In this document: in pieces, positions 1-64,000 of the stretch | Layout of the letters: each line of letters starts with the position of its first letter | How positions within the stretch are numbered: position 1 is the stretch's first letter | NCBI GenBank assembly: GCA_946185535.1 | Contig: CAMHJX010000016.1 | Span: forward strand, 1-64,000 | DNA length: 64,000 nucleotides | Source: an uncultured Bacteroidales bacterium | GTDB lineage: Bacteria > Bacteroidota > Bacteroidia > Bacteroidales > F082 | Direction: 5' to 3' | Translations under genes and position numbers: made by a program | Notes under the pieces: generated by a model | Seen by the model: the letters and a program-made list of their open reading frames with translations, nothing else | What the model was told of the DNA's origin: nothing | Database searches by the model: none

Positions 1-70
1 ACTCTTTACCTTGATAATTAATGTTTAACCGTCCAACTTCTGGGGGTCACATCACGTTGCCGGTCTTTTT

Positions 71-2968
71 TTACAACTTCCTAGCGACTTCCTTCTCGGT
101 ATAACCTTCGATGATGTCGCCGACTTTGATGTCGTTGAAGTTCTCGATGTTCAAACCGCAGTCCATGCCGGCACTGACTTCCTTGACGTCGTCCTTGTAA
201 CGCTTCAAGGAGCCGAGCACACCCGTGTAAATGACGATGCCATCGCGGATGACACGAACCTTGGTGTTGCGGGTGACCTTGCCGTCCAAGACCATACAGC
301 CCGCGATAGTGCCAACCTTGCTGATCTTGAAGGTCTCACGGATCTCGAGATTGCAGGTGACCACTTCCTCGATTTCGGGCGCCAACATGCCTTCGATAGC
401 GGCCTTGATCTCTTCGATGGCTGTGTAGATGATGGAGTAGAGACGGATGTCGATCTTCTCATTCTCGGCCATCTTACGCGCTTGAGCGGTAGGACGCACG
501 TTGAAGCCCACGATGACAGCGTTGGATGCCGAAGCCAGCATGACATCCGACTCGCTGATGGCACCCACCGACTTGTGGATGACGTTGACTTGCACCTCCT
601 CAGTGGAGAGCTTCAACAAGCTGTCGGCCAGAGCCTCCACGGAACCGTCCACATCGGCCTTGACGATGATGTTAAGCTCCTTGAAGTCGCCGATGGCAAT
701 ACGACGACCAATCTCATCCAAAGTGATGTGCGGACTGGTACGGCGCGTCTGTTCACGTTGCAGCTGCTCACGACGGTTGGCGATGGCTTTCACCTCGCGC
801 TCATCAGTCATCACATTGAAGGCATCGCCCGGCATAGGAGCACCATTCAGACCCAGCAACAGCACCGGCGTGGAAGGACCAGCCTCCTTGACAGGACGGT
901 TGTGGTCGTCGAACATAGCCTTTACTTTACCGTAAGTGGTACCAGCCAACACCATGTCGCCAATCTTCAAGGTGCCGTTCTGCACCAGGATTTTGGCCAC
1001 ATAGCCACGACCCTTGTCCAATGCCGACTCGATGACCGTACCCTTAGCAAGACGGTTGGGGTTAGCCTTCAGGTCGAGGAGCTCGGCCTCAAGCAACACC
1101 TTTTCAAGCAATGCATCGACATTCAAACCGATCTTGGCAGCGATTTCCTGGTCTTGATATTTACCGCCCCAGCTCTCGACGAGGATATTCATGTTAGCCA
1201 GTTGCTCACGAATCTTGTCGGGGTTGGCAGTGGGCTTATCAATCTTGTTCAGTGCGAAGACGATAGGCACACCAGCGGCCTGGGCATGGTTGATGGCCTC
1301 GACGGTTTGCGGCATCACACTGTCGTCGGTAGCGATGACGATGATGGCGACATCGGTGATCTTGGCACCACGGGCACGCATAGCGGTGAAGGCTTCGTGA
1401 CCAGGGGTATCCAAGAAGGTAATCTTCTTACCGCTCTCGGTGGTCACCTCATAAGCACCGATGTGCTGGGTGATACCACCTGCCTCACCGGCCACCACAT
1501 TGGTGTTACGGATGTAGTCCAAGAGTTTAGTCTTACCATGGTCGACGTGACCCATGACAGTGACGACAGGAGCGCGGGGGACAAGGTCTTCTTCGTGGTC
1601 AATCTCTTCTGTCTCTGCGATGGCTTCCTGCACATCGGCGCTGACGAAGTCAACTTGGAAACCGAACTCCTCGGCAACCACAGTCAGGGCTTCGGCATCA
1701 AGACGTTGGTTGATGGAGACGGGCATACCGAGGCTCATGCAGGTGCCGATGACCTTAACGACGGGCACATTCATCATCGTGGCCAGTTCGTTGGCGGTCA
1801 CAAATTCGGTCACTTTCAGCACCTTCTTGTCCTCCTCCTGACGCATCATCTCTTCCATCATGGTGCCGGCCACTGCCTGACGCTTCTCACGACGGTGCTT
1901 TGAAGTCTTTGACTTACCCATGGGGGCAAGACGTGCCAAGGTGTCCTTGATCTGCTTCGAGATTTCCTCTTCGCTCAGTTCGGGCTTTTCTTCACGCTTC
2001 GACTTCTTGTCCTTCTTGCTCAGTTTCTGATTATCCTTCGGTCCTTTCTTACCACCTTGGTCAGCGGGTTTTTGGCCCTTGCCAGGTTTATTGCCGTCCT
2101 GTTTCTTGCCGCCTGCGTTCACATTCGGGCCTGTAGGATTCTCCGACGAGCCTTCAGGCTTGGCGCCTGAGATGCGTTTGCGTTTCTTTTTCTTCGATTC
2201 GCCAGGCTTGCCGCCTTTCTTCTCGACAGGCAGTTCCAAAGTACCCAAAACGGTGGGACCCGTCAATTTGGGAGCTTCCAAACGGATGACCTTAGGCTCA
2301 ACATGCTTCTCTTCCACTTTGGCGGGAGCGACCTTGGCAGTCTCTTCCTTTTTCTTCTCCTCTTGTTTTGGCTGAGGCTGAGGTTTCTCCTGTTTCTTTT
2401 CCTGAGGTTGGGCAGGCTTTTCGGGTTTCTTTTCCTTTTCTTTTTTCTTTTCCTGCTTCTCACGAGGCTTCGGCTCCAGGTCAATCTTGCCGAGGATATT
2501 CAGCGAGATGCCCGAAGTGCTGTCGTCCTTCTTTTCAGGTTCTGCCTTCTCAACCGACGTTTCAACTTCTTGCTTCGGGGTTTCTTCCTTTGCCTCTACC
2601 TTCTCTGGCTCAGCAGCTACAGGCTTAGCCGTCTTCTTAGTAGGCGATGCTATCGTATTCGTGCGGATGATCACTTCCTCGTGTTCTTCCTCATCGACGG
2701 GTTTTTGCGATTGCAATGCCGAATCAACGGAAACACTACCACCCTTGAAAGAGAGGTTACCCAATTTCATGGCCTCGTTCTTCACTTCCTTCTCGCCCTG
2801 ATATTCCTTCACGAGCAGCGCATACATGTCTGACGTGAGCTTCGTGTTGGGAGAGGGATCAACCTGGAATCCTTTTTTAGCAAGGAATTCCACGATGGTG
2901 TCCTTTCCCACATTGAATTCTTTTGCCGCTTTCGACAATCGAATTGAAAAATTAGTTTCTTCGGACAT
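71..2968 (-). CDS. infB: Translation initiation factor IF-2
   Basis: IF-2 is the GTPase that places initiator fMet-tRNA on the 30S subunit and promotes subunit joining. The 965-residue protein starts with an IF2_N helical domain (about residues 5-55), followed by a long Lys/Glu/Pro-rich linker (about 60-370). The G domain has G1 GHVDHGKT near residue 473, then DTPGHEAF and NKID. The C-terminal half holds the IF-2 beta-barrel and fMet-tRNA-binding domains. G1 is followed by Lys rather than the more usual Ser/Thr. It is the last gene of the rimP-nusA-infB operon, 42 bp after nusA. No clear terminator is visible in the 70 bases left in the window. Confidence 0.98.
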
Positions 2969-3010
2969 AGTTTCTTCTCTTTGTTTCTCGTTTATTTATT
3001 TGCCTTGGCA

Positions 3011-4270
3011 TCATTCGGCATCTTGTTCAAACTCGGCCTTCAAGATATGGAACACATCCTTGACGGTCTCAATTTCGAGGTCGGCACGGTTGGCCACCTC
3101 CTCTGGAGTGTACGACAGCACATCTTTGGCTGTGTCGCAGCCCATCTTGATCAGTGAGTCGATGACCCACTGGTCGATTTCGTCGGAGAACTCTTGCAGG
3201 TCGACATCCTCTTCGGCATTGTTGGCCTCGCTGTTGCGATAGACATCGATTTCGTAACCCGTCAGTTTGCCAGCCAGCTTGATGTTGTAGCCACCCTTAC
3301 CGATGGCGAGGCTGATTTGGTCGTTCTCCATATAAACATTGGCCATCGTGTTGTCACTGCTCAGCACAATGTTCGTAATCTTAGCAGGGCTAAGTGCGCG
3401 GGTGATAAGCAGCACCGGATTGGTGGTCCAGTTGATGACGTCGATGTTCTCGTTACGCAGCTCGCGGACGATGCCGTGGATACGCGTTCCCTTCATACCG
3501 ACGCAGGCGCCGACGGGGTCGATACGGTCGTCGTAGGACTCAACGGCAATCTTGGCACGCTGACCAGGTTCACGGACAATCTTCTTGATGGTGATGAGAC
3601 CATCATAGATCTCGGGGACTTCGGCCTCAAGCAGACGCTGCAAGAAAACCTCAGAGGTACGCGACAAGGTAACCACAGGCGAGCCATTGACACTCTCCAC
3701 GCTCTTCACGATGGCACGGATGGTATCACCTTTCTTATATATGTCGGCAGGAATCTGTTCTGCCTTAGGCAGGATCAGCTCGATGTTCTCGTCGTCGATG
3801 ACCACAATCTCGCGTTTCCACACATGAGCCACCTCGGCAGTGATGATTTCACCAACTTTTTCCTTGTACTTCTGGAAAATATTCTCCTTCTCGTACTCAG
3901 AGACTTTGGTCTGAAGGTTCTGGCGCAGAGCAAGGATATCGCGGCGACCAAAGCTCTCGATACGCAGTTCCTCGTTCACTTCCTCACCCACCTCGAAGTC
4001 AGGCTCGATCTTGATGGCATCCGACAGCTTGATTTCGCGCAGCGGGTCTTCCAGTTCGTCGTCTTCAACCACGGTGCGGTTGTGGTAGATTTCAAAGTCA
4101 CCCTTGTCGACATTCACGATGATGTCGATGAAATCGGTGGTGTCGCAATCGAACTTCTTGTTCAGCATGCCACGGAACACATCCTCGATGATGCGCATCA
4201 TGGCTTCGCGGTCGATGTTCTTGAATTCCTTGAATTCCGAGAAAGTTTCTACTAATTTGTAGTTGTCCAT
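3011..4270 (-). CDS. nusA: Transcription termination/antitermination factor NusA
   Basis: NusA binds RNA polymerase and nascent RNA and modulates pausing, termination and antitermination. The 419-residue protein has the N-terminal RNAP-binding domain (about 1-125), an S1 domain, and two KH domains with the GMKGTRIHGIVREL and AIGKGGYNIKLA loops. A short C-terminal helical segment follows. There are no long acidic repeats as in E. coli, so the length is normal for Bacteroidota. It lies between rimP (111 bp upstream, with a palindromic repeat in the gap) and infB, the usual order. Confidence 0.98.
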   Translation of the reverse strand: MDNYKLVETFSEFKEFKNIDREAMMRIIEDVFRGMLNKKFDCDTTDFIDIIVNVDKGDFEIYHNRTVVEDDELEDPLREIKLSDAIKIEPDFEVGEEVNEELRIESFGRRDILALRQNLQTKVSEYEKENIFQKYKEKVGEIITAEVAHVWKREIVVIDDENIELILPKAEQIPADIYKKGDTIRAIVKSVESVNGSPVVTLSRTSEVFLQRLLEAEVPEIYDGLITIKKIVREPGQRAKIAVESYDDRIDPVGACVGMKGTRIHGIVRELRNENIDVINWTTNPVLLITRALSPAKITNIVLSSDNTMANVYMENDQISLAIGKGGYNIKLAGKLTGYEIDVYRNSEANNAEEDVDLQEFSDEIDQWVIDSLIKMGCDTAKDVLSYTPEEVANRADLEIETVKDVFHILKAEFEQDAE

Positions 4271-4317
4271 TTTTGTATGTTGATTGTTTATTGTTTAATC
4301 GTTGAACTGTTGGTTCG

Positions 4318-4378
4318 GGGCCTTCGACAGGCTCAGGCGCCCTTAGCTTTTGCAGGTCCCTGAGCTCGTCGAAGGGCC
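4318..4378. repeat. Palindromic CTTCGAC...GCTCAGG repeat, intergenic
   Basis: Two 17-bp arms (4321-4337 and 4359-4375) form an imperfect inverted repeat with two mismatches; the core is CCTTCGACAGGCTCAGG. It lies inside the rimP-nusA operon and would fold in the transcript between the two genes. Relatives sit inside pyrC (41831-41894) and, as a half-copy, inside the T9SS cargo gene near 61270. Confidence 0.8.
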
Positions 4379-4381
4379 GTC

Positions 4382-4837
4382 CTAAAAGATTATTGCGGGT
4401 TTTATTTCCACTTTATTGCGTTCAAAAAACAGGTTGGATTGCTCTTCCACGGGTTTCTTTTTCGAGGTTTTCTTTGGTGTAAGAACAAACTCCACCTTCT
4501 CGGCATCGAAACTCACCAACTTGCCTTGCATCTTACCCGTCTCTTTCGTCTTCACTTCCACATCCTTGCCCACATACTTTTGCAGTTGGCGATCCATCTT
4601 CAAGGCGCCCGAAAGACCCCAGGAGAGCACTGTCAACTCATAGTCCTCTACATCGCGATCGAGCTTTTCGTTGATGTAGCAGCTCAATTCGGCGCAGTGG
4701 TCAATATTGACAGCCGTGTCGGAATCCACGTAGACCTCAACCACATTGTTGGGCTTCACCTTCACTTCCACGAGGAAGCGGTCGGTGTTGGCGAGGGCTT
4801 CTTCGCAGAGGGTTGATACTTGTTCATTGTTAATCAT
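4382..4837 (-). CDS. rimP: Ribosome maturation factor RimP
   Basis: RimP assists maturation of the 30S subunit. The 151-residue protein has the alpha/beta N-terminal domain (with VYVDSDTAVNIDHCAELS near residue 35) and the SH3-like C-terminal domain (VEVKTKETGKMQGKLVSFDAEKVEFVL). It is the first gene of the conserved rimP-nusA-infB operon and begins 33 bp downstream of the tRNA-Gln terminator, so the operon should have its own promoter. A sequence close to a -7 element (TTAAATTTTG) lies just upstream, but its spacing is not canonical. Confidence 0.95.
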   Translation of the reverse strand: MINNEQVSTLCEEALANTDRFLVEVKVKPNNVVEVYVDSDTAVNIDHCAELSCYINEKLDRDVEDYELTVLSWGLSGALKMDRQLQKYVGKDVEVKTKETGKMQGKLVSFDAEKVEFVLTPKKTSKKKPVEEQSNLFFERNKVEIKPAIIF

Positions 4838-4870
4838 TTAAAATTCAAAATTTAAGATCCCAACTTCAAA

Positions 4871-4905
4871 AAAAAGACCTGTTACTCAAAGTAGCAGGTC
4901 TTTTC
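4871..4905 (-). terminator. Intrinsic terminator after tRNA-Gln
   Basis: A 12-bp stem (4875-4886 with 4890-4901, one G-T pair, 3-nt loop) is flanked by A-runs and T-runs. It sits between tRNA-Gln and rimP on the minus strand and should end the tRNA transcript. Confidence 0.85.
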
Positions 4906-4917
4906 TTCCACCTTAAG

Positions 4918-4988
4918 TTGTCGAGCAAGGATTCGAACCTTGACAGGCAGAACCAAAATCTGCAGTGCTGCCATTACACCACTCGACA
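4918..4988 (-). tRNA. tRNA-Gln (UUG)
   Basis: A 71-nt cloverleaf reads on the minus strand. The 7-bp acceptor stem TGTCGAG/CTCGACA, anticodon stem GCAGA/TCTGC, loop TTTTGGT (anticodon TTG) and T-arm GGTTCGAATCC are all visible. The discriminator base is A and CCA is not encoded. Confidence 0.95.
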
Positions 4989-5011
4989 TCATTCGTTCCC
5001 GAATGCGGCTG

Positions 5012-5042
5012 CAAAAGTACAACTAATTTCGTTACGCGCAAG
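5012..5042 (-). promoter_or_regulatory. Promoter of tRNA-Gln
   Basis: On the minus strand CTTG (5039-5042), 19 nt, then TACTTTTG (5012-5019). This is a canonical Bacteroidota primary sigma promoter, ending 23 bp upstream of the tRNA. Confidence 0.8.
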
Positions 5043-5158
5043 CGTTTTTTTCATTTTTTTCGAAAAAAAGCAAAATAATAATCATTTCATTTCATCGTTT
5101 ATAAGATTAAAACGCTGTATAAATGTAAGAAAACAGCCTAACATATTCCAAAAAACCC

Positions 5159-5166
5159 TATTTTTG
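5159..5166 (+). promoter_or_regulatory. -7 element of the csgG-like operon
   Basis: TATTTTTG fits TAnnTTTG, 40 bp upstream of the start codon at 5207. I see no clear TTTG at -33. Confidence 0.55.
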
Positions 5167-5206
5167 CAAGCTATATTCGATTGAATTATCAATTACAAAC
5201 AATAAA

Positions 5207-6085
5207 ATGAAGAACGTCAGACTGATTCTTGCTGTTTTGCTCGTTGCAGCATTCAGCACCGTTTCATTTGCCCAAGAAGGCAAAACTCTGAAACGCAAAG
5301 TGGCCATCGGCCGATTCACCAATGAGACCCAATATGGGAAAGGCATTTTCTACGACCGCGAGAATGATCCCATGCGCAAGCAAGCCATGGACATTCTTTC
5401 GTCGAAACTTGCAGCCAGCGAAAAGTTCATCCTGTTGGAACGTGACGACCTTGATGTCATCGTCAAGGAAGCCGGAAGCGAAATGCAGAAGATTGGTGCC
5501 GACTATATCATCCTCGGCTCCATCACCCAGTTTGGTCGCAAGACCGAAGGCGACGAACGCATCTTCAGCTCCACCAAGACCCAAACCGTGGAAGCTGCGG
5601 TGAACGTGCGCCTCGTCGACGTGGCCTCGGGCCTCATCATCTATTCCGACGAAGCCAAAGGCCAGGCCGAAACCTCGTCGAAGACCACCTTGGGCATTGG
5701 CGGCACGGCTGGATTTGACGCCACACTGAGCGACAAGGCCATCTCGGCAGCCCTCACCCAACTCGTCGAGAACATCATCAACAAGTGCATGGACAAACCG
5801 TGGCGCGGCTATGTACTGACCATCGAGGACGGCGACTACGTCATTTCGGGAGGCGCTTCGCAAGGCATCACCCCTGGCTCCAAATTCGGCTTATATAAAA
5901 AAGGTAGGACCGTCAACAACCCACAAACCGGCACCAACGTGGAGCTGCCTGGCAAAATGATGGGGCGTGTGACCGTGACTGCCAACTATGGCGACACCCC
6001 CGAAACCGAATTCTCCTTTGCCACCTACGAAGGCGAGACAATCGACGCAGAACATCTTGAAAACTATTATCTAATGGAGGAATAA
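5207..6085 (+). CDS. CsgG/HfaB-family secreted protein
   Basis: A 292-residue exported protein with a signal peptide ending at SFAQ (about residue 23). The core (about 30-190) matches the CsgG family: KVAIGRFTNET, DILSSKL, FILLERDDLDVIVKE, GADYIILGSITQFGRK and VRLVDVASGLIIYSDEAKG. CsgG forms the curli export channel, but many relatives occur without curli genes, as here. No lipobox Cys follows the signal peptide, unlike E. coli CsgG. A C-terminal extension (about 200-292) resembles a small beta domain (GSKFGLYKKG). First gene of an operon with DUF4810 and DUF799 lipoproteins, a recurring trio. Its role is unknown, perhaps in envelope stress or lipoprotein assembly. Confidence 0.85.
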   Translation: MKNVRLILAVLLVAAFSTVSFAQEGKTLKRKVAIGRFTNETQYGKGIFYDRENDPMRKQAMDILSSKLAASEKFILLERDDLDVIVKEAGSEMQKIGADYIILGSITQFGRKTEGDERIFSSTKTQTVEAAVNVRLVDVASGLIIYSDEAKGQAETSSKTTLGIGGTAGFDATLSDKAISAALTQLVENIINKCMDKPWRGYVLTIEDGDYVISGGASQGITPGSKFGLYKKGRTVNNPQTGTNVELPGKMMGRVTVTANYGDTPETEFSFATYEGETIDAEHLENYYLMEE

Positions 6086-6088
6086 ACG

Positions 6089-6436
6089 ATGAAAAAAATC
6101 ATCATTGCAAGCATTTGCCTATTTGTGGCCACGCTCTTCAACTCATGCGGCGTTGGCAACTATACCGTCACTTCGGGCATCGAGGATAAGGCCGTCATCT
6201 GCTTTACGGACTCAAGCGCCTATGACATCAGCGTCAGCATCGACGACCAACAATACGAAACAACGACCGTCAAAGACATCGCCCACAAGACCCGACGCGA
6301 GATAAAGAACACGGCCAAACACGCCATCAAGACGACGCCTGGCAGGCACCAAGTGGTGGTGAAACGCAACGGCCAGACCGTTTACTCAAAGGAAGTGGTG
6401 CTCTCGACCGGCGACACCAAAATCATCGAACTATGA
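6089..6436 (+). CDS. Small lipoprotein, unknown function
   Basis: A 115-residue protein with a lipoprotein signal peptide and lipobox LFNSC (Cys about 20). The mature part is rich in beta strands and ends with GRHQVVVKRNGQTVYSKEVVLSTGDTKIIEL, which looks like a PEGA-like or carboxypeptidase-regulatory-like beta module. It starts 3 bp after the csgG-like gene and overlaps the next start by 4 bp, so it is translationally coupled. I do not recognise a named family. Confidence 0.75.
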   Translation: MKKIIIASICLFVATLFNSCGVGNYTVTSGIEDKAVICFTDSSAYDISVSIDDQQYETTTVKDIAHKTRREIKNTAKHAIKTTPGRHQVVVKRNGQTVYSKEVVLSTGDTKIIEL

Positions 6437-6885
6437 AGAAGCTGCTCATCGTCATGAGCTTGGGCCTGTTGCTGAGTTCGTGCACCACGAAAACCTATCT
6501 CTACAACTGGGGCTCCTATCGCAACAGCAAAGAAGCATCCGACTATGAAGTGGTGATGTATGACTACTATCACACGCAAAGTCCCGAAAGTGTTTGCGCC
6601 TTGCTATGCCAATACGAGTACATGGTGAAGCATCCCGGCGGCACGCGAGGCGTGATTCCCCCCGGCATCTGCGCCGAGTATGGCTACCTTCTGCTCCAAC
6701 CCGAAACCGCCGCAAACTTCCTCAGCCACGCGACCAAGAAGCAAAAGGAAACCTATGGCCAGATGGGCGACTACGGAGCCATGTTCCGCGAAAAAGGAAT
6801 GGAAATGCTGCAAAAGGAGATGGAACTTTACCCCGAATCGAGCGTTTTCATTGGTCCACTTATCAAGAAATTCAGCCATCAGTAA
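6433..6885 (+). CDS. DUF4810 family lipoprotein
   Basis: A 150-residue lipoprotein with lipobox LLSSC (Cys about 17). The mature protein (YLYNWGSYRNSKEASDY..., PPGICAEYGYLLLQPETAANFL, KEMELYPESSVFIGPLIKKF) matches DUF4810, found mainly beside CsgG-like and DUF799 genes. The helical central part is reminiscent of a TPR/SEL1-like fold. It overlaps the previous gene by 4 bp and is followed after 3 bp by the DUF799 gene. Molecular function is unknown. Confidence 0.8.
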   Translation: MKKLLIVMSLGLLLSSCTTKTYLYNWGSYRNSKEASDYEVVMYDYYHTQSPESVCALLCQYEYMVKHPGGTRGVIPPGICAEYGYLLLQPETAANFLSHATKKQKETYGQMGDYGAMFREKGMEMLQKEMELYPESSVFIGPLIKKFSHQ

Positions 6886-6888
6886 GCC

Positions 6889-7572
6889 ATGAGAAAGACC
6901 CTATTCATCCTTTTGGCGGCCTGTTCCGTCATGTTTGCCTCCTGCACCACAAAAAAGTACACGCGAGGCCAACTCTACCCCAAAATGTACGAGGAAAAGC
7001 CGGTAACACTGCTGGTTATGCCTCCTATCAACAACTCCAACAACGTGGAAGCCAAGGACTTGCTCTACACCTCTATCAGCCAGCCATTGGCTGAGGCAGG
7101 TTATTACGTCATCTCGCCCCACTTGGCCATGGAGATTTTCAAGTCAGAAAGCGCCTACGACGCCGAGAACTTCATCGACCAAAACGTGGGAACCTTCGGC
7201 AAGGTGTTTGGCGCCGACGCCGTCGTGTTTTCGGTGATTGACGAATGGAAGAAGAAAGGGTTCGGCATCGAGACCAAGATTTCGTACATCGTAAAGTCGA
7301 CCCGCACCAACGAGGTGATCTTCGACCGCACTTGCGACCTCTACCTCGACCTGAGCGACAACAACTATTACGGAGGTGGCTTGGTCGGTGCCTTGGCCAA
7401 CATCGCCGTTTCAGCCATCAACACCGCCGTCACCGACCACATTGTGGCCGCCCGACGCTGCAACGAGTTCATCTTTGAGGACATCCCTCAAGGCAAATAC
7501 AAGCCAGAACATTTGCAAGACCAAGAAACTCCCGCTGGAGACCAAAACGCAAAGACAACAGTCAAACAATAA
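6889..7572 (+). CDS. DUF799 (GNA1162-like) lipoprotein
   Basis: A 227-residue lipoprotein with lipobox MFASC (Cys about 19). The body (PVTLLVMPPINNSNNVEAKDLLYTSISQPLAEAGYYVISP, FGADAVVFSVIDEWKKKGFG, NNYYGGGLVGALAN) fits the DUF799/GNA1162 family, whose meningococcal member is a surface antigen with a fold related to TolB/CsgG-type proteins. It closes the CsgG-DUF4810-DUF799 trio. The acidic, Gln-rich tail (about 205-227) is probably disordered. The DUF2723 gene starts 6 bp later. Confidence 0.85.
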   Translation: MRKTLFILLAACSVMFASCTTKKYTRGQLYPKMYEEKPVTLLVMPPINNSNNVEAKDLLYTSISQPLAEAGYYVISPHLAMEIFKSESAYDAENFIDQNVGTFGKVFGADAVVFSVIDEWKKKGFGIETKISYIVKSTRTNEVIFDRTCDLYLDLSDNNYYGGGLVGALANIAVSAINTAVTDHIVAARRCNEFIFEDIPQGKYKPEHLQDQETPAGDQNAKTTVKQ

Positions 7573-7578
7573 ATCATT

Positions 7579-10500
7579 ATGACATTCAAAAGGTTAAACG
7601 CGATTACAGGATGGTTGGTAGCCATTGTTGCCGCCGTCGTGTATTTCCTCACCCTTGAGCCTACCGTGAGCTGGTGGGATTGCGGTGAGTACATTTCAAC
7701 GGCTTACAAACTGCAAGTGGGTCACCCGCCTGGGGCACCGTTGTTCCAGATGATTGGGCGTTTCTTCACGCTCTTTGCGGGCGGCGACGTCACCAAGGTG
7801 GCCATGATGGTCAACGTGATGTCGGCCATCTGCAGTGCCCTTACCATTGCTTTCCTCTTCTGGACCATCACCATGATGGCGCGCAAAGTGTGGATGAAAG
7901 AAGGTGAAGACGCACCTTGGGTTAATAAAATAGGTGTGCTGCTGGCTGGCGTCGTTGGCGCAGTAGCCTACACCTTCACCGAATCATTCTGGTTCAACGC
8001 TGTGGAGGGCGAGGTCTACGCCATGTCGTCGTTCTTCACCGCCGTCACCTTCTGGGCCATCCTGAAATGGGAACAGGTGGCCGACGACCCAAAGAGCACC
8101 CGATGGATCATCTTCATCGCCTTCCTTATCGGCCTCTCCATCGGTGTCCACCTGCTCAACTTGTTGTGTGTCCCAGCCTTCGTGTATGTGGTTTATTTCA
8201 AGAAGTGGCAAAAGACCTCGTTCGGAGGCTTCGTCTTGTGCGGCCTGGTTTCTTTGGTCCTGTTGTGGTTCCTCAACATGTTCCTCGTGCCTCAAGTCAT
8301 CAACTTGGCTGGCAAGACAGAACTGTTCTTCGTGAACTCACTTGGCGCACCGTTTAATATGGGTGCCATCGTTTTCTTTGCCGTCATCACTGGCCTCATC
8401 ATTTGGGGACTATGGCTCTCCAAGAAAAAGGGACATGTTATTGTCAACACCGCCATTCTCTCCCTTATGTTCATCCTTATCGGCTACTCTTCGTTCTTCA
8501 TGCTGATTATCCGTGCTAACACCAACACGCCTATCAACGAAAACGAACCCAAGGAAGCCCTTTCGATGCTGTCCTATATCAACCGCGACCAATACGGTAG
8601 TTGGCCTTTACTTTACGGTGCATACTATAACGCTCCTGTTTCCGGCCTTAAGGACGGCAATCCCATCTATGTCAAAGACAAAGAGCAAGGCAAATATGTC
8701 ATCACTGACGATAACAAGCGCAGTCTGCCGGAATATCCTGACGAACTGAAGACCCTGTTCCCCCGCATGTGGAGTACGCAAAGAGGCTCGCACTCAGAGA
8801 TGTATGATACCTACAGGAAGAATGAAAACGGCGTGGTCACAGGTAGCACCGTGCAGGTAAGGAACTACCGTGGAGAAATGGTCAACGTGAGCAAACCCAC
8901 TTTCGGACAAAACCTGAAGTTCTTCATCGATTACCAATGCAACTGGATGTATTGGCGTTACTTCATGTGGAACTTCGTTGGCCGTCAGAACGACATCGAA
9001 GGCCAAGGTGAACTCTCTCATGGCAACTGGCTCAGCGGCATCAACTTCATCGACAGTGCAAGGCTTGGCGACCAGACCGATATCCCTGACTGCTTGCAGA
9101 ATCCTGGTCGTACGACCTATTATTTCCTGCCACTCATCCTTGGCCTCATCGGTTTGTTCTGGCTGCTCAGCAAGGACTGGAAACAGAGCTGGATCATTTT
9201 CCTGCTCTTCTTCATGACAGGTTTGGCCATCATCATCTATCTGAACCAAACGCCTAACCAACCCCGTGAGCGCGACTATAGCTATGCCGGTTCGTTCTAT
9301 GCCTTTGCCATCTGGATCGGTTTCGGTGTCATTGCCCTTATCGACTGGATTAGCAAGCTGGTCAAGAAAAACACCATGATCACCACCGTTGCCGTCGGCT
9401 TGGTTTGTTTCCTTGCTGTACCTTGCGTACTGGCCGCCAACGGATGGGAAGAGCATAACCGTTCAGGCAAGACCTCGGCTCGCGACTGGGCTCGAAACTA
9501 TTTAGCCCAATTGCCGCCCAACTCGGTCATCTTCACCCGTGGCGACAACGACACCTTCCCCTTGTGGTATGTGCAAGAGGTTGAGGGTTTCCGCACCGAT
9601 GTGCGTGTATGCAACTACATGCTTTCGAGCGGTTATTGGTATGTCCACCAGATGGGACGCAAGGTATATGAGTCCGAGAAGCTTCCGCTCACCTTGACCC
9701 AAAAGGAATACGATAATGGCGTCAACGAATCCGTGCCTATTGAGGAGGAAGACTATTTCAAGGGCAAGCAGGTGGAGCTGAAACAGGTCATCGACTTCCT
9801 CCACAACCCCAAGGCTGTGAAACGTTACATGGGTAATTCCTACAACTATGTGCCCTGCCGTAACGTGAAACTTACCGTCGACAAGGAGGCTTGCCTACGC
9901 AACGGTATCGTTCCAGAGAGCATGAAAGACCAAATCGTGGACGAAATCACTTGGGAAATCAAGGACAACTACCTCTACAAGAACGCCATCATGCTTTTGG
10001 ATTTCATGGCCACCAACAACTGGGAGCGTCCCGTTTACTTCACCTCGTTCAGCGACATGTCGAAGGTGCTTGGCATCGACAAGTACCTCCACATGGAAGG
10101 CTTAGCCTATCGTTTCATCCCCGTTGAGGCCGAAGATTACCTCAAACGCTACGGCGGGGTTTACCGCGAAGGAAGCTATGATCTGTTGGTCACTAAGGCC
10201 AACGAAGGCATCGTCAATTGGGGTAGTCTGAACCAGGAAGGCGTAGTGCCCGACCGTGAAAGCGTGCGCAACATGAGCTATGCCCAATTGGCCTACTCAC
10301 GCTTAGCGCAAGCCTTGGTCAACCACGACCAATTCGACTCTGCCGTCATCGTGATGGACAAGTTCCAGGAATTCTTCCCCAATGAGAAATTCCCGGCTGA
10401 AATCCACACCTACCAGTTCCCCGAGATGTATTACATCTGCGGAGCCACTGAGAAAGGTGATGCCTACCTCATGACTCTTGCCAACAACTACTGCGACAAG

Positions 10501-10677
10501 ATACAGTACTATGGCAAGATGAAGCCTAAGTTCAAGAAGTACTATGAAGAAGATATTGACGAAGGCATGAGTTTGCTGAAGCACTTCGTCGATGTGGCCA
10601 AGAAATACGAGCGCAACGAATTGGCGCAGGACATTTCCGACCGCATGATGCGGTACTTCGATTTATACTATGAATAA
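7579..10677 (+). CDS. DUF2723 membrane protein, probable protein O-mannosyltransferase-like
   Basis: A 1032-residue polytopic membrane protein. The N-terminal third carries the DUF2723 signature PTVSWWDCGEYISTAYKLQVGHPPGAPLF (about residues 29-58), in which the acidic residues correspond to the catalytic region of GT-C glycosyltransferases. About ten or more hydrophobic segments lie between residues 10 and 620. The remaining 400 residues are soluble with a helical end (about 880-1030) that could be TPR-like. DUF2723 is the domain of animal TMEM260, a protein O-mannosyltransferase. By inference it glycosylates exported proteins from a polyprenyl-phosphate sugar; a Dpm1-like synthase is encoded at 42001-42738. 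It is 6 bp downstream of the DUF799 gene. Confidence 0.85.
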   Translation: MTFKRLNAITGWLVAIVAAVVYFLTLEPTVSWWDCGEYISTAYKLQVGHPPGAPLFQMIGRFFTLFAGGDVTKVAMMVNVMSAICSALTIAFLFWTITMMARKVWMKEGEDAPWVNKIGVLLAGVVGAVAYTFTESFWFNAVEGEVYAMSSFFTAVTFWAILKWEQVADDPKSTRWIIFIAFLIGLSIGVHLLNLLCVPAFVYVVYFKKWQKTSFGGFVLCGLVSLVLLWFLNMFLVPQVINLAGKTELFFVNSLGAPFNMGAIVFFAVITGLIIWGLWLSKKKGHVIVNTAILSLMFILIGYSSFFMLIIRANTNTPINENEPKEALSMLSYINRDQYGSWPLLYGAYYNAPVSGLKDGNPIYVKDKEQGKYVITDDNKRSLPEYPDELKTLFPRMWSTQRGSHSEMYDTYRKNENGVVTGSTVQVRNYRGEMVNVSKPTFGQNLKFFIDYQCNWMYWRYFMWNFVGRQNDIEGQGELSHGNWLSGINFIDSARLGDQTDIPDCLQNPGRTTYYFLPLILGLIGLFWLLSKDWKQSWIIFLLFFMTGLAIIIYLNQTPNQPRERDYSYAGSFYAFAIWIGFGVIALIDWISKLVKKNTMITTVAVGLVCFLAVPCVLAANGWEEHNRSGKTSARDWARNYLAQLPPNSVIFTRGDNDTFPLWYVQEVEGFRTDVRVCNYMLSSGYWYVHQMGRKVYESEKLPLTLTQKEYDNGVNESVPIEEEDYFKGKQVELKQVIDFLHNPKAVKRYMGNSYNYVPCRNVKLTVDKEACLRNGIVPESMKDQIVDEITWEIKDNYLYKNAIMLLDFMATNNWERPVYFTSFSDMSKVLGIDKYLHMEGLAYRFIPVEAEDYLKRYGGVYREGSYDLLVTKANEGIVNWGSLNQEGVVPDRESVRNMSYAQLAYSRLAQALVNHDQFDSAVIVMDKFQEFFPNEKFPAEIHTYQFPEMYYICGATEKGDAYLMTLANNYCDKIQYYGKMKPKFKKYYEEDIDEGMSLLKHFVDVAKKYERNELAQDISDRMMRYFDLYYE

Positions 10678-10697
10678 AGCCTCATCAAGTCGCAAAA

Positions 10698-10735
10698 AGA
10701 AACCAGCGTTCGGACCTTCCGGACGCTGGTTTTGT
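10698..10735. terminator. Bidirectional terminator between DUF2723 gene and PPDK-like gene
   Basis: A long hairpin (about 10700-10732) with arms AAACCAGCGTTCGG and CCGGACGCTGGTTT. It is preceded by A-rich and followed by T-rich sequence, so it can serve both convergent genes. Confidence 0.85.
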
Positions 10736-10738
10736 ATA

Positions 10739-10771
10739 ATCTCTAAACTCTAAACCCTAAACTCTAAACTA
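10739..10771. repeat. Short CTAAACT tandem repeat
   Basis: Four imperfect copies of TCTAAAC/CCTAAAC run from 10740 to the end of the convergent gene. They lie directly after the bidirectional terminator. It is a low-complexity repeat with no visible function. Confidence 0.7.
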
Positions 10772-13700
10772 ATAATTATATCCCTTCCCTACTATCATCT
10801 TTTCAGTCTGGTAATGGCCTAGATAGACGATACCAAGGTTGCCGTCAATGGCGATTTCGTCGCCCATCTTGAGCGGATGACCGTTGAGCTGACCGAACTG
10901 GTCGTCAACATCAACTTCGAGGCCATCACAGCTGACCACGCAGACCTTACCAAGACGGACAGCCGTCACTGCAGCATGTGAAGTGGCACCGCCACGAGCC
11001 GTCAGTAGGCCGTCGCAGTCGAAAATCATGCCGATGTCTTGAGGAACGGTATCGGGACGAACCAAAATGACATTGCTACCGGGATGTTCTTCGCGCAACA
11101 ACTTGATTTGGTCTGCATTGAAAGCCGCCAAACCGTTCATAGCGCCGCCTCCGATTCCCATGCCATGTCCCAACTGCTTCATCTCGTCGGGTGGCAATAC
11201 AAAAGCGGTCTTCTCCTCCTCCGTCTTCAGGTCTTGGTCACGAATCTGCAAGATACGGAAATCTTCAGGCTTGTCGGACTCAAAGGTGAATTCCATCTCT
11301 TGCGGACTATAGCCTAGATTTTCGGTGAGTTCGACGGCAATGGAATAAATCTTCTTGTAGATGTCGGGTAGCAGCGTCTGCATCGAAGGCCCTTCAAGGC
11401 CTGCGGCCTTTCTCTGGGTCTCGCCAATCGGCAGAGGCTTGACCAAACCACCAACGATGTCCTCACCCTGACTACGCATAGTGAAGTCGCCATAAAGGTG
11501 GACACCTGGGCGTTCACGGTGCGGGTTTTGTGTGAACACCACGCCCGAACCCGAGGTCTCGCTGCGGTTGCCGAAAATCATCTGCTGGACGATGACCGCG
11601 GTACCCCAGTTTTCGGAAATGCCCAAATGACGGCGATAGGCCAAAGCGCGTTCCGAATTCCACGACTCGATGACCATATTCACACACTCTATCAGTTGTT
11701 TGAACGAATCCTGTTCAAAGTCCACATTGTGGTCGGCGAGGATGCGTTTGTAGGATTGCGCCACCTCGCGCATTTGGTTAATGCTGAAGTCAGCCTTCAT
11801 CTTCACACTGCTTTTCTGCTTGAAGGCGTTGATTTCGTCATCAAAGACATCGCGTTCAATGCCCTTGGCCATGCCCCAGCTCTGCAAGAAGCGACGGTAG
11901 GAATCCCACACCGCCCAAGCGATGCTTTCGTCTTGAGCAATGGCTTCGGTAATCTCATCGTTCAAACCCACATTCAAGAAAGTGTCCATGGCTCCAGGCA
12001 TGGAAATGGCCGTACCCGAACGCACCGACACCAGCAAAGGATTCTCAGGAGCGCCAAACTTGCGACCCGAGATGTTTTCCAACTCCTCAATGTGTTTCCG
12101 AATCATGCCGTGAATCTCCGTGCGCAATTCGGGAATAGTGTTGATGGTCTCATTGCGACGGAAAGTCTCCGTGGTGATGACGAAGCCCGGAGGCACTGGC
12201 ATACCATGCAAATACAAGTTTTTCAAGTTGTTAGCCTTGTTTCCAATGAAGACTTGGTTGTCCATCTTGGGAGTCTTTTCCCAGAACGGACTGACCAGCA
12301 TCTCAGAGTTGTAAGTCATGATGTCGCTGATGAGCTTCGGGTCGAGGGTGGCTTCCATGGTGCGCAATGAGTTGAGGATACGACCGATGAAGTTGTCCAA
12401 AGGCTGCATCAGGAAGGCATCCGAAAGCAAGTCGCGATGGAATTCCTCCGACTTTGTGTTGACCAAAGCAGCGGTCTCACGCTCGTTGAGTTTCCCATCA
12501 GGGTCGAAGAGCTGCGGAATGACAATCTTCAGCGGATATTCGTACGACTTCAGGAAGTACTTGATGATGATGCGGCGCACATCCTCAGCGATGAACTGGA
12601 AAATGTTAATATACTGGCCGAAAGAGAAGCTTCGCGAGGTTAAGCTGTAGCGCAACATGTCGAGCTTGGAGTTGAAGCTTTGGTTGGTGATACCGTCAAG
12701 TTCAAGGCCCTCGCGGAAGTATTCAAGGATTCTATAGATCTGATTCAGGGTGCGTTCCGAGATATAGTCAAGGTTGATGCTTTGAACAACTTTTTCCATC
12801 AGTTGGGTGGCCACGCGCTCAAGGCGGAAGGTTAGACCCATGGCCTCGAACTTGTTCTCGCGATAGGTGCCATACATCGACGGGATGCCGATGGCGATAT
12901 GGCGCTTGTGGTAGATGTTTTCCCAGCCTTCGCTCTGTTCGGGGTTGAAGATGACGGTTTTGAGCTTGTCCATGAAAGAATAAATCATCGTCAGCGACTT
13001 GCCGAAGTCCTTGGCCTTATACACCTTCTCGAACTTGTCGATTTCCTCGTCAGGGATGAAGGGGAAGCTACGTAACGAGCTAAAAATGTTGACCGACTCG
13101 AAGCTGTATTTCTCACGCAGGTAGGCATATAGGTCACGGATGTCCATCAAGCGGGCACGCTCACGCTGATAGAGGTCGTCCTCCAACTCAAGGCGACGCG
13201 CTGCTGAACCGATAAGGTTCTCATAGTCGTCGCGCGAAAGCATCAGCACATCCTCGGGATTGAGGCACGAAATCTCGCACATGGTCTGCACAAGGTTGTG
13301 GATGGGCACATACCAAGTGCTTTCCTTGTCGATGCTCTCGAAGACGTTATTGGGCAGGATGGGCTTCAGCAGGTCGAGATTGCCATCGCTCCAGAACTTG
13401 AACACGTCGAAGGTCAGGCCGATGAGCGTGTTGTTGCTCTCGGTGTGCACCTGCTTGCGAAGGAAATGCACCAGCTTGTCCTGACGGCCCGAAATTTCGT
13501 CCATGTTAGTGGTCACATTTCGGATCTCACCCTCGGCGCCGATTTCGTTAAAATAGACGGGGAAGATGCGTGTCAGCTGTTTCACCTTCTTGTAATATGG
13601 CGTGATGTTGGAGTTGAGCACCTTGGTGATTTCGCGCTGGAAGAGGTCGGTGTCGCTGAGGAAGATGCCACCCAACTTCAGGTTGACAATCAAGGCGGAG

Positions 13701-14911
13701 AGCAGTTTCTCCAACGGCGACTTGGCGTGTTCAATCAGCTCGAGCCACACGCGGATGTTCTTGATATGGTTCTCATCCACAGAGAGTTGCCAATCCTCTC
13801 CCACAAACACGTTGCCCGGCGTGACAAAACCGAAGTTGATGAGTTTCTTCTCGAAATAGTTGACAATCTCCTTCTGTTCGGTCTGGTCGACGTCGATAAT
13901 CTTGAGACCAAGTGTCTGTTGGAAATCGAGCACGGCCGACATGTAATCCTTACGCAGCTCTTCGGCCAAGCCAAAAATCGTGTCGATGAAGGGTATGAGT
14001 TCCTCTTGCGGCATCTCGTCGACGGCGTCGCGCATCATGCGGTCCATGTTCCAGATGAGGCGCTCACGCTGGTTTTCCATGCCTGGCAGATGAAGCAGGA
14101 AGAAGACGTAATGGAACTTGGTGATGAAATGTGGGAAGGCCTGCTCCGACTCGGTGAAGCGCTTTGCAACTTGCTCATAATGCGGCATAATGGTCAAAGC
14201 TTCCCAAGTTTCGGCGGCGGCCAAATTGGTGTTCAACTGTTCAAAATAGGGCTTCCCGATTTCGTTGCACACAGTCTGGATTTCCTCCTCGGTCAAGAAT
14301 TGTTTTTTGCTTTCAATCCAGTTCTCCACTTGCGAGGTTTGTTGCCAATAGCGGTAATTCTCTTGCAGCATTTTCCGCAACAGGGCGCAGGCCTCATCGC
14401 TGAAACGCTCGTCGCGAGCCACTTTGTCGAGATAGCGACCCGCGTGTTTTGTCGCCAAAATGTAGACATCTTTGTTGGCTTCAAACTTCTCGTTCAAGAT
14501 ATTGAAAACCAACAAAATCAATTCGATATGTTTCGACGATTCAGCAATCACTTTGTTGGCAAACTCCATCAAGGTGATGACGATGTTGAGGCGCAGTTTG
14601 GCCGCCACTTCGGGTTTGAGCAGGCTGTGCATCATCTCCAAGGGAATGTTGTACGCATCGGCAGGGATGTCGTCGCGCGTGTAGAACCAGAAGTCGTCGA
14701 GGAGCATCTTGCGCAGCTCCTCGGTCACGAAAGTATGGTTCGACAGCGGGTGATGGTATTCGGTGATACATTCCTTGGCCCGCTTGTTGATGCCGAAGTA
14801 TTTGGCCGACAGGGCGATAAACTGTTGGTGTTCTTCAGGGATGAAGATATCTTTGTAGCGCGTTTGCGCCAGATTGGCTTCGAGGGCGCTTGATTTGAAA
14901 GGTTCGGACAT
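10769..14911 (-). CDS. Large PPDK-like phosphotransferase without PEP-binding barrel
   Basis: I place the start at MSEPFKSS (14911), giving 1380 residues. An upstream ATG at 14992 in the same frame adds 27 residues without lipid or export features, and the -7 element at 15012 would fit either. Residues about 1-880 are helical with no domain I recognise. Residues about 887-1230 form a PPDK/PEP-synthase ATP-grasp domain (GNKANNLKNLYLHGMPVPPGFVITTETF, SVRSGTAISMPGAMDTFLNVG). The phosphohistidine swivel domain follows, with ARGGATSHAAV near 1309. The protein ends about 70 residues later, so the C-terminal TIM barrel that binds PEP/pyruvate in true PPDK is missing. Databases often call such proteins pyruvate phosphate dikinase, but the acceptor is unknown. 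Confidence 0.8.
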   Translation of the reverse strand: MSEPFKSSALEANLAQTRYKDIFIPEEHQQFIALSAKYFGINKRAKECITEYHHPLSNHTFVTEELRKMLLDDFWFYTRDDIPADAYNIPLEMMHSLLKPEVAAKLRLNIVITLMEFANKVIAESSKHIELILLVFNILNEKFEANKDVYILATKHAGRYLDKVARDERFSDEACALLRKMLQENYRYWQQTSQVENWIESKKQFLTEEEIQTVCNEIGKPYFEQLNTNLAAAETWEALTIMPHYEQVAKRFTESEQAFPHFITKFHYVFFLLHLPGMENQRERLIWNMDRMMRDAVDEMPQEELIPFIDTIFGLAEELRKDYMSAVLDFQQTLGLKIIDVDQTEQKEIVNYFEKKLINFGFVTPGNVFVGEDWQLSVDENHIKNIRVWLELIEHAKSPLEKLLSALIVNLKLGGIFLSDTDLFQREITKVLNSNITPYYKKVKQLTRIFPVYFNEIGAEGEIRNVTTNMDEISGRQDKLVHFLRKQVHTESNNTLIGLTFDVFKFWSDGNLDLLKPILPNNVFESIDKESTWYVPIHNLVQTMCEISCLNPEDVLMLSRDDYENLIGSAARRLELEDDLYQRERARLMDIRDLYAYLREKYSFESVNIFSSLRSFPFIPDEEIDKFEKVYKAKDFGKSLTMIYSFMDKLKTVIFNPEQSEGWENIYHKRHIAIGIPSMYGTYRENKFEAMGLTFRLERVATQLMEKVVQSINLDYISERTLNQIYRILEYFREGLELDGITNQSFNSKLDMLRYSLTSRSFSFGQYINIFQFIAEDVRRIIIKYFLKSYEYPLKIVIPQLFDPDGKLNERETAALVNTKSEEFHRDLLSDAFLMQPLDNFIGRILNSLRTMEATLDPKLISDIMTYNSEMLVSPFWEKTPKMDNQVFIGNKANNLKNLYLHGMPVPPGFVITTETFRRNETINTIPELRTEIHGMIRKHIEELENISGRKFGAPENPLLVSVRSGTAISMPGAMDTFLNVGLNDEITEAIAQDESIAWAVWDSYRRFLQSWGMAKGIERDVFDDEINAFKQKSSVKMKADFSINQMREVAQSYKRILADHNVDFEQDSFKQLIECVNMVIESWNSERALAYRRHLGISENWGTAVIVQQMIFGNRSETSGSGVVFTQNPHRERPGVHLYGDFTMRSQGEDIVGGLVKPLPIGETQRKAAGLEGPSMQTLLPDIYKKIYSIAVELTENLGYSPQEMEFTFESDKPEDFRILQIRDQDLKTEEEKTAFVLPPDEMKQLGHGMGIGGGAMNGLAAFNADQIKLLREEHPGSNVILVRPDTVPQDIGMIFDCDGLLTARGGATSHAAVTAVRLGKVCVVSCDGLEVDVDDQFGQLNGHPLKMGDEIAIDGNLGIVYLGHYQTEKMIVGKGYNY

Positions 14912-15011
14912 GGTTTGAAATGTTTTAATTTCAGATAGGGTTCTTGGCACAGCCGCATCAAGAGTTCCAAAATGTGAGAAACGATTGTGCAATACGATAT
15001 CATCTGAAATG

Positions 15012-15019
15012 CAAAATTA
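15012..15019 (-). promoter_or_regulatory. -7 element of the PPDK-like gene
   Basis: TAATTTTG on the minus strand, 100 bp upstream of the chosen start. A TTTTTG lies about 23 nt further upstream, slightly long for a -33 element. Confidence 0.55.
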
Positions 15020-15141
15020 CACATTTTTCCGAACCCACCGCACAAAAACCCAAAGGCAACCCGAAGGCCGCCTCAATCATCCATTCTCTTCTGCGCCCGT
15101 GCCGCAACGCGCTCTCACGCCCGCAGCACCGCACAGCTCGT

Positions 15142-15247
15142 TTAGTTGGCTTCCCACACCAAACGGACACAGCAGCCAAATTCGCGAAACTTCGCACTCG
15201 TCGTGGAAATCCCATCTCTGTTAAATGACACAACATAAGCATAATGG
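15142..15247 (-). pseudogene. C-terminal remnant of a FISUMP-type gene
   Basis: Reading the minus strand gives about 35 codons ending GCCVRLVWEAN and a stop. The intact lipoprotein gene at 15727-17514 ends GMCVRLVWDAN. The remnant also keeps YAYVVSFNRDG, like the strand before that end in FISUMP domains. Upstream the frame is closed and runs into the PIN remnant. It is the tail of a lost paralogue. Confidence 0.65.
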
Positions 15248-15462
15248 TCAGACGTTCTCTATTTCCCACAAAAACTCGTCAATGTTTATCACATTAACGA
15301 CAGGAAACACAACGGTTTTCAAAAACACAGGCAATAATCACCCGCAAGGAACGAAAGCCAAATCTTATGGTAAATGTTCCTTGCCGAGATTGCCATGATG
15401 AGGCTGTTTGTATCCAATACAATGTTGGCCATGCTATTGGGCTGGGTATGAGTTGGTTCCAT
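15248..15462 (-). pseudogene. PIN-domain toxin with internal deletion
   Basis: The frame from 15462 (or 15432, MANIVLDTNSLIMAIS) gives the start of a COG1569-type PIN toxin through WLSFLAGDYCLCF and then a stop at about 15319. A second frame over the same junction gives VFLKTVVFPVVNVINIDEFL and stops at 15248, which matches the C-terminal end of the same family. The central part, some 80 codons carrying the other acidic catalytic residues, is absent. I infer one deletion with a frame change. I find no antitoxin upstream. Confidence 0.65.
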
Positions 15463-15726
15463 TATGCTTGTTTTTTAAAGTAAGTAAAACTACAAACTTT
15501 TTCCCATTCCGCAAGGGGTTTTTGAAATTATTCTGAAAACAAAAACACACCAACCAAATACCAACCTACCTGACAAATTAGTTTGGGCTGGAATTCCGAA
15601 AACCCCGGCAGGCAAAAAACACATAGAGACGCCACATTGTGACGTCTCTACGATTCTCATGAGGGAATGGCATATTCCCCTTCCCTCTGCTTGCGGAATT
15701 GGAAATCCCGCCTCCTTGCGAACCGC
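15463..15726. other. Intergenic region without a gene
   Basis: Between the PIN remnant and the FISUMP lipoprotein gene I find no credible coding sequence. The only structured element is the imperfect palindrome at 15624-15650. A degraded antitoxin might be expected here but cannot be recognised. Confidence 0.5.
15624..15650 (-). repeat. TAGAGACG palindrome
   Basis: TAGAGACGCCAC, a 3-nt loop and GTGACGTCTCTA form a 12-bp stem with one mismatch. It belongs to the same repeat type as the perfect palindrome after gapA (19407-19434). It lies downstream of the FISUMP lipoprotein gene and may end its transcript, although no long T-run follows. Confidence 0.6.
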
Positions 15727-17514
15727 TTAGTTGGCATCCCACACCAAACGGACACACATGCCATTCTCGCGGTCCAGGTACGAACTTGCCTCTCCAACGG
15801 TCGATCTGTCAAAATAGAAAGCTCTGCTGGTGTGTGAAAATTCGTTATACGCCCCAGAAGTAGACGACCAATAGTAACCGTAGGCATCCCGCTTAATACT
15901 AGTTAAGTACACCGCCTGTGTGTGGCAGAGATACTGATAGTACATAGTACTAATACGGTATCCCGCAGCAGGCAAGAACACTGCTCCGGCAGCCAACATC
16001 TTGTACGAATTGGAAGTCGGATCAGTGTACAACTTTGCGTCGGTCCACTTATTACTTCCATCAGGAGCATCAACTAAAACATAACCCGAACCAGTCGAAG
16101 CTGAAGTGTTATAATTATACGTGATAGTCCTGGAGAGGCCAGTAGGTTCTACATAGTCGTCGGGGAACAACAAAATGCCTTGAACGGCAAAAGGTTCTCC
16201 CGATTCAGCTAACTTTAGACACACCTTTAGGAAACGATTTTCTTGGCTCCGTCCATTGAACAGATAATCCCATTCGTCGATAGTCAGGGTGCGCCAATTG
16301 CCGCCTTCAGGGGAAGTCTCCGAGAATGCACATCCCCAATCATTTCCATCAGTCTTGCTCAGATTAGTGGTTATTGCCGGCCAATCATCTTCATACATCC
16401 CATGATTGCCGTAAAGCCCCCAAGCAAATCTATCATTGGTTGATTCAGAGGATGGAATGGCTAAACTACCTGAACTATTTGTACTATAGCCGGGAGAAGC
16501 AAAACTCGCGTCAACCTGATTTTCATGGAAACTCCAGCTGCCGTCATTATTATTGTATCCCACAAACCTCAGGTTCGCCTTCGAGAAATAGACCTTCTTA
16601 CCGTTTGCATTCACGGTAAATTGCGAAAGATCACCGTTACTCTTTTTGACGGCATACTGTGCATCAGGCGCAGCAGGCAAGGGCAGAGGATTGTTGATGC
16701 TGATGCCGGAGTTGACATAGTCGTTGTATGCCAATTCTGCTAAGTTAACATCACCACTATAGGTAATAGTCAAATCATTGTGGCCAGTGGAAAGGTTGGT
16801 GCCAGGCAGCAGGATGGCCCATCTGATAGCGGTGTTTCCTTCCTCGCCATAAAGGGTCATATTGGCATTGGTTTGGCCCTCAGGGGCCACAATGGCGGTC
16901 TCAGCAGTAGGATTGGCGAAGTTGACGGTGGCCAGCGTAGGCACGTTTGACAGGGTAACTTCATAATCCCCTTGATTCTGAAGGTCGAACCTCACCAAGG
17001 CGCACTTGTTCTTCAGCGTGGTGGAATAGGTGGTGTTCGGGCCGGTGAAAGGCTTCGTGGAAGCGCCGTAGGAAAGCACGGGCAGGTTCTCGCTTTGGTC
17101 GGCAATGTTGATGCTGAGCGAAGTGGTTTGGTTCACAATAGTGTCGCCATCAAGTTCCGAATTGCCCAAGAAATAGAAGTGCAAGGGCTGGTCGGTGACG
17201 CTTGCGTCCGGGTAGATGGTGCCGTCGAAAAAGCCGTTTTTGAACTTCAGTGTGCCCACAAATTCGCCATTGTGGCCCACATAGAGCTGGTCGCCGCTGG
17301 AGAAGGAAAACAGACCGTAAGCCGGGGCGATGTTGTGTCTTTCGCCGTTTTCGCCCTTGCCGCCGTTGTCTTCATTTTCTCCCACGTTCACGGTGATGTG
17401 CACCCCCGGGTTGGTGGGCGTGGTGTTGCCCGTGGCGGGTGTTTCCTGTTTCTTGCATTGGCTCATACCAAGCACGAGAGCCAAGGCCATGATAATTGTG
17501 CTAAGTTTTTTCAT
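15727..17514 (-). CDS. FISUMP-domain lipoprotein
   Basis: A 595-residue lipoprotein with lipobox GMSQC (Cys about 20), followed by a Thr/Pro/Gly-rich linker. Residues about 60-290 resemble the beta-rich fimbrillin-like/DUF regions of Bacteroidota surface lipoproteins. Residues about 310-595 are a FISUMP domain (Fibrobacter succinogenes major paralogous domain): WGLYGNHGMYEDDW, NWRTLTIDEWDYLFNGR, FLPAAGYR, GYYWSSTSG and the closing GMCVRLVW. FISUMP proteins are surface-exposed and of unknown function. It lies 17 bp downstream of a small exported protein, probably in one operon. A tail fragment of a paralogue lies at 15142-15247. Confidence 0.8.
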   Translation of the reverse strand: MKKLSTIIMALALVLGMSQCKKQETPATGNTTPTNPGVHITVNVGENEDNGGKGENGERHNIAPAYGLFSFSSGDQLYVGHNGEFVGTLKFKNGFFDGTIYPDASVTDQPLHFYFLGNSELDGDTIVNQTTSLSINIADQSENLPVLSYGASTKPFTGPNTTYSTTLKNKCALVRFDLQNQGDYEVTLSNVPTLATVNFANPTAETAIVAPEGQTNANMTLYGEEGNTAIRWAILLPGTNLSTGHNDLTITYSGDVNLAELAYNDYVNSGISINNPLPLPAAPDAQYAVKKSNGDLSQFTVNANGKKVYFSKANLRFVGYNNNDGSWSFHENQVDASFASPGYSTNSSGSLAIPSSESTNDRFAWGLYGNHGMYEDDWPAITTNLSKTDGNDWGCAFSETSPEGGNWRTLTIDEWDYLFNGRSQENRFLKVCLKLAESGEPFAVQGILLFPDDYVEPTGLSRTITYNYNTSASTGSGYVLVDAPDGSNKWTDAKLYTDPTSNSYKMLAAGAVFLPAAGYRISTMYYQYLCHTQAVYLTSIKRDAYGYYWSSTSGAYNEFSHTSRAFYFDRSTVGEASSYLDRENGMCVRLVWDAN

Positions 17515-17531
17515 TGTAGATTGATGTGTTT

Positions 17532-17876
17532 TTAGTTGTTTTCCTGTTTTTTACGTTTTTTTGAAAATGCGTAGGCCGCGCCAGCCGCAGCCATGATGAA
17601 GAGTCCGCTGCCGAGCGGTGCGTCGTCGCCGAATTGCTCGGTGCCGATGTTGAAGCCTCCCTCGCCACCGCCATTCTCTCCGCCGAACTGTTCGACAGAG
17701 ATGTTGAAGCCTCCCGAAGTGCTCAATAGGCTTCCTTGCGAAGCGTTAGCATCCGTTTCCGAACCTCTACCAAACAGCCCGCCGCCAGGTTGGGCGCTCA
17801 GGTTGCCCGCTGTCAGCCCCATGGCCGCCAGACCAAGCGCAAACGCGACAGTTTTCAAAGATTTGGTTGTTTTCAT
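17532..17876 (-). CDS. Small exported protein with Gly-rich C-terminal membrane tail
   Basis: A 114-residue protein. It has a signal peptide ending LSAQ (about residue 28), a Gly/Asn-rich middle with a repeated unit (GGFNISVEQFG / GGFNIGTEQFG), and the tail PLGSGLFIMAAAGAAYAFSKKRKKQ. The tail (short Pro/Gly motif, hydrophobic helix, basic cluster) has the layout of C-terminal processing signals and is common on small Bacteroidota exported proteins; whether a dedicated enzyme cleaves it is not known to me. It precedes the FISUMP lipoprotein gene by 17 bp. I find no TAnnTTTG element directly upstream, so transcription may start near 18275. Confidence 0.7.
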   Translation of the reverse strand: MKTTKSLKTVAFALGLAAMGLTAGNLSAQPGGGLFGRGSETDANASQGSLLSTSGGFNISVEQFGGENGGGEGGFNIGTEQFGDDAPLGSGLFIMAAAGAAYAFSKKRKKQENN

Positions 17877-17888
17877 ATAGCTAATAAT

Positions 17889-17937
17889 TTAAAAATTGGT
17901 ATTGAAAGATTTAAAATTGGTATTGAAAGATTTAATT
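17889..17937. repeat. Tandem duplication of a 21-bp unit
   Basis: AAAATTGGTATTGAAAGATTT occurs twice in tandem immediately upstream of the small exported protein gene. It lies in the leader of the 17532-17876 operon. Confidence 0.75.
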
Positions 17938-17954
17938 ATAGATTCAAGATTTGG

Positions 17955-18085
17955 TCGGGGGCGTTTTTTGCCCCCCCCTAACCCCTTTAAAAGTGGGACA
18001 CCTACCGGACGGTGGCCTACCGGACGCGTTTTCTCGATCCATCTCTGCGCCGCTTTGCGCCGTCCCCCTTTTAAGGGGGCGAAGA
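17955..18085. repeat. Intergenic repeat remnant
   Basis: It contains CCCCCCCTAACCCC, a short duplicated CCTACCGGACG, and an inverted partner CCCCCTTTTAAGGGGG (about 18064-18079). C-rich CCCCTAACCCC/AGGGGG sequences of this kind are common in intergenic DNA of Bacteroidota. I see no gene here. Confidence 0.45.
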
Positions 18086-18121
18086 CCCGCTTCTCGTCGC
18101 TTCGCGCTTCACGAAGAACGG

Positions 18122-18287
18122 CACAAAAAAAATTCCAAGACAAGCCATTCCAACCTGTCTTGGACTAAGGGAATGCGAAAGCATGGAAAGGAGATTGCCT
18201 CCCCATTTTTTTTGTGTAACCTATTGATATTCAATATATTACAAAGGTTTTTCATTCCTTTTCAACAATTTTGCGGCCGCAAAAATA
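18122..18287 (-). ncRNA. Candidate structured leader or small RNA
   Basis: On the minus strand TTTG, 21 nt, TATTTTTG (18280-18287) forms a good promoter. The expected transcript then has three hairpins: GGAG/CTCC, ATGC/GCAT with a 4-nt loop, and CCAAGACA/TGTCTTGG (18135-18163), the last followed by eight T residues. It would be about 150 nt long. It could be a free small RNA or an attenuator leader of the 17532-17876/15727-17514 operon, which lacks an obvious promoter of its own. A 48-codon frame in it shows no similarity I recognise. Confidence 0.4.
18125..18163 (-). terminator. Intrinsic terminator, no annotated gene upstream
   Basis: A perfect 8-bp stem CCAAGACA/TGTCTTGG is followed on the minus strand by an 8-base T-run. 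The only gene to its right, gapA, is on the opposite strand. Confidence 0.65.
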
Positions 18288-18320
18288 CGAAAAAATGACA
18301 TAATGAATCAAAAAAATAGG

Positions 18321-18328
18321 TAATTTTG
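18321..18328 (+). promoter_or_regulatory. -7 element of gapA
   Basis: TAATTTTG, 42 bp upstream of the gapA start. It overlaps the divergent minus-strand promoter region (its -33 TTTG is at 18309-18312). Confidence 0.6.
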
Positions 18329-18370
18329 CGCTGTCATTTTAATTACGAACAAACAACTAACCCGACTACA

Positions 18371-19378
18371 ATGGAAAAGATTAAAGTAGGTATCAATGGT
18401 TTCGGCCGCATTGGCCGTAACGTGTTCCGCATCATCTGCGAACGTCCGAATCTGGAAATCGTGGGCGTCAACGACCTGACGAGCACCAAGGTGCTGGCCC
18501 ACCTGTTGAAATACGACTCCACCCAGGGCAAGTTCCCCGGCACGGTGGAATATGATGAGACCGCATTGATCGTCAATGGCGTGCGCGTCCCCGTCACTGC
18601 CGAACGTTCACCGCTGAACATCAAGTGGGGCAAGACTCCCGATGTCGTGGTTGAGTCGACCGGTGTATTCCGTTCGAAGGAAAGCAGCAAGGGCGGCTAT
18701 GGCGACCACTTGAAGAACGGCGCCAAGAAGGTCATCCTCTCGGCTCCCTCGAAGGACGCCATCGACGCCACCGTCGTGGTCGGCGTGAACAACAACGACC
18801 TGACCGACGAGGTCGAATGCGTCAGCAACGCCTCCTGCACCACCAACTGCCTGGCTCCCGTCGCCAAGGTCTTGAACGACCGTTTCGGCATCGAACAAGG
18901 TTACATCACCACCATCCACAGCTACACCAACGACCAAGTCATCCTCGACGGTCCGCACAGCGACCTGCGCCGCGCCCGTAGCGCCGCCATGTCGCAGATC
19001 CCGACCACCACTGGCGCCGCCAAAGCTGTGGGTATCGTCATCCCCGAACTGAATGGCAAACTCGACGGCATCGCCGTCCGCGTTCCTACGCCCACCGGTT
19101 CACTCGTCGACCTCGTCTGCACACTGAAGACCGAAGCCACGAAGGAAGAGATCAACGCCGCCATGAAGGAAGCCGCTGAAGGTCCCATGAAGGGTGTGCT
19201 TGAGTACACTGAGGACCCGATTGTGAGCTGCGACGTCATCCACAACCCGCACAGCAGCATCTTTGATGCCCAAAGCACCATGGTGATGGGCAAGATGGTG
19301 AAGATCATGTCGTGGTACGACAACGAGTGGGGTTATTCCAACAGAATGGTCGACCTCATTGAGATGATGAAATATTGA
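18371..19378 (+). CDS. gapA: Glyceraldehyde-3-phosphate dehydrogenase, type I
   Basis: Converts glyceraldehyde 3-phosphate, phosphate and NAD to 1,3-bisphosphoglycerate in glycolysis. I start it at MEKIKVGINGFGRIGRN (18371), giving 335 residues. A further 15 codons are open upstream but contain the promoter region. The NAD-binding loop GFGRIGRN is at residues 8-15. The catalytic Cys lies in SNASCTTNCLAPV near residue 155, and the C-terminal SWYDNEWGYSNRM is typical. The codon use is strongly biased, as expected for a highly expressed gene. It stands alone and ends at a strong palindromic terminator. Confidence 0.98.
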   Translation: MEKIKVGINGFGRIGRNVFRIICERPNLEIVGVNDLTSTKVLAHLLKYDSTQGKFPGTVEYDETALIVNGVRVPVTAERSPLNIKWGKTPDVVVESTGVFRSKESSKGGYGDHLKNGAKKVILSAPSKDAIDATVVVGVNNNDLTDEVECVSNASCTTNCLAPVAKVLNDRFGIEQGYITTIHSYTNDQVILDGPHSDLRRARSAAMSQIPTTTGAAKAVGIVIPELNGKLDGIAVRVPTPTGSLVDLVCTLKTEATKEEINAAMKEAAEGPMKGVLEYTEDPIVSCDVIHNPHSSIFDAQSTMVMGKMVKIMSWYDNEWGYSNRMVDLIEMMKY

Positions 19379-19406
19379 TTGGGATTGGCCTTCTGCCAAG
19401 ATTTCT

Positions 19407-19441
19407 GTAGAGACGTAGCGCGCTACGTCTCTACATTTTTT
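19407..19441 (+). terminator. gapA terminator, perfect GTAGAGACG palindrome
   Basis: A 28-bp perfect palindrome with half-site GTAGAGACGTAGCG (19407-19434), followed by ATTTTTTT. It can also act on the convergent gene at 19441-21702. The same half-site type recurs at 15624-15650. Confidence 0.85.
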
Positions 19442-21702
19442 TATCTGACAATGGTGATTGACCCTTGCAGATGCATTGTCTCCTCCCCTGCCTCACCCAT
19501 GTAGGAGATGTCGCAAACATAAAAATACGTGCCAGACGGGCAGTCCATCATAGTTTGCTTGCTCTTACCATCCCATTGGATGAGCGGATCGTCGGTATCG
19601 CAGAGGATGTTGCCCCAACGGTTGAAGATGACCGTTTTGGCACTGACAATTAAATCAGCACCTGTCACTTTGGGTTCAAAAATGTCATTGTAGCCGTCAC
19701 CATTGGGCGTAAAGACATTGGGTAAAGTGTAAGAAAACGCTTCAGTAGGCTCTTCGTGTCCGATACGCACCGTCTTAATGGCGGAATAGTTGACCAATGG
19801 CCTTACAATACCATCCATTGTGTAATGTCCAAAGGTGCGAACATAATAGCGATAGGTCTCATCGCTCTCCACATCGGTGTCGGTATAGGCCATATCCATC
19901 ACTGTAGCAATTCTCACGAAACGGTTTTCCACTTCCTTCAGGACTTGAGTGCTGTCCACAATCCAAGGCACAGCTTCGGTCCAAGTGAGCAAGGTTTCAT
20001 CGTTGGTTCCGCTCACCGATAGCATGACGGCAGAAGATGTCGCACTCGTTCCCATTAATTGGTGCTGGGCATCATGCATTTCCACTTTATATATTAATAA
20101 GGTGTGCTCCGCCAAATCCACCGTTGCATCGAGGAAGGTCGTGTCGGCACCTTCGTAAACGACAGCAGTCTCACCGTCGAGGACGCGAGTCAAAGCATAG
20201 CTAAAAGGCGCAACATATTGGTCATCAATCTCTTTTGGTTTTGCCCAACAAGTGACAACATGACCTGAGACAAGGTCAATACTGTCGTTAGTGACATGGG
20301 TCATCAGCGGACTGTCGTTTTTCAATGTCACACAAGCCGCATCACTGACAATGCTTAGAGCACCATCAGGGAACTGTGCCAAGATACGATATTCGTAATC
20401 CATGCCTTGAGGCAGGTCATGGTCGGTGTAGTCAACCGCCGAAGGGTTGTCAAGGGTGGAGATCAACTGGTAACCCTCGCGGATGCCCGTCTCACAATCG
20501 TCAGGCTCATAGCCATCACAGCCCGCCTTGCGATAAACAAGCAAAGCCACCGCATTAGGGCAAGGATAGGTTTGCCACGATAAGGTCACATCACGGCCAT
20601 GTACTTCAGCGGCAAGATTTTGAACCTTGGGAGCCATCACGCTGATGGTCACCGTCTTGACATTGGTCAAGCTGACGGGGGTATCATCATCCTTAGCATG
20701 AATCACCAACTGATATGGTGTATTGTGGATATGGGCATAGTTAGTGTTCCAAAGAAATTCTATCTGAGGCTGTAGTCCGAAAGCTGTCGGAGGATTGAGT
20801 AAAGCAGGGCTTACCGCCACTTCCAAAGGCGCACCAGAAGCAGATAGACTGACATTGTCGCCATCAGGGTCGGAAGCCGAGATAATGAAGTCCAACTGCT
20901 GGCCAGCCACAAGACAATACTGATCATCGCACTGGATTTCAGGCAGATTGTTGCTGCAATTCGAAATCAAGATCTGCATATCACGGATGACAGAGCCAAT
21001 CTTCACGCCATGACGCCACTCTTCCACCATGAAAGCCACATTATATTCGCCTTGCATAACAGGATTTTCCCAGCGCAATTCACCCGTGAGCGGGTCAATG
21101 TCAAAAGATTGCGAGGCTTGAGGGAACGTGTAGCCTGCAATTTCAATGCCATCTTGCCCTTTGCAGGTAACGAGTTTATAGCTCAAACTGTCGCCATCGG
21201 GGTCATAGGCAGAAGGATTATGCAGGTAGAGCTTGCCCACGCAGCCCTTGTCGACAGGCGCATTGAGCAACTGCACCGAATTGTTGTAGCCCAAAAACGG
21301 GTTGATGACCAACTCTGTCTCGATATGCATAGGCACCATCACCGAGTTAGGCACGTTGACGACACCGAAATTACGGTTAGCGTCCTCCATGCTGATAGTA
21401 TAAGTGCCTGAAGTTGAATAGTTATGAATTTGCTTGTATACATTGAGCGTATAATCTTCGCCCAAGTTTTGCAGCACCACGCGGGGAATAAATTCCTCGG
21501 AGCCGTCGCCCCATTGAACGAGTAAGGAATCTCGCTGAAGACCTGCAGGGCTGGGAGTATAGGTGTAGCAAGTCAGCGTAAACTCGTAAGCATTGCCGCC
21601 GAGCCATGTATAGGTGATTTCGGCCGCACGCTGGTGGGTCGCCTTCGCGGAAAAGGCAAGGCAAAAGAGAAAACCAAATATAAATACTAGTCTACGTTGC
21701 AT
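19441..21702 (-). CDS. T9SS cargo protein, type B sorting domain
   Basis: A 753-residue secreted protein with a signal peptide ending AKAT (about residue 22). The N-terminal region (HQRAAEITYTWLGGNAYEFTLTCYTYTP...) is found in many gliding-motility-type surface proteins of Bacteroidota. The middle has cadherin/fibronectin-like stretches (AYDPDGDSLSYK, SASDPDGDNVSL). The last 95 residues are a CHU_C/type B T9SS sorting domain: NVFTPNGDGYNDIFEP near residue 660, VIFNRWGN, WDGKS and CPSGTYFYVCD. Type B cargo is usually secreted rather than lipopolysaccharide-anchored. It begins 17 bp after the DUF2442 gene and may share its transcript. Confidence 0.88.
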   Translation of the reverse strand: MQRRLVFIFGFLFCLAFSAKATHQRAAEITYTWLGGNAYEFTLTCYTYTPSPAGLQRDSLLVQWGDGSEEFIPRVVLQNLGEDYTLNVYKQIHNYSTSGTYTISMEDANRNFGVVNVPNSVMVPMHIETELVINPFLGYNNSVQLLNAPVDKGCVGKLYLHNPSAYDPDGDSLSYKLVTCKGQDGIEIAGYTFPQASQSFDIDPLTGELRWENPVMQGEYNVAFMVEEWRHGVKIGSVIRDMQILISNCSNNLPEIQCDDQYCLVAGQQLDFIISASDPDGDNVSLSASGAPLEVAVSPALLNPPTAFGLQPQIEFLWNTNYAHIHNTPYQLVIHAKDDDTPVSLTNVKTVTISVMAPKVQNLAAEVHGRDVTLSWQTYPCPNAVALLVYRKAGCDGYEPDDCETGIREGYQLISTLDNPSAVDYTDHDLPQGMDYEYRILAQFPDGALSIVSDAACVTLKNDSPLMTHVTNDSIDLVSGHVVTCWAKPKEIDDQYVAPFSYALTRVLDGETAVVYEGADTTFLDATVDLAEHTLLIYKVEMHDAQHQLMGTSATSSAVMLSVSGTNDETLLTWTEAVPWIVDSTQVLKEVENRFVRIATVMDMAYTDTDVESDETYRYYVRTFGHYTMDGIVRPLVNYSAIKTVRIGHEEPTEAFSYTLPNVFTPNGDGYNDIFEPKVTGADLIVSAKTVIFNRWGNILCDTDDPLIQWDGKSKQTMMDCPSGTYFYVCDISYMGEAGEETMHLQGSITIVR

Positions 21703-21719
21703 TGAAACAATCTCAATTC

Positions 21720-21968
21720 CTAGATTGGTACACCATATTCATAAATGGTGTCACTTGGCAAATCAATTCGGTCACTCCAGTAAATACAGGTGCGACTGGT
21801 ATCCAGTTGAGCCATTGGCCACAAACCTATTTCCGTGGTCAAGCTCTTGAATTCCTCAAGTGTATCAATATCGTCTTTCACATCATAACACACTTGAAAG
21901 CCATCATCAAAAGTCACCAACAATTTCCAATTGTCGCTTATTTCAAACTGTTTAATTCTCGGTATCAT
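21720..21968 (-). CDS. DUF2442 family protein
   Basis: An 82-residue protein (MIPRIKQFEISDNWKLLVTF..., SDRIDLPSDTIYEYGV) matching DUF2442, a small alpha/beta family often paired with DUF4160. Its start overlaps the DUF4160 stop by 4 bp. The pair has been predicted as a type II toxin-antitoxin module, with DUF2442 as the likely antitoxin. This rests on family knowledge and not on anything functional visible here. Confidence 0.8.
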   Translation of the reverse strand: MIPRIKQFEISDNWKLLVTFDDGFQVCYDVKDDIDTLEEFKSLTTEIGLWPMAQLDTSRTCIYWSDRIDLPSDTIYEYGVPI

Positions 21969-22216
21969 AACGGTGCAATCTTACCCATTTTTTGCGAATT
22001 CCACATCTCCACCAATTCATCATAATGCAAACCTAACCACTCTTTCACCAATTGTTGAGCCTTTATCGGCAAATCACCTTCCATCATTTCAAAAGTCTTA
22101 ATGTCAAAAATGCCAACATTCTCATTATAAATGGCATGAATATGCGCAGGCTCATGCTCCTTTGGCTTAAAGAACATTTTAATGATGATTCCGTAAAAAC
22201 GACTTATTTCAGGCAT
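21965..22216 (-). CDS. DUF4160 family protein
   Basis: An 83-residue protein with the typical PEISRFYGIIIKMFFKPKEHEPAHIHAIY start and DELVEMWNSQ near the end. DUF4160 members occur in two-gene units with DUF2442 and are predicted toxins in some surveys. A -7 element lies 16 bp upstream. The unit is complete and both frames are intact. Confidence 0.8.
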   Translation of the reverse strand: MPEISRFYGIIIKMFFKPKEHEPAHIHAIYNENVGIFDIKTFEMMEGDLPIKAQQLVKEWLGLHYDELVEMWNSQKMGKIAPL

Positions 22217-22232
22217 AACAATTATTTTTCTG

Positions 22233-22240
22233 CAAAGATA
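22233..22240 (-). promoter_or_regulatory. -7 element of the DUF4160/DUF2442 unit
   Basis: TATCTTTG on the minus strand, 16 bp upstream of the DUF4160 start. There is no -33 TTTG at the usual spacing. Confidence 0.55.
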
Positions 22241-22255
22241 TACATTTTTTCAATA

Positions 22256-22290
22256 ACATGAAACAAGGCGCACCTTTGGGCGCGCCCTGA
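22256..22290 (-). terminator. mscL terminator
   Basis: On the minus strand GGCGCGCC, loop CAAA, GGTGCGCC (8-bp stem with one G-U) is followed by TTGTTTCAT. Confidence 0.7.
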
Positions 22291-22315
22291 TTCATTTTCA
22301 ATCCGCTTGAAACAA

Positions 22316-22738
22316 TTACTTGTTCTTCAGCAAATCGCGAATTTCGGTGAGGAGTTCCTCTTGGCTTGGGCCTTTGGGAGCTTCAGGTGCAGGTTCTTCC
22401 TTCTTCTTAGCCTTGTTGATAGCCTTAATCATCAGGAAGATGCACAGCGCAATGATGAGGAAATCAATGATGTTTTGGACGAATTGACCCCAAGCGAACA
22501 CGGAAACACCGGCTTCTTGGGCAGCTTTAAGTGTAGCAAATTTCTCATCATTCGTAAGATTGACGAAGAGGTCAGTAAAGCTCACGCCACCAGTTGCCTT
22601 GCCAATCAACGGCATGATGATGTCGTTCACCAAAGAGGTGACAATTTTGCCGAACGCGCCGCCGATGATGACACCGACAGCCATGTCCATCACGTTGCCT
22701 TTAACGGCAAACTCCTTGAATTCTTTGAAAAATCCCAT
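22316..22738 (-). CDS. mscL: Large-conductance mechanosensitive channel MscL
   Basis: MscL forms a homopentameric inner-membrane pore that opens under osmotic downshock. The 140-residue protein has the N-terminal amphipathic helix ([33 protein letters not shown]), TM1 (about 16-45), a periplasmic loop, TM2 (about 80-105) and a charged C-terminal helix ([14 protein letters not shown]). It is monocistronic with its own promoter and terminator. Confidence 0.97.
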
Positions 22739-22789
22739 AGCGATGATGTTTAATTGTTGTTTATTGAATTGTTGAATTGTTTATCACCG

Positions 22790-22820
22790 CAAAATTAGGG
22801 ATTATTTGAATTGACGCAAG
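22790..22820 (-). promoter_or_regulatory. Promoter of mscL
   Basis: On the minus strand CTTG (22817-22820), 19 nt, TAATTTTG (22790-22797). A leader with repeated AACAATTCAA lies between the promoter and the start codon. Confidence 0.75.
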
Positions 22821-22864
22821 AAAAAAAAAAGAAAAAAAACTATTTGAATGTACATCATACCAGC

Positions 22865-23045
22865 AAGCCTCAGCAGGGATGTCATCCCTACGGAGGCATG
22901 TGGGCAAAGGCATGGGATCTATACCTGATGAGGCCGTCTTTTAAGGTTTTGCATCTTTGAACCGCCTCCTATAGATTCCTCTCCATCGCACAAGCCCTTG
23001 CAGGAATGACATAGGAGGCTAACGGAAATGACATGGGAGGCTTGG
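22865..23045. repeat. Cluster of palindromic repeats after prfC
   Basis: The first palindrome (22867-22897) nests AGGGATG/CATCCCT within GCCTC/GAGGC. A second pair is GCCTCCTAT (22964-22972) with ATAGGAGGC (23011-23019). A near-duplicate GAATGACATAGGAGGCT / AAATGACATGGGAGGCT follows. No gene is present in this stretch between mscL and prfC. Confidence 0.65.
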
Positions 23046-23048
23046 TTA

Positions 23049-24623
23049 CTAAAACTCCGAAGTGAAATGGAACTCAATGTCCGGATATTTTTCCATCGCC
23101 ATCTGCAAGGCATAAGGCGACTCGGCCAAGAAGACATCCCTGCCCTCTTTGTCCTCAGCCAGATTCAAAGCTTTGCGCATCTTGAAGTCGGCGAGCTGGG
23201 CCTCGTTCGTGCTGGTAATCCACGCGGTCTTGTAAAGCGAGATGGGCTCGTAGCGGCAAGAGGCATTATATTCATGCAGCAAGCGGTATTGGATGACCTC
23301 AAACTGCAACTCACCCACCGTACCAATAATCTTACGGCCTGTCATCTTGCCCGTAAAGAGCTGTGCCACACCTTCATCCGTGAGCTGCTCCAAGCCCTTG
23401 GCCAGCTGCTTCGACTTCATCGGGTCGGCGTTCTCGACATAGCGGAACTGCTCAGGCGAAAAACTAGGAATACCTTTATAGTTGAGGATTTCGCCCTCGG
23501 TCAAAGTGTCGCCAATCTTGAAGTTGCCGGCATCGTAAAGGCCCACGATATCACCAGGATAGGCTTCATCGAGAACCGATTTTTTCTGTGCCATGAAAGC
23601 TGTAGGATTGGAGAACTTCAACTCACGACGTTGGCGCACATGGAAATAGTTCTTGTTGCGCTCGAAACGGCCCGATACTACACGCACAAAAGCGATACGG
23701 TCGCGGTGGTTGGGGTCCATGTTGGCGTGAATCTTGAAGACAAAGCCCGTAAACTTCTCTTCCGTCGGCTCGATACGGCGTTCCACCGTATCACGGCCAA
23801 TAGGCGTAGGGGCAATCTCGATGAAACAGTCCAACAATTCCTTCACGCCAAAGTTGTTCAAGGCAGAGCCGAAAAACACGGGGCAGATGTCGCCGTTCAG
23901 ATAGGCTTCTCGCGAAAACTCATTGTAGACACCTTGCACAAGTTCGGTCTCGTTGCGCAAAGTCTCGGCGTCCTCGCCAATCATCTTGTCCAGATCAGGA
24001 TTGTTGAGGTCATCGAAAGCGATGCCTTCGGTAATGTGTTGCTTGTCAGAGTTGAAAAGATAGAGGCTCTTGTCATAGATGCTATACACGCCCTTGAACT
24101 TCGGGCCGCTGTTGATAGGCCAGCTCAACGGTGTGAGTCGTATATTCAGCTTCTGCTCGATTTCATCCAACAGTTCGAAGGGATCCATGCCAGGTCGGTC
24201 CATCTTATTGATGAACACAATGATGGGGGTATTCCTCATACGGCACACCTCGACCAGTTTCTCCGTCTGCGACTCAACACCTTTAGCCGCATCAATGACC
24301 ACGATGACACTGTCAACGGCAGTTAATGTACGAAAAGTGTCTTCGGCGAAATCTTTGTGGCCAGGGGTATCCAAGATATTGATTTTGATATCCTTATAAT
24401 CAAAGCCCATCACTGAGGTAGCCACAGAGATACCACGCTGCCGCTCGATTTCCATCCAGTCGGAAGTGGCGGTCTTGCGGATCTTGTTCGACTTCACGGC
24501 ACCGGCCACCTGGATGGCACCGCCGTAGAGCAGCAGTTTCTCGGTCAATGTGGTCTTACCCGCATCGGGGTGGCTGACGATGGCGAAAGTGCGTCGCCTG
24601 TTGATTTCATCAATAAATGACAT
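23049..24623 (-). CDS. prfC: Peptide chain release factor 3
   Basis: RF3 is the GTPase that recycles RF1/RF2 from the ribosome after termination. I start at [25 protein letters not shown] (24623), giving 524 residues. The open frame extends 12 codons further, but these overlap the tRNA-Asp terminator region. The G motifs [16 protein letters not shown] and NKMDRPG are intact, and the RF3-specific AIQVAGAVK and C-terminal domains follow. It is downstream of tRNA-Asp and separated from it by a terminator. Confidence 0.97.
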
Positions 24624-24649
24624 AACGCTCTCGTTTTCAACAATCTGAT

Positions 24650-24685
24650 TATAAAACAAAAGCGCAGGTCTTTTGGACTTGCGCT
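24650..24685 (-). terminator. Terminator of tRNA-Asp
   Basis: A 10-bp stem with one mismatch (AGCGCAAGTC/GACCTGCGCT on the minus strand, 24661-24685) is followed by TTTTGTTTTAT. Confidence 0.75.
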
Positions 24686-24689
24686 CTTG

Positions 24690-24764
24690 CGGTCCGGACG
24701 AGACTCGAACTCGCGACCTCCTGCGTGACAGGCAGGCATTCTAACCAAGCTGAACTACCGGACC
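24690..24764 (-). tRNA. tRNA-Asp (GUC)
   Basis: A 75-nt cloverleaf on the minus strand. The acceptor stem is GGTCCGG/CCGGACC, the anticodon loop CTGTCAC (anticodon GTC) and the T-arm contains GAGTTCGAGTCTC. The discriminator is G, as expected for Asp. CCA is not encoded. Confidence 0.95.
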
Positions 24765-24802
24765 AGCCTGAAAAAGAACTCTATTGCTTTGCTTTGCGGG
24801 TG

Positions 24803-24833
24803 CAAAAATACAACCTTTTCTGAAACTGACAAT
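24803..24833 (-). promoter_or_regulatory. Promoter of tRNA-Asp
   Basis: On the minus strand ATTG (24830-24833), 19 nt, TATTTTTG (24803-24810), ending 38 bp upstream of the tRNA. Confidence 0.75.
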
Positions 24834-24910
24834 GTTTTTTTGAGATTTTTTTGAAATATTTTCCAATAAAACTAACATTCAGTTGATTTTCAATATAATA
24901 CAAATCATGA

Positions 24911-27025
24911 TTATTTCAAGACAAATCCGACTTCCATTGCTCCTTCCCCTATATTATAATAAGGTATGTCCAAATCCTGCGCCTGAGCAATCCACTTCTC
25001 GGACAGATAGCGCGGCACCGAGCCATCGATAACGAGCATCTTTGCCTCATAAGCATTCACAGCCGATTGAACATCTGGTTTTTGTTTTCCAACAATCAGA
25101 AGATAATCCACAGGAAGACGGAAGGAAAGGCTGTCACTAATCCATTGGTCTTCCCAAATCGCCAGCAACTTCCCGTCGAAAGAAACCAGGTTCGACTTTT
25201 TGCAAAGATACTCGTTCGCATAATCCTCCTCAAGACCAATCACTTGCGGATAATGCGACAAATGCCGCTTACTCCATGCGCCTTTCAAGCTGTAATCAAC
25301 AGTGGATTCATCAGCCATCAACGCCGAGTCAGCTAAAAGGATATGTTCCCCTCCTCTAAAGTAATCAATAGCCGTATGATTTCGCAAACTGAAAACCGTC
25401 ATACCTTGTTGATGGTCAGAATTATACATCCTGATAGTTAACGAAGTCATCACCACCAAAAGCGATGCCAACATGGCGATGAACAGACGCCGTTTGCGCA
25501 ACATGAAAGTAAGCATGAGCAGCAGCAAAGCCATGAGTAATACAGCAAACTCAAAATCGTTGATGTACAGGCCTTTAATGATAGAATAAGGTATGCTCTC
25601 AATCTTAGCCACTACCCAGTTCATCACATACACCGAGCCCCAAACCAGATAGCCGACCAAGGTGTTGAGATAGGGAATCCACGACACCATCAGCAGTATC
25701 ATTCCACTGATAACCACGATAAAAGAAATCGGAGTCATGAACAAGTTGCTAAGCCAGAAATAAGTGGTGAATTGTTGGAAATAGAACAAAGTAAAAGGTA
25801 TTGTAGCGATTTGTGCTGAAAAAGCTACTGCCGTAATCTGCCAGGCCTTATCGAGCAACTTATTCTTGACATACAACAAGTTATAAATCGGTCTTTGTAG
25901 CACCACGATACCCATGACAGCGGCATACGACAACAAGAAACCTATTTCGAACAGATTGTTCGGGTTGATGCAGAGCAAAATGAAAGCCGAGGCCGCTATA
26001 GAATTGACGATGAATCCCTTACGACGAATTATCTCCCCAATGATGACAAAGCTGATCATCAGTGAAGCGCGCAAAATGGAAGGCGAGAGTCCAGCAATGA
26101 GGGCATAAAACCAAATCAAGGCCAACAAAAGCACATGTTTCAAGGTCTTTTGCCATTTCTTGCGGTTGAGAAAACCCAAAAGGAACGAAGCTAAAAGGTA
26201 GATGATACCCACATGCATACCCGAAACGCACAAGATGTGCATAGAGCCTGCCGCCACATAGTTCTTGCGCACCTCATCGGCGAGGTTGTCATCGTAGCCC
26301 AACAAAATGGCCGCTGCAACACCGAATTCATCATCGTTCAACCCACTACGCTGCAACGAAGTCAACAATACATCACGAAAACGATAGGAAAATGCATAAA
26401 TCGGATTAGCATCATTGACCTGCAAGTCAATCCAGTCATCATCCTTCAAATAAGTCTGTCCCGTTATGCCTTTCCGCGCCAAATAAGCTCGATAGTCGAA
26501 TTCCTCGGGATTCAAAGGTGGCGACACTTCACGAATAGGAGCAGGAATGGCAATCAAGTCGCCGTAATGCAAAGCAAAAGCCGAGTCCGATTTGGGAAAA
26601 TACGCCATCACCTTGCCTGAGACAGGTCGTGAAGGTAGACTATCGCCAAACTGATACTCAAGCTCCAACACCGTACGGATGGAATTGGGACGCTCTGTAG
26701 GATAATCGTAAACGCGTGCCACATAGTAACTTGCATCCGCTTGAAAATTACGATAATAGCTTTTCTGAACCTCTGCCCCATGTACCCGTACCAGCGAATA
26801 ACCCGTCATAAACAGATAACATGCCATAACAGCGCCAAAAAACCAACTGTTCCGTTGATGTTTCAGCAAAAACGCCGTCAACACTGCCATGACAAGAAGC
26901 GCCATTGACGCAGCAATCAAAAAAGTGGACGACAGCCGGAGGGCAACAACAAAAATGCTGACCCAAATGCCCAAGGCAAAAGGAATCAGCATCCTGACAA
27001 AGGGATATTTGCTCCAGTCGGTCAT
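24911..27025 (-). CDS. ComEC/Rec2-family membrane protein
   Basis: A 704-residue polytopic protein. It has an N-terminal pair of membrane segments with a DUF4131-type domain (about 1-190) and the Competence domain (about 220-510: GVAAAILLGYDDNLADEVRKNYVAAGSMHILCVSGMHVGIIYLL). The last 170 residues are soluble. ComEC is the inner-membrane channel for single-stranded DNA uptake. I cannot find the HxHxDH metal site of the metallo-beta-lactamase domain, so the C-terminal nuclease-like domain is degenerate or absent here. It is the last gene of a four-gene operon with a T9SS cargo protein, a lipoprotein and a beta-barrel protein, 13 bp after the last. Confidence 0.88.
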   Translation of the reverse strand: MTDWSKYPFVRMLIPFALGIWVSIFVVALRLSSTFLIAASMALLVMAVLTAFLLKHQRNSWFFGAVMACYLFMTGYSLVRVHGAEVQKSYYRNFQADASYYVARVYDYPTERPNSIRTVLELEYQFGDSLPSRPVSGKVMAYFPKSDSAFALHYGDLIAIPAPIREVSPPLNPEEFDYRAYLARKGITGQTYLKDDDWIDLQVNDANPIYAFSYRFRDVLLTSLQRSGLNDDEFGVAAAILLGYDDNLADEVRKNYVAAGSMHILCVSGMHVGIIYLLASFLLGFLNRKKWQKTLKHVLLLALIWFYALIAGLSPSILRASLMISFVIIGEIIRRKGFIVNSIAASAFILLCINPNNLFEIGFLLSYAAVMGIVVLQRPIYNLLYVKNKLLDKAWQITAVAFSAQIATIPFTLFYFQQFTTYFWLSNLFMTPISFIVVISGMILLMVSWIPYLNTLVGYLVWGSVYVMNWVVAKIESIPYSIIKGLYINDFEFAVLLMALLLLMLTFMLRKRRLFIAMLASLLVVMTSLTIRMYNSDHQQGMTVFSLRNHTAIDYFRGGEHILLADSALMADESTVDYSLKGAWSKRHLSHYPQVIGLEEDYANEYLCKKSNLVSFDGKLLAIWEDQWISDSLSFRLPVDYLLIVGKQKPDVQSAVNAYEAKMLVIDGSVPRYLSEKWIAQAQDLDIPYYNIGEGAMEVGFVLK

Positions 27026-27038
27026 CGTTCAAATGGGT

Positions 27039-27884
27039 TTATTTGCCTTTCCTCATTTTTTGGTCAAAGGCGCAGGCATCCTTTAGAAGCTTTCGCAAAG
27101 GCACCAAGAGGGTCAGACGTGCCTCCACATTCTGCAGATATCGATTGCCCAATGTCTCATGCTCAATGTCGCCCCAACCCTGGAACTCAACATCTTCTGC
27201 CTCTTCGTGTTGCGAGAAATTGTTCAAAACACTGATGCCGTATGAAAGGTCGAATTTCACAAAGAACTGCGCCCTACTTATCAAAATGCGGCTACACACG
27301 CCCACACCCAACACTGCACTAAGGTCGTATGGATCCATTGTAACGTTGTTCAATTCGCTTTCAAACACCAAAGGGGCATAGCTTCCGTCGTCATAGGTAC
27401 GCTCCCATCGAACATTGCCATTCAGCCAAAGGGTAAACCTTGGCGCGACATAAATATAGGGTTTGATGATCTCTTCATATCCAAAATAAAACGTTATGGG
27501 AAGACGGGCTTCAACCCCATTCATAACCATATTATAGTTTACGCGGGCATAAGTCGAGCTGGTATAGCTAGTAAGAAACTCTGTAGCAAAAACCTCATGG
27601 GTACCGCGCATGACATAGGAAACATCCATGCCGATTGAAACACTGCGCATTGTGTTCCATTCCGCCGCCAAGCCAAAAGTCGGAGCCATAAAAGGCGTCA
27701 GTTTCGACTTGCTGACCGTAGTATAAAACATATCGTTGGCGGCAAAACTCCCAGTGAGGCCCACACTGAACAAACTTGTATTGCTGGAAAAGTGATTCCT
27801 GTTTCTCAGCGGTTTAGCGAACTGAGCCTGTGATGAAGCCACTAAAAACACTTCAAAAATCAGAAATAACAGGAACTTTTTCAT
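27039..27884 (-). CDS. Outer-membrane beta-barrel protein
   Basis: A 281-residue exported protein with signal peptide ending SSQAQ (about 21). It has alternating hydrophobic strands with repeated aromatic ends (SVGLTGSFAANDMFYTTV, GLAAEWNTMRSVSIGMDVSYVMRG, ARLPITFYFGYEEIIKPYIYVAPRFTLWLNGNV), typical of the PorT/OmpA-like barrel families of Bacteroidota. The function is unknown. It lies 7 bp downstream of the lipoprotein gene and 13 bp upstream of comEC. The last 12 residues are basic and not barrel-like. Confidence 0.75.
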   Translation of the reverse strand: MKKFLLFLIFEVFLVASSQAQFAKPLRNRNHFSSNTSLFSVGLTGSFAANDMFYTTVSKSKLTPFMAPTFGLAAEWNTMRSVSIGMDVSYVMRGTHEVFATEFLTSYTSSTYARVNYNMVMNGVEARLPITFYFGYEEIIKPYIYVAPRFTLWLNGNVRWERTYDDGSYAPLVFESELNNVTMDPYDLSAVLGVGVCSRILISRAQFFVKFDLSYGISVLNNFSQHEEAEDVEFQGWGDIEHETLGNRYLQNVEARLTLLVPLRKLLKDACAFDQKMRKGK

Positions 27885-27891
27885 GACCTCA

Positions 27892-28548
27892 TCAGTTTTG
27901 TGAGTTGATTAATGATTCGTCGTACCAATTGCTGGCTTCAGCCATGCTATCATGATCCTTAAAGATGAATATGGAGTTGACGGGATAGACCGTTGGCGGA
28001 ACAACAGGATCGTTGTATTTCATAATCTTATAACCATATCTGAAATTTTCGACTCCAGAGGCGGTTAAGGTACCAGAAAATAGCACTGCATGTTCAGGAT
28101 GGCCGTCCGTTTGCTGCACCTCGTAAAAGTAAACCGTGAAATTATCACCTCGACCTGTCATGTAGACTGGCGAAATCACTTTGCTGGTGCTCTCCACTGA
28201 GGTCATACTGATATAGTCGGCAATCTGAAGATACTGCTGATTAATCTTATGATAATGCATAATAGGAGAAATTTCTCCTGGCTGTGGATGATGAAACATA
28301 TCTGTGACGACAGTCTCATACTGGTACAACGATTTAAACTCCATATCAATTACTGGTGGCTGGTCGCCAAAGAACACATTATCCTCGCCGAACAATTCGA
28401 GCAAATCAGCAGGAAGATAATCCGTAATTAAAGGAATATCCTGCGGGTCGTTGACCAAAATCGTCTTTTCGCCTTCTTTCAAGCAGGATGGCATGATAAG
28501 AAGTACTAAGACCGTCAAAAACAAATATTTATTATACAATCGCCTCAT
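27892..28548 (-). CDS. Lipoprotein, unknown function
   Basis: A 218-residue lipoprotein with lipobox IMPSC (Cys about 22). The mature protein is beta-rich (TVYFYEVQQTDGHPEHAVLFSGTLTASGVENFRYGYKIMKYND) with no motif I recognise. It is encoded 4 bp after the IgGFc-binding-like cargo gene and 7 bp before the beta-barrel gene. The tight spacing suggests that the three envelope proteins are made together. Confidence 0.7.
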   Translation of the reverse strand: MRRLYNKYLFLTVLVLLIMPSCLKEGEKTILVNDPQDIPLITDYLPADLLELFGEDNVFFGDQPPVIDMEFKSLYQYETVVTDMFHHPQPGEISPIMHYHKINQQYLQIADYISMTSVESTSKVISPVYMTGRGDNFTVYFYEVQQTDGHPEHAVLFSGTLTASGVENFRYGYKIMKYNDPVVPPTVYPVNSIFIFKDHDSMAEASNWYDESLINSQN

Positions 28549-28552
28549 AGTC

Positions 28553-30955
28553 TTAGCGTTTTAATATGAGTTTTCGTATCAAAGCACCACCCTTGGTTTT
28601 CACAACAAAACAATATAGCCCATTAGGGACATCTGGCATCAAATAAGTCATCTGTCGATCTTGGATTTCATCTATAATGAAAGCATCCACCTTTTGGCCT
28701 AAACTATTGAAGACATGCACTTCTGCCCTTCCCTGTAATTGGTCAAAACAAAGGGTTACCATCCCTTGGGTGGGATTGGGAGCCATCACAAAATCAGCAT
28801 TCTGTGCATTCTCATCCACATCATAATAGGAAGTCTGGATGAAGAACTCCTCATGCACCGTGTCGCAACTGTTGATGGCCCAGGCATGAAGCATAACTGG
28901 CTCAAGGAGATAAGAGAAAATGTATAAAGTGCATTCCTCGCCTTTGTCGCCATGCGGTTCAACATACCAATTCGGGCAATCAATCTGCCATAGCACCGTA
29001 TCCACTTGGGCGCGAGGCTCATTCATTTGGACAGCATACTCGTTCATAGTGTAGTATGTCTCGCTACCGCCGATAGGCCAATGCGTGCCGACAAACTCGA
29101 AATTCGGAGTGAAACCCATATCAAGCGTGAAACGGAAAATACTATCGCAGTCGTTGACATTATGCACGTTCTGTTCATAATATCCCGATTCAGTATAAAC
29201 CTCCCCGTGAAACTCAAAGACATCCTCGTCACACGCCACGTAAGTAATATCAGCAAAACCAGCAGCATCCTCCACATGGACTGCCATCGTCAAGGTGTCG
29301 TAAAACAGTTCATACGTATAGTTATTGTGACCCTCAACAATTGCGCTCACAATGAATTCGCCGGATTGGTTGTAGGTATGCGAAGCTGTAACGCCACCTG
29401 AAATCGGCGTGCCGTCGAAATCCCAAACCACGCTTTCCACGGAATAATTCGTCACGACTTCAAAATCGGCATCCTCGCCAATACAAAGGTGCAAACCGTC
29501 AAGATAGTTGGCGCTCAACTGTCCGTTGGCAAGGAGCGTACTCGTCAAGTTTTCCACATTGGCGCCAACACAATAGGCATAACCTTTGGCGTATCCGAAT
29601 CCATAAACATGGCCTATTAATCCCCTTTCGCAAGAAAGATGATGCATTCCATGACTGATTTCCACTCGTGAATAGGAAAGGTTCTGATTCCCAATCAAAG
29701 GTTGAAAGTCGTTGGCATCCAACAAGACACCATCCAAGTACACTTCATGCACGCTTTCGCTATCCACCACTATATTCACATAGTGATTGTCGATTGTTGC
29801 ATTATAGTGATTAAAAGTACAAAAGGTAATCTCATTGATTCTCTGCTCAATAGGCGGAATCCATACCATCGAAGGGTCTCCATTCTCCTGCGATGTTGCC
29901 TCTGGGTCAAGACATGTTGTATTATAAAGATAAACCATACTAGGTTTAGAAGTCTCAACAAAGCACGACCCTCCTCCAAAAGGATGGTCTCCAGACATAC
30001 TAGCATAAAGCCAAAAAGTGTACGACTCACCTTTGTTCAACCTGGTCTGCTGCACACCGTTGCACCACACTACGGTATTGCCAAACTCAGCAGTTATTTT
30101 CACTTGGTCACGGGTTCGACTGGAGGAACCTGTGATGGCAAAACGTTTACCCCATGTCTCAACAGGAAGTGCTTGCTCAAAGATATGATCGTAACTATAT
30201 TTGGTGCCACTGAGCGAGGGATCGGGGATAGAGGTCAACGTGTTACCATTGAACACCGCGATTCTCTTGCCGCCTCTTGCTTTAATACGAGTACCAGAAA
30301 AATCTCGAAGCGGATCACCTGCATTATTTTTCGAACGCATGAAATAGGTCTGCCCTCGATCTAGAGTAACGGAATAGTCGATAACACTTGCGTGTCCGTC
30401 GATGGTGGTTACTGACGGATTAATGTCAATCACGGTATTGTCCTCAGTAGCCACAATAAGGAAAGCGCTTGTTTCCATATCACGGAAATCAAAAATGACA
30501 GAATACAATGTACGCGATTGCTTATCGCATTGCACGATATAACTGGAGCCAAGACTCTCAACAGGTAACACAAATGAGGCATCGAACGATTTGTTGGCGC
30601 AATTGGCAATAAAAACAGAAACCGTATCGGTGGCCATCAGCAACAGGCCCAAATCGGAAGGAACGCCTTCGTTACCCTCATTATAACCCTGTGTTTCAGG
30701 AATGGGCAACACCACGACGCTCGCGCTATCAACCGTAAACGCCTGCGACCATGAGGTGCGCGGATTGGTAATCGTCCCACTGCAAGCCCGTTTCGCACTA
30801 ATCATCACCTGAGTTTCCACCCATGTGCGATTGTTCTCTTTATAGCCGTTATGCATGAAAGAAAACCAAAATTCCGTGCCTTGTGTGGAGTTCTGGGAAA
30901 AAACAGAAATGCTGATAAAAAACAAAAGAGATAATAGTGTAAGCCTCATTTTCAT
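28553..30955 (-). CDS. T9SS cargo protein with IgGFc-binding-like and PKD domains
   Basis: An 800-residue secreted protein with signal peptide ending SVFSQ (about 21). Residues about 25-340 resemble the IgGFc-binding N-terminal domain family (GTEFWFSFMHNGYK, VVLPIPETQGYNE, DTVSVFIANCANKSFDASFVLPVESLGSSYIVQC, NTLTSIPDPSLSGTKYSYDHIFEQALPV). A PKD domain follows near 515-550 (VVWDFDGTPISGGVTASHTY). The last 75 residues are a type A T9SS sorting domain (APNPTQGMVTL, VFNSLGQKVD, LPNGLYCFVVKTKG-like). It is the first gene of an operon with the lipoprotein, beta-barrel and comEC genes. The family name does not by itself prove immunoglobulin binding. Confidence 0.85.
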   Translation of the reverse strand: MKMRLTLLSLLFFISISVFSQNSTQGTEFWFSFMHNGYKENNRTWVETQVMISAKRACSGTITNPRTSWSQAFTVDSASVVVLPIPETQGYNEGNEGVPSDLGLLLMATDTVSVFIANCANKSFDASFVLPVESLGSSYIVQCDKQSRTLYSVIFDFRDMETSAFLIVATEDNTVIDINPSVTTIDGHASVIDYSVTLDRGQTYFMRSKNNAGDPLRDFSGTRIKARGGKRIAVFNGNTLTSIPDPSLSGTKYSYDHIFEQALPVETWGKRFAITGSSSRTRDQVKITAEFGNTVVWCNGVQQTRLNKGESYTFWLYASMSGDHPFGGGSCFVETSKPSMVYLYNTTCLDPEATSQENGDPSMVWIPPIEQRINEITFCTFNHYNATIDNHYVNIVVDSESVHEVYLDGVLLDANDFQPLIGNQNLSYSRVEISHGMHHLSCERGLIGHVYGFGYAKGYAYCVGANVENLTSTLLANGQLSANYLDGLHLCIGEDADFEVVTNYSVESVVWDFDGTPISGGVTASHTYNQSGEFIVSAIVEGHNNYTYELFYDTLTMAVHVEDAAGFADITYVACDEDVFEFHGEVYTESGYYEQNVHNVNDCDSIFRFTLDMGFTPNFEFVGTHWPIGGSETYYTMNEYAVQMNEPRAQVDTVLWQIDCPNWYVEPHGDKGEECTLYIFSYLLEPVMLHAWAINSCDTVHEEFFIQTSYYDVDENAQNADFVMAPNPTQGMVTLCFDQLQGRAEVHVFNSLGQKVDAFIIDEIQDRQMTYLMPDVPNGLYCFVVKTKGGALIRKLILKR

Positions 30956-30980
30956 ACCACTTTGTTTTTTATTAACACCG

Positions 30981-30988
30981 CAAATATA
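30981..30988 (-). promoter_or_regulatory. -7 element of the IgGFc-like/comEC operon
   Basis: TATATTTG on the minus strand, 25 bp upstream of the first gene. An ATTG lies 17 nt further upstream. Confidence 0.55.
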
Positions 30989-31047
30989 GAAAAAATTTCA
31001 ATCATCAATAAAACGATAAAAAATTGATGAAAAAGAAATTTTTCGAT

Positions 31048-31072
31048 TGAAACGAGTTATTTCCTCGTTTTC
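31048..31072 (-). terminator. Weak hairpin overlapping the lpxB stop codon
   Basis: AAACGAG/CTCGTTT with a 7-nt loop that includes the lpxB stop codon. The downstream sequence is A/T-rich without a clean T-run, so termination is uncertain. Confidence 0.35.
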
Positions 31073-32181
31073 ATAGCTTCCATAATGACCTCGGCTGCCT
31101 TTTCGGAAGCGCCAGCATTGCCAAGCCGGTCTTTCAGCTCGACATAATCCTCCAGTAGCTTGCGCTGACGCTTGGCATTGTGCAGCAACTGGTCCAATTC
31201 CTTCACAAGGTTGTCCTCGGTCAGGTCGCCCTGAATCAACTCCTTGACCACTTCCCTATCCATCACCAGATTAACCAATGATATGAACTTCACCTTAATC
31301 ATCCATTTGGCAAGACGATAGGAGAAGTCAGTCGCTTTATAGCACACTACCTCTGGCACGGTGAACAAGGCCGTTTCAAGCGTGGCCGTTCCTGAAGTGA
31401 CCATGGCAGCACTAGAATTCTGAAGCAACTCATAAGTTTGATTCTCAACCAAAAAAACATCGGCATTGCCGATGATGTCCTTATACAAGGCCTTGTCGAG
31501 TGATGACACTCCAGCGATGACAAACTGATAATTAGGAAAATGAGGCACCACCTTCAGCATGACAGGCAACATGCGTTTCACCTCTTGTCGGCGACTTCCA
31601 GGAAGCATGGCGATAATTTCGCGTGACTCGCCCAAACTGTTACGACGCAGGAAAATGGAACGGTTGGCCGTGCCAAATTTCGCCAACTCGTCCAACAAAG
31701 GATTGCCGACATAGGTCACATCCACTCCATACTGCTTGTAGAACGCCTCCTCGAAGGGCAAAATCACCAGCATCTTGTCAACCGAACGCTTGACTTTCTT
31801 CACGCGCCGGCGTTTCCATGCCCAAAGCTGAGGCGAGATGTAATAAACCACCTTGAAGCCTTTCTCATGAGCGAAGTCGGCAATACGGAAATTGAAGCCT
31901 GGATAATCCACCAAAATAACGACATCAGGTTGATACTCAAGGATATCCTTCTTACACAGCGAGATATTACCCAACACCTTGCGCAAATTAACTGCCACCT
32001 CCACGAAGCCCATGTAGGCCATCATTCGGTAATGCTTCACCAAGTCGACACCTTGCGCCTTCATCAAGTCGCCACCAAAGCCACGAAACTCGGCCTTCTT
32101 ATCCTTCTTCTTAATCTCGGCAACTAGATTAGAAGCGTGCAAATCGCCTGAGGCTTCACCTGCTATGATATAGTACTTCAT
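31057..32181 (-). CDS. lpxB: Lipid-A-disaccharide synthase
   Basis: LpxB (GT19) joins UDP-2,3-diacylglucosamine and lipid X to form the lipid A disaccharide at the inner membrane. The 374-residue protein has the GEASGDLHAS start, GFNFRIADFAHEKG, YYISPQLWAWKRRRVKK and MLPGSRRQEVKRMLPVML, all diagnostic. It lies in a surE-small membrane protein-lpxB unit, 14 bp after the small gene. Confidence 0.97.
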   Translation of the reverse strand: MKYYIIAGEASGDLHASNLVAEIKKKDKKAEFRGFGGDLMKAQGVDLVKHYRMMAYMGFVEVAVNLRKVLGNISLCKKDILEYQPDVVILVDYPGFNFRIADFAHEKGFKVVYYISPQLWAWKRRRVKKVKRSVDKMLVILPFEEAFYKQYGVDVTYVGNPLLDELAKFGTANRSIFLRRNSLGESREIIAMLPGSRRQEVKRMLPVMLKVVPHFPNYQFVIAGVSSLDKALYKDIIGNADVFLVENQTYELLQNSSAAMVTSGTATLETALFTVPEVVCYKATDFSYRLAKWMIKVKFISLVNLVMDREVVKELIQGDLTEDNLVKELDQLLHNAKRQRKLLEDYVELKDRLGNAGASEKAAEVIMEAMKTRK

Positions 32182-32195
32182 TGGTTATCAGTTTA

Positions 32196-32450
32196 CTAAA
32201 CAAGGAAAAACACCAACAGCATCCCAACAATGGTGACTGCAAGCACACCTCTTCCCATCTTGTCGAGGTTCCATTTCACCAGCATCATCCGGAACAGGAC
32301 GACACCAGGGATGAAGGCCAAAAGGTATGGGGCACGCGTAGAAAACCTGCCGAGGCTTTCCCTAGGAATCAAGCTGAATAAGAGGAAAAACAGCCCGAAG
32401 CTGGCCGCTCCTATCAACAATCCAAGCCAAAAGTTATCTTTGATTTTCAT
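32196..32450 (-). CDS. Small membrane protein
   Basis: An 84-residue protein with three hydrophobic segments (about 8-25, 38-56, 66-84) and a short loop RESLGRFSTRAPY. It is encoded between surE (4-bp overlap) and lpxB (14-bp gap), suggesting coupling with these genes. I do not recognise a family; an accessory role in lipid A or envelope biogenesis would only be a guess from position. Confidence 0.65.
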   Translation of the reverse strand: MKIKDNFWLGLLIGAASFGLFFLLFSLIPRESLGRFSTRAPYLLAFIPGVVLFRMMLVKWNLDKMGRGVLAVTIVGMLLVFFLV

Positions 32451-33232
32451 CGTAATATGCTTAAAGTTTCAAATTCTTTCATCGGTCCAATCTGCGAATG
32501 TGCCGTCCAGTCGAAGCAGGTGGGGACCACCGAGATGTAGTTGTTTTGCAATGCCCAAAGGTCCGTGTCGGGCAAGATGTCATCACTCTCAAAGGTACCT
32601 TCCAAATCGTAGAACTGCTGCCCATTTTCGTCATATTGATCCTTGAAATACTCCACCCAACGACAAGCCGCTTGACGACATACCTTGATGCCTTTCATAG
32701 GTTCCTCACAGCGTTTGGGGAAGTTCACATTGAGGCAGACTCCCTTGGGAAGACCTTCTTTCAGTACTTTTTGCGTGATTTCAAGGATAGCAGTGTCGAG
32801 ATGGTCGAAGTCGGCATCGGGATTGAGGCTGAAGAGGCTGTAGCCAATGGCGTTCAAGCCATTCATGCAGGCCTCGATGACCGCACCGATGGTTCCAGAA
32901 TAGACCACCGTTGTGGCGGCATTCATCCCGTGGTTAATGCCTGAGACCACCAAATCGGGCCATCGTGGCATCAATTTCTGGTAACCAAGCTTCACGCAGT
33001 CGACGGGTGTGCCGTTACAGCGGTACTCCTTGAAGCCTTCCTCCTCGTGAACGAGACGCACATAAATCCTTTCGCGGATGGTGCAGGAATGGCTTTTGGC
33101 CGACATTACCTCATCTGTGGAAACCAAGGTCACATCGCCGAGGGTACGCATCAGCGTGACTAGCTTGCGCAGGCCTTTAGCAGCATAGCCATCATCGTTG
33201 GTAATCAGTATTTGCGGGCGCTTTTCAGTCAT
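32447..33232 (-). CDS. surE: 5'-nucleotidase SurE
   Basis: SurE is a metal-dependent nucleotidase/exopolyphosphatase. I start at MTEKRPQILITNDDG (33232), giving 261 residues. The open frame continues 39 codons upstream, but that part contains the promoter and a palindromic repeat. The metal site NDDG (about residue 12), VSGINHGMNAATTVVYSGTIGAVIEA and NVNFPK are intact. First gene of the surE-lpxB unit. Confidence 0.96.
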   Translation of the reverse strand: MTEKRPQILITNDDGYAAKGLRKLVTLMRTLGDVTLVSTDEVMSAKSHSCTIRERIYVRLVHEEEGFKEYRCNGTPVDCVKLGYQKLMPRWPDLVVSGINHGMNAATTVVYSGTIGAVIEACMNGLNAIGYSLFSLNPDADFDHLDTAILEITQKVLKEGLPKGVCLNVNFPKRCEEPMKGIKVCRQAACRWVEYFKDQYDENGQQFYDLEGTFESDDILPDTDLWALQNNYISVVPTCFDWTAHSQIGPMKEFETLSILR

Positions 33233-33250
33233 TACAATTCTAATAATTTG

Positions 33251-33258
33251 CAAAAGTA
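33251..33258 (-). promoter_or_regulatory. -7 element of surE
   Basis: TACTTTTG on the minus strand, 18 bp upstream of the chosen surE start. It supports that start over the longer frame. Confidence 0.6.
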
Positions 33259-33303
33259 GAAAAAAACAAAGAACAAAACAATGAAATAAAGTTTTCACCC
33301 CTA

Positions 33304-33346
33304 GACTGCTTCTTCCGTCTTCACGGAATGAGGCCTCGCAGTGACG
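33304..33346. repeat. REP-like palindromic repeat between surE and maf
   Basis: On the minus strand it begins CGTCACTGCGAGGCC and contains the hairpin TTCCGT/ACGGAA. CGTCATTGCGAGG-type repeats are widespread intergenic elements in many bacteria. It lies just downstream of maf. Confidence 0.55.
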
Positions 33347-33355
33347 CAAAGCGAG

Positions 33356-33937
33356 TCAAAATCCTTTCAAACATTGATAGAGTTTTCGGGTCGGCAGGCC
33401 CATCACGTTGTAGAACGATCCTTCCAGTCCGCTGATGCCTACATAGCCAATCCACTCCTGAATGCCGTAGGCACCTGCTTTGTCAAAAGGTTTACAATGC
33501 TCAATGTAATAGTCGATTTCTTCATCATCGAGTTGGGCAAAAGTCACATTGGAGCGCACCGCAAACGACTCCGTTTTTTCCGCAGAGCGCACCGTAACGC
33601 CCGTCACCACATGGTGCGTCTTGCCCGAAAGCAACTGCAACATACGGACAGCCTCTTCCCTATCCTTCGGCTTGCCCAGAATCTCGCCTTCGCAAATGAC
33701 AACAGTATCAGAAGTGATCAACAGATAATCTGCTGGAAGCTCATCATCATTAAAAGCCAGTGACTTTTGCAGACTGAGGTATTTGGGAACCTCATCCAAA
33801 GGCAAGTCTGTTGGATAGTTTTCAGGCGTTTCCTTGGTCAGAATCTCAAAGTCCACGCCCATACCGCGCAGCAACTCTTGCCGGCGGGGAGATTTGGACG
33901 CGAGGATGATATGGTATTTTTTGAGGTTGGAGAGCAT
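33356..33937 (-). CDS. maf: Maf-family nucleotide pyrophosphatase
   Basis: Maf proteins hydrolyse dTTP, UTP and modified nucleotides as house-cleaning enzymes. I start at MLSNLKKYHIILASKSPRRQELL (33937), giving 193 residues; the 18 codons upstream are low-complexity. SxSPRR near residue 13, TSDTVV near 73 and the DKAGAYGIQ motif are intact. It lies 26 bp downstream of the AAA ATPase gene. Confidence 0.95.
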   Translation of the reverse strand: MLSNLKKYHIILASKSPRRQELLRGMGVDFEILTKETPENYPTDLPLDEVPKYLSLQKSLAFNDDELPADYLLITSDTVVICEGEILGKPKDREEAVRMLQLLSGKTHHVVTGVTVRSAEKTESFAVRSNVTFAQLDDEEIDYYIEHCKPFDKAGAYGIQEWIGYVGISGLEGSFYNVMGLPTRKLYQCLKGF

Positions 33938-33963
33938 AATAATAAAAAAAGTGGTTAACGTGA

Positions 33964-35091
33964 TTAAATAAGATCCTTGAACTTCAGCCACAAAGCAAAG
34001 AACTGGTCATATACCGAATACACATTCTTGTCCTCAGTAATAAAATCCTTATCCAGCAGTCCCTTCAATGCAGAGCTTACGCTACTGGCCGAATTGAGTT
34101 TGTTCCTTTTGATAAAAGCCCCACTAGTGACCTCCTTAGCTTTTCCTTCCCTTGCAATAGCAAGAAACAGAGAACGTTGTTTCTCAGGCATTTGATAAAA
34201 CAAAGATTCATACGTGTCGGAAGAGAGCCTGATGATGAACTCGACGGCCTCGTCTACCATCGAAACATCACAGGTTGCGCCCGTGTCAGTTCTAGAGAAA
34301 AGCACATTCATCACACGATGCATATAACTTGTCACCGCCTCGAAATGCTCATACAGCAATGCCACGACCGCCTTGTCAAGGTGTTTTCCCGCCTTTTCAA
34401 ACTTATTCACACAGAAATCCGTGTAAACAACCAAATCCAGGGGCTGAAGGTTGATGATGGTAACTGCCTGATAGAAAGGACGTGAAGGAGAGGTGAACAT
34501 CCCATTCATCATGTGGCGTTGTGAGCCTGAAAAAATGAAATGGGCATTGGTGCAACGCTGGACATACGTCCTGATGGTCGCCTCGATGGTTTCATCACCA
34601 TATCGGGTAATCTGTTGAAATTCATCAATGGCCACCAAACAGGGTTTATCAGCTTTTCCCAAATAGGCAAAAATCTCATCCAATGTAACCGTCGGGTTTT
34701 TAATCGAACCTAGACCCACTCCCCAGACAGGCAATCCACTAATGTCAAACGAGATTTCACTGCGTAGCGATGCCACCATGTTCACAAACTTCTCCCAAGC
34801 CTTCCTGCCTTTGGGGCGAAGCTCGTCAACCAAGGCTTTGCCCAGCATGTTCACAAAATCACTGAGATTTTTGGTGGCATAGATGTCAACCACAAAACAG
34901 TGGTAATTCTTCTGAATTTCGGGATTATCGAATACATGCCAGATTAGATCCGTCTTTCCTATTCGACGAGGAGAAATCAATGCGATATTGTTCTCGTTGA
35001 GAAGGAGTTCCCGCAAAATCTCAGTCTCTTGCACACGGTCACAAAAATACTCGGCACCGGCATAGCCATTTGTAACAAAAGGATTCTTCAT
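33964..35091 (-). CDS. AAA-type ATPase, Bacteroidota/archaeal ATPase family
   Basis: A 375-residue cytosolic protein. Its Walker A is degenerate, SPRRIGKTDL (about 40-49), the form usual in the archaeal-type ATPase (ATPase_2) family. Walker B is CLVAIDEFQQI near 155 and a sensor-like FIFSGSQRHMM follows. The last 90 residues form a winged-helix-like domain (SSASSVSSALKGLLDKDFI). Such ATPases are multicopy in Bacteroidales genomes and their role is unknown. A remnant of a different AAA+DUF4143 gene occurs at 49986-50315. It has its own -7 element and an A/T-rich inverted repeat upstream. Confidence 0.8.
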   Translation of the reverse strand: MKNPFVTNGYAGAEYFCDRVQETEILRELLLNENNIALISPRRIGKTDLIWHVFDNPEIQKNYHCFVVDIYATKNLSDFVNMLGKALVDELRPKGRKAWEKFVNMVASLRSEISFDISGLPVWGVGLGSIKNPTVTLDEIFAYLGKADKPCLVAIDEFQQITRYGDETIEATIRTYVQRCTNAHFIFSGSQRHMMNGMFTSPSRPFYQAVTIINLQPLDLVVYTDFCVNKFEKAGKHLDKAVVALLYEHFEAVTSYMHRVMNVLFSRTDTGATCDVSMVDEAVEFIIRLSSDTYESLFYQMPEKQRSLFLAIAREGKAKEVTSGAFIKRNKLNSASSVSSALKGLLDKDFITEDKNVYSVYDQFFALWLKFKDLI

Positions 35092-35112
35092 AGGACAGAA
35101 TTATTTCACCCG

Positions 35113-35120
35113 CAAAAATA
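35113..35120 (-). promoter_or_regulatory. -7 element of the AAA ATPase gene
   Basis: TATTTTTG on the minus strand, 21 bp upstream of the start codon. Confidence 0.55.
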
Positions 35121-35129
35121 CAAAAAATT

Positions 35130-35175
35130 TTGATTACTATAAAATGATTACCATAAAATAGTAATCATAAAATGG
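35130..35175. repeat. Inverted and direct GATTACTATAAAAT repeat
   Basis: GATTACTAT and ATAGTAATC form an inverted repeat around a further GATTACCATAAAAT copy. The element lies directly upstream of the -7 element of the ATPase gene, where it could serve as an operator. Confidence 0.55.
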
Positions 35176-35206
35176 GAATCTGAATGGTTTTTGCAAAAAC
35201 CACCGA

Positions 35207-35249
35207 TAAAAAAAACGAATAGCGGAGATTATCGTGCTCCGCTATTCGT
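35207..35249 (-). terminator. Terminator of the tdh-kbl operon
   Basis: A perfect 13-bp stem ACGAATAGCGGAG/CTCCGCTATTCGT with a 9-nt loop is followed on the minus strand by eight T residues. Confidence 0.9.
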
Positions 35250-35272
35250 AATAATCTGAAATCTCGCCAAAC

Positions 35273-36220
35273 TTACAGCAGCTTCTTCTTCAAGGTCTCG
35301 ATCATGTCGACCGTCATCTTGTCGAGGTCGTACTTCGGATTCCAACCCCACTCCTTGCGGGCGCAGCTGTCGTCCATCTTGTTCGGCCAGCTGTCGGCGA
35401 TGGCCTGACGGATCGGGTCGAACTTGTACTCCATCTCGAAGTTCGGATAGTACTTCTTGATGGCGTTGTAGATGATTTCCGGGTCGAAGCTCATGGCCGT
35501 CACATTGAACGAGTTGCGGTGCACCAGCTTGCTTGGGTCGGCTTCCATGATGTCGACCATGGCATCCAAAGCGTCGGGCATGTACATCATGTCCATGTAA
35601 GTGCCTTTGCTGATGGGGCAGTAGAACTTCTCGCCCTTCACGGCAGCATAGTAGATCTCCACGGCATAGTCGGTGGTGCCACCGCCAGGCAAAGTCAAGT
35701 TGGAAATCAAGCCAGGGAAACGGACGCTACGGGTATCCACACCAAAGCGAGTGAAGTAATAGTCGCTCAACAACTCACCTGTGACCTTGGTCACACCGTA
35801 GATGGTGTTCGGACGTTGGATGGTGTCCTGAGGCGTGTTGTCGTGCGGTGTGCTAGCACCAAAAGCACCGATGGATGAAGGCGTGAAGACGGCGCAATTG
35901 AAGATACGGGCCGTTTCAAGGCAGTTCACCAACGAGCCGATGCCGACGTTCCAACCCAACATGGGGTTCTTTTCGGCCGTGGCCGAAAGGATGGCGGCGA
36001 GGTTATAGATGGTGTCGATGTTGTAGCGTTTCACCACTTCAACGATTTGCATGATTTGCGTCGAGTCGATTCTTTCAAAAGGACCGGTCTCGACAATCTC
36101 ACCAGTCAAAGGGCGAAGATCGCTCGCAACCACGTTTTCGTTTCCGTAGGTGCGGCGAAGCTTCTTCACCAATTCTGTTCCGATCTGTCCGCCGGAACCA
36201 ACAATCAATATTTTTTTCAT
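35273..36220 (-). CDS. L-threonine 3-dehydrogenase, SDR type
   Basis: A 315-residue NAD-dependent enzyme of the extended SDR/epimerase fold, with the Rossmann motif GSGGQIG (residues 8-14) and the catalytic YGVTK near 143. The sequence (SSIGAFGASTPHDNTPQDTIQRPNTIYG, FPGLISNLTLPGGGTTDYAVEIYY, GTYMDMMYMPDALDA) matches the SDR-type threonine dehydrogenases. These oxidise threonine to 2-amino-3-ketobutyrate. The next enzyme of that pathway, Kbl, is encoded directly upstream, which supports the call over a sugar epimerase. Confidence 0.9.
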   Translation of the reverse strand: MKKILIVGSGGQIGTELVKKLRRTYGNENVVASDLRPLTGEIVETGPFERIDSTQIMQIVEVVKRYNIDTIYNLAAILSATAEKNPMLGWNVGIGSLVNCLETARIFNCAVFTPSSIGAFGASTPHDNTPQDTIQRPNTIYGVTKVTGELLSDYYFTRFGVDTRSVRFPGLISNLTLPGGGTTDYAVEIYYAAVKGEKFYCPISKGTYMDMMYMPDALDAMVDIMEADPSKLVHRNSFNVTAMSFDPEIIYNAIKKYYPNFEMEYKFDPIRQAIADSWPNKMDDSCARKEWGWNPKYDLDKMTVDMIETLKKKLL

Positions 36221-36225
36221 AGTTG

Positions 36226-36295
36226 TTCAGTTATTCAGTTGTCGAGTTGTTCAGTTGTCCAGCGGCTTTCAACTGAACAACTGAACAACTCCAAA
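36226..36295. repeat. TTGTTCAG tandem and inverted repeat between kbl and tdh
   Basis: Several copies of GTTGTTCAGTT precede a perfect 15-bp inverted repeat (36244-36258 with 36277-36291). In the operon transcript it makes a stable hairpin just upstream of the tdh start. Confidence 0.75.
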
Positions 36296-36303
36296 CTATC
36301 AAC

Positions 36304-37491
36304 TCATTTCAAAATTCCCAGTTCTTTACCAATCTTCACGAAGGCGGCGATGCACTTGTCGAGGTGCTCGCGCTCGTGGGCGGCGCTCACCTGCACGCGG
36401 ATACGGGCCTGTCCCTTCGGCACCACAGGATAGTAGAATCCCGTGACGAAGATGCCTTCTTCCTGCAACTTGGCGGCGAACTTCTGCGACAGCGGGGCGT
36501 CGTAGAGCATCACGGCGCAGATGGCGGATTGAGAAGGCTTGCAGTCGAAGCCAGCCTCGGTCATCTTCTTGATGAAGTAGGCAGTGTTCTCATGTAGCTT
36601 GTCCTGCAGGGCGTTGGTCTCGCTCATCATCTCGAACATACGGATGCCAGCGGCCACGAGGCCAGGAGCCATCGAGTTGGAGAAGAGGTACGGACGGCTG
36701 CGCTGACGCAGCATGTCGATGATTTCCTTGCGACCTGTGGTGAAGCCACCCATGGCACCGCCGAAGGCCTTGCCGAGGGTACCGGTCAGGATCTCGATCT
36801 TGCCACGGAGGTTATAGTGCTCGGTGACACCACGACCCGTGCGACCCACCACACCAGCGGAGTGGCTTTCGTCGACCATCACCATGGCGTTGTACTTCTG
36901 GGCCAGTTCATAGATCTTATCGAGCGGGCAGACGTTGCCGTCCATCGAGAACACGCCGTCGGTGACGATGAGGCGGAAGCGGCAGGCTTGAGCGTCTTGC
37001 AGTTGCTTCTCAAGGTCGGCCATGTCAGCATTGGCATAGCGGAAACGCTGGGCCTTACAGAGACGCACGCCGTCAATGATGGAAGCATGGTTCAAAGCAT
37101 CGGAAATGATGGCATCATCAGGACCAAGCAACGGCTCAAACACACCACCGTTGGCGTCGAAGCAAGCCGCATAGAGAATGGTGTCTTCCGTGCCGAAGAA
37201 CTCAGCGATCTTGGCTTCCAACTTCTTGTGGAGGTCTTGGCAACCGCAAATGAAGCGGACAGAGGCCATACCAAAGCCACGGGCATCCATGCCGTCCTTG
37301 GCGGCTTGGATCAGTTCGGGGTTGTCGGCCAAGCCAAGGTAGTTATTTGCGCAGAAGTTGAGGCAGACCTTGCCACCAACCATAATTTCAGCGCCTTGGG
37401 CACTCTCGATGATGCGTTCACGTTTATAAAGGCCATCGGCTTCAATCTGAGCCAATTCCTTTTTCAGATACTCTTGAAAGTTTGCGTACAT
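36304..37491 (-). CDS. kbl: Glycine C-acetyltransferase (2-amino-3-ketobutyrate CoA ligase)
   Basis: A PLP enzyme that cleaves 2-amino-3-ketobutyrate with CoA to glycine and acetyl-CoA. The 395-residue protein has NFCANNYLGLADNPEL, DESHSAGVVGRTGRG near 205 and the PLP lysine in TGTLGKAFGGAMGG near 240. With the SDR-type Tdh it forms the threonine-to-glycine pathway. It is the first gene of the operon, with a -7 element 32 bp upstream. Confidence 0.97.
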   Translation of the reverse strand: MYANFQEYLKKELAQIEADGLYKRERIIESAQGAEIMVGGKVCLNFCANNYLGLADNPELIQAAKDGMDARGFGMASVRFICGCQDLHKKLEAKIAEFFGTEDTILYAACFDANGGVFEPLLGPDDAIISDALNHASIIDGVRLCKAQRFRYANADMADLEKQLQDAQACRFRLIVTDGVFSMDGNVCPLDKIYELAQKYNAMVMVDESHSAGVVGRTGRGVTEHYNLRGKIEILTGTLGKAFGGAMGGFTTGRKEIIDMLRQRSRPYLFSNSMAPGLVAAGIRMFEMMSETNALQDKLHENTAYFIKKMTEAGFDCKPSQSAICAVMLYDAPLSQKFAAKLQEEGIFVTGFYYPVVPKGQARIRVQVSAAHEREHLDKCIAAFVKIGKELGILK

Positions 37492-37523
37492 ATTAAATAA
37501 AGTTTAAAGATGTTCATTGGGTG

Positions 37524-37531
37524 CAAAGGTA
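37524..37531 (-). promoter_or_regulatory. -7 element of kbl-tdh
   Basis: TACCTTTG on the minus strand, 32 bp upstream of the kbl start. It is divergent from the cysS promoter. Confidence 0.6.
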
Positions 37532-37594
37532 CGAAAAGCATTGATAGGTTGTACAGTTTTTTTGTACAAATTCTCATGCTACCGCTTTATTTTG

Positions 37595-37602
37595 TACTTT
37601 TG
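37595..37602 (+). promoter_or_regulatory. -7 element of cysS
   Basis: TACTTTTG, 26 bp upstream of the cysS start. Confidence 0.6.
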
Positions 37603-37628
37603 CGCAATAATTCAAAATCCCAACAAAG

Positions 37629-39122
37629 ATGAACGGCACCTTATATATTTACAACAGCCTCTCGCGCTGCAAGCAACCTTTCAAACCCCTCAACGCCCCT
37701 CATGTGGGAATGTATGTCTGCGGTCCCACCGTCTATGGCGATGCTCATTTGGGTCATGCGCGTCCTGCTATTACTTTTGACTTGGTTTTCAGATATTTGC
37801 AACACCTCGGTTACAAAGTCCGCTATGTACGCAACATCACCGATGTAGGGCATTTAGAACACGATGCCGATGAAGGCGAGGACAAGATCGCGAAAAAAGC
37901 CCGTCTCGAGAACCTGGAACCTATGGAGGTGGCACAATACTACACCAACCGCTACCACGCAGCGATGGACAAACTGAATGTGCTGCGTCCTTCGATTGAG
38001 CCACACGCCTCTGGTCACATCATCGAGCAGATTGCCATGGTACAGAAGATTCTCGACCACGGTTACGCCTATGTGGAGAACGGCTCAGTGTATTTCGACA
38101 TCGAGAAATATAATAAGGAGCACCCCTACGGCATCCTCTCAGGACGCAACTTCGAGGAAATGCTCAACACCACGCGTGAGCTAAGTGGTCAAGAGGAGAA
38201 GCACAACCCTGTGGACTTCGCCTTATGGAAAAAGGCTGAGCCCCAACACATCATGCGTTGGCCTTCACCATGGAGCGACGGTTTTCCGGGCTGGCACATG
38301 GAATGCTCCGCGATGGGTTGCAAGTATTTAGGCGAAACCTTCGACATCCACGGCGGCGGAATGGACCTCTTGTTCCCGCACCATGAGTCGGAGATTGCAC
38401 AAAGTGTGGCCGCCAACGGCAAACAACCCGTCACCTATTGGATGCACAACAACATGATTACCATCGGTGGCCAGAAGATGGGCAAGTCTTTAGGCAATTT
38501 CATCACATTGGACGAGTTCTTCAATGGCAGTAGCCACAAGGACAAGAATGGAAAAGAAATGATTGAACAGGCCTACAGCCCCATGACTATCCGCTTCTTC
38601 ATCCTGCAGGCCCACTACCGCAGTACCTTGGATTTCAGCAACGAAGCCTTGCAAGCCGCCGAGAAGGGCTACAACCGCCTGATGGAAGCTGTGAAAGCCG
38701 CCAAGAACCTGAAAGCAACCGAAGGCGCCGCCAACCTCGACATTCAAAAGATTGTTGATGCCTGCTACGATGCCATGAACGATGACTTCAACAGCCCTAT
38801 CGTCATCGCCAACCTCTTCGAGGCAGTGCGTATTGTGAACACTGTTAAGGACGGCAAGGCACAGATCAATGCCACTGAATTGGAGTTGCTCAACAAACTG
38901 TTCAATGACTTCGTGTTCGACATCCTTGGCTTGGTGGAAAGCAATGCTTCCGACAGCAGCGGTGCCTTAGTCGACGGCCTCATGCAGACCATCATCGGCA
39001 TCCGTAAGCAAGCCCGCGCCAACAAGGATTGGGCCACCAGCGACAAAATCCGTGACGAATTGGCCAAATTGCACATCACGCTGAAAGATGGCAAGGAAGG
39101 CACAAGTTGGGTAATGGAGTAA
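37629..39122 (+). CDS. cysS: Cysteine-tRNA ligase
   Basis: Charges tRNA-Cys. The 497-residue protein has the zinc and HIGH regions ([20 protein letters not shown], about 28-47), [29 protein letters not shown] and a KMSKS variant KMGKS near 283. It is an intact housekeeping gene ending with TAA. The interrupted patatin gene follows after 25 bp and is probably cotranscribed. Confidence 0.98.
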
Positions 39123-39147
39123 CACCTTCTTAAAAAAAGAGCACTCT

Positions 39148-40173
39148 ATGGCTTATCATTTCAGAAACTTGGTTTTCGAAGGTGGTGGTGTAAAAGGCAT
39201 CGCCTATGTGGGTGCCCTTGAGGTGCTTGACAAAGAAGGCATTTTGAAAGACATCAAGCGAGTGGCTGGCACCTCGGCAGGTGCGTTAGTTGCCGTCTTA
39301 ATTGGTTTGGGTTATTCTGCCAAAGAACTGAAAGACATCCTTTGGAGCATTAATTTCCAGAACTTTTTGGACAGTTCGTGGGGGGTAATCCGCAATACCA
39401 AACGCTTCCTCGAGGATTACGGCTGGTAAAAAGGCGAGTTTTTCCGCGAATTGGTCGCTGGCTACATCAAAGACAAAACGGGTGACGGAGAAAGCACTTT
39501 CAAGGATTTGGCCAAAGCGAAGAATTTCCTCGATATCAGTCTCATCGGCAGCGACTTGTCGACGGGCTATTCAAAAGTGTTCAACGCTGAATTCACCCCT
39601 AATGTCAAAGTGGCCGACGCCGCACGCATCTCCATGTCGATACCTTTGTTTTTCAGCGCTGTACGCGGTGCGAACGGTGATGACCACATCTATGTGGATG
39701 GCGGTCTGTTGGACAATTATGCCATCAAAGTGTTCGACCGTAGCAAGTATGTCAAGAACAAGAAAAACATTCGTCACACCGAGTATTATGATAAGACCAA
39801 CAAGTCGCTGAAAAACAAGAACAAGCTGACCAACGAATACATTTACAACAAGGAAACCCTAGGCTTCCGACTGGATGCCAAAGAGCAAATCGAGATGTTT
39901 CTTGATCATAGCATTGAACCAACAGCGAAGGAAATCAATAGCCTATTTTCCTACACGAAGGCCTTGGTCACCACGCTTATCGACTTCCAAAACAATGTGC
40001 ATTTGCACAGCGATGACTGGCAACGCACCGTTTATATCGACTCGTTAGGAATCAGCTCCACCGATTTCAACATTTCCGACTCGAAAAAGCAGAAACTGAT
40101 TGATTCAGGCATCCTCCACACGCAGAAATACCTGGAATGGTATAACAACGATGAGGAGAAAGCCAACAAATAA
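39148..40173 (+). pseudogene. Patatin-like phospholipase interrupted by one in-frame stop
   Basis: One frame of 341 codons encodes a patatin-like protein but has TAA at 39427-39429. Before the stop lie the oxyanion loop GGGVKG (about residue 12) and the nucleophile GTSAG (Ser about 45). After it, in the same frame, lie KGEFFREL..., and the catalytic Asp in YVDGGLLDNY (about 190). Relatives have Tyr at the stop position (W-Y-K-G), so one base change from TAC or TAT explains it. Neither part alone has both dyad residues. TTG at 39451 could in theory restart the second part. A sequencing error is possible. Confidence 0.8.
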
Positions 40174-40176
40174 GAC

Positions 40177-40593
40177 TTACTCGGGATAGTCCACCTCTCG
40201 CAATAGGTTACCTTGTTCGTCGTACCATTTCCAATGGCCGATGTGCCTGCCTTCCTTATAGTAACCCTCCTGCAACAGATTGCCGTTCGACTGCCAGACA
40301 GTGGCTTTACCTGTGCGCAAGCCGTTCACGAAGGTGCCGATACTTTGTACACGGCCGTCAGGGAAATAAGCCTTCCACTCACCATCGCGTTTATCGCCTT
40401 TCATGCCACCTTCCATCTTCACCTGACCTGACTCATAATACTCGACTTCTTTCACGCAGGTGCCTTTCTTGTCAAAAAACTGGGTCTTTTGGGTCTTGCC
40501 ATCAGGATAAGTCTCTGCCACTTTTTCCTCTAGTTTGGGCGTACATGCAGCAAAAGCAAAAACCATTGCCAATAATAAAAACCAATTTTTCAT
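40177..40593 (-). CDS. MORN/YwqK-type repeat lipoprotein
   Basis: I start at MKNWFLLLAMVFAFAACTPK (40593), giving 138 residues with lipobox FAAC (Cys about 17); the 34 upstream codons lack any signal and overlap pyrC. The mature part has about four repeats of the pattern YxxGxxxxxGxxxxGxxxGxWxxYxxxG (GDKRDGEWKAYFPDGR, GLRTGKATVWQSNGN, GRHIGHWKWYDEQGN). This pattern is seen in YwqK/MORN proteins. Some databases call these antitoxins, but here it is a stand-alone envelope lipoprotein. Last gene of the dpm1-pyrC unit and convergent with the patatin gene (3-bp gap). Confidence 0.8.
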   Translation of the reverse strand: MKNWFLLLAMVFAFAACTPKLEEKVAETYPDGKTQKTQFFDKKGTCVKEVEYYESGQVKMEGGMKGDKRDGEWKAYFPDGRVQSIGTFVNGLRTGKATVWQSNGNLLQEGYYKEGRHIGHWKWYDEQGNLLREVDYPE

Positions 40594-40615
40594 ATCTATC
40601 TCATTTATAAATGTT

Positions 40616-42001
40616 TCATCTATTAAAACATAAACGGGTGCCTTTTTCTTCCTCATGAAAGGCTCCATCCTCAAACACCAAATTACCATTGACAAAGGTA
40701 TGCGTCACGCGAGAATGCACCCCCACACCATCATAAGGCGACCAACCACATTTGGAGTATTCGCTCGCATTTGAAATACAGCCATTTGTATTCATATCAA
40801 CCAACACCAAATCAGCATGATAGCCTTCACGAATGAAACCTCTGCGGTCGATTTGGTACAAGATGGCTGGATTATGGCACATCAGCTGCACCAACAACGG
40901 CATATCAACCAACTCTGCCATAATCTCCAACGAATGTTGGATAGATGGGAAACCAGATTTGCTAGTGAAATAATCATCCGTCATCTTCTCCTCAAGCAGA
41001 TGCGGCGCATGATCAGTGCCGATGGTATCAATCAAGCCGTCATGCAAGGCTTGGAGCAAGGCTTCCTTGTCGCGGTGCGACTTGATGGCCGGATTACACT
41101 TAATCGCAAAACCCTTCCTCTCATAATCACGGTTGTCGAAACACAGGTAATGCGGACAAGTTTCTGCCGTTATCTTTTTGTCTTTCAACGGAATGTCATT
41201 CCTAAATAATGACAGTTCCTTTTGTGTGGAAATATGAAGCACATGCAGTCGGGCACCAAACTTTTCAGCCATATCAACAGCCTTTGATGAGGATCTATAG
41301 CAAGCCTCTGTGGTGCGGATGAAAGGATGAATACTTGCATCAACAACGACTTCGCCTTTAGCTGCCAAATCTTTACAGCGAACTGTATTCTCATGGATGG
41401 TTTGCTCATCTTCGCAATGCGCTGCAATTAAGCAAGGCGACTCACGGAACAAGCCTACCAAAACCTCATTCTTGTCCACCAACATATTACCTGTGCTGGA
41501 GCCCATAAAGAGCTTGATACCACACACCCTTTTTGGGTCTGTCTTCACCACTTCGCCAAGGTTGTCGTTGGTGGCGCCCAAATAGAAAGAATAGTTGGCC
41601 AAAGATTTCTCGGCGGCGAGGTCGAACTTTTGTTGCAGCAAATCTTGTGTGGTAGTTTGCGGCATCGTATTGGGCATGTCCATGAACGAAGTCACGCCAC
41701 CTGCCACGGCGGCACGGCTCTCCGTGTAGATGTCGGCCTTATGGGTCAGACCTGGCTCACGGAAATGCACATGCTCATCGATGATGCCAGGGATGAGGTA
41801 TTTGCCTGTGGCGTCAATGACTTGGGTTGAAGGTCGTTGAGCCTGTCGAAACGCCGACTCAGTATCAACCGGCCCTTCGACAAGCTCAGGGGCCTGGCTC
41901 TCGCGGATAATCTTGGCAATCTTGCCGTCCGAAACGAAAACACTTGCCACAAAGGTCTGGCCTTCGTTGACAAGTGTCGCATTTTTGATATAGTAGTTCA
42001 T
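40616..42001 (-). CDS. pyrC: Dihydroorotase with in-frame repeat insertion
   Basis: Cyclises N-carbamoyl-aspartate to dihydroorotate in pyrimidine synthesis. The 461-residue protein has the metal site DEHVHFREPGLTHK (near 80), the conserved MDMPNT, VLHISTQKE, ETCPHYL and GTDHAPHLLEEK. Between the N-terminal beta domain and the barrel, residues about 36-60 (PELVEGPVDTESAFRQAQR) are encoded by a palindromic repeat and are not part of the family. Otherwise it is intact, and the insertion sits where the chain leaves the small beta domain. It overlaps the dpm1 stop by 1 bp. Confidence 0.95.
   Translation of the reverse strand: MNYYIKNATLVNEGQTFVASVFVSDGKIAKIIRESQAPELVEGPVDTESAFRQAQRPSTQVIDATGKYLIPGIIDEHVHFREPGLTHKADIYTESRAAVAGGVTSFMDMPNTMPQTTTQDLLQQKFDLAAEKSLANYSFYLGATNDNLGEVVKTDPKRVCGIKLFMGSSTGNMLVDKNEVLVGLFRESPCLIAAHCEDEQTIHENTVRCKDLAAKGEVVVDASIHPFIRTTEACYRSSSKAVDMAEKFGARLHVLHISTQKELSLFRNDIPLKDKKITAETCPHYLCFDNRDYERKGFAIKCNPAIKSHRDKEALLQALHDGLIDTIGTDHAPHLLEEKMTDDYFTSKSGFPSIQHSLEIMAELVDMPLLVQLMCHNPAILYQIDRRGFIREGYHADLVLVDMNTNGCISNASEYSKCGWSPYDGVGVHSRVTHTFVNGNLVFEDGAFHEEEKGTRLCFNR
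41831..41894. repeat. Palindromic repeat inside pyrC
   Basis: Two arms, GGTCGTTGAGCCTGTCGAAA and CCCTTCGACAAGCTCAGGGG, form an imperfect inverted repeat of the same family as 4318-4378. It keeps the pyrC frame open and gives the peptide marks ELVEG and FRQAQR, which are typical translations of this repeat. Confidence 0.85.
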
Positions 42002-42738
42002 TAGCTTTTCCTTGGTTTAATCTTACCTGTCATGCCTCTCCAACGCAGGTTGATGACACCAAACACCGCCTCACGGAAGATGCCTTTGCTCATCTTCGAC
42101 TGTCCTTCGCGGCGGTCGGTAAAGATAATCGGCACCTCCTCAATCTTGAAGCCGAGTTTCCATGCGGTGTATTTCATCTCGATTTGGAAGGCATAACCCA
42201 CGAACTTGATTCTGTCCAAATCAATGGTCTCAAGCACCTTGCGCGTGTAGCACACAAAACCTGCCGTGGTGTCGCGCACCTGCATACGAGTGATGAAACG
42301 CACATATGCCGAAGCGTAATATGACATCAACACGCGACCCATCGGCCAGTTGACCACATTGACACCCGTCTTATAGCGTGAGCCCACCGAGAGGTCAGCA
42401 CCATTGGCGCAGGCATCGTGCAATCTCTCCAAGTCGTCGGGATTATGCGAGAAGTCGGCATCCATCTCAAAGACATACTGATAGTCGCGTTCCAAGGCCC
42501 ACTTGAAGCCGGTGATATAAGCCGTACCAAGACCCAACTTACCTGCCCGCTGAATCATGAACAAGCGGTCGCTGAACTCCGCCATCAGTGTTTTCACGAT
42601 GTCGGCGGTGCCGTCGGGGCTGTTGTCGTCGATAATCAAGATATCAAACGCCATCGGCAGGTTGAAGACGTAGCGAATAATCTTCTCGATATTCTCTTTC
42701 TCCTTGTAAGTTGGGATAATGACCAAATTCTCTGACAT
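42001..42738 (-). CDS. Polyprenol monophosphomannose synthase (Dpm1-like, GT2)
   Basis: A 245-residue GT2 glycosyltransferase with VIIPTYKEKENIEKII at the start, IIDDNSPDGTADIV, the DXD-type EMDADFSHNP near 93 and RREGQSKMSKGIFREA near the end. It transfers mannose (or a related sugar) from GDP or UDP to a polyprenyl phosphate at the inner membrane. It has no C-terminal membrane segments, like soluble Dpm1. It could supply the DUF2723 transferase encoded at 7579-10677. It is the first gene of the operon with pyrC, and its last base is shared with the pyrC start codon. Confidence 0.88.
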   Translation of the reverse strand: MSENLVIIPTYKEKENIEKIIRYVFNLPMAFDILIIDDNSPDGTADIVKTLMAEFSDRLFMIQRAGKLGLGTAYITGFKWALERDYQYVFEMDADFSHNPDDLERLHDACANGADLSVGSRYKTGVNVVNWPMGRVLMSYYASAYVRFITRMQVRDTTAGFVCYTRKVLETIDLDRIKFVGYAFQIEMKYTAWKLGFKIEEVPIIFTDRREGQSKMSKGIFREAVFGVINLRWRGMTGKIKPRKS

Positions 42739-42764
42739 ACCAAATTCGTTTTCCTTTCAACGTG

Positions 42765-42797
42765 CAAAGATAAGGGAAAATTGCATATTGGTGCAAG
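42765..42797 (-). promoter_or_regulatory. Promoter of the dpm1-pyrC operon
   Basis: On the minus strand CTTG (42794-42797), 21 nt, TATCTTTG (42765-42772), 26 bp upstream of the start codon. Confidence 0.7.
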
Positions 42798-42854
42798 AGA
42801 GCACAAAAAAAGCCCACCCGAAGGCAGGCTTTTCGTTTCAATTCATTTTTTATA

Positions 42855-45800
42855 TTATTCTACAACGAAGTCCTTCACTTCCCATGTTGCCGAGGCACTG
42901 GTCGAACTCGTGTACTTGAAAGCGATGGTCACGGTTTGACCAACGTATGAAGTCAGGTCAGTAGTGGAAGTGATGAAGGTCCAGTTGTTGCCAGCAGGCC
43001 ATTGGTCAAGATTCAACTCCGTCCATGTAGCATTACTGACATTACCATTATAGTTGGTGGAAATCATCACGCACAAAGTGCCTTGCGGCGAAGCATAGTT
43101 GACAGCTTGGCTGAAAGACAGTTTCGCCGAACTAACACCCGACAAATTGATGGCAGGAGAAACAAGCCAGCTTTCAGCCGCATAGTTTTGGCCAGAAACA
43201 TAAGCACTAGCCTTCATGCAAGAGTAAGAAGGAGCGTGTTGCCAAACATAGCTCAAGCCAGAGGGCAAGTTGACATCCTCAATGGTGAAGTTGCCTTGTC
43301 CTGTAGCAAAGGATTCGGAGAAAATCTCCGTGCCAGGAGTGGGAGGAGTAACGCCGCCTTCCAGGACAAAATCAGCCTCGGTGCCGTTGCTGTCGCGCAA
43401 ACCAGCCTGTCCGAAATAGTTGCGCAGCGTACCCAACACGGCCAACTGCTTACCATAATTGCCAGGATTGTCATACAGATTGACCTGTGTGCGGAGCGGT
43501 TTGCCGGAAGGCAGGTTCACAATGATGCAGTTGGCAATCTCGCGGCAAGTGACATCATCGGCAATCACCACATTCGTATAAGAATCAACGGGAATCGACC
43601 AAATCACATCATCATTGCTCGTAACGGTGCTCAACCCGTTACGCACTGCGCCGACAATGTAGCCTTGCACCCAAGCCGTGACACTCTGTCCTTGCAAACC
43701 GATACCTGAAGAAACATTATAAGGATCGCTCGCCGTGCCGCTGCCTGCACCTGGTCCAGGAGGTGTAGGCGGAGTTGGAGGCTCTTCACCACTTCCCTCT
43801 TGGATGGTGATGCTCTGGATTTCAATCGTGCCAGCCTTGACATCATCAGAGACATACTTCACTGCCAAAGTCACCGTTTGACCGACACATTGTGTCAATG
43901 AGATGTCAGCGGTCGTGAAGTCATTCCAGTTGTTGCCTTGGATCAAAGTGGCAGGTACTTCTGTCCACGAAGCGGAAGTCGGGGCACTTCCCCAAGTATA
44001 GTCCGTGGAAGCCCAAATAGTCACATCACTGATGTTGTTGAAGTAACGTGCGATATAGACCATGGTCATCTTGGCATCACTCACACCCGTGATGGCCACC
44101 GGAGAAGAGATGAGCCAATCTTCATTGGCATTGTTAGTGCCATTCTCATAACCCGTCATCTTGGCGGTGTTGTAGTCAATCATCCAAGATTGAGGACCAT
44201 AGGCATCATAAGTCATGTATGTGCCAAACTCAGTGGCAAACGACTGGTTATAAGGCAAATACTGAGTTCCCCCACCAGGTGTTGGAGGCGTAGGAGGTGT
44301 CTCACCACTACCTTCTTCAATAGTAATGCTCTGGATCTCCATCGTACCAGCTTTGCTGTCGGTGGAGGTGTATTTCACCGCGAATGTGACAGTCTGACCA
44401 ACGAATTGTGTCAACGAAATTTCAGCAGTCAGGAAGTCTGTCCAGTTGCTGCCCTCGCGTAGGTCGGCAGATACAGGAATCCAAGTAGTCTGTGTCGGGT
44501 CACTGCCCCATGCGTAATTCGTTGAAGCCCAAATGGTCACTTCGTTATTGATATTGGTGAAATAACGGCCAATATACTTCATGGTCATCTTGGCATCACT
44601 TACACCCGTAATGGCTACCGGCGAAGAGATGAGCCAGTCCGTATTGGCATAATAATTGGGGTTGACATAACCCGTCATCTTGGCGGTGCTGTAGTCAATC
44701 TCCCAAGACTGTGGCCCCAACTCATCGTACGTCATATAAGTGCCAAATTCAGAGGCAAAGCTCTGCGTGTAAGGCATATTCTGCACTTCGCCACCAGGAT
44801 TTGGGCCAGGAGGAGGCGTTGGGCCACTACCCTCTTGGATAAGGATGCTCTGCACCTCGATGGTTCCGGCTTTGACATTGTCTGAGAGATACTTCACAGC
44901 AACACAAATCTTCTGTCCGGCAAACTGCGAGAGATCGATAGTGGTTGAATAGAAATCAGTCCAGTTGCTGCCTTCACTCAAATTGGCCGAGACTTGTGTC
45001 CAATTGGCCAATGTGGGATCACCAGAAACATAATCGCTGGAAACTTGGATTGTGACATCTTGGTTCAGATTCGCGAAATACCTAGCAATATACTTCATAG
45101 TCATGCTGGCCTGTGAGACACCCTCCAAGGAGAACCTGGCCGAAATCAACCAGTCTTGGTTTTCATTATTGGTACTGTTGACATAACCCGTCATCTTTGC
45201 CGTGTTGTAGTCAATTTCCCAAGACTGAGGACCTAACACATCGTAAGTCGAGTAGGTTCCAAACGAAGACGCAAAGTCTTGATAATAAGGCAATCCAGAA
45301 TCCTCGCCTGGGACATAGCCTTCAAACTCAAGTTCACGAGCCGAACGGATGTAGAGTTGCCAAGTGTTTCCGTAAACAGTTGCGATGGCAGTCAAATTAC
45401 CTGTGCCCTGCGGTAGCGAGTCGTTAGCGAAGTTGGCATAATTGCTGGTGCGCACAATGACGGTCTGAGAGTAGTCACTGGGGTCGGCCAAGGTGCGATT
45501 TCCGTAGCCAGAAGGATCTGCGAAGGTATTCTTTTCGGTAAACCTTACATTTTCCAGACGCACCAAACCCGCCATGTGTTGACCAGCATTGATGTTGGCA
45601 ATAGTGGTCAAAGTGGGCTTGATAGGTTTGTCGTTGGCCAAGATGATGATGTGACCGTCGGCCTCGAAATTGCTTAACTGAGGCAAGTTATTATACAACG
45701 AATAGGTGACATCCTTCAGATAGACACGGATGGAGTCACCGATGCGTAAACCAGAAACGGCATCGAGGTGAAGCTCAAGGGCGGCACCCGTGGCGCGGTC

Positions 45801-46040
45801 TTGGATGAAGGCGGCCTTGTAGAAGTTGCCTGACTTCTCGTCGGCGGTAACAATGCCGTACACCGAGGCGTCATAGTTAAATACGGTACCCGATTCCATT
45901 TCAAGAAGATCAGCAATGGTGTAAACCGTACCAACAGGCAAGTCCTGAATAGGCGGTTCGGGATACTCTTTCTTGCAGGCGGTGAACATCATGCCCACCA
46001 TGGCAAGCAACGTAAAGATGTTTAATACTCTGTTTTTCAT
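42855..46040 (-). CDS. DUF5689-type surface lipoprotein with three tandem repeats
   Basis: A 1061-residue lipoprotein with lipobox MFTAC (Cys about 21). Residues about 25-250 resemble DUF5689, an OB-like domain. Three tandem modules of about 165 residues follow (each FGTYxTYDxxGPQSWxIDYxTAKMTGY...VTIxxS...W...G...VAVKY), separated by Pro/Gly linkers. Then come a second OB-like domain (about 770-870, ITAWVQGYIVGAV-like) and a final choice-of-anchor-J-like module. There is no T9SS sorting domain. It lies 105 bp downstream of the TonB receptor gene, and a divergent nuclease gene follows upstream. By analogy with related loci it may serve nucleic acid capture. Confidence 0.75.
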   Translation of the reverse strand: MKNRVLNIFTLLAMVGMMFTACKKEYPEPPIQDLPVGTVYTIADLLEMESGTVFNYDASVYGIVTADEKSGNFYKAAFIQDRATGAALELHLDAVSGLRIGDSIRVYLKDVTYSLYNNLPQLSNFEADGHIIILANDKPIKPTLTTIANINAGQHMAGLVRLENVRFTEKNTFADPSGYGNRTLADPSDYSQTVIVRTSNYANFANDSLPQGTGNLTAIATVYGNTWQLYIRSARELEFEGYVPGEDSGLPYYQDFASSFGTYSTYDVLGPQSWEIDYNTAKMTGYVNSTNNENQDWLISARFSLEGVSQASMTMKYIARYFANLNQDVTIQVSSDYVSGDPTLANWTQVSANLSEGSNWTDFYSTTIDLSQFAGQKICVAVKYLSDNVKAGTIEVQSILIQEGSGPTPPPGPNPGGEVQNMPYTQSFASEFGTYMTYDELGPQSWEIDYSTAKMTGYVNPNYYANTDWLISSPVAITGVSDAKMTMKYIGRYFTNINNEVTIWASTNYAWGSDPTQTTWIPVSADLREGSNWTDFLTAEISLTQFVGQTVTFAVKYTSTDSKAGTMEIQSITIEEGSGETPPTPPTPGGGTQYLPYNQSFATEFGTYMTYDAYGPQSWMIDYNTAKMTGYENGTNNANEDWLISSPVAITGVSDAKMTMVYIARYFNNISDVTIWASTDYTWGSAPTSASWTEVPATLIQGNNWNDFTTADISLTQCVGQTVTLAVKYVSDDVKAGTIEIQSITIQEGSGEEPPTPPTPPGPGAGSGTASDPYNVSSGIGLQGQSVTAWVQGYIVGAVRNGLSTVTSNDDVIWSIPVDSYTNVVIADDVTCREIANCIIVNLPSGKPLRTQVNLYDNPGNYGKQLAVLGTLRNYFGQAGLRDSNGTEADFVLEGGVTPPTPGTEIFSESFATGQGNFTIEDVNLPSGLSYVWQHAPSYSCMKASAYVSGQNYAAESWLVSPAINLSGVSSAKLSFSQAVNYASPQGTLCVMISTNYNGNVSNATWTELNLDQWPAGNNWTFITSTTDLTSYVGQTVTIAFKYTSSTSASATWEVKDFVVE
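43770..45295 (-). repeat. Three tandem coding repeats of about 480 bp
   Basis: Approximate units are 45295-44820, 44780-44300 and 44265-43785. They encode the three near-identical modules of the surface lipoprotein, and long stretches are conserved at DNA level too. Copy number could vary by recombination. Confidence 0.8.
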
Positions 46041-46084
46041 TTTATTTGATGTTGAATTGTTAATCGTTGAATCGTTGAATTGTT

Positions 46085-46145
46085 TGGCTTTCAGCTATCA
46101 GCATTCAGCAAGTTGGCTGACGGCTGATAGCTGATGGCTGACAGC
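46085..46145. repeat. AGCTATCAGC inverted repeat
   Basis: AGCTATCAGC (46093-46102) pairs with GCTGATAGCT (46123-46132), with further GCTGATGGCTGACAGCT copies. It lies between the TonB receptor stop and the surface lipoprotein start. CTGATAGCTGATGG arrays are a common intergenic repeat in Bacteroidota. It may reduce read-through. Confidence 0.7.
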
Positions 46146-48770
46146 TCATTTTCTGACTGTCAAGCTAATGTAATAATTCAAACCGTACATATACGAATAC
46201 TTGTCCGGGAACATATCGGGGTTGTTGGCGTTGAAGCGCAACTGCTCGTAACCGTAAAGGATAGCACTCTTGTTGTTGAGCAGGTTGTTGACACTTAAAT
46301 TGAAGAGGAAATAGTAGCCTTTGTAACGCTTTGAGAAACCGCCATAGAAGTCAAGCGTGAACGTGGGCTTTAACGGGTTTTGACTCAGAACGTCCTCGAT
46401 GCGGATGTCGCCCACGGCGTAGTGGTCCATACCGTGTTTCGTGTGGTTATAGGGGTTCACATCGAAGTACATATTGGCCATATAGTTACCGTTGAGGCTC
46501 ACCCACCAATACTTAGGCGAGTTGTACTTGATACCTAACGAAGCCACCGTCTCGGGACCCGAAGAAACGTGATAGTTTTTCAGATAAGCCGTATGACCAT
46601 CGATGTAGGCAATGTCGTTGTTATCGTCATACACCGAGAACAACGGGTTGTTGGCATAGACATGGATACCGTTGGCAGCTGCGGCCTGCAGGGTGACCGT
46701 TGGCGAGACATTATATTCAGCTCCCATTTCCAAACCGACGCAGCGTTGTTTGGTGCCCGTCATGATGAAGTTGATGAACTCACTGGTGTAGGAGTTAGCG
46801 CTAGTGGTAGTATTCTGATAGACGTTCTCGCAATAGAAGCTACGGTTCCAGATGATATTGTTATAGGTATTGTAATAACCTGTCAAACGGAACTTGAACT
46901 CAGGCGAACGGTACATGTAGCTCAAATCGACAGCGTTGATGCGCTCGCTCTTCAGGTCGCCTTCGACGACGGTGTGACGCGTACGCGGCGACACATAGAT
47001 ATCGCGGAATTGGGGAGACTGTAACATGTATGCCCAATTGACCACGATGTGGTTACGACCATTTATAGCATAGGAAATGCCGGCCTTCACACCCGGATCC
47101 AAGAAATTGTGCTTCTCATCATCACCGTAAGATCTGTCCGCAAACTCACCATTTTGGAAGAGGCCAGTACGCCAGATTTGAGTGAATGAAAGCTGCATAC
47201 CAAGATACAAGTCGAAGTTGCCGACAAGCCAGTCGATCTGATCCCAAACTCGGCCATAGTTGCGGTTGGCGTAATAGTTATAATTAATGATGTCGCCGAC
47301 CTTGGCCACATGGTTCGTGTTGAGCAGGTTGGTCTGACAGTCATCGGTTTCAAGGTTTTCGGCATACTTATTAATATCATAGTAGTAGTCGCCGCCAAGG
47401 AGATCGTTGACGCACTCGTAATAATGCGTTCTCGATACATTGACCGCCAAACCGCCTGTCATGATGAGGTTGGGCGCGAACTCATGCTTGAAGTATGAGG
47501 CGCCACCCGTTTGCATCTTGTCATAGTGGCGTTCAGCGAGGATATACTTCGAGAAACTTCCCGTCACCGTGCCGTCTTTTCCGTTGTTGGCGTTCTGTAC
47601 AGTGAAAAGGTGGTTGCGATTAGCCATGTAGAGGGCATCCCAGTCGATCTGGGTGACTTTCGGATCGCGGTTACGCCATGCCTCAAACTGTGCCTCAATT
47701 TCAGCCGTACTATGGGCATTGGTTTCATAATAACTTGGCAGGTTCTTATAATAGTCAGGACGCGGGTCGGGAGCTTCACCCCATTCTAGCGAGGTCTGAC
47801 CAGCCTTGCCAGCAAAAAAGTAGGCCGAAGTCTGGAACGAAGTCTTCCTGTTCGGCGTCCAATACCAAGTGAGGCTGGAGAAAGGTTGGTGATAGGTGCT
47901 CACACGTGAGTTGCGGATCACCTGCGTACCATTTTCGTCGATGGTCTGATAGCCCCAGTTGGGATTGTAGTAGTTGGAACCGACAAGGTCGTATGCTTCC
48001 TGCACAACGGGTGCCGAGCCGCCGCGCTGCGAGGGTGCGCCGAACACAGTGAGGTCGAGGCTATGCTTGTCATTGAGCTTTTTCTCCACGGAGAGGAAAT
48101 AGCTGTAGGCCTGGTAGAAAGAGCCTTCCGTGTAACCCGTCACGGTGCTATACAAGTGGTTCTTCCAATTGGAATCATAGTTGCCATTGGCATGAATCCC
48201 TGAATAGCGTCCGCTGGCGGCAGCCATCAGGTACCAACCATCACCTATCTCGCCAGTACCTATAGAGGCCATGACGCGGTGGTTGTAGGAACGGTTGCTG
48301 AGAGCATAGCTCAGCGAAATCTGCTTGCGGTACTGAGAGGCGCGTGTCGAATAAGCCGTGAGGCCACCCAAGTTACCGAAGCCAGCATCGGTCTTTCCGA
48401 GACCTTCGACAAGCACCGAGTTGCGGAAAGCGTCGTTGAGACCGCCCCAATTACTGAAGACGGGGCGTCCCGTCTCAGGGTCGTTCATCAGGATGCCGTT
48501 AATCATCACGTCGCTGTACTTCGAGTCGTTGCCACGCACACGATAGCGCAGCGAGCCGAAGTTGTAGGCCGCGATGCTGTTGAACACGTCGCGTGACGAG
48601 TTCAGCAAAGTCGAGGCATCATTGACCGAGGTGGAGGACTCCTCGAAGTCGGAATCCATCAGAATCACCGTCGGCACTTCATTGTTGTTCAGGTCGGCAG
48701 TGTCAATAACTTGGGCATACGCCCCCGTCATCAGCATCGCTACGACCGCTAAAAGTAGTATTTTTTTCAT
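46146..48770 (-). CDS. TonB-dependent outer-membrane receptor
   Basis: An 874-residue protein with signal peptide ending GAYAQ (about 20), a plug domain (about 50-160: FGSLRYRVRGNDSKYSDVMINGILMNDPETGRP) and a 22-strand type barrel with a terminal aromatic/basic end (YISLTVRK). There is no carboxypeptidase-like or SusC N-terminal extension and no SusD partner. The neighbouring DUF5689-type lipoprotein and divergent secreted nuclease are the usual partners in a Bacteroidota locus. I infer uptake of nucleic-acid breakdown products or another ligand handled by these proteins. Confidence 0.85.
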   Translation of the reverse strand: MKKILLLAVVAMLMTGAYAQVIDTADLNNNEVPTVILMDSDFEESSTSVNDASTLLNSSRDVFNSIAAYNFGSLRYRVRGNDSKYSDVMINGILMNDPETGRPVFSNWGGLNDAFRNSVLVEGLGKTDAGFGNLGGLTAYSTRASQYRKQISLSYALSNRSYNHRVMASIGTGEIGDGWYLMAAASGRYSGIHANGNYDSNWKNHLYSTVTGYTEGSFYQAYSYFLSVEKKLNDKHSLDLTVFGAPSQRGGSAPVVQEAYDLVGSNYYNPNWGYQTIDENGTQVIRNSRVSTYHQPFSSLTWYWTPNRKTSFQTSAYFFAGKAGQTSLEWGEAPDPRPDYYKNLPSYYETNAHSTAEIEAQFEAWRNRDPKVTQIDWDALYMANRNHLFTVQNANNGKDGTVTGSFSKYILAERHYDKMQTGGASYFKHEFAPNLIMTGGLAVNVSRTHYYECVNDLLGGDYYYDINKYAENLETDDCQTNLLNTNHVAKVGDIINYNYYANRNYGRVWDQIDWLVGNFDLYLGMQLSFTQIWRTGLFQNGEFADRSYGDDEKHNFLDPGVKAGISYAINGRNHIVVNWAYMLQSPQFRDIYVSPRTRHTVVEGDLKSERINAVDLSYMYRSPEFKFRLTGYYNTYNNIIWNRSFYCENVYQNTTTSANSYTSEFINFIMTGTKQRCVGLEMGAEYNVSPTVTLQAAAANGIHVYANNPLFSVYDDNNDIAYIDGHTAYLKNYHVSSGPETVASLGIKYNSPKYWWVSLNGNYMANMYFDVNPYNHTKHGMDHYAVGDIRIEDVLSQNPLKPTFTLDFYGGFSKRYKGYYFLFNLSVNNLLNNKSAILYGYEQLRFNANNPDMFPDKYSYMYGLNYYISLTVRK

Positions 48771-48817
48771 ATTGAACTTGTTATGATTTGCGTTGGGTTT
48801 TGCCTACAATAAGCAGG

Positions 48818-48825
48818 CAAATGTA
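48818..48825 (-). promoter_or_regulatory. -7 element of the TonB receptor gene
   Basis: TACATTTG on the minus strand, 47 bp upstream of the start codon. Confidence 0.5.
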
Positions 48826-48870
48826 GGAAAAGTTCTTTTACATCGGTGGTTTTATTATGGATTTTTTTGT

Positions 48871-48878
48871 TACTTTTG
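48871..48878 (+). promoter_or_regulatory. -7 element of the nuclease gene
   Basis: TACTTTTG, 31 bp upstream of the start codon at 48910. It is divergent from the receptor promoter, with 45 bp between the two -7 elements, so one regulator could serve both. Confidence 0.6.
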
Positions 48879-48909
48879 CCGCGTTATCAATCCAAATTTC
48901 ATTCTCACC

Positions 48910-49956
48910 ATGAAAAAGCACTATGTTTTCATATTGGCACTTTTGGCGTTCGGCCTTGGAATGAACCACATTTCAGCCCAAGAGCAACAAGCCTATAAGG
49001 TCGGTTTGGTCGGTTTCTATAACCTGGAAAACCTCTTTGACACCATCAACGACCCGAATAAAAACGATGAGGAGTTTTTGCCCCAAGGCGCCAACCAGTG
49101 GAATACCGAGAAATACCTCAACAAGCTTCATAACATGGCATACGCCATCTCAACTATCGGCACAGACATCACACCCGATGGTGTAGCTGTCCTCGGCATG
49201 TCGGAGATGGAAAACCGCACCGTGTTGGAGGACCTTGTGTCCCAACCTGAACTGAAGGATAGAAACTACCAAGTGGTGCACTACGACTCGCCCGACCGCC
49301 GTGGCGTGGATGTTGGATTGCTCTACAACCCGAAGTATTTCAAGCCGACCAACAGCAAGTCATACCGCACCGTCGTTCCTAATGACCCCGAATTCATCAC
49401 CCGCGACCAGCTGGTCGTCTCTGGCCTCTTCGATGGCGAGATGATGCACTTCATCGTCATGCACTGGCCTTCACGCGCAGGTGGAGAGAAGCGCTCCATG
49501 CCAGGCCGTATTGCCGCTGCCAACCTCTGCCGCCACATCGCCGACAGCATCATGCGCGAGGACCAAAGCGCCAAGATCATCATGATGGGCGACTTCAACG
49601 ACTACCCTGACAGCAAGAGCGTGACAAACTATCTCCGTGCCTCAGGCGACATGAAAGACCTGCGCGACGGCGAGTTTTTCAACCCCATGTATGAGCTGCA
49701 CAAAAAAGGCTATGGTACCAATTACTACCGCGATGCACCTGGCGTGCTCGACCAGATGATCCTCACTCCTGCCCTGTTACCCAATGGCTACGACAGCTAT
49801 CAGTTCAAGAACGCGAAAGTACACAATAAGGAGTTCCTGAAACAACATGGCGGCAAATACAACGGCTATCCCTTCCGCACCTTCGGCAGCGGCGTCTGGA
49901 TGGGTGGCTACAGCGACCACTTCCCGGTATATGTCATTCTGCTGAAGAAAGCTTGA
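48910..49956 (+). CDS. Secreted endonuclease/exonuclease/phosphatase family protein
   Basis: I start at MKKHYVFILALLAFGLGMNHISAQ (48910), giving 348 residues with a signal peptide. The EEP fold motifs are present: FYNLENLFDT near 40, SEMENRTVLEDL, MHWPSRAGGE, MMGDFNDYP (catalytic Asp/Asn) and the terminal SDHFPVYV (catalytic Asp-His). Members hydrolyse phosphodiester bonds in nucleic acids or phospholipids. It is divergent from the TonB receptor gene and likely acts in the periplasm or at the surface together with it. Confidence 0.85.
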   Translation: MKKHYVFILALLAFGLGMNHISAQEQQAYKVGLVGFYNLENLFDTINDPNKNDEEFLPQGANQWNTEKYLNKLHNMAYAISTIGTDITPDGVAVLGMSEMENRTVLEDLVSQPELKDRNYQVVHYDSPDRRGVDVGLLYNPKYFKPTNSKSYRTVVPNDPEFITRDQLVVSGLFDGEMMHFIVMHWPSRAGGEKRSMPGRIAAANLCRHIADSIMREDQSAKIIMMGDFNDYPDSKSVTNYLRASGDMKDLRDGEFFNPMYELHKKGYGTNYYRDAPGVLDQMILTPALLPNGYDSYQFKNAKVHNKEFLKQHGGKYNGYPFRTFGSGVWMGGYSDHFPVYVILLKKA

Positions 49957-49985
49957 TTTCCAAGTTACACTCTTTTATTGGGTAG

Positions 49986-50315
49986 TTATGCATCTATGAT
50001 GTTGGGATCGAACAAGAATTCATAGATTCCAGTCATAACAATGCCGAAATCATCTCGACGCAACTTCATGCGTTCTCCAACGATCACCATCTTCTTGAAA
50101 GCGTCGCCTATCTGCTTCAATGAGCGCTTTTCCTGCTCCATTTTTTCCACATCGGGCATACGGAAGGCTGACTGGAGGTAATAACGGCGTGAGCTGAGGT
50201 TGCATACGAAATCAACTTCAAGGGTCACACGCTGCCACTTGCCATCCTCGGTTTTTACTCGGACACCCACATTGCCCACATCGACGAGGAAGCCTCTGTT
50301 AAACAGGTCGTTCTA
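49986..50315 (-). pseudogene. C-terminal remnant of an AAA/DUF4143 ATPase gene
   Basis: The frame is open from 50312 and closed just upstream by TAG. It reads NDLFNRGFLVDVGNVG..., VTLEVDFVCNLSSRRYYLQSAFRMPDVEKMEQEKRSLKQIGD and ends DPNIIDA. This is the restriction-nuclease-like C-terminal end of the AAA ATPase plus DUF4143 proteins common in Bacteroidales. About 330 N-terminal codons with the Walker motifs are missing. A shorter reading starts at ATG 50279. Confidence 0.7.
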
Positions 50316-50397
50316 TCTGCATAGTAATCAATTATTATCCGTTGCAATTATACCTATTTTTGTAATAATCACATATTCTTTTTACGAAAAAAAGCAG

Positions 50398-52947
50398 TCA
50401 TCGTATCATTATCTTATTTGTGTAAACTTTCCCTTCCGCATCTGTAATGCGCAGCAGGTAAAGACCTTCCGGCAGGCTGTTCACATTGACTTCGTTGGTG
50501 CCACGGACCACCTTTACCAGTTGGCCCAAGGCGTTGTAAACCTGGATTTCAGCCGCTTCAAGGCCATCAATCCGCAGGGTCTCCGAGGCAGGATTGGGAT
50601 AGACCTCCACCCTACTGGCTTCGGTTTCGGCCATGCCATCGACCGACCAATACACCCTCACGAAATACTCGAACTCATTGTACTTCGACCTAGCAGGAGC
50701 CGAAAAACAATCATTGGCTTGGTAGTAGGCCACCACCTTATATAAATAGAAGGTTTCGTCTTCCAAGACACTATTGTCGATAGAGGAAGTGAGGCCAGGA
50801 CTCACTGTCTTGATAACCACCCAGTCCATATCCGACTCCTTGGTGCGATAGACAATGTATTGTGTCAAGCCGTCGTTGTGCTCGGGGCACACCCAAGTCA
50901 GGTTCACTTTGTTGTTGGGTGTCATCTCAAACCAAAGGTTAGTGGCGGGCTGGCAGTCTTCGCCGACGGTGACACAGGCCTCGTTGGTGGGTTCGCTCTC
51001 GCCAGAGGCACAGAAAGCCGTCACATAGTAACAATGGCCGCCATAGTTTGGTTCTTCGTCGATAAACCCTGTTTCCTGCCCTGATACCGTAGCCAACAAA
51101 GTTCCATCGCGATACACATTATAGTTTTCTGCTTCGGCTGAATCGAACCAATCCAACACTGCATAATCGTCCTCCGCAAAAGCATACAAGTCGATAGGCC
51201 TACCACAATCCTCACCATTGCCGCAACTGTTGTTCGTATGCAGGAAAACACCATCCCTCAAATCGGCAACAGGACCCGAATAGGCATAGACCACTTGGTT
51301 TTCAGCGTCCCTAATGGTAAACGAAAGCTCAACGACAGCACTGTTTCCCTTGACCCAGGCGAAAGAAACATACCCCAACGGCACATCGACCTGGAACATG
51401 GCAGACGACGATGTCGGCGAGACGCTTCCATACACCTGCATGGCATTGTTCAGCACCTGAACTTCAGCCCCTTCCCAGCCATTTGAATTGCTGGTGCTAC
51501 ATTCGATGGTCCAAGTGCAACTTGGTCCGAAGCGCACCTCGCTTTGCGTAGCCATCAGACCTTGAATGTTGTTGTTTACCGCATACACTTGATAGTCGTG
51601 CAAGCCATAAAACGGCACTTCGTCGGTGATTTCCATGGCCGCGCCAGGCGTGACATCGTTTTCGGTATATATTACGTTTCCGTCGCGCTTGACAACGATT
51701 TGGTCAATATGGGTCAGATTGCTTTCATTCAGGTTTTTGGTGGGATTGTTCCAACGCACGGTACAGGCGTAGGACACATCGGAAAGCGGCTCTACGACCA
51801 ATGCCGTTGGGGCTTTGGGCATATTGTTGAAGATGTCGAGAGGACGTGCGTCGGCAACCATCTTCTGTGCCAAGGTCCAATGCGTGTTGTAGGTGTAGAA
51901 ATTGTCGATGCTGAAATAGCCATCCAATTCACCGCCCCAGCACCAGTTGATGTGAATCAAGCCGTTGGCATCATAGCCATCTAAAACAAAGGCATGGGCC
52001 GAACCGCCATCGGCCAAGGCTCCGTAGAGGATTGGGGTGGCCAAATCCAAGGCTTCATGAATGAGAGTGACCCACTGTTTGTAGGTATAATTCTCACGCA
52101 AGATGCTGTGTGAAGTACAATAGCCAAAATAAGAGCTCAAGGCCGCAGGGATACTTTGGTGCAAGGCGCCGCTTCCGTAACTGCCATAGAACATATTGAC
52201 GCTCACACCGCAATGGTACATTGCAGTAGCCACATTCAGGTCATCGTCGTTCAACGACTCTGGCATCTCATCCCAATGATAAGTGGTCGCTCCGAAGTCG
52301 GCATATAAATCCCCGTACGGAGGACAGTTATAGGTATGAGTCCCCGTGCCGTGTTCAGGATAGTTCCAATACTTCAACACTTGCGCCATCGAAGTGGCCA
52401 CACAGCCCGCATAGGTGTAACCGCAAGGGCCGTCATCGTCTTTTGGGCAACAGGCATTATAGTAGCAGCCTTGATCCCAATGTGTAGTAATCAATGGCGG
52501 AACAACGGCTGTTTTTGCAGTCTGTGTCTGACCAAAGCGTTCCAAATTCTCCCATTCTCGGGCAATCTCGAAATCTGCTATCTGCAGGTTTTCTTCCGCA
52601 AAATCAACAGACTGGCCGTAGCCGTCGAGGAAATAGGCCAAACCATCGGGGATGTTTTCCGTGTTGAACGATCCCGTTTCGGAATAGCCCAACACCGGAC
52701 TCGTCAAGTCGCAGGCCGAAACGATGATGAAACCGCCCGAAGCGACATTGAAGACATAGCATGAGGGACGCCCTTTGCTGGTAAGGGTGGTGTAAACCCA
52801 TTCCAGTTGGGTGTTGTGCTTGAAATTGGCCTCGACGAACTTCTTGCCCAAGGCCTTGGCGCGCTGCGTATCGACATTTCCGGCGAAGGCGGAAAACGAC
52901 ACCAGTAGCAGGGCAACCATCAGGGTGTAAAATCTGTACTGTTTCAT
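50398..52947 (-). CDS. C10-family cysteine protease with T9SS sorting domain
   Basis: I start at MKQYRFYTLMVALLLVSFSAFAG (52947), giving 849 residues; the frame upstream holds the promoter. The layout is a signal peptide, an inhibitory propeptide (about 25-150), and a streptopain-like catalytic domain with Cys in GCVATSMAQVLKYWNYP near 183, His in SAHAFVLDGYD near 317 and NWCWGGELDGYF near 333 (usually NWGWGG). Fibronectin-like modules (about 380-770) and a type A T9SS sorting domain (YPNPASETLRIDG...YNALGQLVK) follow. It resembles PrtT/periodontain-type proteases and should be surface-attached. Two TACAGATTTTT boxes precede its promoter. Confidence 0.9.
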   Translation of the reverse strand: MKQYRFYTLMVALLLVSFSAFAGNVDTQRAKALGKKFVEANFKHNTQLEWVYTTLTSKGRPSCYVFNVASGGFIIVSACDLTSPVLGYSETGSFNTENIPDGLAYFLDGYGQSVDFAEENLQIADFEIAREWENLERFGQTQTAKTAVVPPLITTHWDQGCYYNACCPKDDDGPCGYTYAGCVATSMAQVLKYWNYPEHGTGTHTYNCPPYGDLYADFGATTYHWDEMPESLNDDDLNVATAMYHCGVSVNMFYGSYGSGALHQSIPAALSSYFGYCTSHSILRENYTYKQWVTLIHEALDLATPILYGALADGGSAHAFVLDGYDANGLIHINWCWGGELDGYFSIDNFYTYNTHWTLAQKMVADARPLDIFNNMPKAPTALVVEPLSDVSYACTVRWNNPTKNLNESNLTHIDQIVVKRDGNVIYTENDVTPGAAMEITDEVPFYGLHDYQVYAVNNNIQGLMATQSEVRFGPSCTWTIECSTSNSNGWEGAEVQVLNNAMQVYGSVSPTSSSAMFQVDVPLGYVSFAWVKGNSAVVELSFTIRDAENQVVYAYSGPVADLRDGVFLHTNNSCGNGEDCGRPIDLYAFAEDDYAVLDWFDSAEAENYNVYRDGTLLATVSGQETGFIDEEPNYGGHCYYVTAFCASGESEPTNEACVTVGEDCQPATNLWFEMTPNNKVNLTWVCPEHNDGLTQYIVYRTKESDMDWVVIKTVSPGLTSSIDNSVLEDETFYLYKVVAYYQANDCFSAPARSKYNEFEYFVRVYWSVDGMAETEASRVEVYPNPASETLRIDGLEAAEIQVYNALGQLVKVVRGTNEVNVNSLPEGLYLLRITDAEGKVYTNKIMIR

Positions 52948-52989
52948 GGCTAAAAAACGTTTTAATGATACCTTTTTGTTTTGTGCCCC

Positions 52990-52997
52990 CAAAATTA
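52990..52997 (-). promoter_or_regulatory. -7 element of the C10 protease gene
   Basis: TAATTTTG on the minus strand, 42 bp upstream of the start codon. The nearest CTTG is 22 nt upstream, slightly longer than the usual 19-21, which would fit an activator-dependent promoter. Confidence 0.6.
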
Positions 52998-53036
52998 TAT
53001 AAAAAAACAGGCAATTTTTCAAGCCCAAGGGGCTAA

Positions 53037-53101
53037 TACAGATTTTTTCTGGAACTTGGTTTTGAAAATCAATGGATTACAATAAAAATGTACAGATTTT
53101 T
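53037..53101 (-). promoter_or_regulatory. Paired TACAGATTTTT boxes upstream of the C10 protease gene
   Basis: Exact copies start at 53037 and 53091 (54 bp apart, same orientation). They lie 39 and 93 nt upstream of the -7 element at 52990-52997. Confidence 0.6.
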
Positions 53102-53114
53102 GTTGGAGAAAACC

Positions 53115-53185
53115 GCACAAAAAAGCCACCAAAAACATCCAAAATGTCCCTGTCGCCAATGGGATAGGATGGTTTTTTGGTGGCT
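53115..53185 (-). terminator. Terminator of the T9SS cargo operon
   Basis: A long hairpin with arms AGCCACCAAAAACATCC and GGATGGTTTTTTGGTGGCT (53124-53185, one bulge) contains a small inner stem. On the minus strand it is followed by TTTTTTGTGC. Confidence 0.8.
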
Positions 53186-53207
53186 CAACTGTTTTTTGGG
53201 AAATCCC

Positions 53208-55349
53208 CTATTCCTTCACCGCCACTCTTGCCGTATGGCTTCGGCCTTCGGTATCTGCAATCCGCAGCAAATAAACGCCTTGCGGCAAGTCCGTAACGGG
53301 AATTTCATTCGTGCCTTTAATGGTCTTCACCAACTGCCCAAGGGCATTGTAAACCTGAACTTCGGTGGGTTCTATGCCTTTGATTAAGACGTTTTCCTTG
53401 GCGGGATTGGGATAGACAGAAACCTGTTCTGCGGCTGTTTCCTCCACATCATCCCAACACTCACCGCCCGTCCATACGAGGTTGTCATCCTCGAAATAGC
53501 ATTGCAAATAAGAAAAGAAACTACCTGTCAGACCAGGATCAAAGCGATGAGCCACGCCCGCCAGGCTGCCAACGCCCTCAATCCACGTTTCATTTTCGTC
53601 CATTCCCCAGCCATTATTGAAAACAAACTTTTTGCGTAATGTGCCATCCTCCATCTCCACCTCCTCAATGGCAACCACTTGTATAAAACAAGGCTCATCG
53701 TAACCCACATCGAAACTATCACCGACTTGCAGGTTGAAATCGTAGTACAGCTTTTCTTCATTAAAATGCAGAAGTCCAGAGTCCCACCATCTGACATATA
53801 CTTTTTTGTCCTCTTCCCGAAAGGCACCCTCCAAGCCCGTAGAATAATGGTCACCGCCTTCCAACGTATAGTTCATCTTCCTGTACATCACACCGTCCAG
53901 CTCAATGTCGCCACCCAACCAACATATCAGATAATCGGATTCACCCCAAATGAAATCTCGTCTTGTATCCCACTGCTTCTCGCCTGTTTTTGGAATCAAA
54001 GGATAATACATTGTAATATCTTCAAAGAGTTGCGTCGTCCACACATATTCAGGCTGGACACCACTCCGTCCGGTAACGGCCACTCTTCCGTCGTCGAACA
54101 CGTAGACCGAGGAAATGGCATCGTCGCGGTCGTCCCTGTCGTGGCGATAACAGCCCGTCATTTCGCCCGTTGCGGCATCCAATTTGAGCACGATGTAATC
54201 ATAACCGTGTCCCGCCCCCAATCTTTGGCTCTGGCCACCCACATAGACATGCCCGTTTCTGACGAAAAGCGCATTACCGATGTCGGCGTTGTTGCCGCCA
54301 AACGCATAGCGGTTTTCCCAAAGCAGCTGTCCGTCGGGACTGTATTTCAGCGTGAGAATGTCGTTGTTGGTGTGGTTGGGCATTCCGTAATTCGAACCGA
54401 AGTGCCTGCCCGTTACATAGATGTTGCCTTCCTCATCTTGCACCATCGCCCTGATTTCGTCGCCCGACACATTACTGGGCAAATTGGTGCCATAATCATG
54501 CGCCCACACCAAGTTTCCTTCCGAATCGATTTTGGAAACTTTATAAGCCATTGTTGCCGTGACCAACAGATGATGGTCAAGGGTCGATTGGACGTTCGAG
54601 AATCCCCTTGTATCGCATGCGGTGCCCTCAAAAATCAGGTTGTTGTCGAGATCTAGTTTGGTCAAATGCCTGTTTGCCCCAAACAAAAGCAGCGTTCCGT
54701 CCATGGCGAAAACATCATAAAGGAAAGGATTGGCATCATTGGCATCAAAGTCTCTCTGCCACAACAGATTGCCATCAGCATCGTAGCAATACAACTGCGG
54801 GATGGTAACAGTGACAATGTAGTCATCGCCAGGTGCGGGATAATCGTATTCCCTGTAGGAGGCCAAAACCAAACGGCCATCGGAGGACAAAACCAGATGC
54901 TGGGCCATGAATGACGTGTCGGTCTCATTTTGGATGGTTTCTTCCCAAACCAAGTCGCCATCCGAAGTGAATTTCTGAAGGACAACTCTCGATTTGTAGA
55001 ACTCAAGTCGCTCATTACAAAGGATATAGACATTTTCGGAGCCATCCATCTGGTAGTCAACAATCGCCTTTTCGTAGGATGAATGGGTGCCAATTGACTT
55101 TGTTGAAACAATGGTTCCGTATATGTCATAGGTGACCATCTCCAACTGGGTTTCACCGTTGTTGAGCGTCACTCCCGTCACCTCGACGTAGTCTTTCACG
55201 TCCTCAATGCCGCGGACGACAGGGGTACTGGAAATATAGTTGATATTTCCAACTTGATAGTCTTCTGACCAAAGCAGATCAGATTGTGCCTTCGCCATGC
55301 CCGCCACTGCCATAAAGGCAAGCAAAGTATAAATCTTTAAGTTTTTCAT
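53208..55349 (-). CDS. T9SS cargo protein with beta-propeller-like repeats
   Basis: A 713-residue secreted protein with signal peptide ending MAKAQ (about 22). Residues about 40-430 carry repeated PQQ-like blade ends (GDLVWEE, GNLLWQRDF, GNLVWAHDYG, GQLLWENRYAFGG), suggesting a beta-propeller. A module at about 460-630 (VGDSFDVGYD...KKFVFNNGW...ETWIEGVGSLAG) is shared with the gene at 56686. The last 72 residues are a type A T9SS sorting domain (YPNPAKENVLIKG, YNALGQLVKT, LPQGVYLLRIAD). It overlaps the previous gene by 4 bp in a three-gene operon. Confidence 0.85.
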   Translation of the reverse strand: MKNLKIYTLLAFMAVAGMAKAQSDLLWSEDYQVGNINYISSTPVVRGIEDVKDYVEVTGVTLNNGETQLEMVTYDIYGTIVSTKSIGTHSSYEKAIVDYQMDGSENVYILCNERLEFYKSRVVLQKFTSDGDLVWEETIQNETDTSFMAQHLVLSSDGRLVLASYREYDYPAPGDDYIVTVTIPQLYCYDADGNLLWQRDFDANDANPFLYDVFAMDGTLLLFGANRHLTKLDLDNNLIFEGTACDTRGFSNVQSTLDHHLLVTATMAYKVSKIDSEGNLVWAHDYGTNLPSNVSGDEIRAMVQDEEGNIYVTGRHFGSNYGMPNHTNNDILTLKYSPDGQLLWENRYAFGGNNADIGNALFVRNGHVYVGGQSQRLGAGHGYDYIVLKLDAATGEMTGCYRHDRDDRDDAISSVYVFDDGRVAVTGRSGVQPEYVWTTQLFEDITMYYPLIPKTGEKQWDTRRDFIWGESDYLICWLGGDIELDGVMYRKMNYTLEGGDHYSTGLEGAFREEDKKVYVRWWDSGLLHFNEEKLYYDFNLQVGDSFDVGYDEPCFIQVVAIEEVEMEDGTLRKKFVFNNGWGMDENETWIEGVGSLAGVAHRFDPGLTGSFFSYLQCYFEDDNLVWTGGECWDDVEETAAEQVSVYPNPAKENVLIKGIEPTEVQVYNALGQLVKTIKGTNEIPVTDLPQGVYLLRIADTEGRSHTARVAVKE

Positions 55350-56689
55350 TGTATCGTTATTTTATTTGTGTATACTTTTCCCTCTGCATCCGCGATGCGC
55401 AATAAATAAACCCCTTCCACTAAACCACTCACATCTATATCATTCGTTCCACGCACCGTCTTCACCACCTGCCCAAGCGCATTGTAAATCCGCACTTCGG
55501 CAGCCTCGATGCCTTCAATGACAACCCTGTCTGTTGCTGGATTGGGATAAATGGTGACCACCTGCGAAACGTTTTCTCCTGTGCCCATAAGCGTGAATTG
55601 GCGGCTTTTAAGGACATTTCCTCCGGCACACGAAATGTAGAAAATGGTGTCGGTTCCGTCAATGTCATAAAGCCTGTATGTGGGAAGACCATATCCAGAA
55701 TAAAAAGTCCATGACAAGCCGTCGTCTTCAGTATATGCGACACTTCTGCCGACTCCTGGCATATCTTCCTCCCATAGCATGGATACTCCCCACCCGTTCT
55801 CGGTGAACTTGGCTCTTATGTATTCTTCATAGAATTGGAAATATCCAGAGGTTTCACCACCTACCGTTTCAAAGGAGTCAAAACCGTCATAAGTATCCAG
55901 TAGGCCATAGCAGTTGTACTCGGAGACTTGAAATACGCCAAACAATCTTATGTGATTCTTGTCGTAAAAATGGGCATAACTTATCCCCTCTGTAATGTCC
56001 GTGACATTTTCCTTCAAAACCCATGTCTCACCAAAGTCTTCCGTTTTCGCCACCCCGGCACATCTTTCTTCTGGAAACAGGAAATCATCATTTCCATAAT
56101 CCCATAGCAGATACCCAACATTGTCCTCAAAAAAAATCCCTCTTGTCTCATTGATGGTGAAATCAACGTCCAGTTTTCTCATGGTAGCACCACCATCGGT
56201 GCTTTTGTAGATGCCATCGAATGAGACAGCTACCACCAAATTATCAGTATCATTCAAAAACAATTCAGCACGGACAAATTGCCTGATTAATGTGGTGTAG
56301 CTATCAACCCATGAGAGAATGGGCTCGCCCACTTCATTCCAAGTTTCGCCTCCATCATAGGTCTTTACCAAAAACCACTGATGGACTTCCGTGTAAATGT
56401 CTAATATGGAATCACATACCGCATAGCCATTATTCGCGTCTGCAAAGCATATTTCTGTCATTTGACAACCCGTTCTGCGATACTTCTCCGCCCAGTGCGC
56501 ACCACTGTCGGTTGATTTGAGTATCACCCCGTTCTGTCCACACACAAAAATCGTATTGTCATCGATGCAGCAGACATTGTAAAGGTCTTCAGCAACTCCA
56601 GTTTGGAGATACTTCCATTGTTGTGCCTTTGTCACCCCTCCCGCCATCAGCAGGAGCGCAAGCAGGGTGAAAAGTCTAATGTATTTCAT
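55346..56689 (-). CDS. T9SS cargo protein with Asp-box (YCF48/BNR-like) propeller
   Basis: A 447-residue secreted protein with signal peptide ending VTKAQ (about 23). Asp-box motifs recur (STDSGAHWAEKY, TYDGGETWNEVG, STDGGATMRKLD, TEDFGETWVLKEN, TEDDGLSWTFYSG), the pattern of YCF48/sialidase-like beta-propellers, but no glycosidase catalytic residues are recognisable. The C-terminal 72 residues are a type A T9SS domain (YPNPATDRVVIEG, YNALGQVVKT, LVEGVYLLRIAD). It overlaps both neighbours by 4 bp (ATGA), so the three genes are translationally coupled. Confidence 0.85.
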   Translation of the reverse strand: MKYIRLFTLLALLLMAGGVTKAQQWKYLQTGVAEDLYNVCCIDDNTIFVCGQNGVILKSTDSGAHWAEKYRRTGCQMTEICFADANNGYAVCDSILDIYTEVHQWFLVKTYDGGETWNEVGEPILSWVDSYTTLIRQFVRAELFLNDTDNLVVAVSFDGIYKSTDGGATMRKLDVDFTINETRGIFFEDNVGYLLWDYGNDDFLFPEERCAGVAKTEDFGETWVLKENVTDITEGISYAHFYDKNHIRLFGVFQVSEYNCYGLLDTYDGFDSFETVGGETSGYFQFYEEYIRAKFTENGWGVSMLWEEDMPGVGRSVAYTEDDGLSWTFYSGYGLPTYRLYDIDGTDTIFYISCAGGNVLKSRQFTLMGTGENVSQVVTIYPNPATDRVVIEGIEAAEVRIYNALGQVVKTVRGTNDIDVSGLVEGVYLLRIADAEGKVYTNKITIQ

Positions 56690-57570
56690 CGTACCGTGAT
56701 TTTGTTCGTGTAAATATTTTCATCGGCATCCGCAATTCGCAGCAAATAAACCCCTTGCAGCAAATCTGTAACGGGGATGTCATTCGCATCGTGTACGGTC
56801 TTCACCAACTGGCCAAAGGAATTGTAAACCTGCACTTCGGCTGCTTCAACTCCCTCAATATGGACCACCTCGGAAGTTGGATTTGGGTAAAGAGAAATCG
56901 GTGAAATGTCCATTTCTTCCACGGCATCAATCATGCAGGTGCCGTAATACTCGTTTTGCCAAAGCAACTCGCCGTTTTGGTGGAAACACAGGGCACGGTA
57001 GTAGCCTCCACTGACATAATACCATCCGCTGAAGAGCAAGCCCATGTCGCTGCCAATGCCTTCTGTCCAAGTCTCGATGGCAACAGGCTCTCCCGTAAAG
57101 TCATATTCCAATCCGAACCAGAACTTTCTCCTGTCCTTGCCTCCAATTTGCTCTATGCTAATGGAATCAACGACAAAAAAATCAAATTCATGGAAATCGC
57201 CAAATCGCAAGGTGTCGCCGACTTGGGCAGTGAAATCATAAATCAAAATATCGGTCGCCGATTTTCTTTTCCAGACTTTGCCGTCTTCTTCCCTCAACAG
57301 GGTGGCTAATCGCGGCGTGCCTTCACCATTTCTGGTCTCCAACACTTTTGTGTATCGAACGCCATCAACGAGCGTGTCGTCCGAAAGCCAATGGACCAAA
57401 GTGCTGTAATGATGGTTTGGCGGAAAGCCAGGGTTTACGATGACATCAAGGGTGTACCATTCGTTGCCTTCCTGAATAATCGGTTCATAGTCTTGCGCCT
57501 TCGCCATGCCCTCCATTGCCAGCAACAGGAGGAGAAGGACTTTTGCCATTGTGTTGGTCGCTTTGTTCAT
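56686..57570 (-). CDS. T9SS cargo protein, first gene of three-gene operon
   Basis: I start at MNKATNTMAKVLLLLLLAMEGMAKAQ (57570), giving 294 residues. MAKVLL seven codons later is an alternative start. After the signal peptide there is one module of about 190 residues (EGNEWYTLDV..., VGDTLRFGDFHEFDFFVVDSISIEQ, KFWFGLEYDFTGEPVAIETWTEGIGSDMG) homologous to a module of the 53208-55349 protein. A type A T9SS domain closes it (YPNPTSEVVHIEG, YNSFGQLVKTV, LLQGVYLLRIAD). Function unknown. Two TACAGATTTTT boxes precede its promoter. Confidence 0.82.
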   Translation of the reverse strand: MNKATNTMAKVLLLLLLAMEGMAKAQDYEPIIQEGNEWYTLDVIVNPGFPPNHHYSTLVHWLSDDTLVDGVRYTKVLETRNGEGTPRLATLLREEDGKVWKRKSATDILIYDFTAQVGDTLRFGDFHEFDFFVVDSISIEQIGGKDRRKFWFGLEYDFTGEPVAIETWTEGIGSDMGLLFSGWYYVSGGYYRALCFHQNGELLWQNEYYGTCMIDAVEEMDISPISLYPNPTSEVVHIEGVEAAEVQVYNSFGQLVKTVHDANDIPVTDLLQGVYLLRIADADENIYTNKITVR

Positions 57571-57597
57571 TGTCTGTTGTTTTAATATTGTCGTAGG

Positions 57598-57605
57598 CAA
57601 AACTA
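57598..57605 (-). promoter_or_regulatory. -7 element of the T9SS cargo operon
   Basis: TAGTTTTG on the minus strand, 27 bp upstream of the start codon. No TTTG lies at 19-21 nt. Confidence 0.6.
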
Positions 57606-57644
57606 TAACAAAAAAGCATCAAATAAGCAACATACAAGCCAAAC

Positions 57645-57720
57645 TACAGATTTTTCTTGGTTTGAAACAATGCAAAATATTGAAATTCAATAAACTATAA
57701 AAACCGAAGTACAGATTTTT
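57645..57720 (-). promoter_or_regulatory. Paired TACAGATTTTT boxes upstream of the T9SS cargo operon
   Basis: Exact copies start at 57645 and 57710 (65 bp apart, same orientation), 39 and 104 nt upstream of the -7 element at 57598-57605. The distal copy ends 2 bp from the stop codon of the upstream regulator gene. Confidence 0.6.
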
Positions 57721-57722
57721 GT

Positions 57723-59231
57723 TTAGCCCAACAGGTCGAAAACGGGGCTTTTACCCACCTTTTTGTTGAGGTCGGAGCGGTATTTCATCACCGTGTTTTG
57801 GCTTAGTTCCAAAATCTCGGCTTCTTCCTTGATGCGGAATTTGAGAAAGTTGAGTACAAGCAAATCGCGCTCTTGTTCGCTCAAGTCGGGGTAGGTGGAT
57901 TTCAGTTTTTCATAAACATCGGGGTATGCCTTGTTGAAGGCTTCCAAGATACCCTCGCGTGAAGGGTCGGCTTTGTCGTAAAGGGTCTTCACTTCCTTCA
58001 GCAAATCCTCAAAAGTCTTTTCCTTCAATGCAGCTTGTGCCTCGGTCAATTGTTGGCTGAAGGCTTCGCGCTGCTGGTCGAAAGCCTCTTGTTGCTGTTG
58101 GTGCTCTTCGCGGAGGTCGGCTTCGGTTCGTTTGTGGCGCTTGTGGGTGGCCCAAAGCACCAGTCCAAGCGCCAAAATCACCAGCAATATGATGGCTCCT
58201 ATCAAAAGGTTCTGTCGCTGTGTTTGTCGCTTTTGCAACAAGGTATCGGCTTCCTGTTTTTCCTGAATGTAGTTGTTGAATAATTCGGTAAGTTCTGATG
58301 TTACAGGCGCGAAGGCTTCTTTTGCGTGAGGATATTGCGCCAAAAGACGCGCATATTCGTTCATCTTTTCGGTCTCGCCCAAAGCTTCATAAACCTCGTG
58401 CAAATACTCTATCGTTTGGGCTTTTGCTGTCATGTCCGAAAGACCCAATTGTTCAAACTTCTCATGAGCCCGATTCAGATACACCAGCGCCGAATCATAC
58501 TGTTTCTCCTCTTTATAAATCCAACCGATGGTCAATTCAACATCCTGGTTGTCAACTTCACTACAATGCGGAAGCAGGGCTTTCAGGTCGTGGATAACGG
58601 GTTCTGCATCGTGATGAAGCTTGTAGTCGATGATACCTTTCCTTGAGACCGACATCCTGAAATTGAGTTCGGAAGAATCGTTTTCGAAGCATCTTATTGC
58701 GCTGTCGTAGTAATAGCAAGCGCTGTCAAAACTATCACAAATGTCGAATCCATAGGCAATCAAAAACAAAGTGCTCCCAAATGATTTGCGCGAGTTCGAG
58801 TATTTCTTATTGATGGCCAAGGCTTGACGATAGAAATAAGAGGTTGCTTCCGGCAACAAGGAAATCGAATATTGGGTCCCCTGGCCCTTATAAGTTCTCT
58901 GAAGGAGATTGATTATACTCCTGTCAGGTTTTGTAAGCTGCTCTATTTCAGGAAGATTATCAACAGAAAAGCGTTCTTCCAATAGTCCCAACACTTGGTA
59001 GAATTCTTTGCAACAGACCACAGTGCTATCCATCTCCCAATAATGAATGGCATTTTGATAGAGGGTATTGGCAATGTTATATATGGAATCGGCACGAAGG
59101 CTGTCGATGGCAGTCTCTATGGTGGATGGGTTATTTTGTGAAGTCGTGACGCTCCTCGGCTCTTTAGGATTGCATCTTATCAGCATTGCCATCCCGAACA
59201 TCAAAAACAGTAGGTAAAACAATCGTTTCAT
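57723..59231 (-). CDS. Membrane-spanning TPR regulator with C-terminal HTH
   Basis: A 502-residue protein. The N-terminus MKRLFYLLFLMFGMAMLIRCN looks like a lipoprotein signal (Cys about 20). Residues about 30-330 contain degenerate TPR helices. One membrane segment follows (LLIGAIILLVILALGLVLWA, about 342-362), then a Gln/Glu-rich coiled coil (about 365-415) and a C-terminal LuxR-like helix-turn-helix (YPDLSEQERDLLVLNFLKFRIKEEAEILELSQNTVMKYRSDLNKKVG, about 445-495). This is a one-component design with a periplasmic sensor and a cytoplasmic DNA-binding end. It is a paralogue of the next gene. It is preceded by two TACAGATTTTT boxes, suggesting autoregulation. Confidence 0.82.
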   Translation of the reverse strand: MKRLFYLLFLMFGMAMLIRCNPKEPRSVTTSQNNPSTIETAIDSLRADSIYNIANTLYQNAIHYWEMDSTVVCCKEFYQVLGLLEERFSVDNLPEIEQLTKPDRSIINLLQRTYKGQGTQYSISLLPEATSYFYRQALAINKKYSNSRKSFGSTLFLIAYGFDICDSFDSACYYYDSAIRCFENDSSELNFRMSVSRKGIIDYKLHHDAEPVIHDLKALLPHCSEVDNQDVELTIGWIYKEEKQYDSALVYLNRAHEKFEQLGLSDMTAKAQTIEYLHEVYEALGETEKMNEYARLLAQYPHAKEAFAPVTSELTELFNNYIQEKQEADTLLQKRQTQRQNLLIGAIILLVILALGLVLWATHKRHKRTEADLREEHQQQQEAFDQQREAFSQQLTEAQAALKEKTFEDLLKEVKTLYDKADPSREGILEAFNKAYPDVYEKLKSTYPDLSEQERDLLVLNFLKFRIKEEAEILELSQNTVMKYRSDLNKKVGKSPVFDLLG

Positions 59232-59236
59232 AGGCG

Positions 59237-59244
59237 CAAAAATA
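59237..59244 (-). promoter_or_regulatory. -7 element of the first TPR-HTH regulator gene
   Basis: TATTTTTG on the minus strand, only 5 bp upstream of the ATG. The message would be leaderless or nearly so. Confidence 0.6.
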
Positions 59245-59281
59245 ACAAAAAACCACGAAACATTCTACCTCAAAGGCCAAG

Positions 59282-59348
59282 TACAGATTTTTGCTTCTTA
59301 CTCACGCTGATAATCAATGCGTTGCAAGAAAAAAAAGTACAGATTTTT
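59282..59348 (-). promoter_or_regulatory. Paired TACAGATTTTT boxes upstream of the first TPR-HTH regulator gene
   Basis: Exact copies start at 59282 and 59338 (56 bp apart), 37 and 93 nt upstream of the -7 element at 59237-59244. The distal copy lies next to the stop codon of the second regulator gene. Confidence 0.6.
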
Positions 59349-59349
59349 C

Positions 59350-61017
59350 TCAGTCGGTCAGAATGGAAAACGAATCAAAACCAACTTTTTTGTTGAGCTT
59401 GGAGCGGTATTTTGCCACCGTATTTTCGCTCAAGCCAAGCAGGTCGGCCTCTTCTTTGATGCGGAAGCCGAGGAACGATAGAACTACGAGATTGCGTTCC
59501 GTTTTGTTGAGGTCGGGATAGGCCGATTTCATCTTCTCAACACCTTGGGGATAGGTTGCCTCGAAAGCCTCCACGATGCGCTGCATGCGGTCTTTCTGCC
59601 CCGATTGGTAAATCGCAATCACTTGCTGTTGCAGCATGTCGCGCTGCTGTGTGGTGAGTTGCTCCAACTCCGCTTGCAGTTGGCGTTGCGCCTCGCGGAG
59701 ACGATGGGTTTCGTTCTCTTTGTTGCGCCTATAAAAATAGACAAAGACAACCAACAGTAGCAAGCCGACCAACAGCAAGGCCAATAGCCAATAAAGCCTT
59801 CTGTTTTTCTGTTGATGCAACGTTTCCTGTTGTTGGAGTTCCTCTTGCTTTTCGAATTCCTCCTGCACTTTCACCATGTCTTTCATGTGCTTTTCGGGAT
59901 GCTCCATGGCTTGCATCATATCGGCATAGGCAACAGCCTTTTTCTCGTCGCCCAATGCCTTGCATGCCTCATAAAGATGAACATACAACATGTAGTTTTC
60001 AAAAAACCTGTCATTGGCTTTGGCCACTTCAATGGCTTGTTCACCATAGAAAATGCAGGAATCGTACTGCTGCTGAATGTAATAGGTATCAGAGAGTTCC
60101 TCGAGCAACAACTGCTTGACATAACCATAGCCATAATCCGACGTGTCGGTCAAACACGCAAAGCCCTCGTTGATTTCTTCAATGGCCTTGTCAAGAAAAC
60201 CTTGGCGTTCCTCTTCCGATGCATAGTAATTCCCGCTTACCCGATAATTGTAATAACTGGCAATGCTACGATGCGTTTGAGCAATATCATCGGCATAGCC
60301 TAAGGCCTCGGCTTCGAGCAGTGCTTTCTGAAAATAGACCAAACAGCTATCGAATTCCTGAGTGAGAAGATAAGAGAAAGCCAAAGAGGTCGCAGAACTC
60401 TCGCGGTTATAATGGTCACCCATTTTGGCGAAATAGGTATCAGCGAGCCTCAATGGAGTGATGGCCTCAGCAAAGTAAACCGATGAGGTATAAGTCATGC
60501 CGAGTTCAAGATAGATGAAATACTTGAGATTGTCGATCACCGTCTGCTCATCGGTGGGTTTCGGCGAAAACTCCACCAAACGCTTGTCCACATGACGGCA
60601 TGCTTCGATGCTCTTCTGGGCTTGCAACATGGATTCGAGTGCGATCTGTTTCGGCTGCTGCATATTGGCCGACTTGTTTGCCATGAGCCAATAGGTCCAA
60701 GCCTCATGATACTTGTCGTCGCTTCCAATAAACTGGTTACAAGCCACTTGAGACAACGAATCGAGCTCTGCACCAAACCTTTTTTTGTTATTGATAAGCA
60801 AAGCACGCAACAAGGAATAATGTGCTTGTTCCTGATTTGAAAGGACACTGACATTCAACGTGTCGAGAATTTGCATGGCATCATCGGGCTTTTGCTGCAA
60901 GAAGCACTCCACGCGATAAAGCATGTCCTCCTCGGGTGGTGGCGGCGTTTCGTGCTTGGAGCAGGCGGCCACCAACACGACAAAAAGCAAAAGTCCTATG
61001 GGAAACAAGCGTTTCAT
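59350..61017 (-). CDS. Membrane-spanning TPR regulator with C-terminal HTH, paralogue
   Basis: A 555-residue paralogue of the downstream gene. It has a clear lipobox (VVLVAACSKHE, Cys about 19), a TPR-like region (about 40-380), one membrane segment (LYWLLALLLVGLLLLVVFVYFY, about 405-428), a coiled coil and a C-terminal HTH (YPDLNKTERNLVVLSFLGFRIKEEADLLGLSENTVAKYRSKLNKKVG). The lipobox raises the possibility that the N-terminus is lipid-anchored while the C-terminus reaches the cytoplasm. Unlike its paralogue it has no TACAGATTTTT box upstream. Ligand and targets are unknown. Confidence 0.82.
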   Translation of the reverse strand: MKRLFPIGLLLFVVLVAACSKHETPPPPEEDMLYRVECFLQQKPDDAMQILDTLNVSVLSNQEQAHYSLLRALLINNKKRFGAELDSLSQVACNQFIGSDDKYHEAWTYWLMANKSANMQQPKQIALESMLQAQKSIEACRHVDKRLVEFSPKPTDEQTVIDNLKYFIYLELGMTYTSSVYFAEAITPLRLADTYFAKMGDHYNRESSATSLAFSYLLTQEFDSCLVYFQKALLEAEALGYADDIAQTHRSIASYYNYRVSGNYYASEEERQGFLDKAIEEINEGFACLTDTSDYGYGYVKQLLLEELSDTYYIQQQYDSCIFYGEQAIEVAKANDRFFENYMLYVHLYEACKALGDEKKAVAYADMMQAMEHPEKHMKDMVKVQEEFEKQEELQQQETLHQQKNRRLYWLLALLLVGLLLLVVFVYFYRRNKENETHRLREAQRQLQAELEQLTTQQRDMLQQQVIAIYQSGQKDRMQRIVEAFEATYPQGVEKMKSAYPDLNKTERNLVVLSFLGFRIKEEADLLGLSENTVAKYRSKLNKKVGFDSFSILTD

Positions 61018-61022
61018 GGCCG

Positions 61023-61030
61023 CAAAGGTA
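61023..61030 (-). promoter_or_regulatory. -7 element of the second TPR-HTH regulator gene
   Basis: TACCTTTG on the minus strand, again only 5 bp upstream of the ATG, so probably leaderless. Confidence 0.6.
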
Positions 61031-61094
61031 GCATTTTTTTGGCGATGCCAACAAAAAAGGCCAGCCGATGCGTCGAAAGGCCGAACACCATAAT

Positions 61095-61225
61095 GAGATT
61101 CCCCTGCGGGGAATGGAGTGAAAGGTCAAATTAATAAGCAGCGGCTTTTAGTGTTCACTTTGAATAGACCTTATTAGCCGCCGCCTGTTTACTTAATGCA
61201 GTACTCCATTCCCGAAGGGAATCTC
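61095..61225. repeat. Composite inverted repeat of two small hairpins
   Basis: The outer arms 61095-61119 and 61203-61225 are inverted copies (GAGATTCCCC...GGAATGGAGT). Each contains its own small hairpin (ATTCCCC/GGGGAAT and ATTCCC/GGGAAT). The 83-bp interior has no gene. The organisation recalls REP/BIME units or a small non-autonomous element, and its right arm reaches the stop codon of the next gene. Confidence 0.7.
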
Positions 61226-62892
61226 TATTCTTTTATCCACTTCCCCGTCTCCACAGGGGTCGTTGAGTTTGTCGAAACACCCGTTGTATAAACCTTCCAA
61301 ACATAAACACCTTCAGCCCATTCCGTTGCATCAATCGCCGTCACATTCTCCGTAAGGGCTTGACTGTGGATGAGTCTGCCGTTCATGTCGTACACTTCTA
61401 CCCGCGCATTCTTCAATCCCGTCCTGATGTTCAGCACATCCTTTCCCGGATTGGGATAGGCGATGGCTACTTTCAAACCATTCTCATGCGCCTCTTCGAT
61501 GCCTACAAAAGCATCAGCGGGAAACTTGGTGACGGTAGTCCAGTGTTGCGTTGTATTGTCAAGGTTTTTCGATGAGAATACAAGGAGCGTCCCGCCATCG
61601 TAAGTTGAAATAATACTGTATGCCAAACTATTGATATTGCCTTTGTCCAAATCATAAAACAACGTTGAAACAGTGTCCAAGTTGGCATCAAGCCGTTCAA
61701 TCATTATCCAAGAGTCCTCGTTGAAAAAATAGCCATAATTTAAAGTGTAGCAGAAATAAAGTTCATCGTTATTTGTCGTTGAAATCGACCTTTGCCGAGC
61801 TGGACAATCGTATGAATCCGTGCTTCTTACCCTACATTGCAATGCCGCGACGGATGGCGAAGGGTCGTCAATGTTGTCATCATAGTCATAAATTCTGACA
61901 TCGGCTTGCTCATCGCCGTATTCGCGCTCAATCTGTGTTGATAAATAAGTCGTTCCGTGTCGGCTTCGGGCGACACTCATTTTTGAGAAGGTGCGATAAT
62001 CAGAGACATCGGTATGGCTGAATTGCTTCGTTTTCAAGAGATTCAAATTGTTGTCAAAATAGAGAGCTTGACCTTGAACGGACGCATTGGTGGTGTTGAA
62101 TCTGCCTGGATAATACATCAAATAGCCGGAATCTGTTTTCACCAAATGACAACGACCAAGCAGATGCTCAACAGCGCCGCCTCCGCCATTCGAGACGCTC
62201 TCATACCCAATCTGATCAATAAGTTCCCCTTCAAAAGTCATTCTAAACATAAACAAAGAATCAGGACCTCTTGGGTGGTCAACATCGTGGCTATATGCTT
62301 TGAAATAAGCTCCAACTATTACCCCATCGTCAACCAAAGGGGAAAACAGGCAGAGCGTACCGCATTGCTCATTCGGATTCAATTGCCACGATGAGTTTTG
62401 AACTTCAAAAGTGTCAATCTTTATATGATGTTCGAAACACTCCGTAATGTTCATTTGTTCATCCAATTTGTACAATCCGAGAATAGCGTCATCAGGTGGA
62501 TTGTCGTAGTTCAAGAAATAATTGAAATACGAGAAATCATGGTCGGGATTATAGGCCATCAAAGCAAACAACTGGCCATCGTGTTCAACAGTATAAGGAT
62601 TTGCAGCTCGATATGCGGGCTTAAAGAATTCGTTATATGCCAACTCCTCTCCATTAAAAGAGAATTTTCGCAATGCTGGATGAGGTGAATAAAAATCCCC
62701 GTAACCGCTTTTGAAGAAATAGCAGCACGACGCGACTACGATGCCATCCGAAGTCTCGTAAGCATCCAGCATATGGGTGATTTCATTCTCACTGGTATAG
62801 TATTCGTAAGATTGTTCCCACTCCTGTCCAAAGGCCTTGGCCCCGAAAAGCATCATCAGCGCAAGCAGGGTCGTAATTCTTGTTGCTTTCAT
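61225..62892 (-). CDS. T9SS cargo protein, sorting domain altered by a repeat
   Basis: A 555-residue secreted protein with signal peptide ending AKAFGQ (about 22). The body (about 25-465) has propeller-like strands (ALRKFSFNGEELAY, YKLDEQMNITECF, LDANLDTVSTLFYDLDKGNIN) with no catalytic motif I recognise. The last 85 residues are a type A T9SS domain (AYPNPGKDVLNIRTGLKNARVEVYDMNGRLIH, WAEGVYVWKVY). Just before its last strand (ETGKWIKE) the residues GVSTNSTTP are encoded by a half-copy of the palindromic repeat found in pyrC. It is 32 bp downstream of the metallopeptidase gene. Confidence 0.82.
   Translation of the reverse strand: MKATRITTLLALMMLFGAKAFGQEWEQSYEYYTSENEITHMLDAYETSDGIVVASCCYFFKSGYGDFYSPHPALRKFSFNGEELAYNEFFKPAYRAANPYTVEHDGQLFALMAYNPDHDFSYFNYFLNYDNPPDDAILGLYKLDEQMNITECFEHHIKIDTFEVQNSSWQLNPNEQCGTLCLFSPLVDDGVIVGAYFKAYSHDVDHPRGPDSLFMFRMTFEGELIDQIGYESVSNGGGGAVEHLLGRCHLVKTDSGYLMYYPGRFNTTNASVQGQALYFDNNLNLLKTKQFSHTDVSDYRTFSKMSVARSRHGTTYLSTQIEREYGDEQADVRIYDYDDNIDDPSPSVAALQCRVRSTDSYDCPARQRSISTTNNDELYFCYTLNYGYFFNEDSWIMIERLDANLDTVSTLFYDLDKGNINSLAYSIISTYDGGTLLVFSSKNLDNTTQHWTTVTKFPADAFVGIEEAHENGLKVAIAYPNPGKDVLNIRTGLKNARVEVYDMNGRLIHSQALTENVTAIDATEWAEGVYVWKVYTTGVSTNSTTPVETGKWIKE
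61258..61281. repeat. Half-copy of the palindromic repeat inside a T9SS sorting domain
   Basis: GGTCGTTGAGTTTGTCGAAA matches the pyrC arm GGTCGTTGAGCCTGTCGAAA at all but two positions. It lies in the coding end of the T9SS cargo gene and keeps the frame. Confidence 0.7.
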
Positions 62893-62924
62893 TGTATCAT
62901 TGTTTTATCCATTTCCCGTTTGCT

Positions 62925-64000
62925 TCATTTCCCTAAAGCAGCATTAATCCGCTGATGCTCGCTCTCCACGTATGCACCCAAAGTCTTCGCAATTTCGGGA
63001 TAGAAGCCGTTGAAAGTCGGATACTTGTCGCGATGGCACTTGTATTCTTTTAATGCATTTACCAACTCGGGCATCCAATGGAAGCCCCTACCAAGTTGGT
63101 CATACATGTCATCTCTCACCTGCTCGGCGGCAAAACCGTTTTCCTCCATGTAGATAATGACAGCGGCTCGGACAATGCTCTCATTGAGCACAGTCGTGGC
63201 GTTTTTGTAGGCCTGCCCATTCATCATCCGCTTTGTCAAGGCATACAAGTCCTCGCCAATTGGCAACAACAAAGCCTTGTTCGCCTCTTCGTCAAGAAGC
63301 GGATTGACAAACGAATGGTTGAATTCGTGAATCAATGTAGAAGCAAACATCTCGCTGTTTTCAAAAGCCTTTCCCGTTTCCTCGTTCAAGTAGTAGCCGC
63401 AAATGGCAAAAACTTCTCTCTTTTGGCCAGGGAATTGGCGACTTGGTCCGTAATTAGCGCCCCCATTGGTGAATCCGATAATGACCGTATAGGTTTCCTC
63501 GGGTGCCATGCCATAAAACTGGGAATACCAGTCTTGATTGAAATAAGGCATCACATTATTTCGATAGGCTTCAAGTCCTTCTTCGTAGAAACCCTCGTGC
63601 TGCATATAAAATTCATGGAAGCGCGTATCAGTGTAAAACTGGTTGATGTACATCAAGCAAGTGTCAAGATTGACTTTCTGCCATCTCTTTTCAAGGGTTG
63701 TGGCATCAATGAGACGCACTGCTTTTCCATCTGTTTCGGTCTGCAACGACATACTGGCCACGGCATCATAACCAATGCCATATTTTGGCTTCAAACTCTG
63801 CATGTAGGCAACCGCAGGATGCGACTCAAACGGGGCAAACCACGCTTCTGTTTCTTTCGTGTACTGGCCTGCCATATCCATGTTATACTCACGATAACCA
63901 GCAGTGCGAGCCATAATGCTCATCAGTTCAATTGTTTCGGAAACCTCCACTTTGACTTCTTGCGCTTGCATCGTCACCCCTCCCGCCATAAGCAGGAGCG
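62925..64000 (-). CDS. Secreted DUF4932-like metallopeptidase, 5' end outside window
   Basis: The frame is open to the window edge. It enters through the end of a signal peptide (LLLMAGGVTMQAQ), so the true start lies beyond 64000. The visible part (about 358 residues) has the zinc motif HEFNHSF (HEXXH) around 63315, followed about 60 residues later by NESIVRAAVIIY, a possible third ligand Glu. The overall sequence (ELMSIMARTAGYREY, FTNGGANYGPSRQFPGQKREVFAICGYY) fits the DUF4932 family of Bacteroidota. No T9SS sorting domain is present. It precedes the T9SS cargo gene by 32 bp in the same direction. Confidence 0.8.
   Translation of the reverse strand, partial: LLLMAGGVTMQAQEVKVEVSETIELMSIMARTAGYREYNMDMAGQYTKETEAWFAPFESHPAVAYMQSLKPKYGIGYDAVASMSLQTETDGKAVRLIDATTLEKRWQKVNLDTCLMYINQFYTDTRFHEFYMQHEGFYEEGLEAYRNNVMPYFNQDWYSQFYGMAPEETYTVIIGFTNGGANYGPSRQFPGQKREVFAICGYYLNEETGKAFENSEMFASTLIHEFNHSFVNPLLDEEANKALLLPIGEDLYALTKRMMNGQAYKNATTVLNESIVRAAVIIYMEENGFAAEQVRDDMYDQLGRGFHWMPELVNALKEYKCHRDKYPTFNGFYPEIAKTLGAYVESEHQRINAALGK

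Follow-up and report, generated by a model that had tools for sequence, protein, structure and literature searches.

Paired promoter boxes beside TPR-HTH regulator genes in a rumen Bacteroidales lineage, candidate operators for secreted-protein genes

Three pairs of an identical 11-bp box precede minus-strand genes in the window, which is the whole 64,000-nucleotide stretch of Bacteroidales DNA analysed here, and paired boxes of the same layout lie behind paralogs of the two TPR-HTH regulator genes that it carries. We consider it likely that these regulators, built of a lipobox-like start, TPRs, a putative transmembrane segment and an HTH domain, bind private tandem boxes and activate the neighbouring gene. 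The box found in the window is, by comparison with its relatives, one spelling among many within a paralogous regulator family. In these relatives the spelling seems to track the DNA-reading part of the adjacent regulator, and regulator gene and boxes are inherited together while the cargo gene changes.

Six boxes and their genes in the window

An initial annotation of this DNA had counted six exact copies of TACAGATTTTT, which reads AAAAATCTGTA in gene direction, and our scan of the window recovered these six, all on the plus strand in one orientation, with no seventh. The order along the minus strand is TPR-HTH1, pair 3, TPR-HTH2, pair 2, three T9SS cargo genes, pair 1 and a C10 peptidase gene with a T9SS tail, at the following coordinates.

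59350..61017, minus strand: TPR-HTH1 regulator gene, 555 aa, lipobox-like signal, one strong hydrophobic segment, helix LSENTVAKYRSKL
59338..59348, minus strand: pair 3, box 1 (AAAAATCTGTA), 1 nt past the TPR-HTH1 stop
59307..59317, minus strand: pair 3, central repeat TTGATTATCAG
59282..59292, minus strand: pair 3, box 2
59237..59244, minus strand: pair 3, -7 element TATTTTTG, 5 nt from the TPR-HTH2 ATG
57723..59231, minus strand: TPR-HTH2 regulator gene, 502 aa, helix LSQNTVMKYRSDL
57710..57720, minus strand: pair 2, box 1, 2 nt past the TPR-HTH2 stop
57680..57690, minus strand: pair 2, central repeat TTGAATTTCAA
57645..57655, minus strand: pair 2, box 2
57628..57630, minus strand: pair 2, TTG, 25 bp upstream of the -7 element
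57598..57605, minus strand: pair 2, -7 element TAGTTTTG
56686..57570, minus strand: T9SS cargo gene 1, Por_Secre_tail
55346..56689, minus strand: T9SS cargo gene 2, Por_Secre_tail, weak sortilin/BNR-like matches
53208..55349, minus strand: T9SS cargo gene 3, Por_Secre_tail and PQQ_2
53091..53101, minus strand: pair 1, box 1
53062..53072, minus strand: pair 1, central repeat TTGATTTTCAA
53037..53047, minus strand: pair 1, box 2
53020..53022, minus strand: pair 1, TTG, 25 bp upstream of the -7 element
52990..52997, minus strand: pair 1, -7 element TAATTTTG
50398..52947, minus strand: C10 peptidase gene, Peptidase_C10 (E 3e-54), Inhibitor_I69, T9SS tail

Por_Secre_tail, the T9SS type A cargo domain, is encoded by all four genes below pairs 1 and 2. 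Two features had been overlooked before: two of the three pairs start 1–2 nt past a TPR-HTH stop codon, and a TTGAnnnTCAA repeat lies between the two boxes of the pairs. The gaps to the -7 element are as annotated, 39, 39 and 37 nt for the proximal copies and 93, 104 and 93 nt for the distal ones. The lack of a -33 element, which had been claimed for the promoters in general, is true solely of the TPR-HTH2 promoter, since the other two carry a TTG 25 bp upstream of the -7 element, a feature conserved across the family.

Nine sites in the window match the 11-mer with at most one mismatch, compared to a mean of 1.6 in shuffled sequence, and none of 100 shuffles reached nine. In the whole assembly to which the window belongs (3,673,387 bases, 86 contigs, 93% complete), the exact word occurs six times, every copy within the window, and the reversed control word once; we thus did not see the random genome-wide spread that the initial annotation had named as evidence against a local regulon. 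When one mismatch was allowed, the assembly held 118 sites, against 67 for the reversed control word, so that the locality belongs to the exact word alone.

Paired boxes behind a family of regulators

Protein and profile searches found numerous paralogs of the window TPR-HTH genes in the genus, in rumen genomes, with 18 family matches in one genome (E <= 0.01). A C-terminal profile at E <= 1e-20 matched 5 of 393 genomes of the order, in 2 of 206 genera, and the close named relatives of TPR-HTH2 come from Bacteroidales MAGs, including RUG (rumen) and RGIG (ruminant gut) bins. Among 61 full-length members, Pfam GerE was matched by 32 at E <= 0.01 (best 7e-6), TPR_12 by 24, TPR_2 by 23, TPR_8 by 21 and PF19904 (DUF6377) by 19, all at the same cut-off. 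Taken alone, the two window proteins gave no GerE match at 1e-3, and TPR-HTH2 gave a weak TPR_1 match (E 0.0024). Searched against structures, the HTH profile found EsrB (7vim_A, E 7e-5), DesR (0.014), DevR, GerE (0.08) and FixJ (0.14). Neither window protein showed a receiver domain at 1e-3, nor, with the hybrid two-component set at the same threshold, a histidine kinase, receiver or AraC-type HTH; the test for ECF sigma factors returned a weak region-4 match below cut-off, and sigma region 2 was absent. Both proteins have one strong hydrophobic 19-mer before the coil (mean hydropathy 3.0–3.1), and Cys20 is near-invariant across the family. From this segment, the lipobox-like start and the conserved cysteine, the regulator is probably held in the membrane.

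We collected 164 distinct C-termini, of which 163 had at least 180 nt of downstream sequence, and scanned from -20 to +180 of the stop for an exact 11-mer repeated at a spacing of 40–80. Such a repeat was found past the stop of 48 of the 163 genes, compared to a mean of 1.4 over 20 shuffled sets and to 3 of 161 in an in-gene control stretch. The spacings were 54 (15 pairs), 55 (8), 56 (2), 65 (10), 66 (6), 67 (6) and 78 (1), that is, 47 of 48 at 54–56 or 65–67 bp, two classes one helical turn apart. Read directly from these loci, the arrangement consists of paired boxes of about 11 bp placed just after the regulator stop codon, within the promoter of the next gene. The window's own word AAAAATCTGTA formed 16 exact pairs 49–71 bp apart in 13 of 60 genomes, and the reversed pattern none in 60. 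Ten of these pairs start no more than 2 nt from a TPR-HTH stop and two precede a C10 protease gene (in the window and in G021); an insert has moved another away from its regulator, and three have no readable upstream gene in the stretch examined.

Loci were put in register by a filter that required at most two mismatches between the boxes, an allowed spacing, a -7-like element 46–53 bp from box 2, a sufficient score and a readable helix. This retained 74 of the 163 rows, five of them shifted by hand; of the 89 dropped, 20 lacked a candidate pair, 61 were rejected for their mismatches, score or -7 element, and the rest had an unreadable helix. The initial annotation had made its reading depend on a conserved distance between box and -7 element in relatives, and in the registered loci the start of box 2 lies 50 bp upstream of the TAnnTTTG-like element in 50, 49 bp in 17, 48 bp in 5 and 47 bp in 2, hence 47–50 bp start to start, with the 46–53 bp range being a filter condition. 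TTGAnnnTCAA was present between the boxes, with none or one of its eight letters changed, in 53 of 74 loci and in 49 of 1480 shuffled spacers. In most loci its distance to box 1 is 29–31 bp, and its distance to box 2 is 25 bp in the short class and 34–36 bp in the long class; the steady distance to box 1 and the variable distance to box 2 place the extra turn between the repeat and box 2. This inverted repeat is common to most spellings and may be bound by a shared factor. In a set of 55 loci with less redundancy, positions +25 to +27 often read TTG (T 49, T 36 and G 40). General autoregulation through an own operator was also considered and set aside: further pairs among the 74 registered loci, some with short stretches upstream, were those of the tandem TPR-HTH1/TPR-HTH2 arrangement alone, in two genomes.

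The placement of box 2 bears on what binding would do. A site upstream of the core promoter elements is the usual place for an activator, and it is from this placement that we infer activation. The TPR-HTH proteins might instead bind the pairs as repressors, a loop or an oligomer on one DNA face keeping the promoter off until a signal arrives. Helically phased sites 54–67 bp apart would suit looping, and positive action of the regulator is not known; but the TTG and -7 elements are both downstream of box 2, which overlaps neither, and two of the three window promoters carry only TTG at the -33 place. We regard repression as unlikely.

Box spelling, recognition helix and cargo exchange

Each box consists of AAAAA followed by six variable letters, for example TCTGTA, and AAAAACCTATA and AAAACTTGTA are other natural spellings in the family. 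The six letters are alike between both boxes in 57 of 74 cases within a locus and in 557 of 5402 comparisons between loci, the filter favouring agreement within a locus. Helix position 7 covaries closely with letter 4 of box 2, Q going with A in 14 of 14, K with G in 52 of 57 and R with T in 3 of 3. Over 32 clusters, the two top-scoring pairs of HTH and box columns joined helix position 7 to letter 4 (z 13.7) and helix position 1 to letter 5 (z 12.6); the hypervariable position 6 was linked to letters 1–3 (z 5.1, 3.8 and 3.9). HTH columns outside the helix score up to z 8.4, as expected from shared descent. In alignment, the hypervariable residue matches Lys188 of NarL and the residue after it Val189, both of which we take to contact bases in NarL.

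The common spellings by helix are TCTGTA with M or A together with K, CCTATA with T and TCCGTA with E; further ones are TGTGTA or TGTATA with R, CTTGTA or CTTATA with N, CCTTGA with YR and TGTGGA with R/KENTVAK. The combination of threonine at position 6 with CCTATA occurs in two separate clades. Exceptions to the letter rule are L061, box 2 of L008, TK with A in L011 and L040, and LTENTAQK with GTA, and M occurs with TCT as well as with CCT. Helix LSQNTVMKYRSNL was present in eleven rows, mostly short proteins that lack TPRs; it predicts the box, yet only one of these rows passed the filter, with TCTATA.

A linked gene and site co-diverge even if no functional tie exists, and the association was examined in several ways. 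In a partial Mantel test the observed value was reached in 0 of 5000 permutations, and in a Mantel scan of 50 triplets an in-helix triplet ranked first and an outside triplet (KEE) second. On a tree built without the helix, three independent Q/K pairs were concordant in 3 of 3, and independent V to A/T pairs in 2–3 of 3, both too few for significance. Matched disjoint pairs (rounded means) in four identity bands gave p values of 0.008, 0.014, 0.06 and 0.20, two of them significant.

Downstream of the regulators 72 products were found, 47 of them complete; 46 were scanned, one that is itself a regulator being excluded. Por_Secre_tail was matched by 30 of the 46 and CHU_C by 2, and the window's own genome has at least 150 Por_Secre_tail genes (150 of 199 candidates scored). 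In 16 pairs of loci with regulators at least 90% identical and unrelated cargo, box 1 was identical in 16 and box 2 in 13, and identity was 0.88 on the operator side and 0.62 on the transcript side, with a background of 0.65 and 0.60. Conversely, in 25 pairs with the same cargo and regulators less than 60% identical, box 2 was shared in 3, with identities of 0.64 and 0.66; in both sets the pairs share members and are not independent events. The 90% band was examined separately, after a 70% band in which box 2 was shared across cargo changes in 26 of 60 pairs, a figure explained by the mixture of helix types in that band. The co-inheritance of regulator gene and boxes through changes of cargo can be read from these comparisons. 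In one locus (G031) an AAA ATPase gene and a DUF3226-like gene are inserted between regulator stop and boxes, and the boxes stay with the cargo.

Cargo genes swapped behind near-identical regulators would also be expected if the boxes were recombination or mobile-element sites for the exchange of cargo cassettes. In eleven chosen alignments judged by eye, however, the visible breaks do not fall at the boxes: about five or six are near the core promoter (for example L152/L083, L043/L215, L102/L176, L043/L022 and L010/L058), and others lie in or after the signal-peptide region (L019/L079, L077/L019 and L097/L225). A fixed distance from box 2 to the -7 element is likewise unexpected for a recombination site, and we find this explanation highly improbable.

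Covariation with the helix and co-inheritance through cargo changes together point to the TPR-HTH proteins themselves as readers of the boxes. Another DNA-binding protein, with the TPR-HTH genes as mere neighbours, would account for the C10 protease pair, which has no adjacent regulator gene, and for the eleven HTH proteins that have a matching helix and mostly lack pairs; yet the letters of a box covary with the helix that the neighbouring gene encodes, and the boxes follow the regulator through changes of cargo. Such a reader appears very unlikely to us. The initial proposal of activator sites with a TPR-HTH protein as first candidate is hence supported by helix covariation and co-inheritance, with activation preferred to repression from position alone. 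The helices of TPR-HTH1 and TPR-HTH2 go with the same box elsewhere, and alongside this the two proteins probably share all three window operators.

Relation to known systems and proposed mechanism

A similar layout was seen beyond the genus. A locus of another family (G062) carries AAAAACCTTGA twice at a spacing of 55. Among 55 DUF6377 loci of other families, two of them outside the order, an exact 11-mer pair was present in 7, compared to 11 of 1100 shuffles; six pairs are spaced at 65–67 bp, and one, with low-complexity letters, at 56. Four loci, which belong to three families including one from outside the order, combine the spelling ACTACTT with helix SLSTIYNYRT. It is this 55-locus scan that carries the claim of a similar layout in other families; an anchored test there, on 33 loci with a usable -7 element, is suggestive only, with at most one mismatch in 5 loci at the true spacings, compared to 1, 1 and 0 at three control spacing sets, and at most two mismatches in 10, compared to 5, 2 and 0. 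The window proteins stay under the Pfam cut-off for DUF6377 (25.5 of 36.7 bits for TPR-HTH2, no match for TPR-HTH1), the box spellings of DUF6377 loci differ from those of the window family, and DUF6377 was not found by name in the open-access literature searched.

The HTH part of TPR-HTH1 is weakly alike to the BT3442 family (NF053779, E 2e-9), the window proteins scoring 17.9 and 36.7 bits, far under the curated cut-off of 940 bits. BT_3442, a TPR protein, has been placed in a putative operon together with MACPF and lipoproteins (PMC2954219). We also considered BT3442-family loci as carriers of the layout: exact pairs occurred in 3 of 29, at scattered spacings of 44, 65 and 78 (shuffles 7 of 290), and the layout is thus not shown in that family.

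The C-terminal HTH resembles that of the LuxR/FixJ/NarL (GerE-type) regulators EsrB, DevR, GerE and FixJ. Unlike NarL/FixJ response regulators, the window family has no receiver, and the TPR protein has a hydrophobic segment instead. NarL sites are close inverted half-sites, whereas the boxes of the window family are direct repeats 54–67 bp apart. Local regulators of Bacteroidota surface systems are SusR, hybrid two-component systems and ECF sigma/anti-sigma pairs. Like them, the window family has many linked paralogs, each thought to control an adjacent surface system; unlike them, the window proteins have no kinase, receiver or sigma region 2, and their putative paired operator is private, with a spelling that follows the recognition helix.

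In the mechanism that we propose, each TPR-HTH protein would be a one-component regulator anchored in the membrane, with the lipobox-like signal and the TPRs outside the cytoplasm, one transmembrane helix, and a coiled coil and LuxR/GerE-like HTH inside. The boxes would be its operators, the HTH reading the variable half of the 11-bp box through recognition-helix residues. Being about 5 or 6 helical turns apart, the two direct-repeat boxes, with the inverted repeat between, would lie on the same DNA face and could hold two or more subunits. Bound about 50 bp (box 2) and about 104–117 bp (box 1) upstream of the -7 element, these would activate the adjacent secreted-protein gene or operon, in response to a signal that may come from the envelope or from secretion. 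Regulator gene and boxes would form a compact unit, behind which cargo genes are exchanged.

To our knowledge little is known about the regulation of T9SS cargo genes one by one. A description of this family's operators was not found in the open-access literature, a scope outside which most subscription papers lie. As far as seen, the parts are of known kinds, and what would be new is a TPR-HTH family in which the tandem operator is private and obeys a readable code. With evenly balanced confidence, we propose that Bacteroidia possess a large membrane-spanning lipobox-TPR-HTH family, each member with a private, helically phased operator pair in the promoter after its own gene, in which a readable helix code separates paralogs in one cell and cargo is exchanged behind a constant unit, the joint being the core promoter or the signal-peptide region. 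If true, this would be a natural plug-and-play expression platform. An operator, its likely reader and a partial protein–DNA code were here obtained from sequence alone and, given a partial helix–box code in a family with 18 matches in one genome, targets may be predictable from a handful of residues in the helix. A set of paralogs that coexist in one cell, each with its matched boxes, would provide a natural test bed for the divergence of transcription-factor specificity after duplication without cross-talk, and finding a similar layout at DUF6377 loci in other families suggests use outside this rumen lineage.

TPR-HTH genes on the window's contig

In pair 3, the box pair lying between the TPR-HTH1 stop and the TPR-HTH2 start, 5 nt separate the end of the -7 element from the TPR-HTH2 ATG, and TTG is absent from this promoter (59231-59292). 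The TPR-HTH2 mRNA would be leaderless, or initiation would take place at a later codon. Perhaps this second putative regulator stands in place of a former cargo gene behind pair 3. A third TPR-HTH gene (L124, G000:C16:69355-69831) is located upstream on the same contig, outside the window; its pair is of the TAGTGGA type and imperfect, and further Por_Secre_tail genes lie between the window's end and L124.

Variant loci of the family

The TPR-HTH2 ortholog at L008 (G021:C6:1620-6125; 96% identical) carries TCTGTA in box 1 and CCTATA in box 2, with an unrelated gene downstream of the regulator, and is perhaps an intermediate. In L108 (G031:C41), a two-gene insert (L108:437-2287) separates a TPR-HTH gene from a box pair; the insert's AAA_21 ATPase matched the PADLOC models HEC-01A, AbiLi and AriA, and the insert's DUF3226-like gene matched no PADLOC model. 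The recognition helix LSQNTVMKYRSNL and a related C-terminus are found in the proteins of L020, L024, L025, L031, L034, L064, L065 and L069, mostly of about 270-320 aa. None of these eight genes has a box pair directly 3', and the targets of their products may be located elsewhere.

Exchange of cargo genes

Downstream of the regulators of L152, L083, L184 and L110, the signal-peptide DNA of the cargo genes is near-identical while the gene bodies differ, a likeness that might help cargo exchange via homologous recombination.
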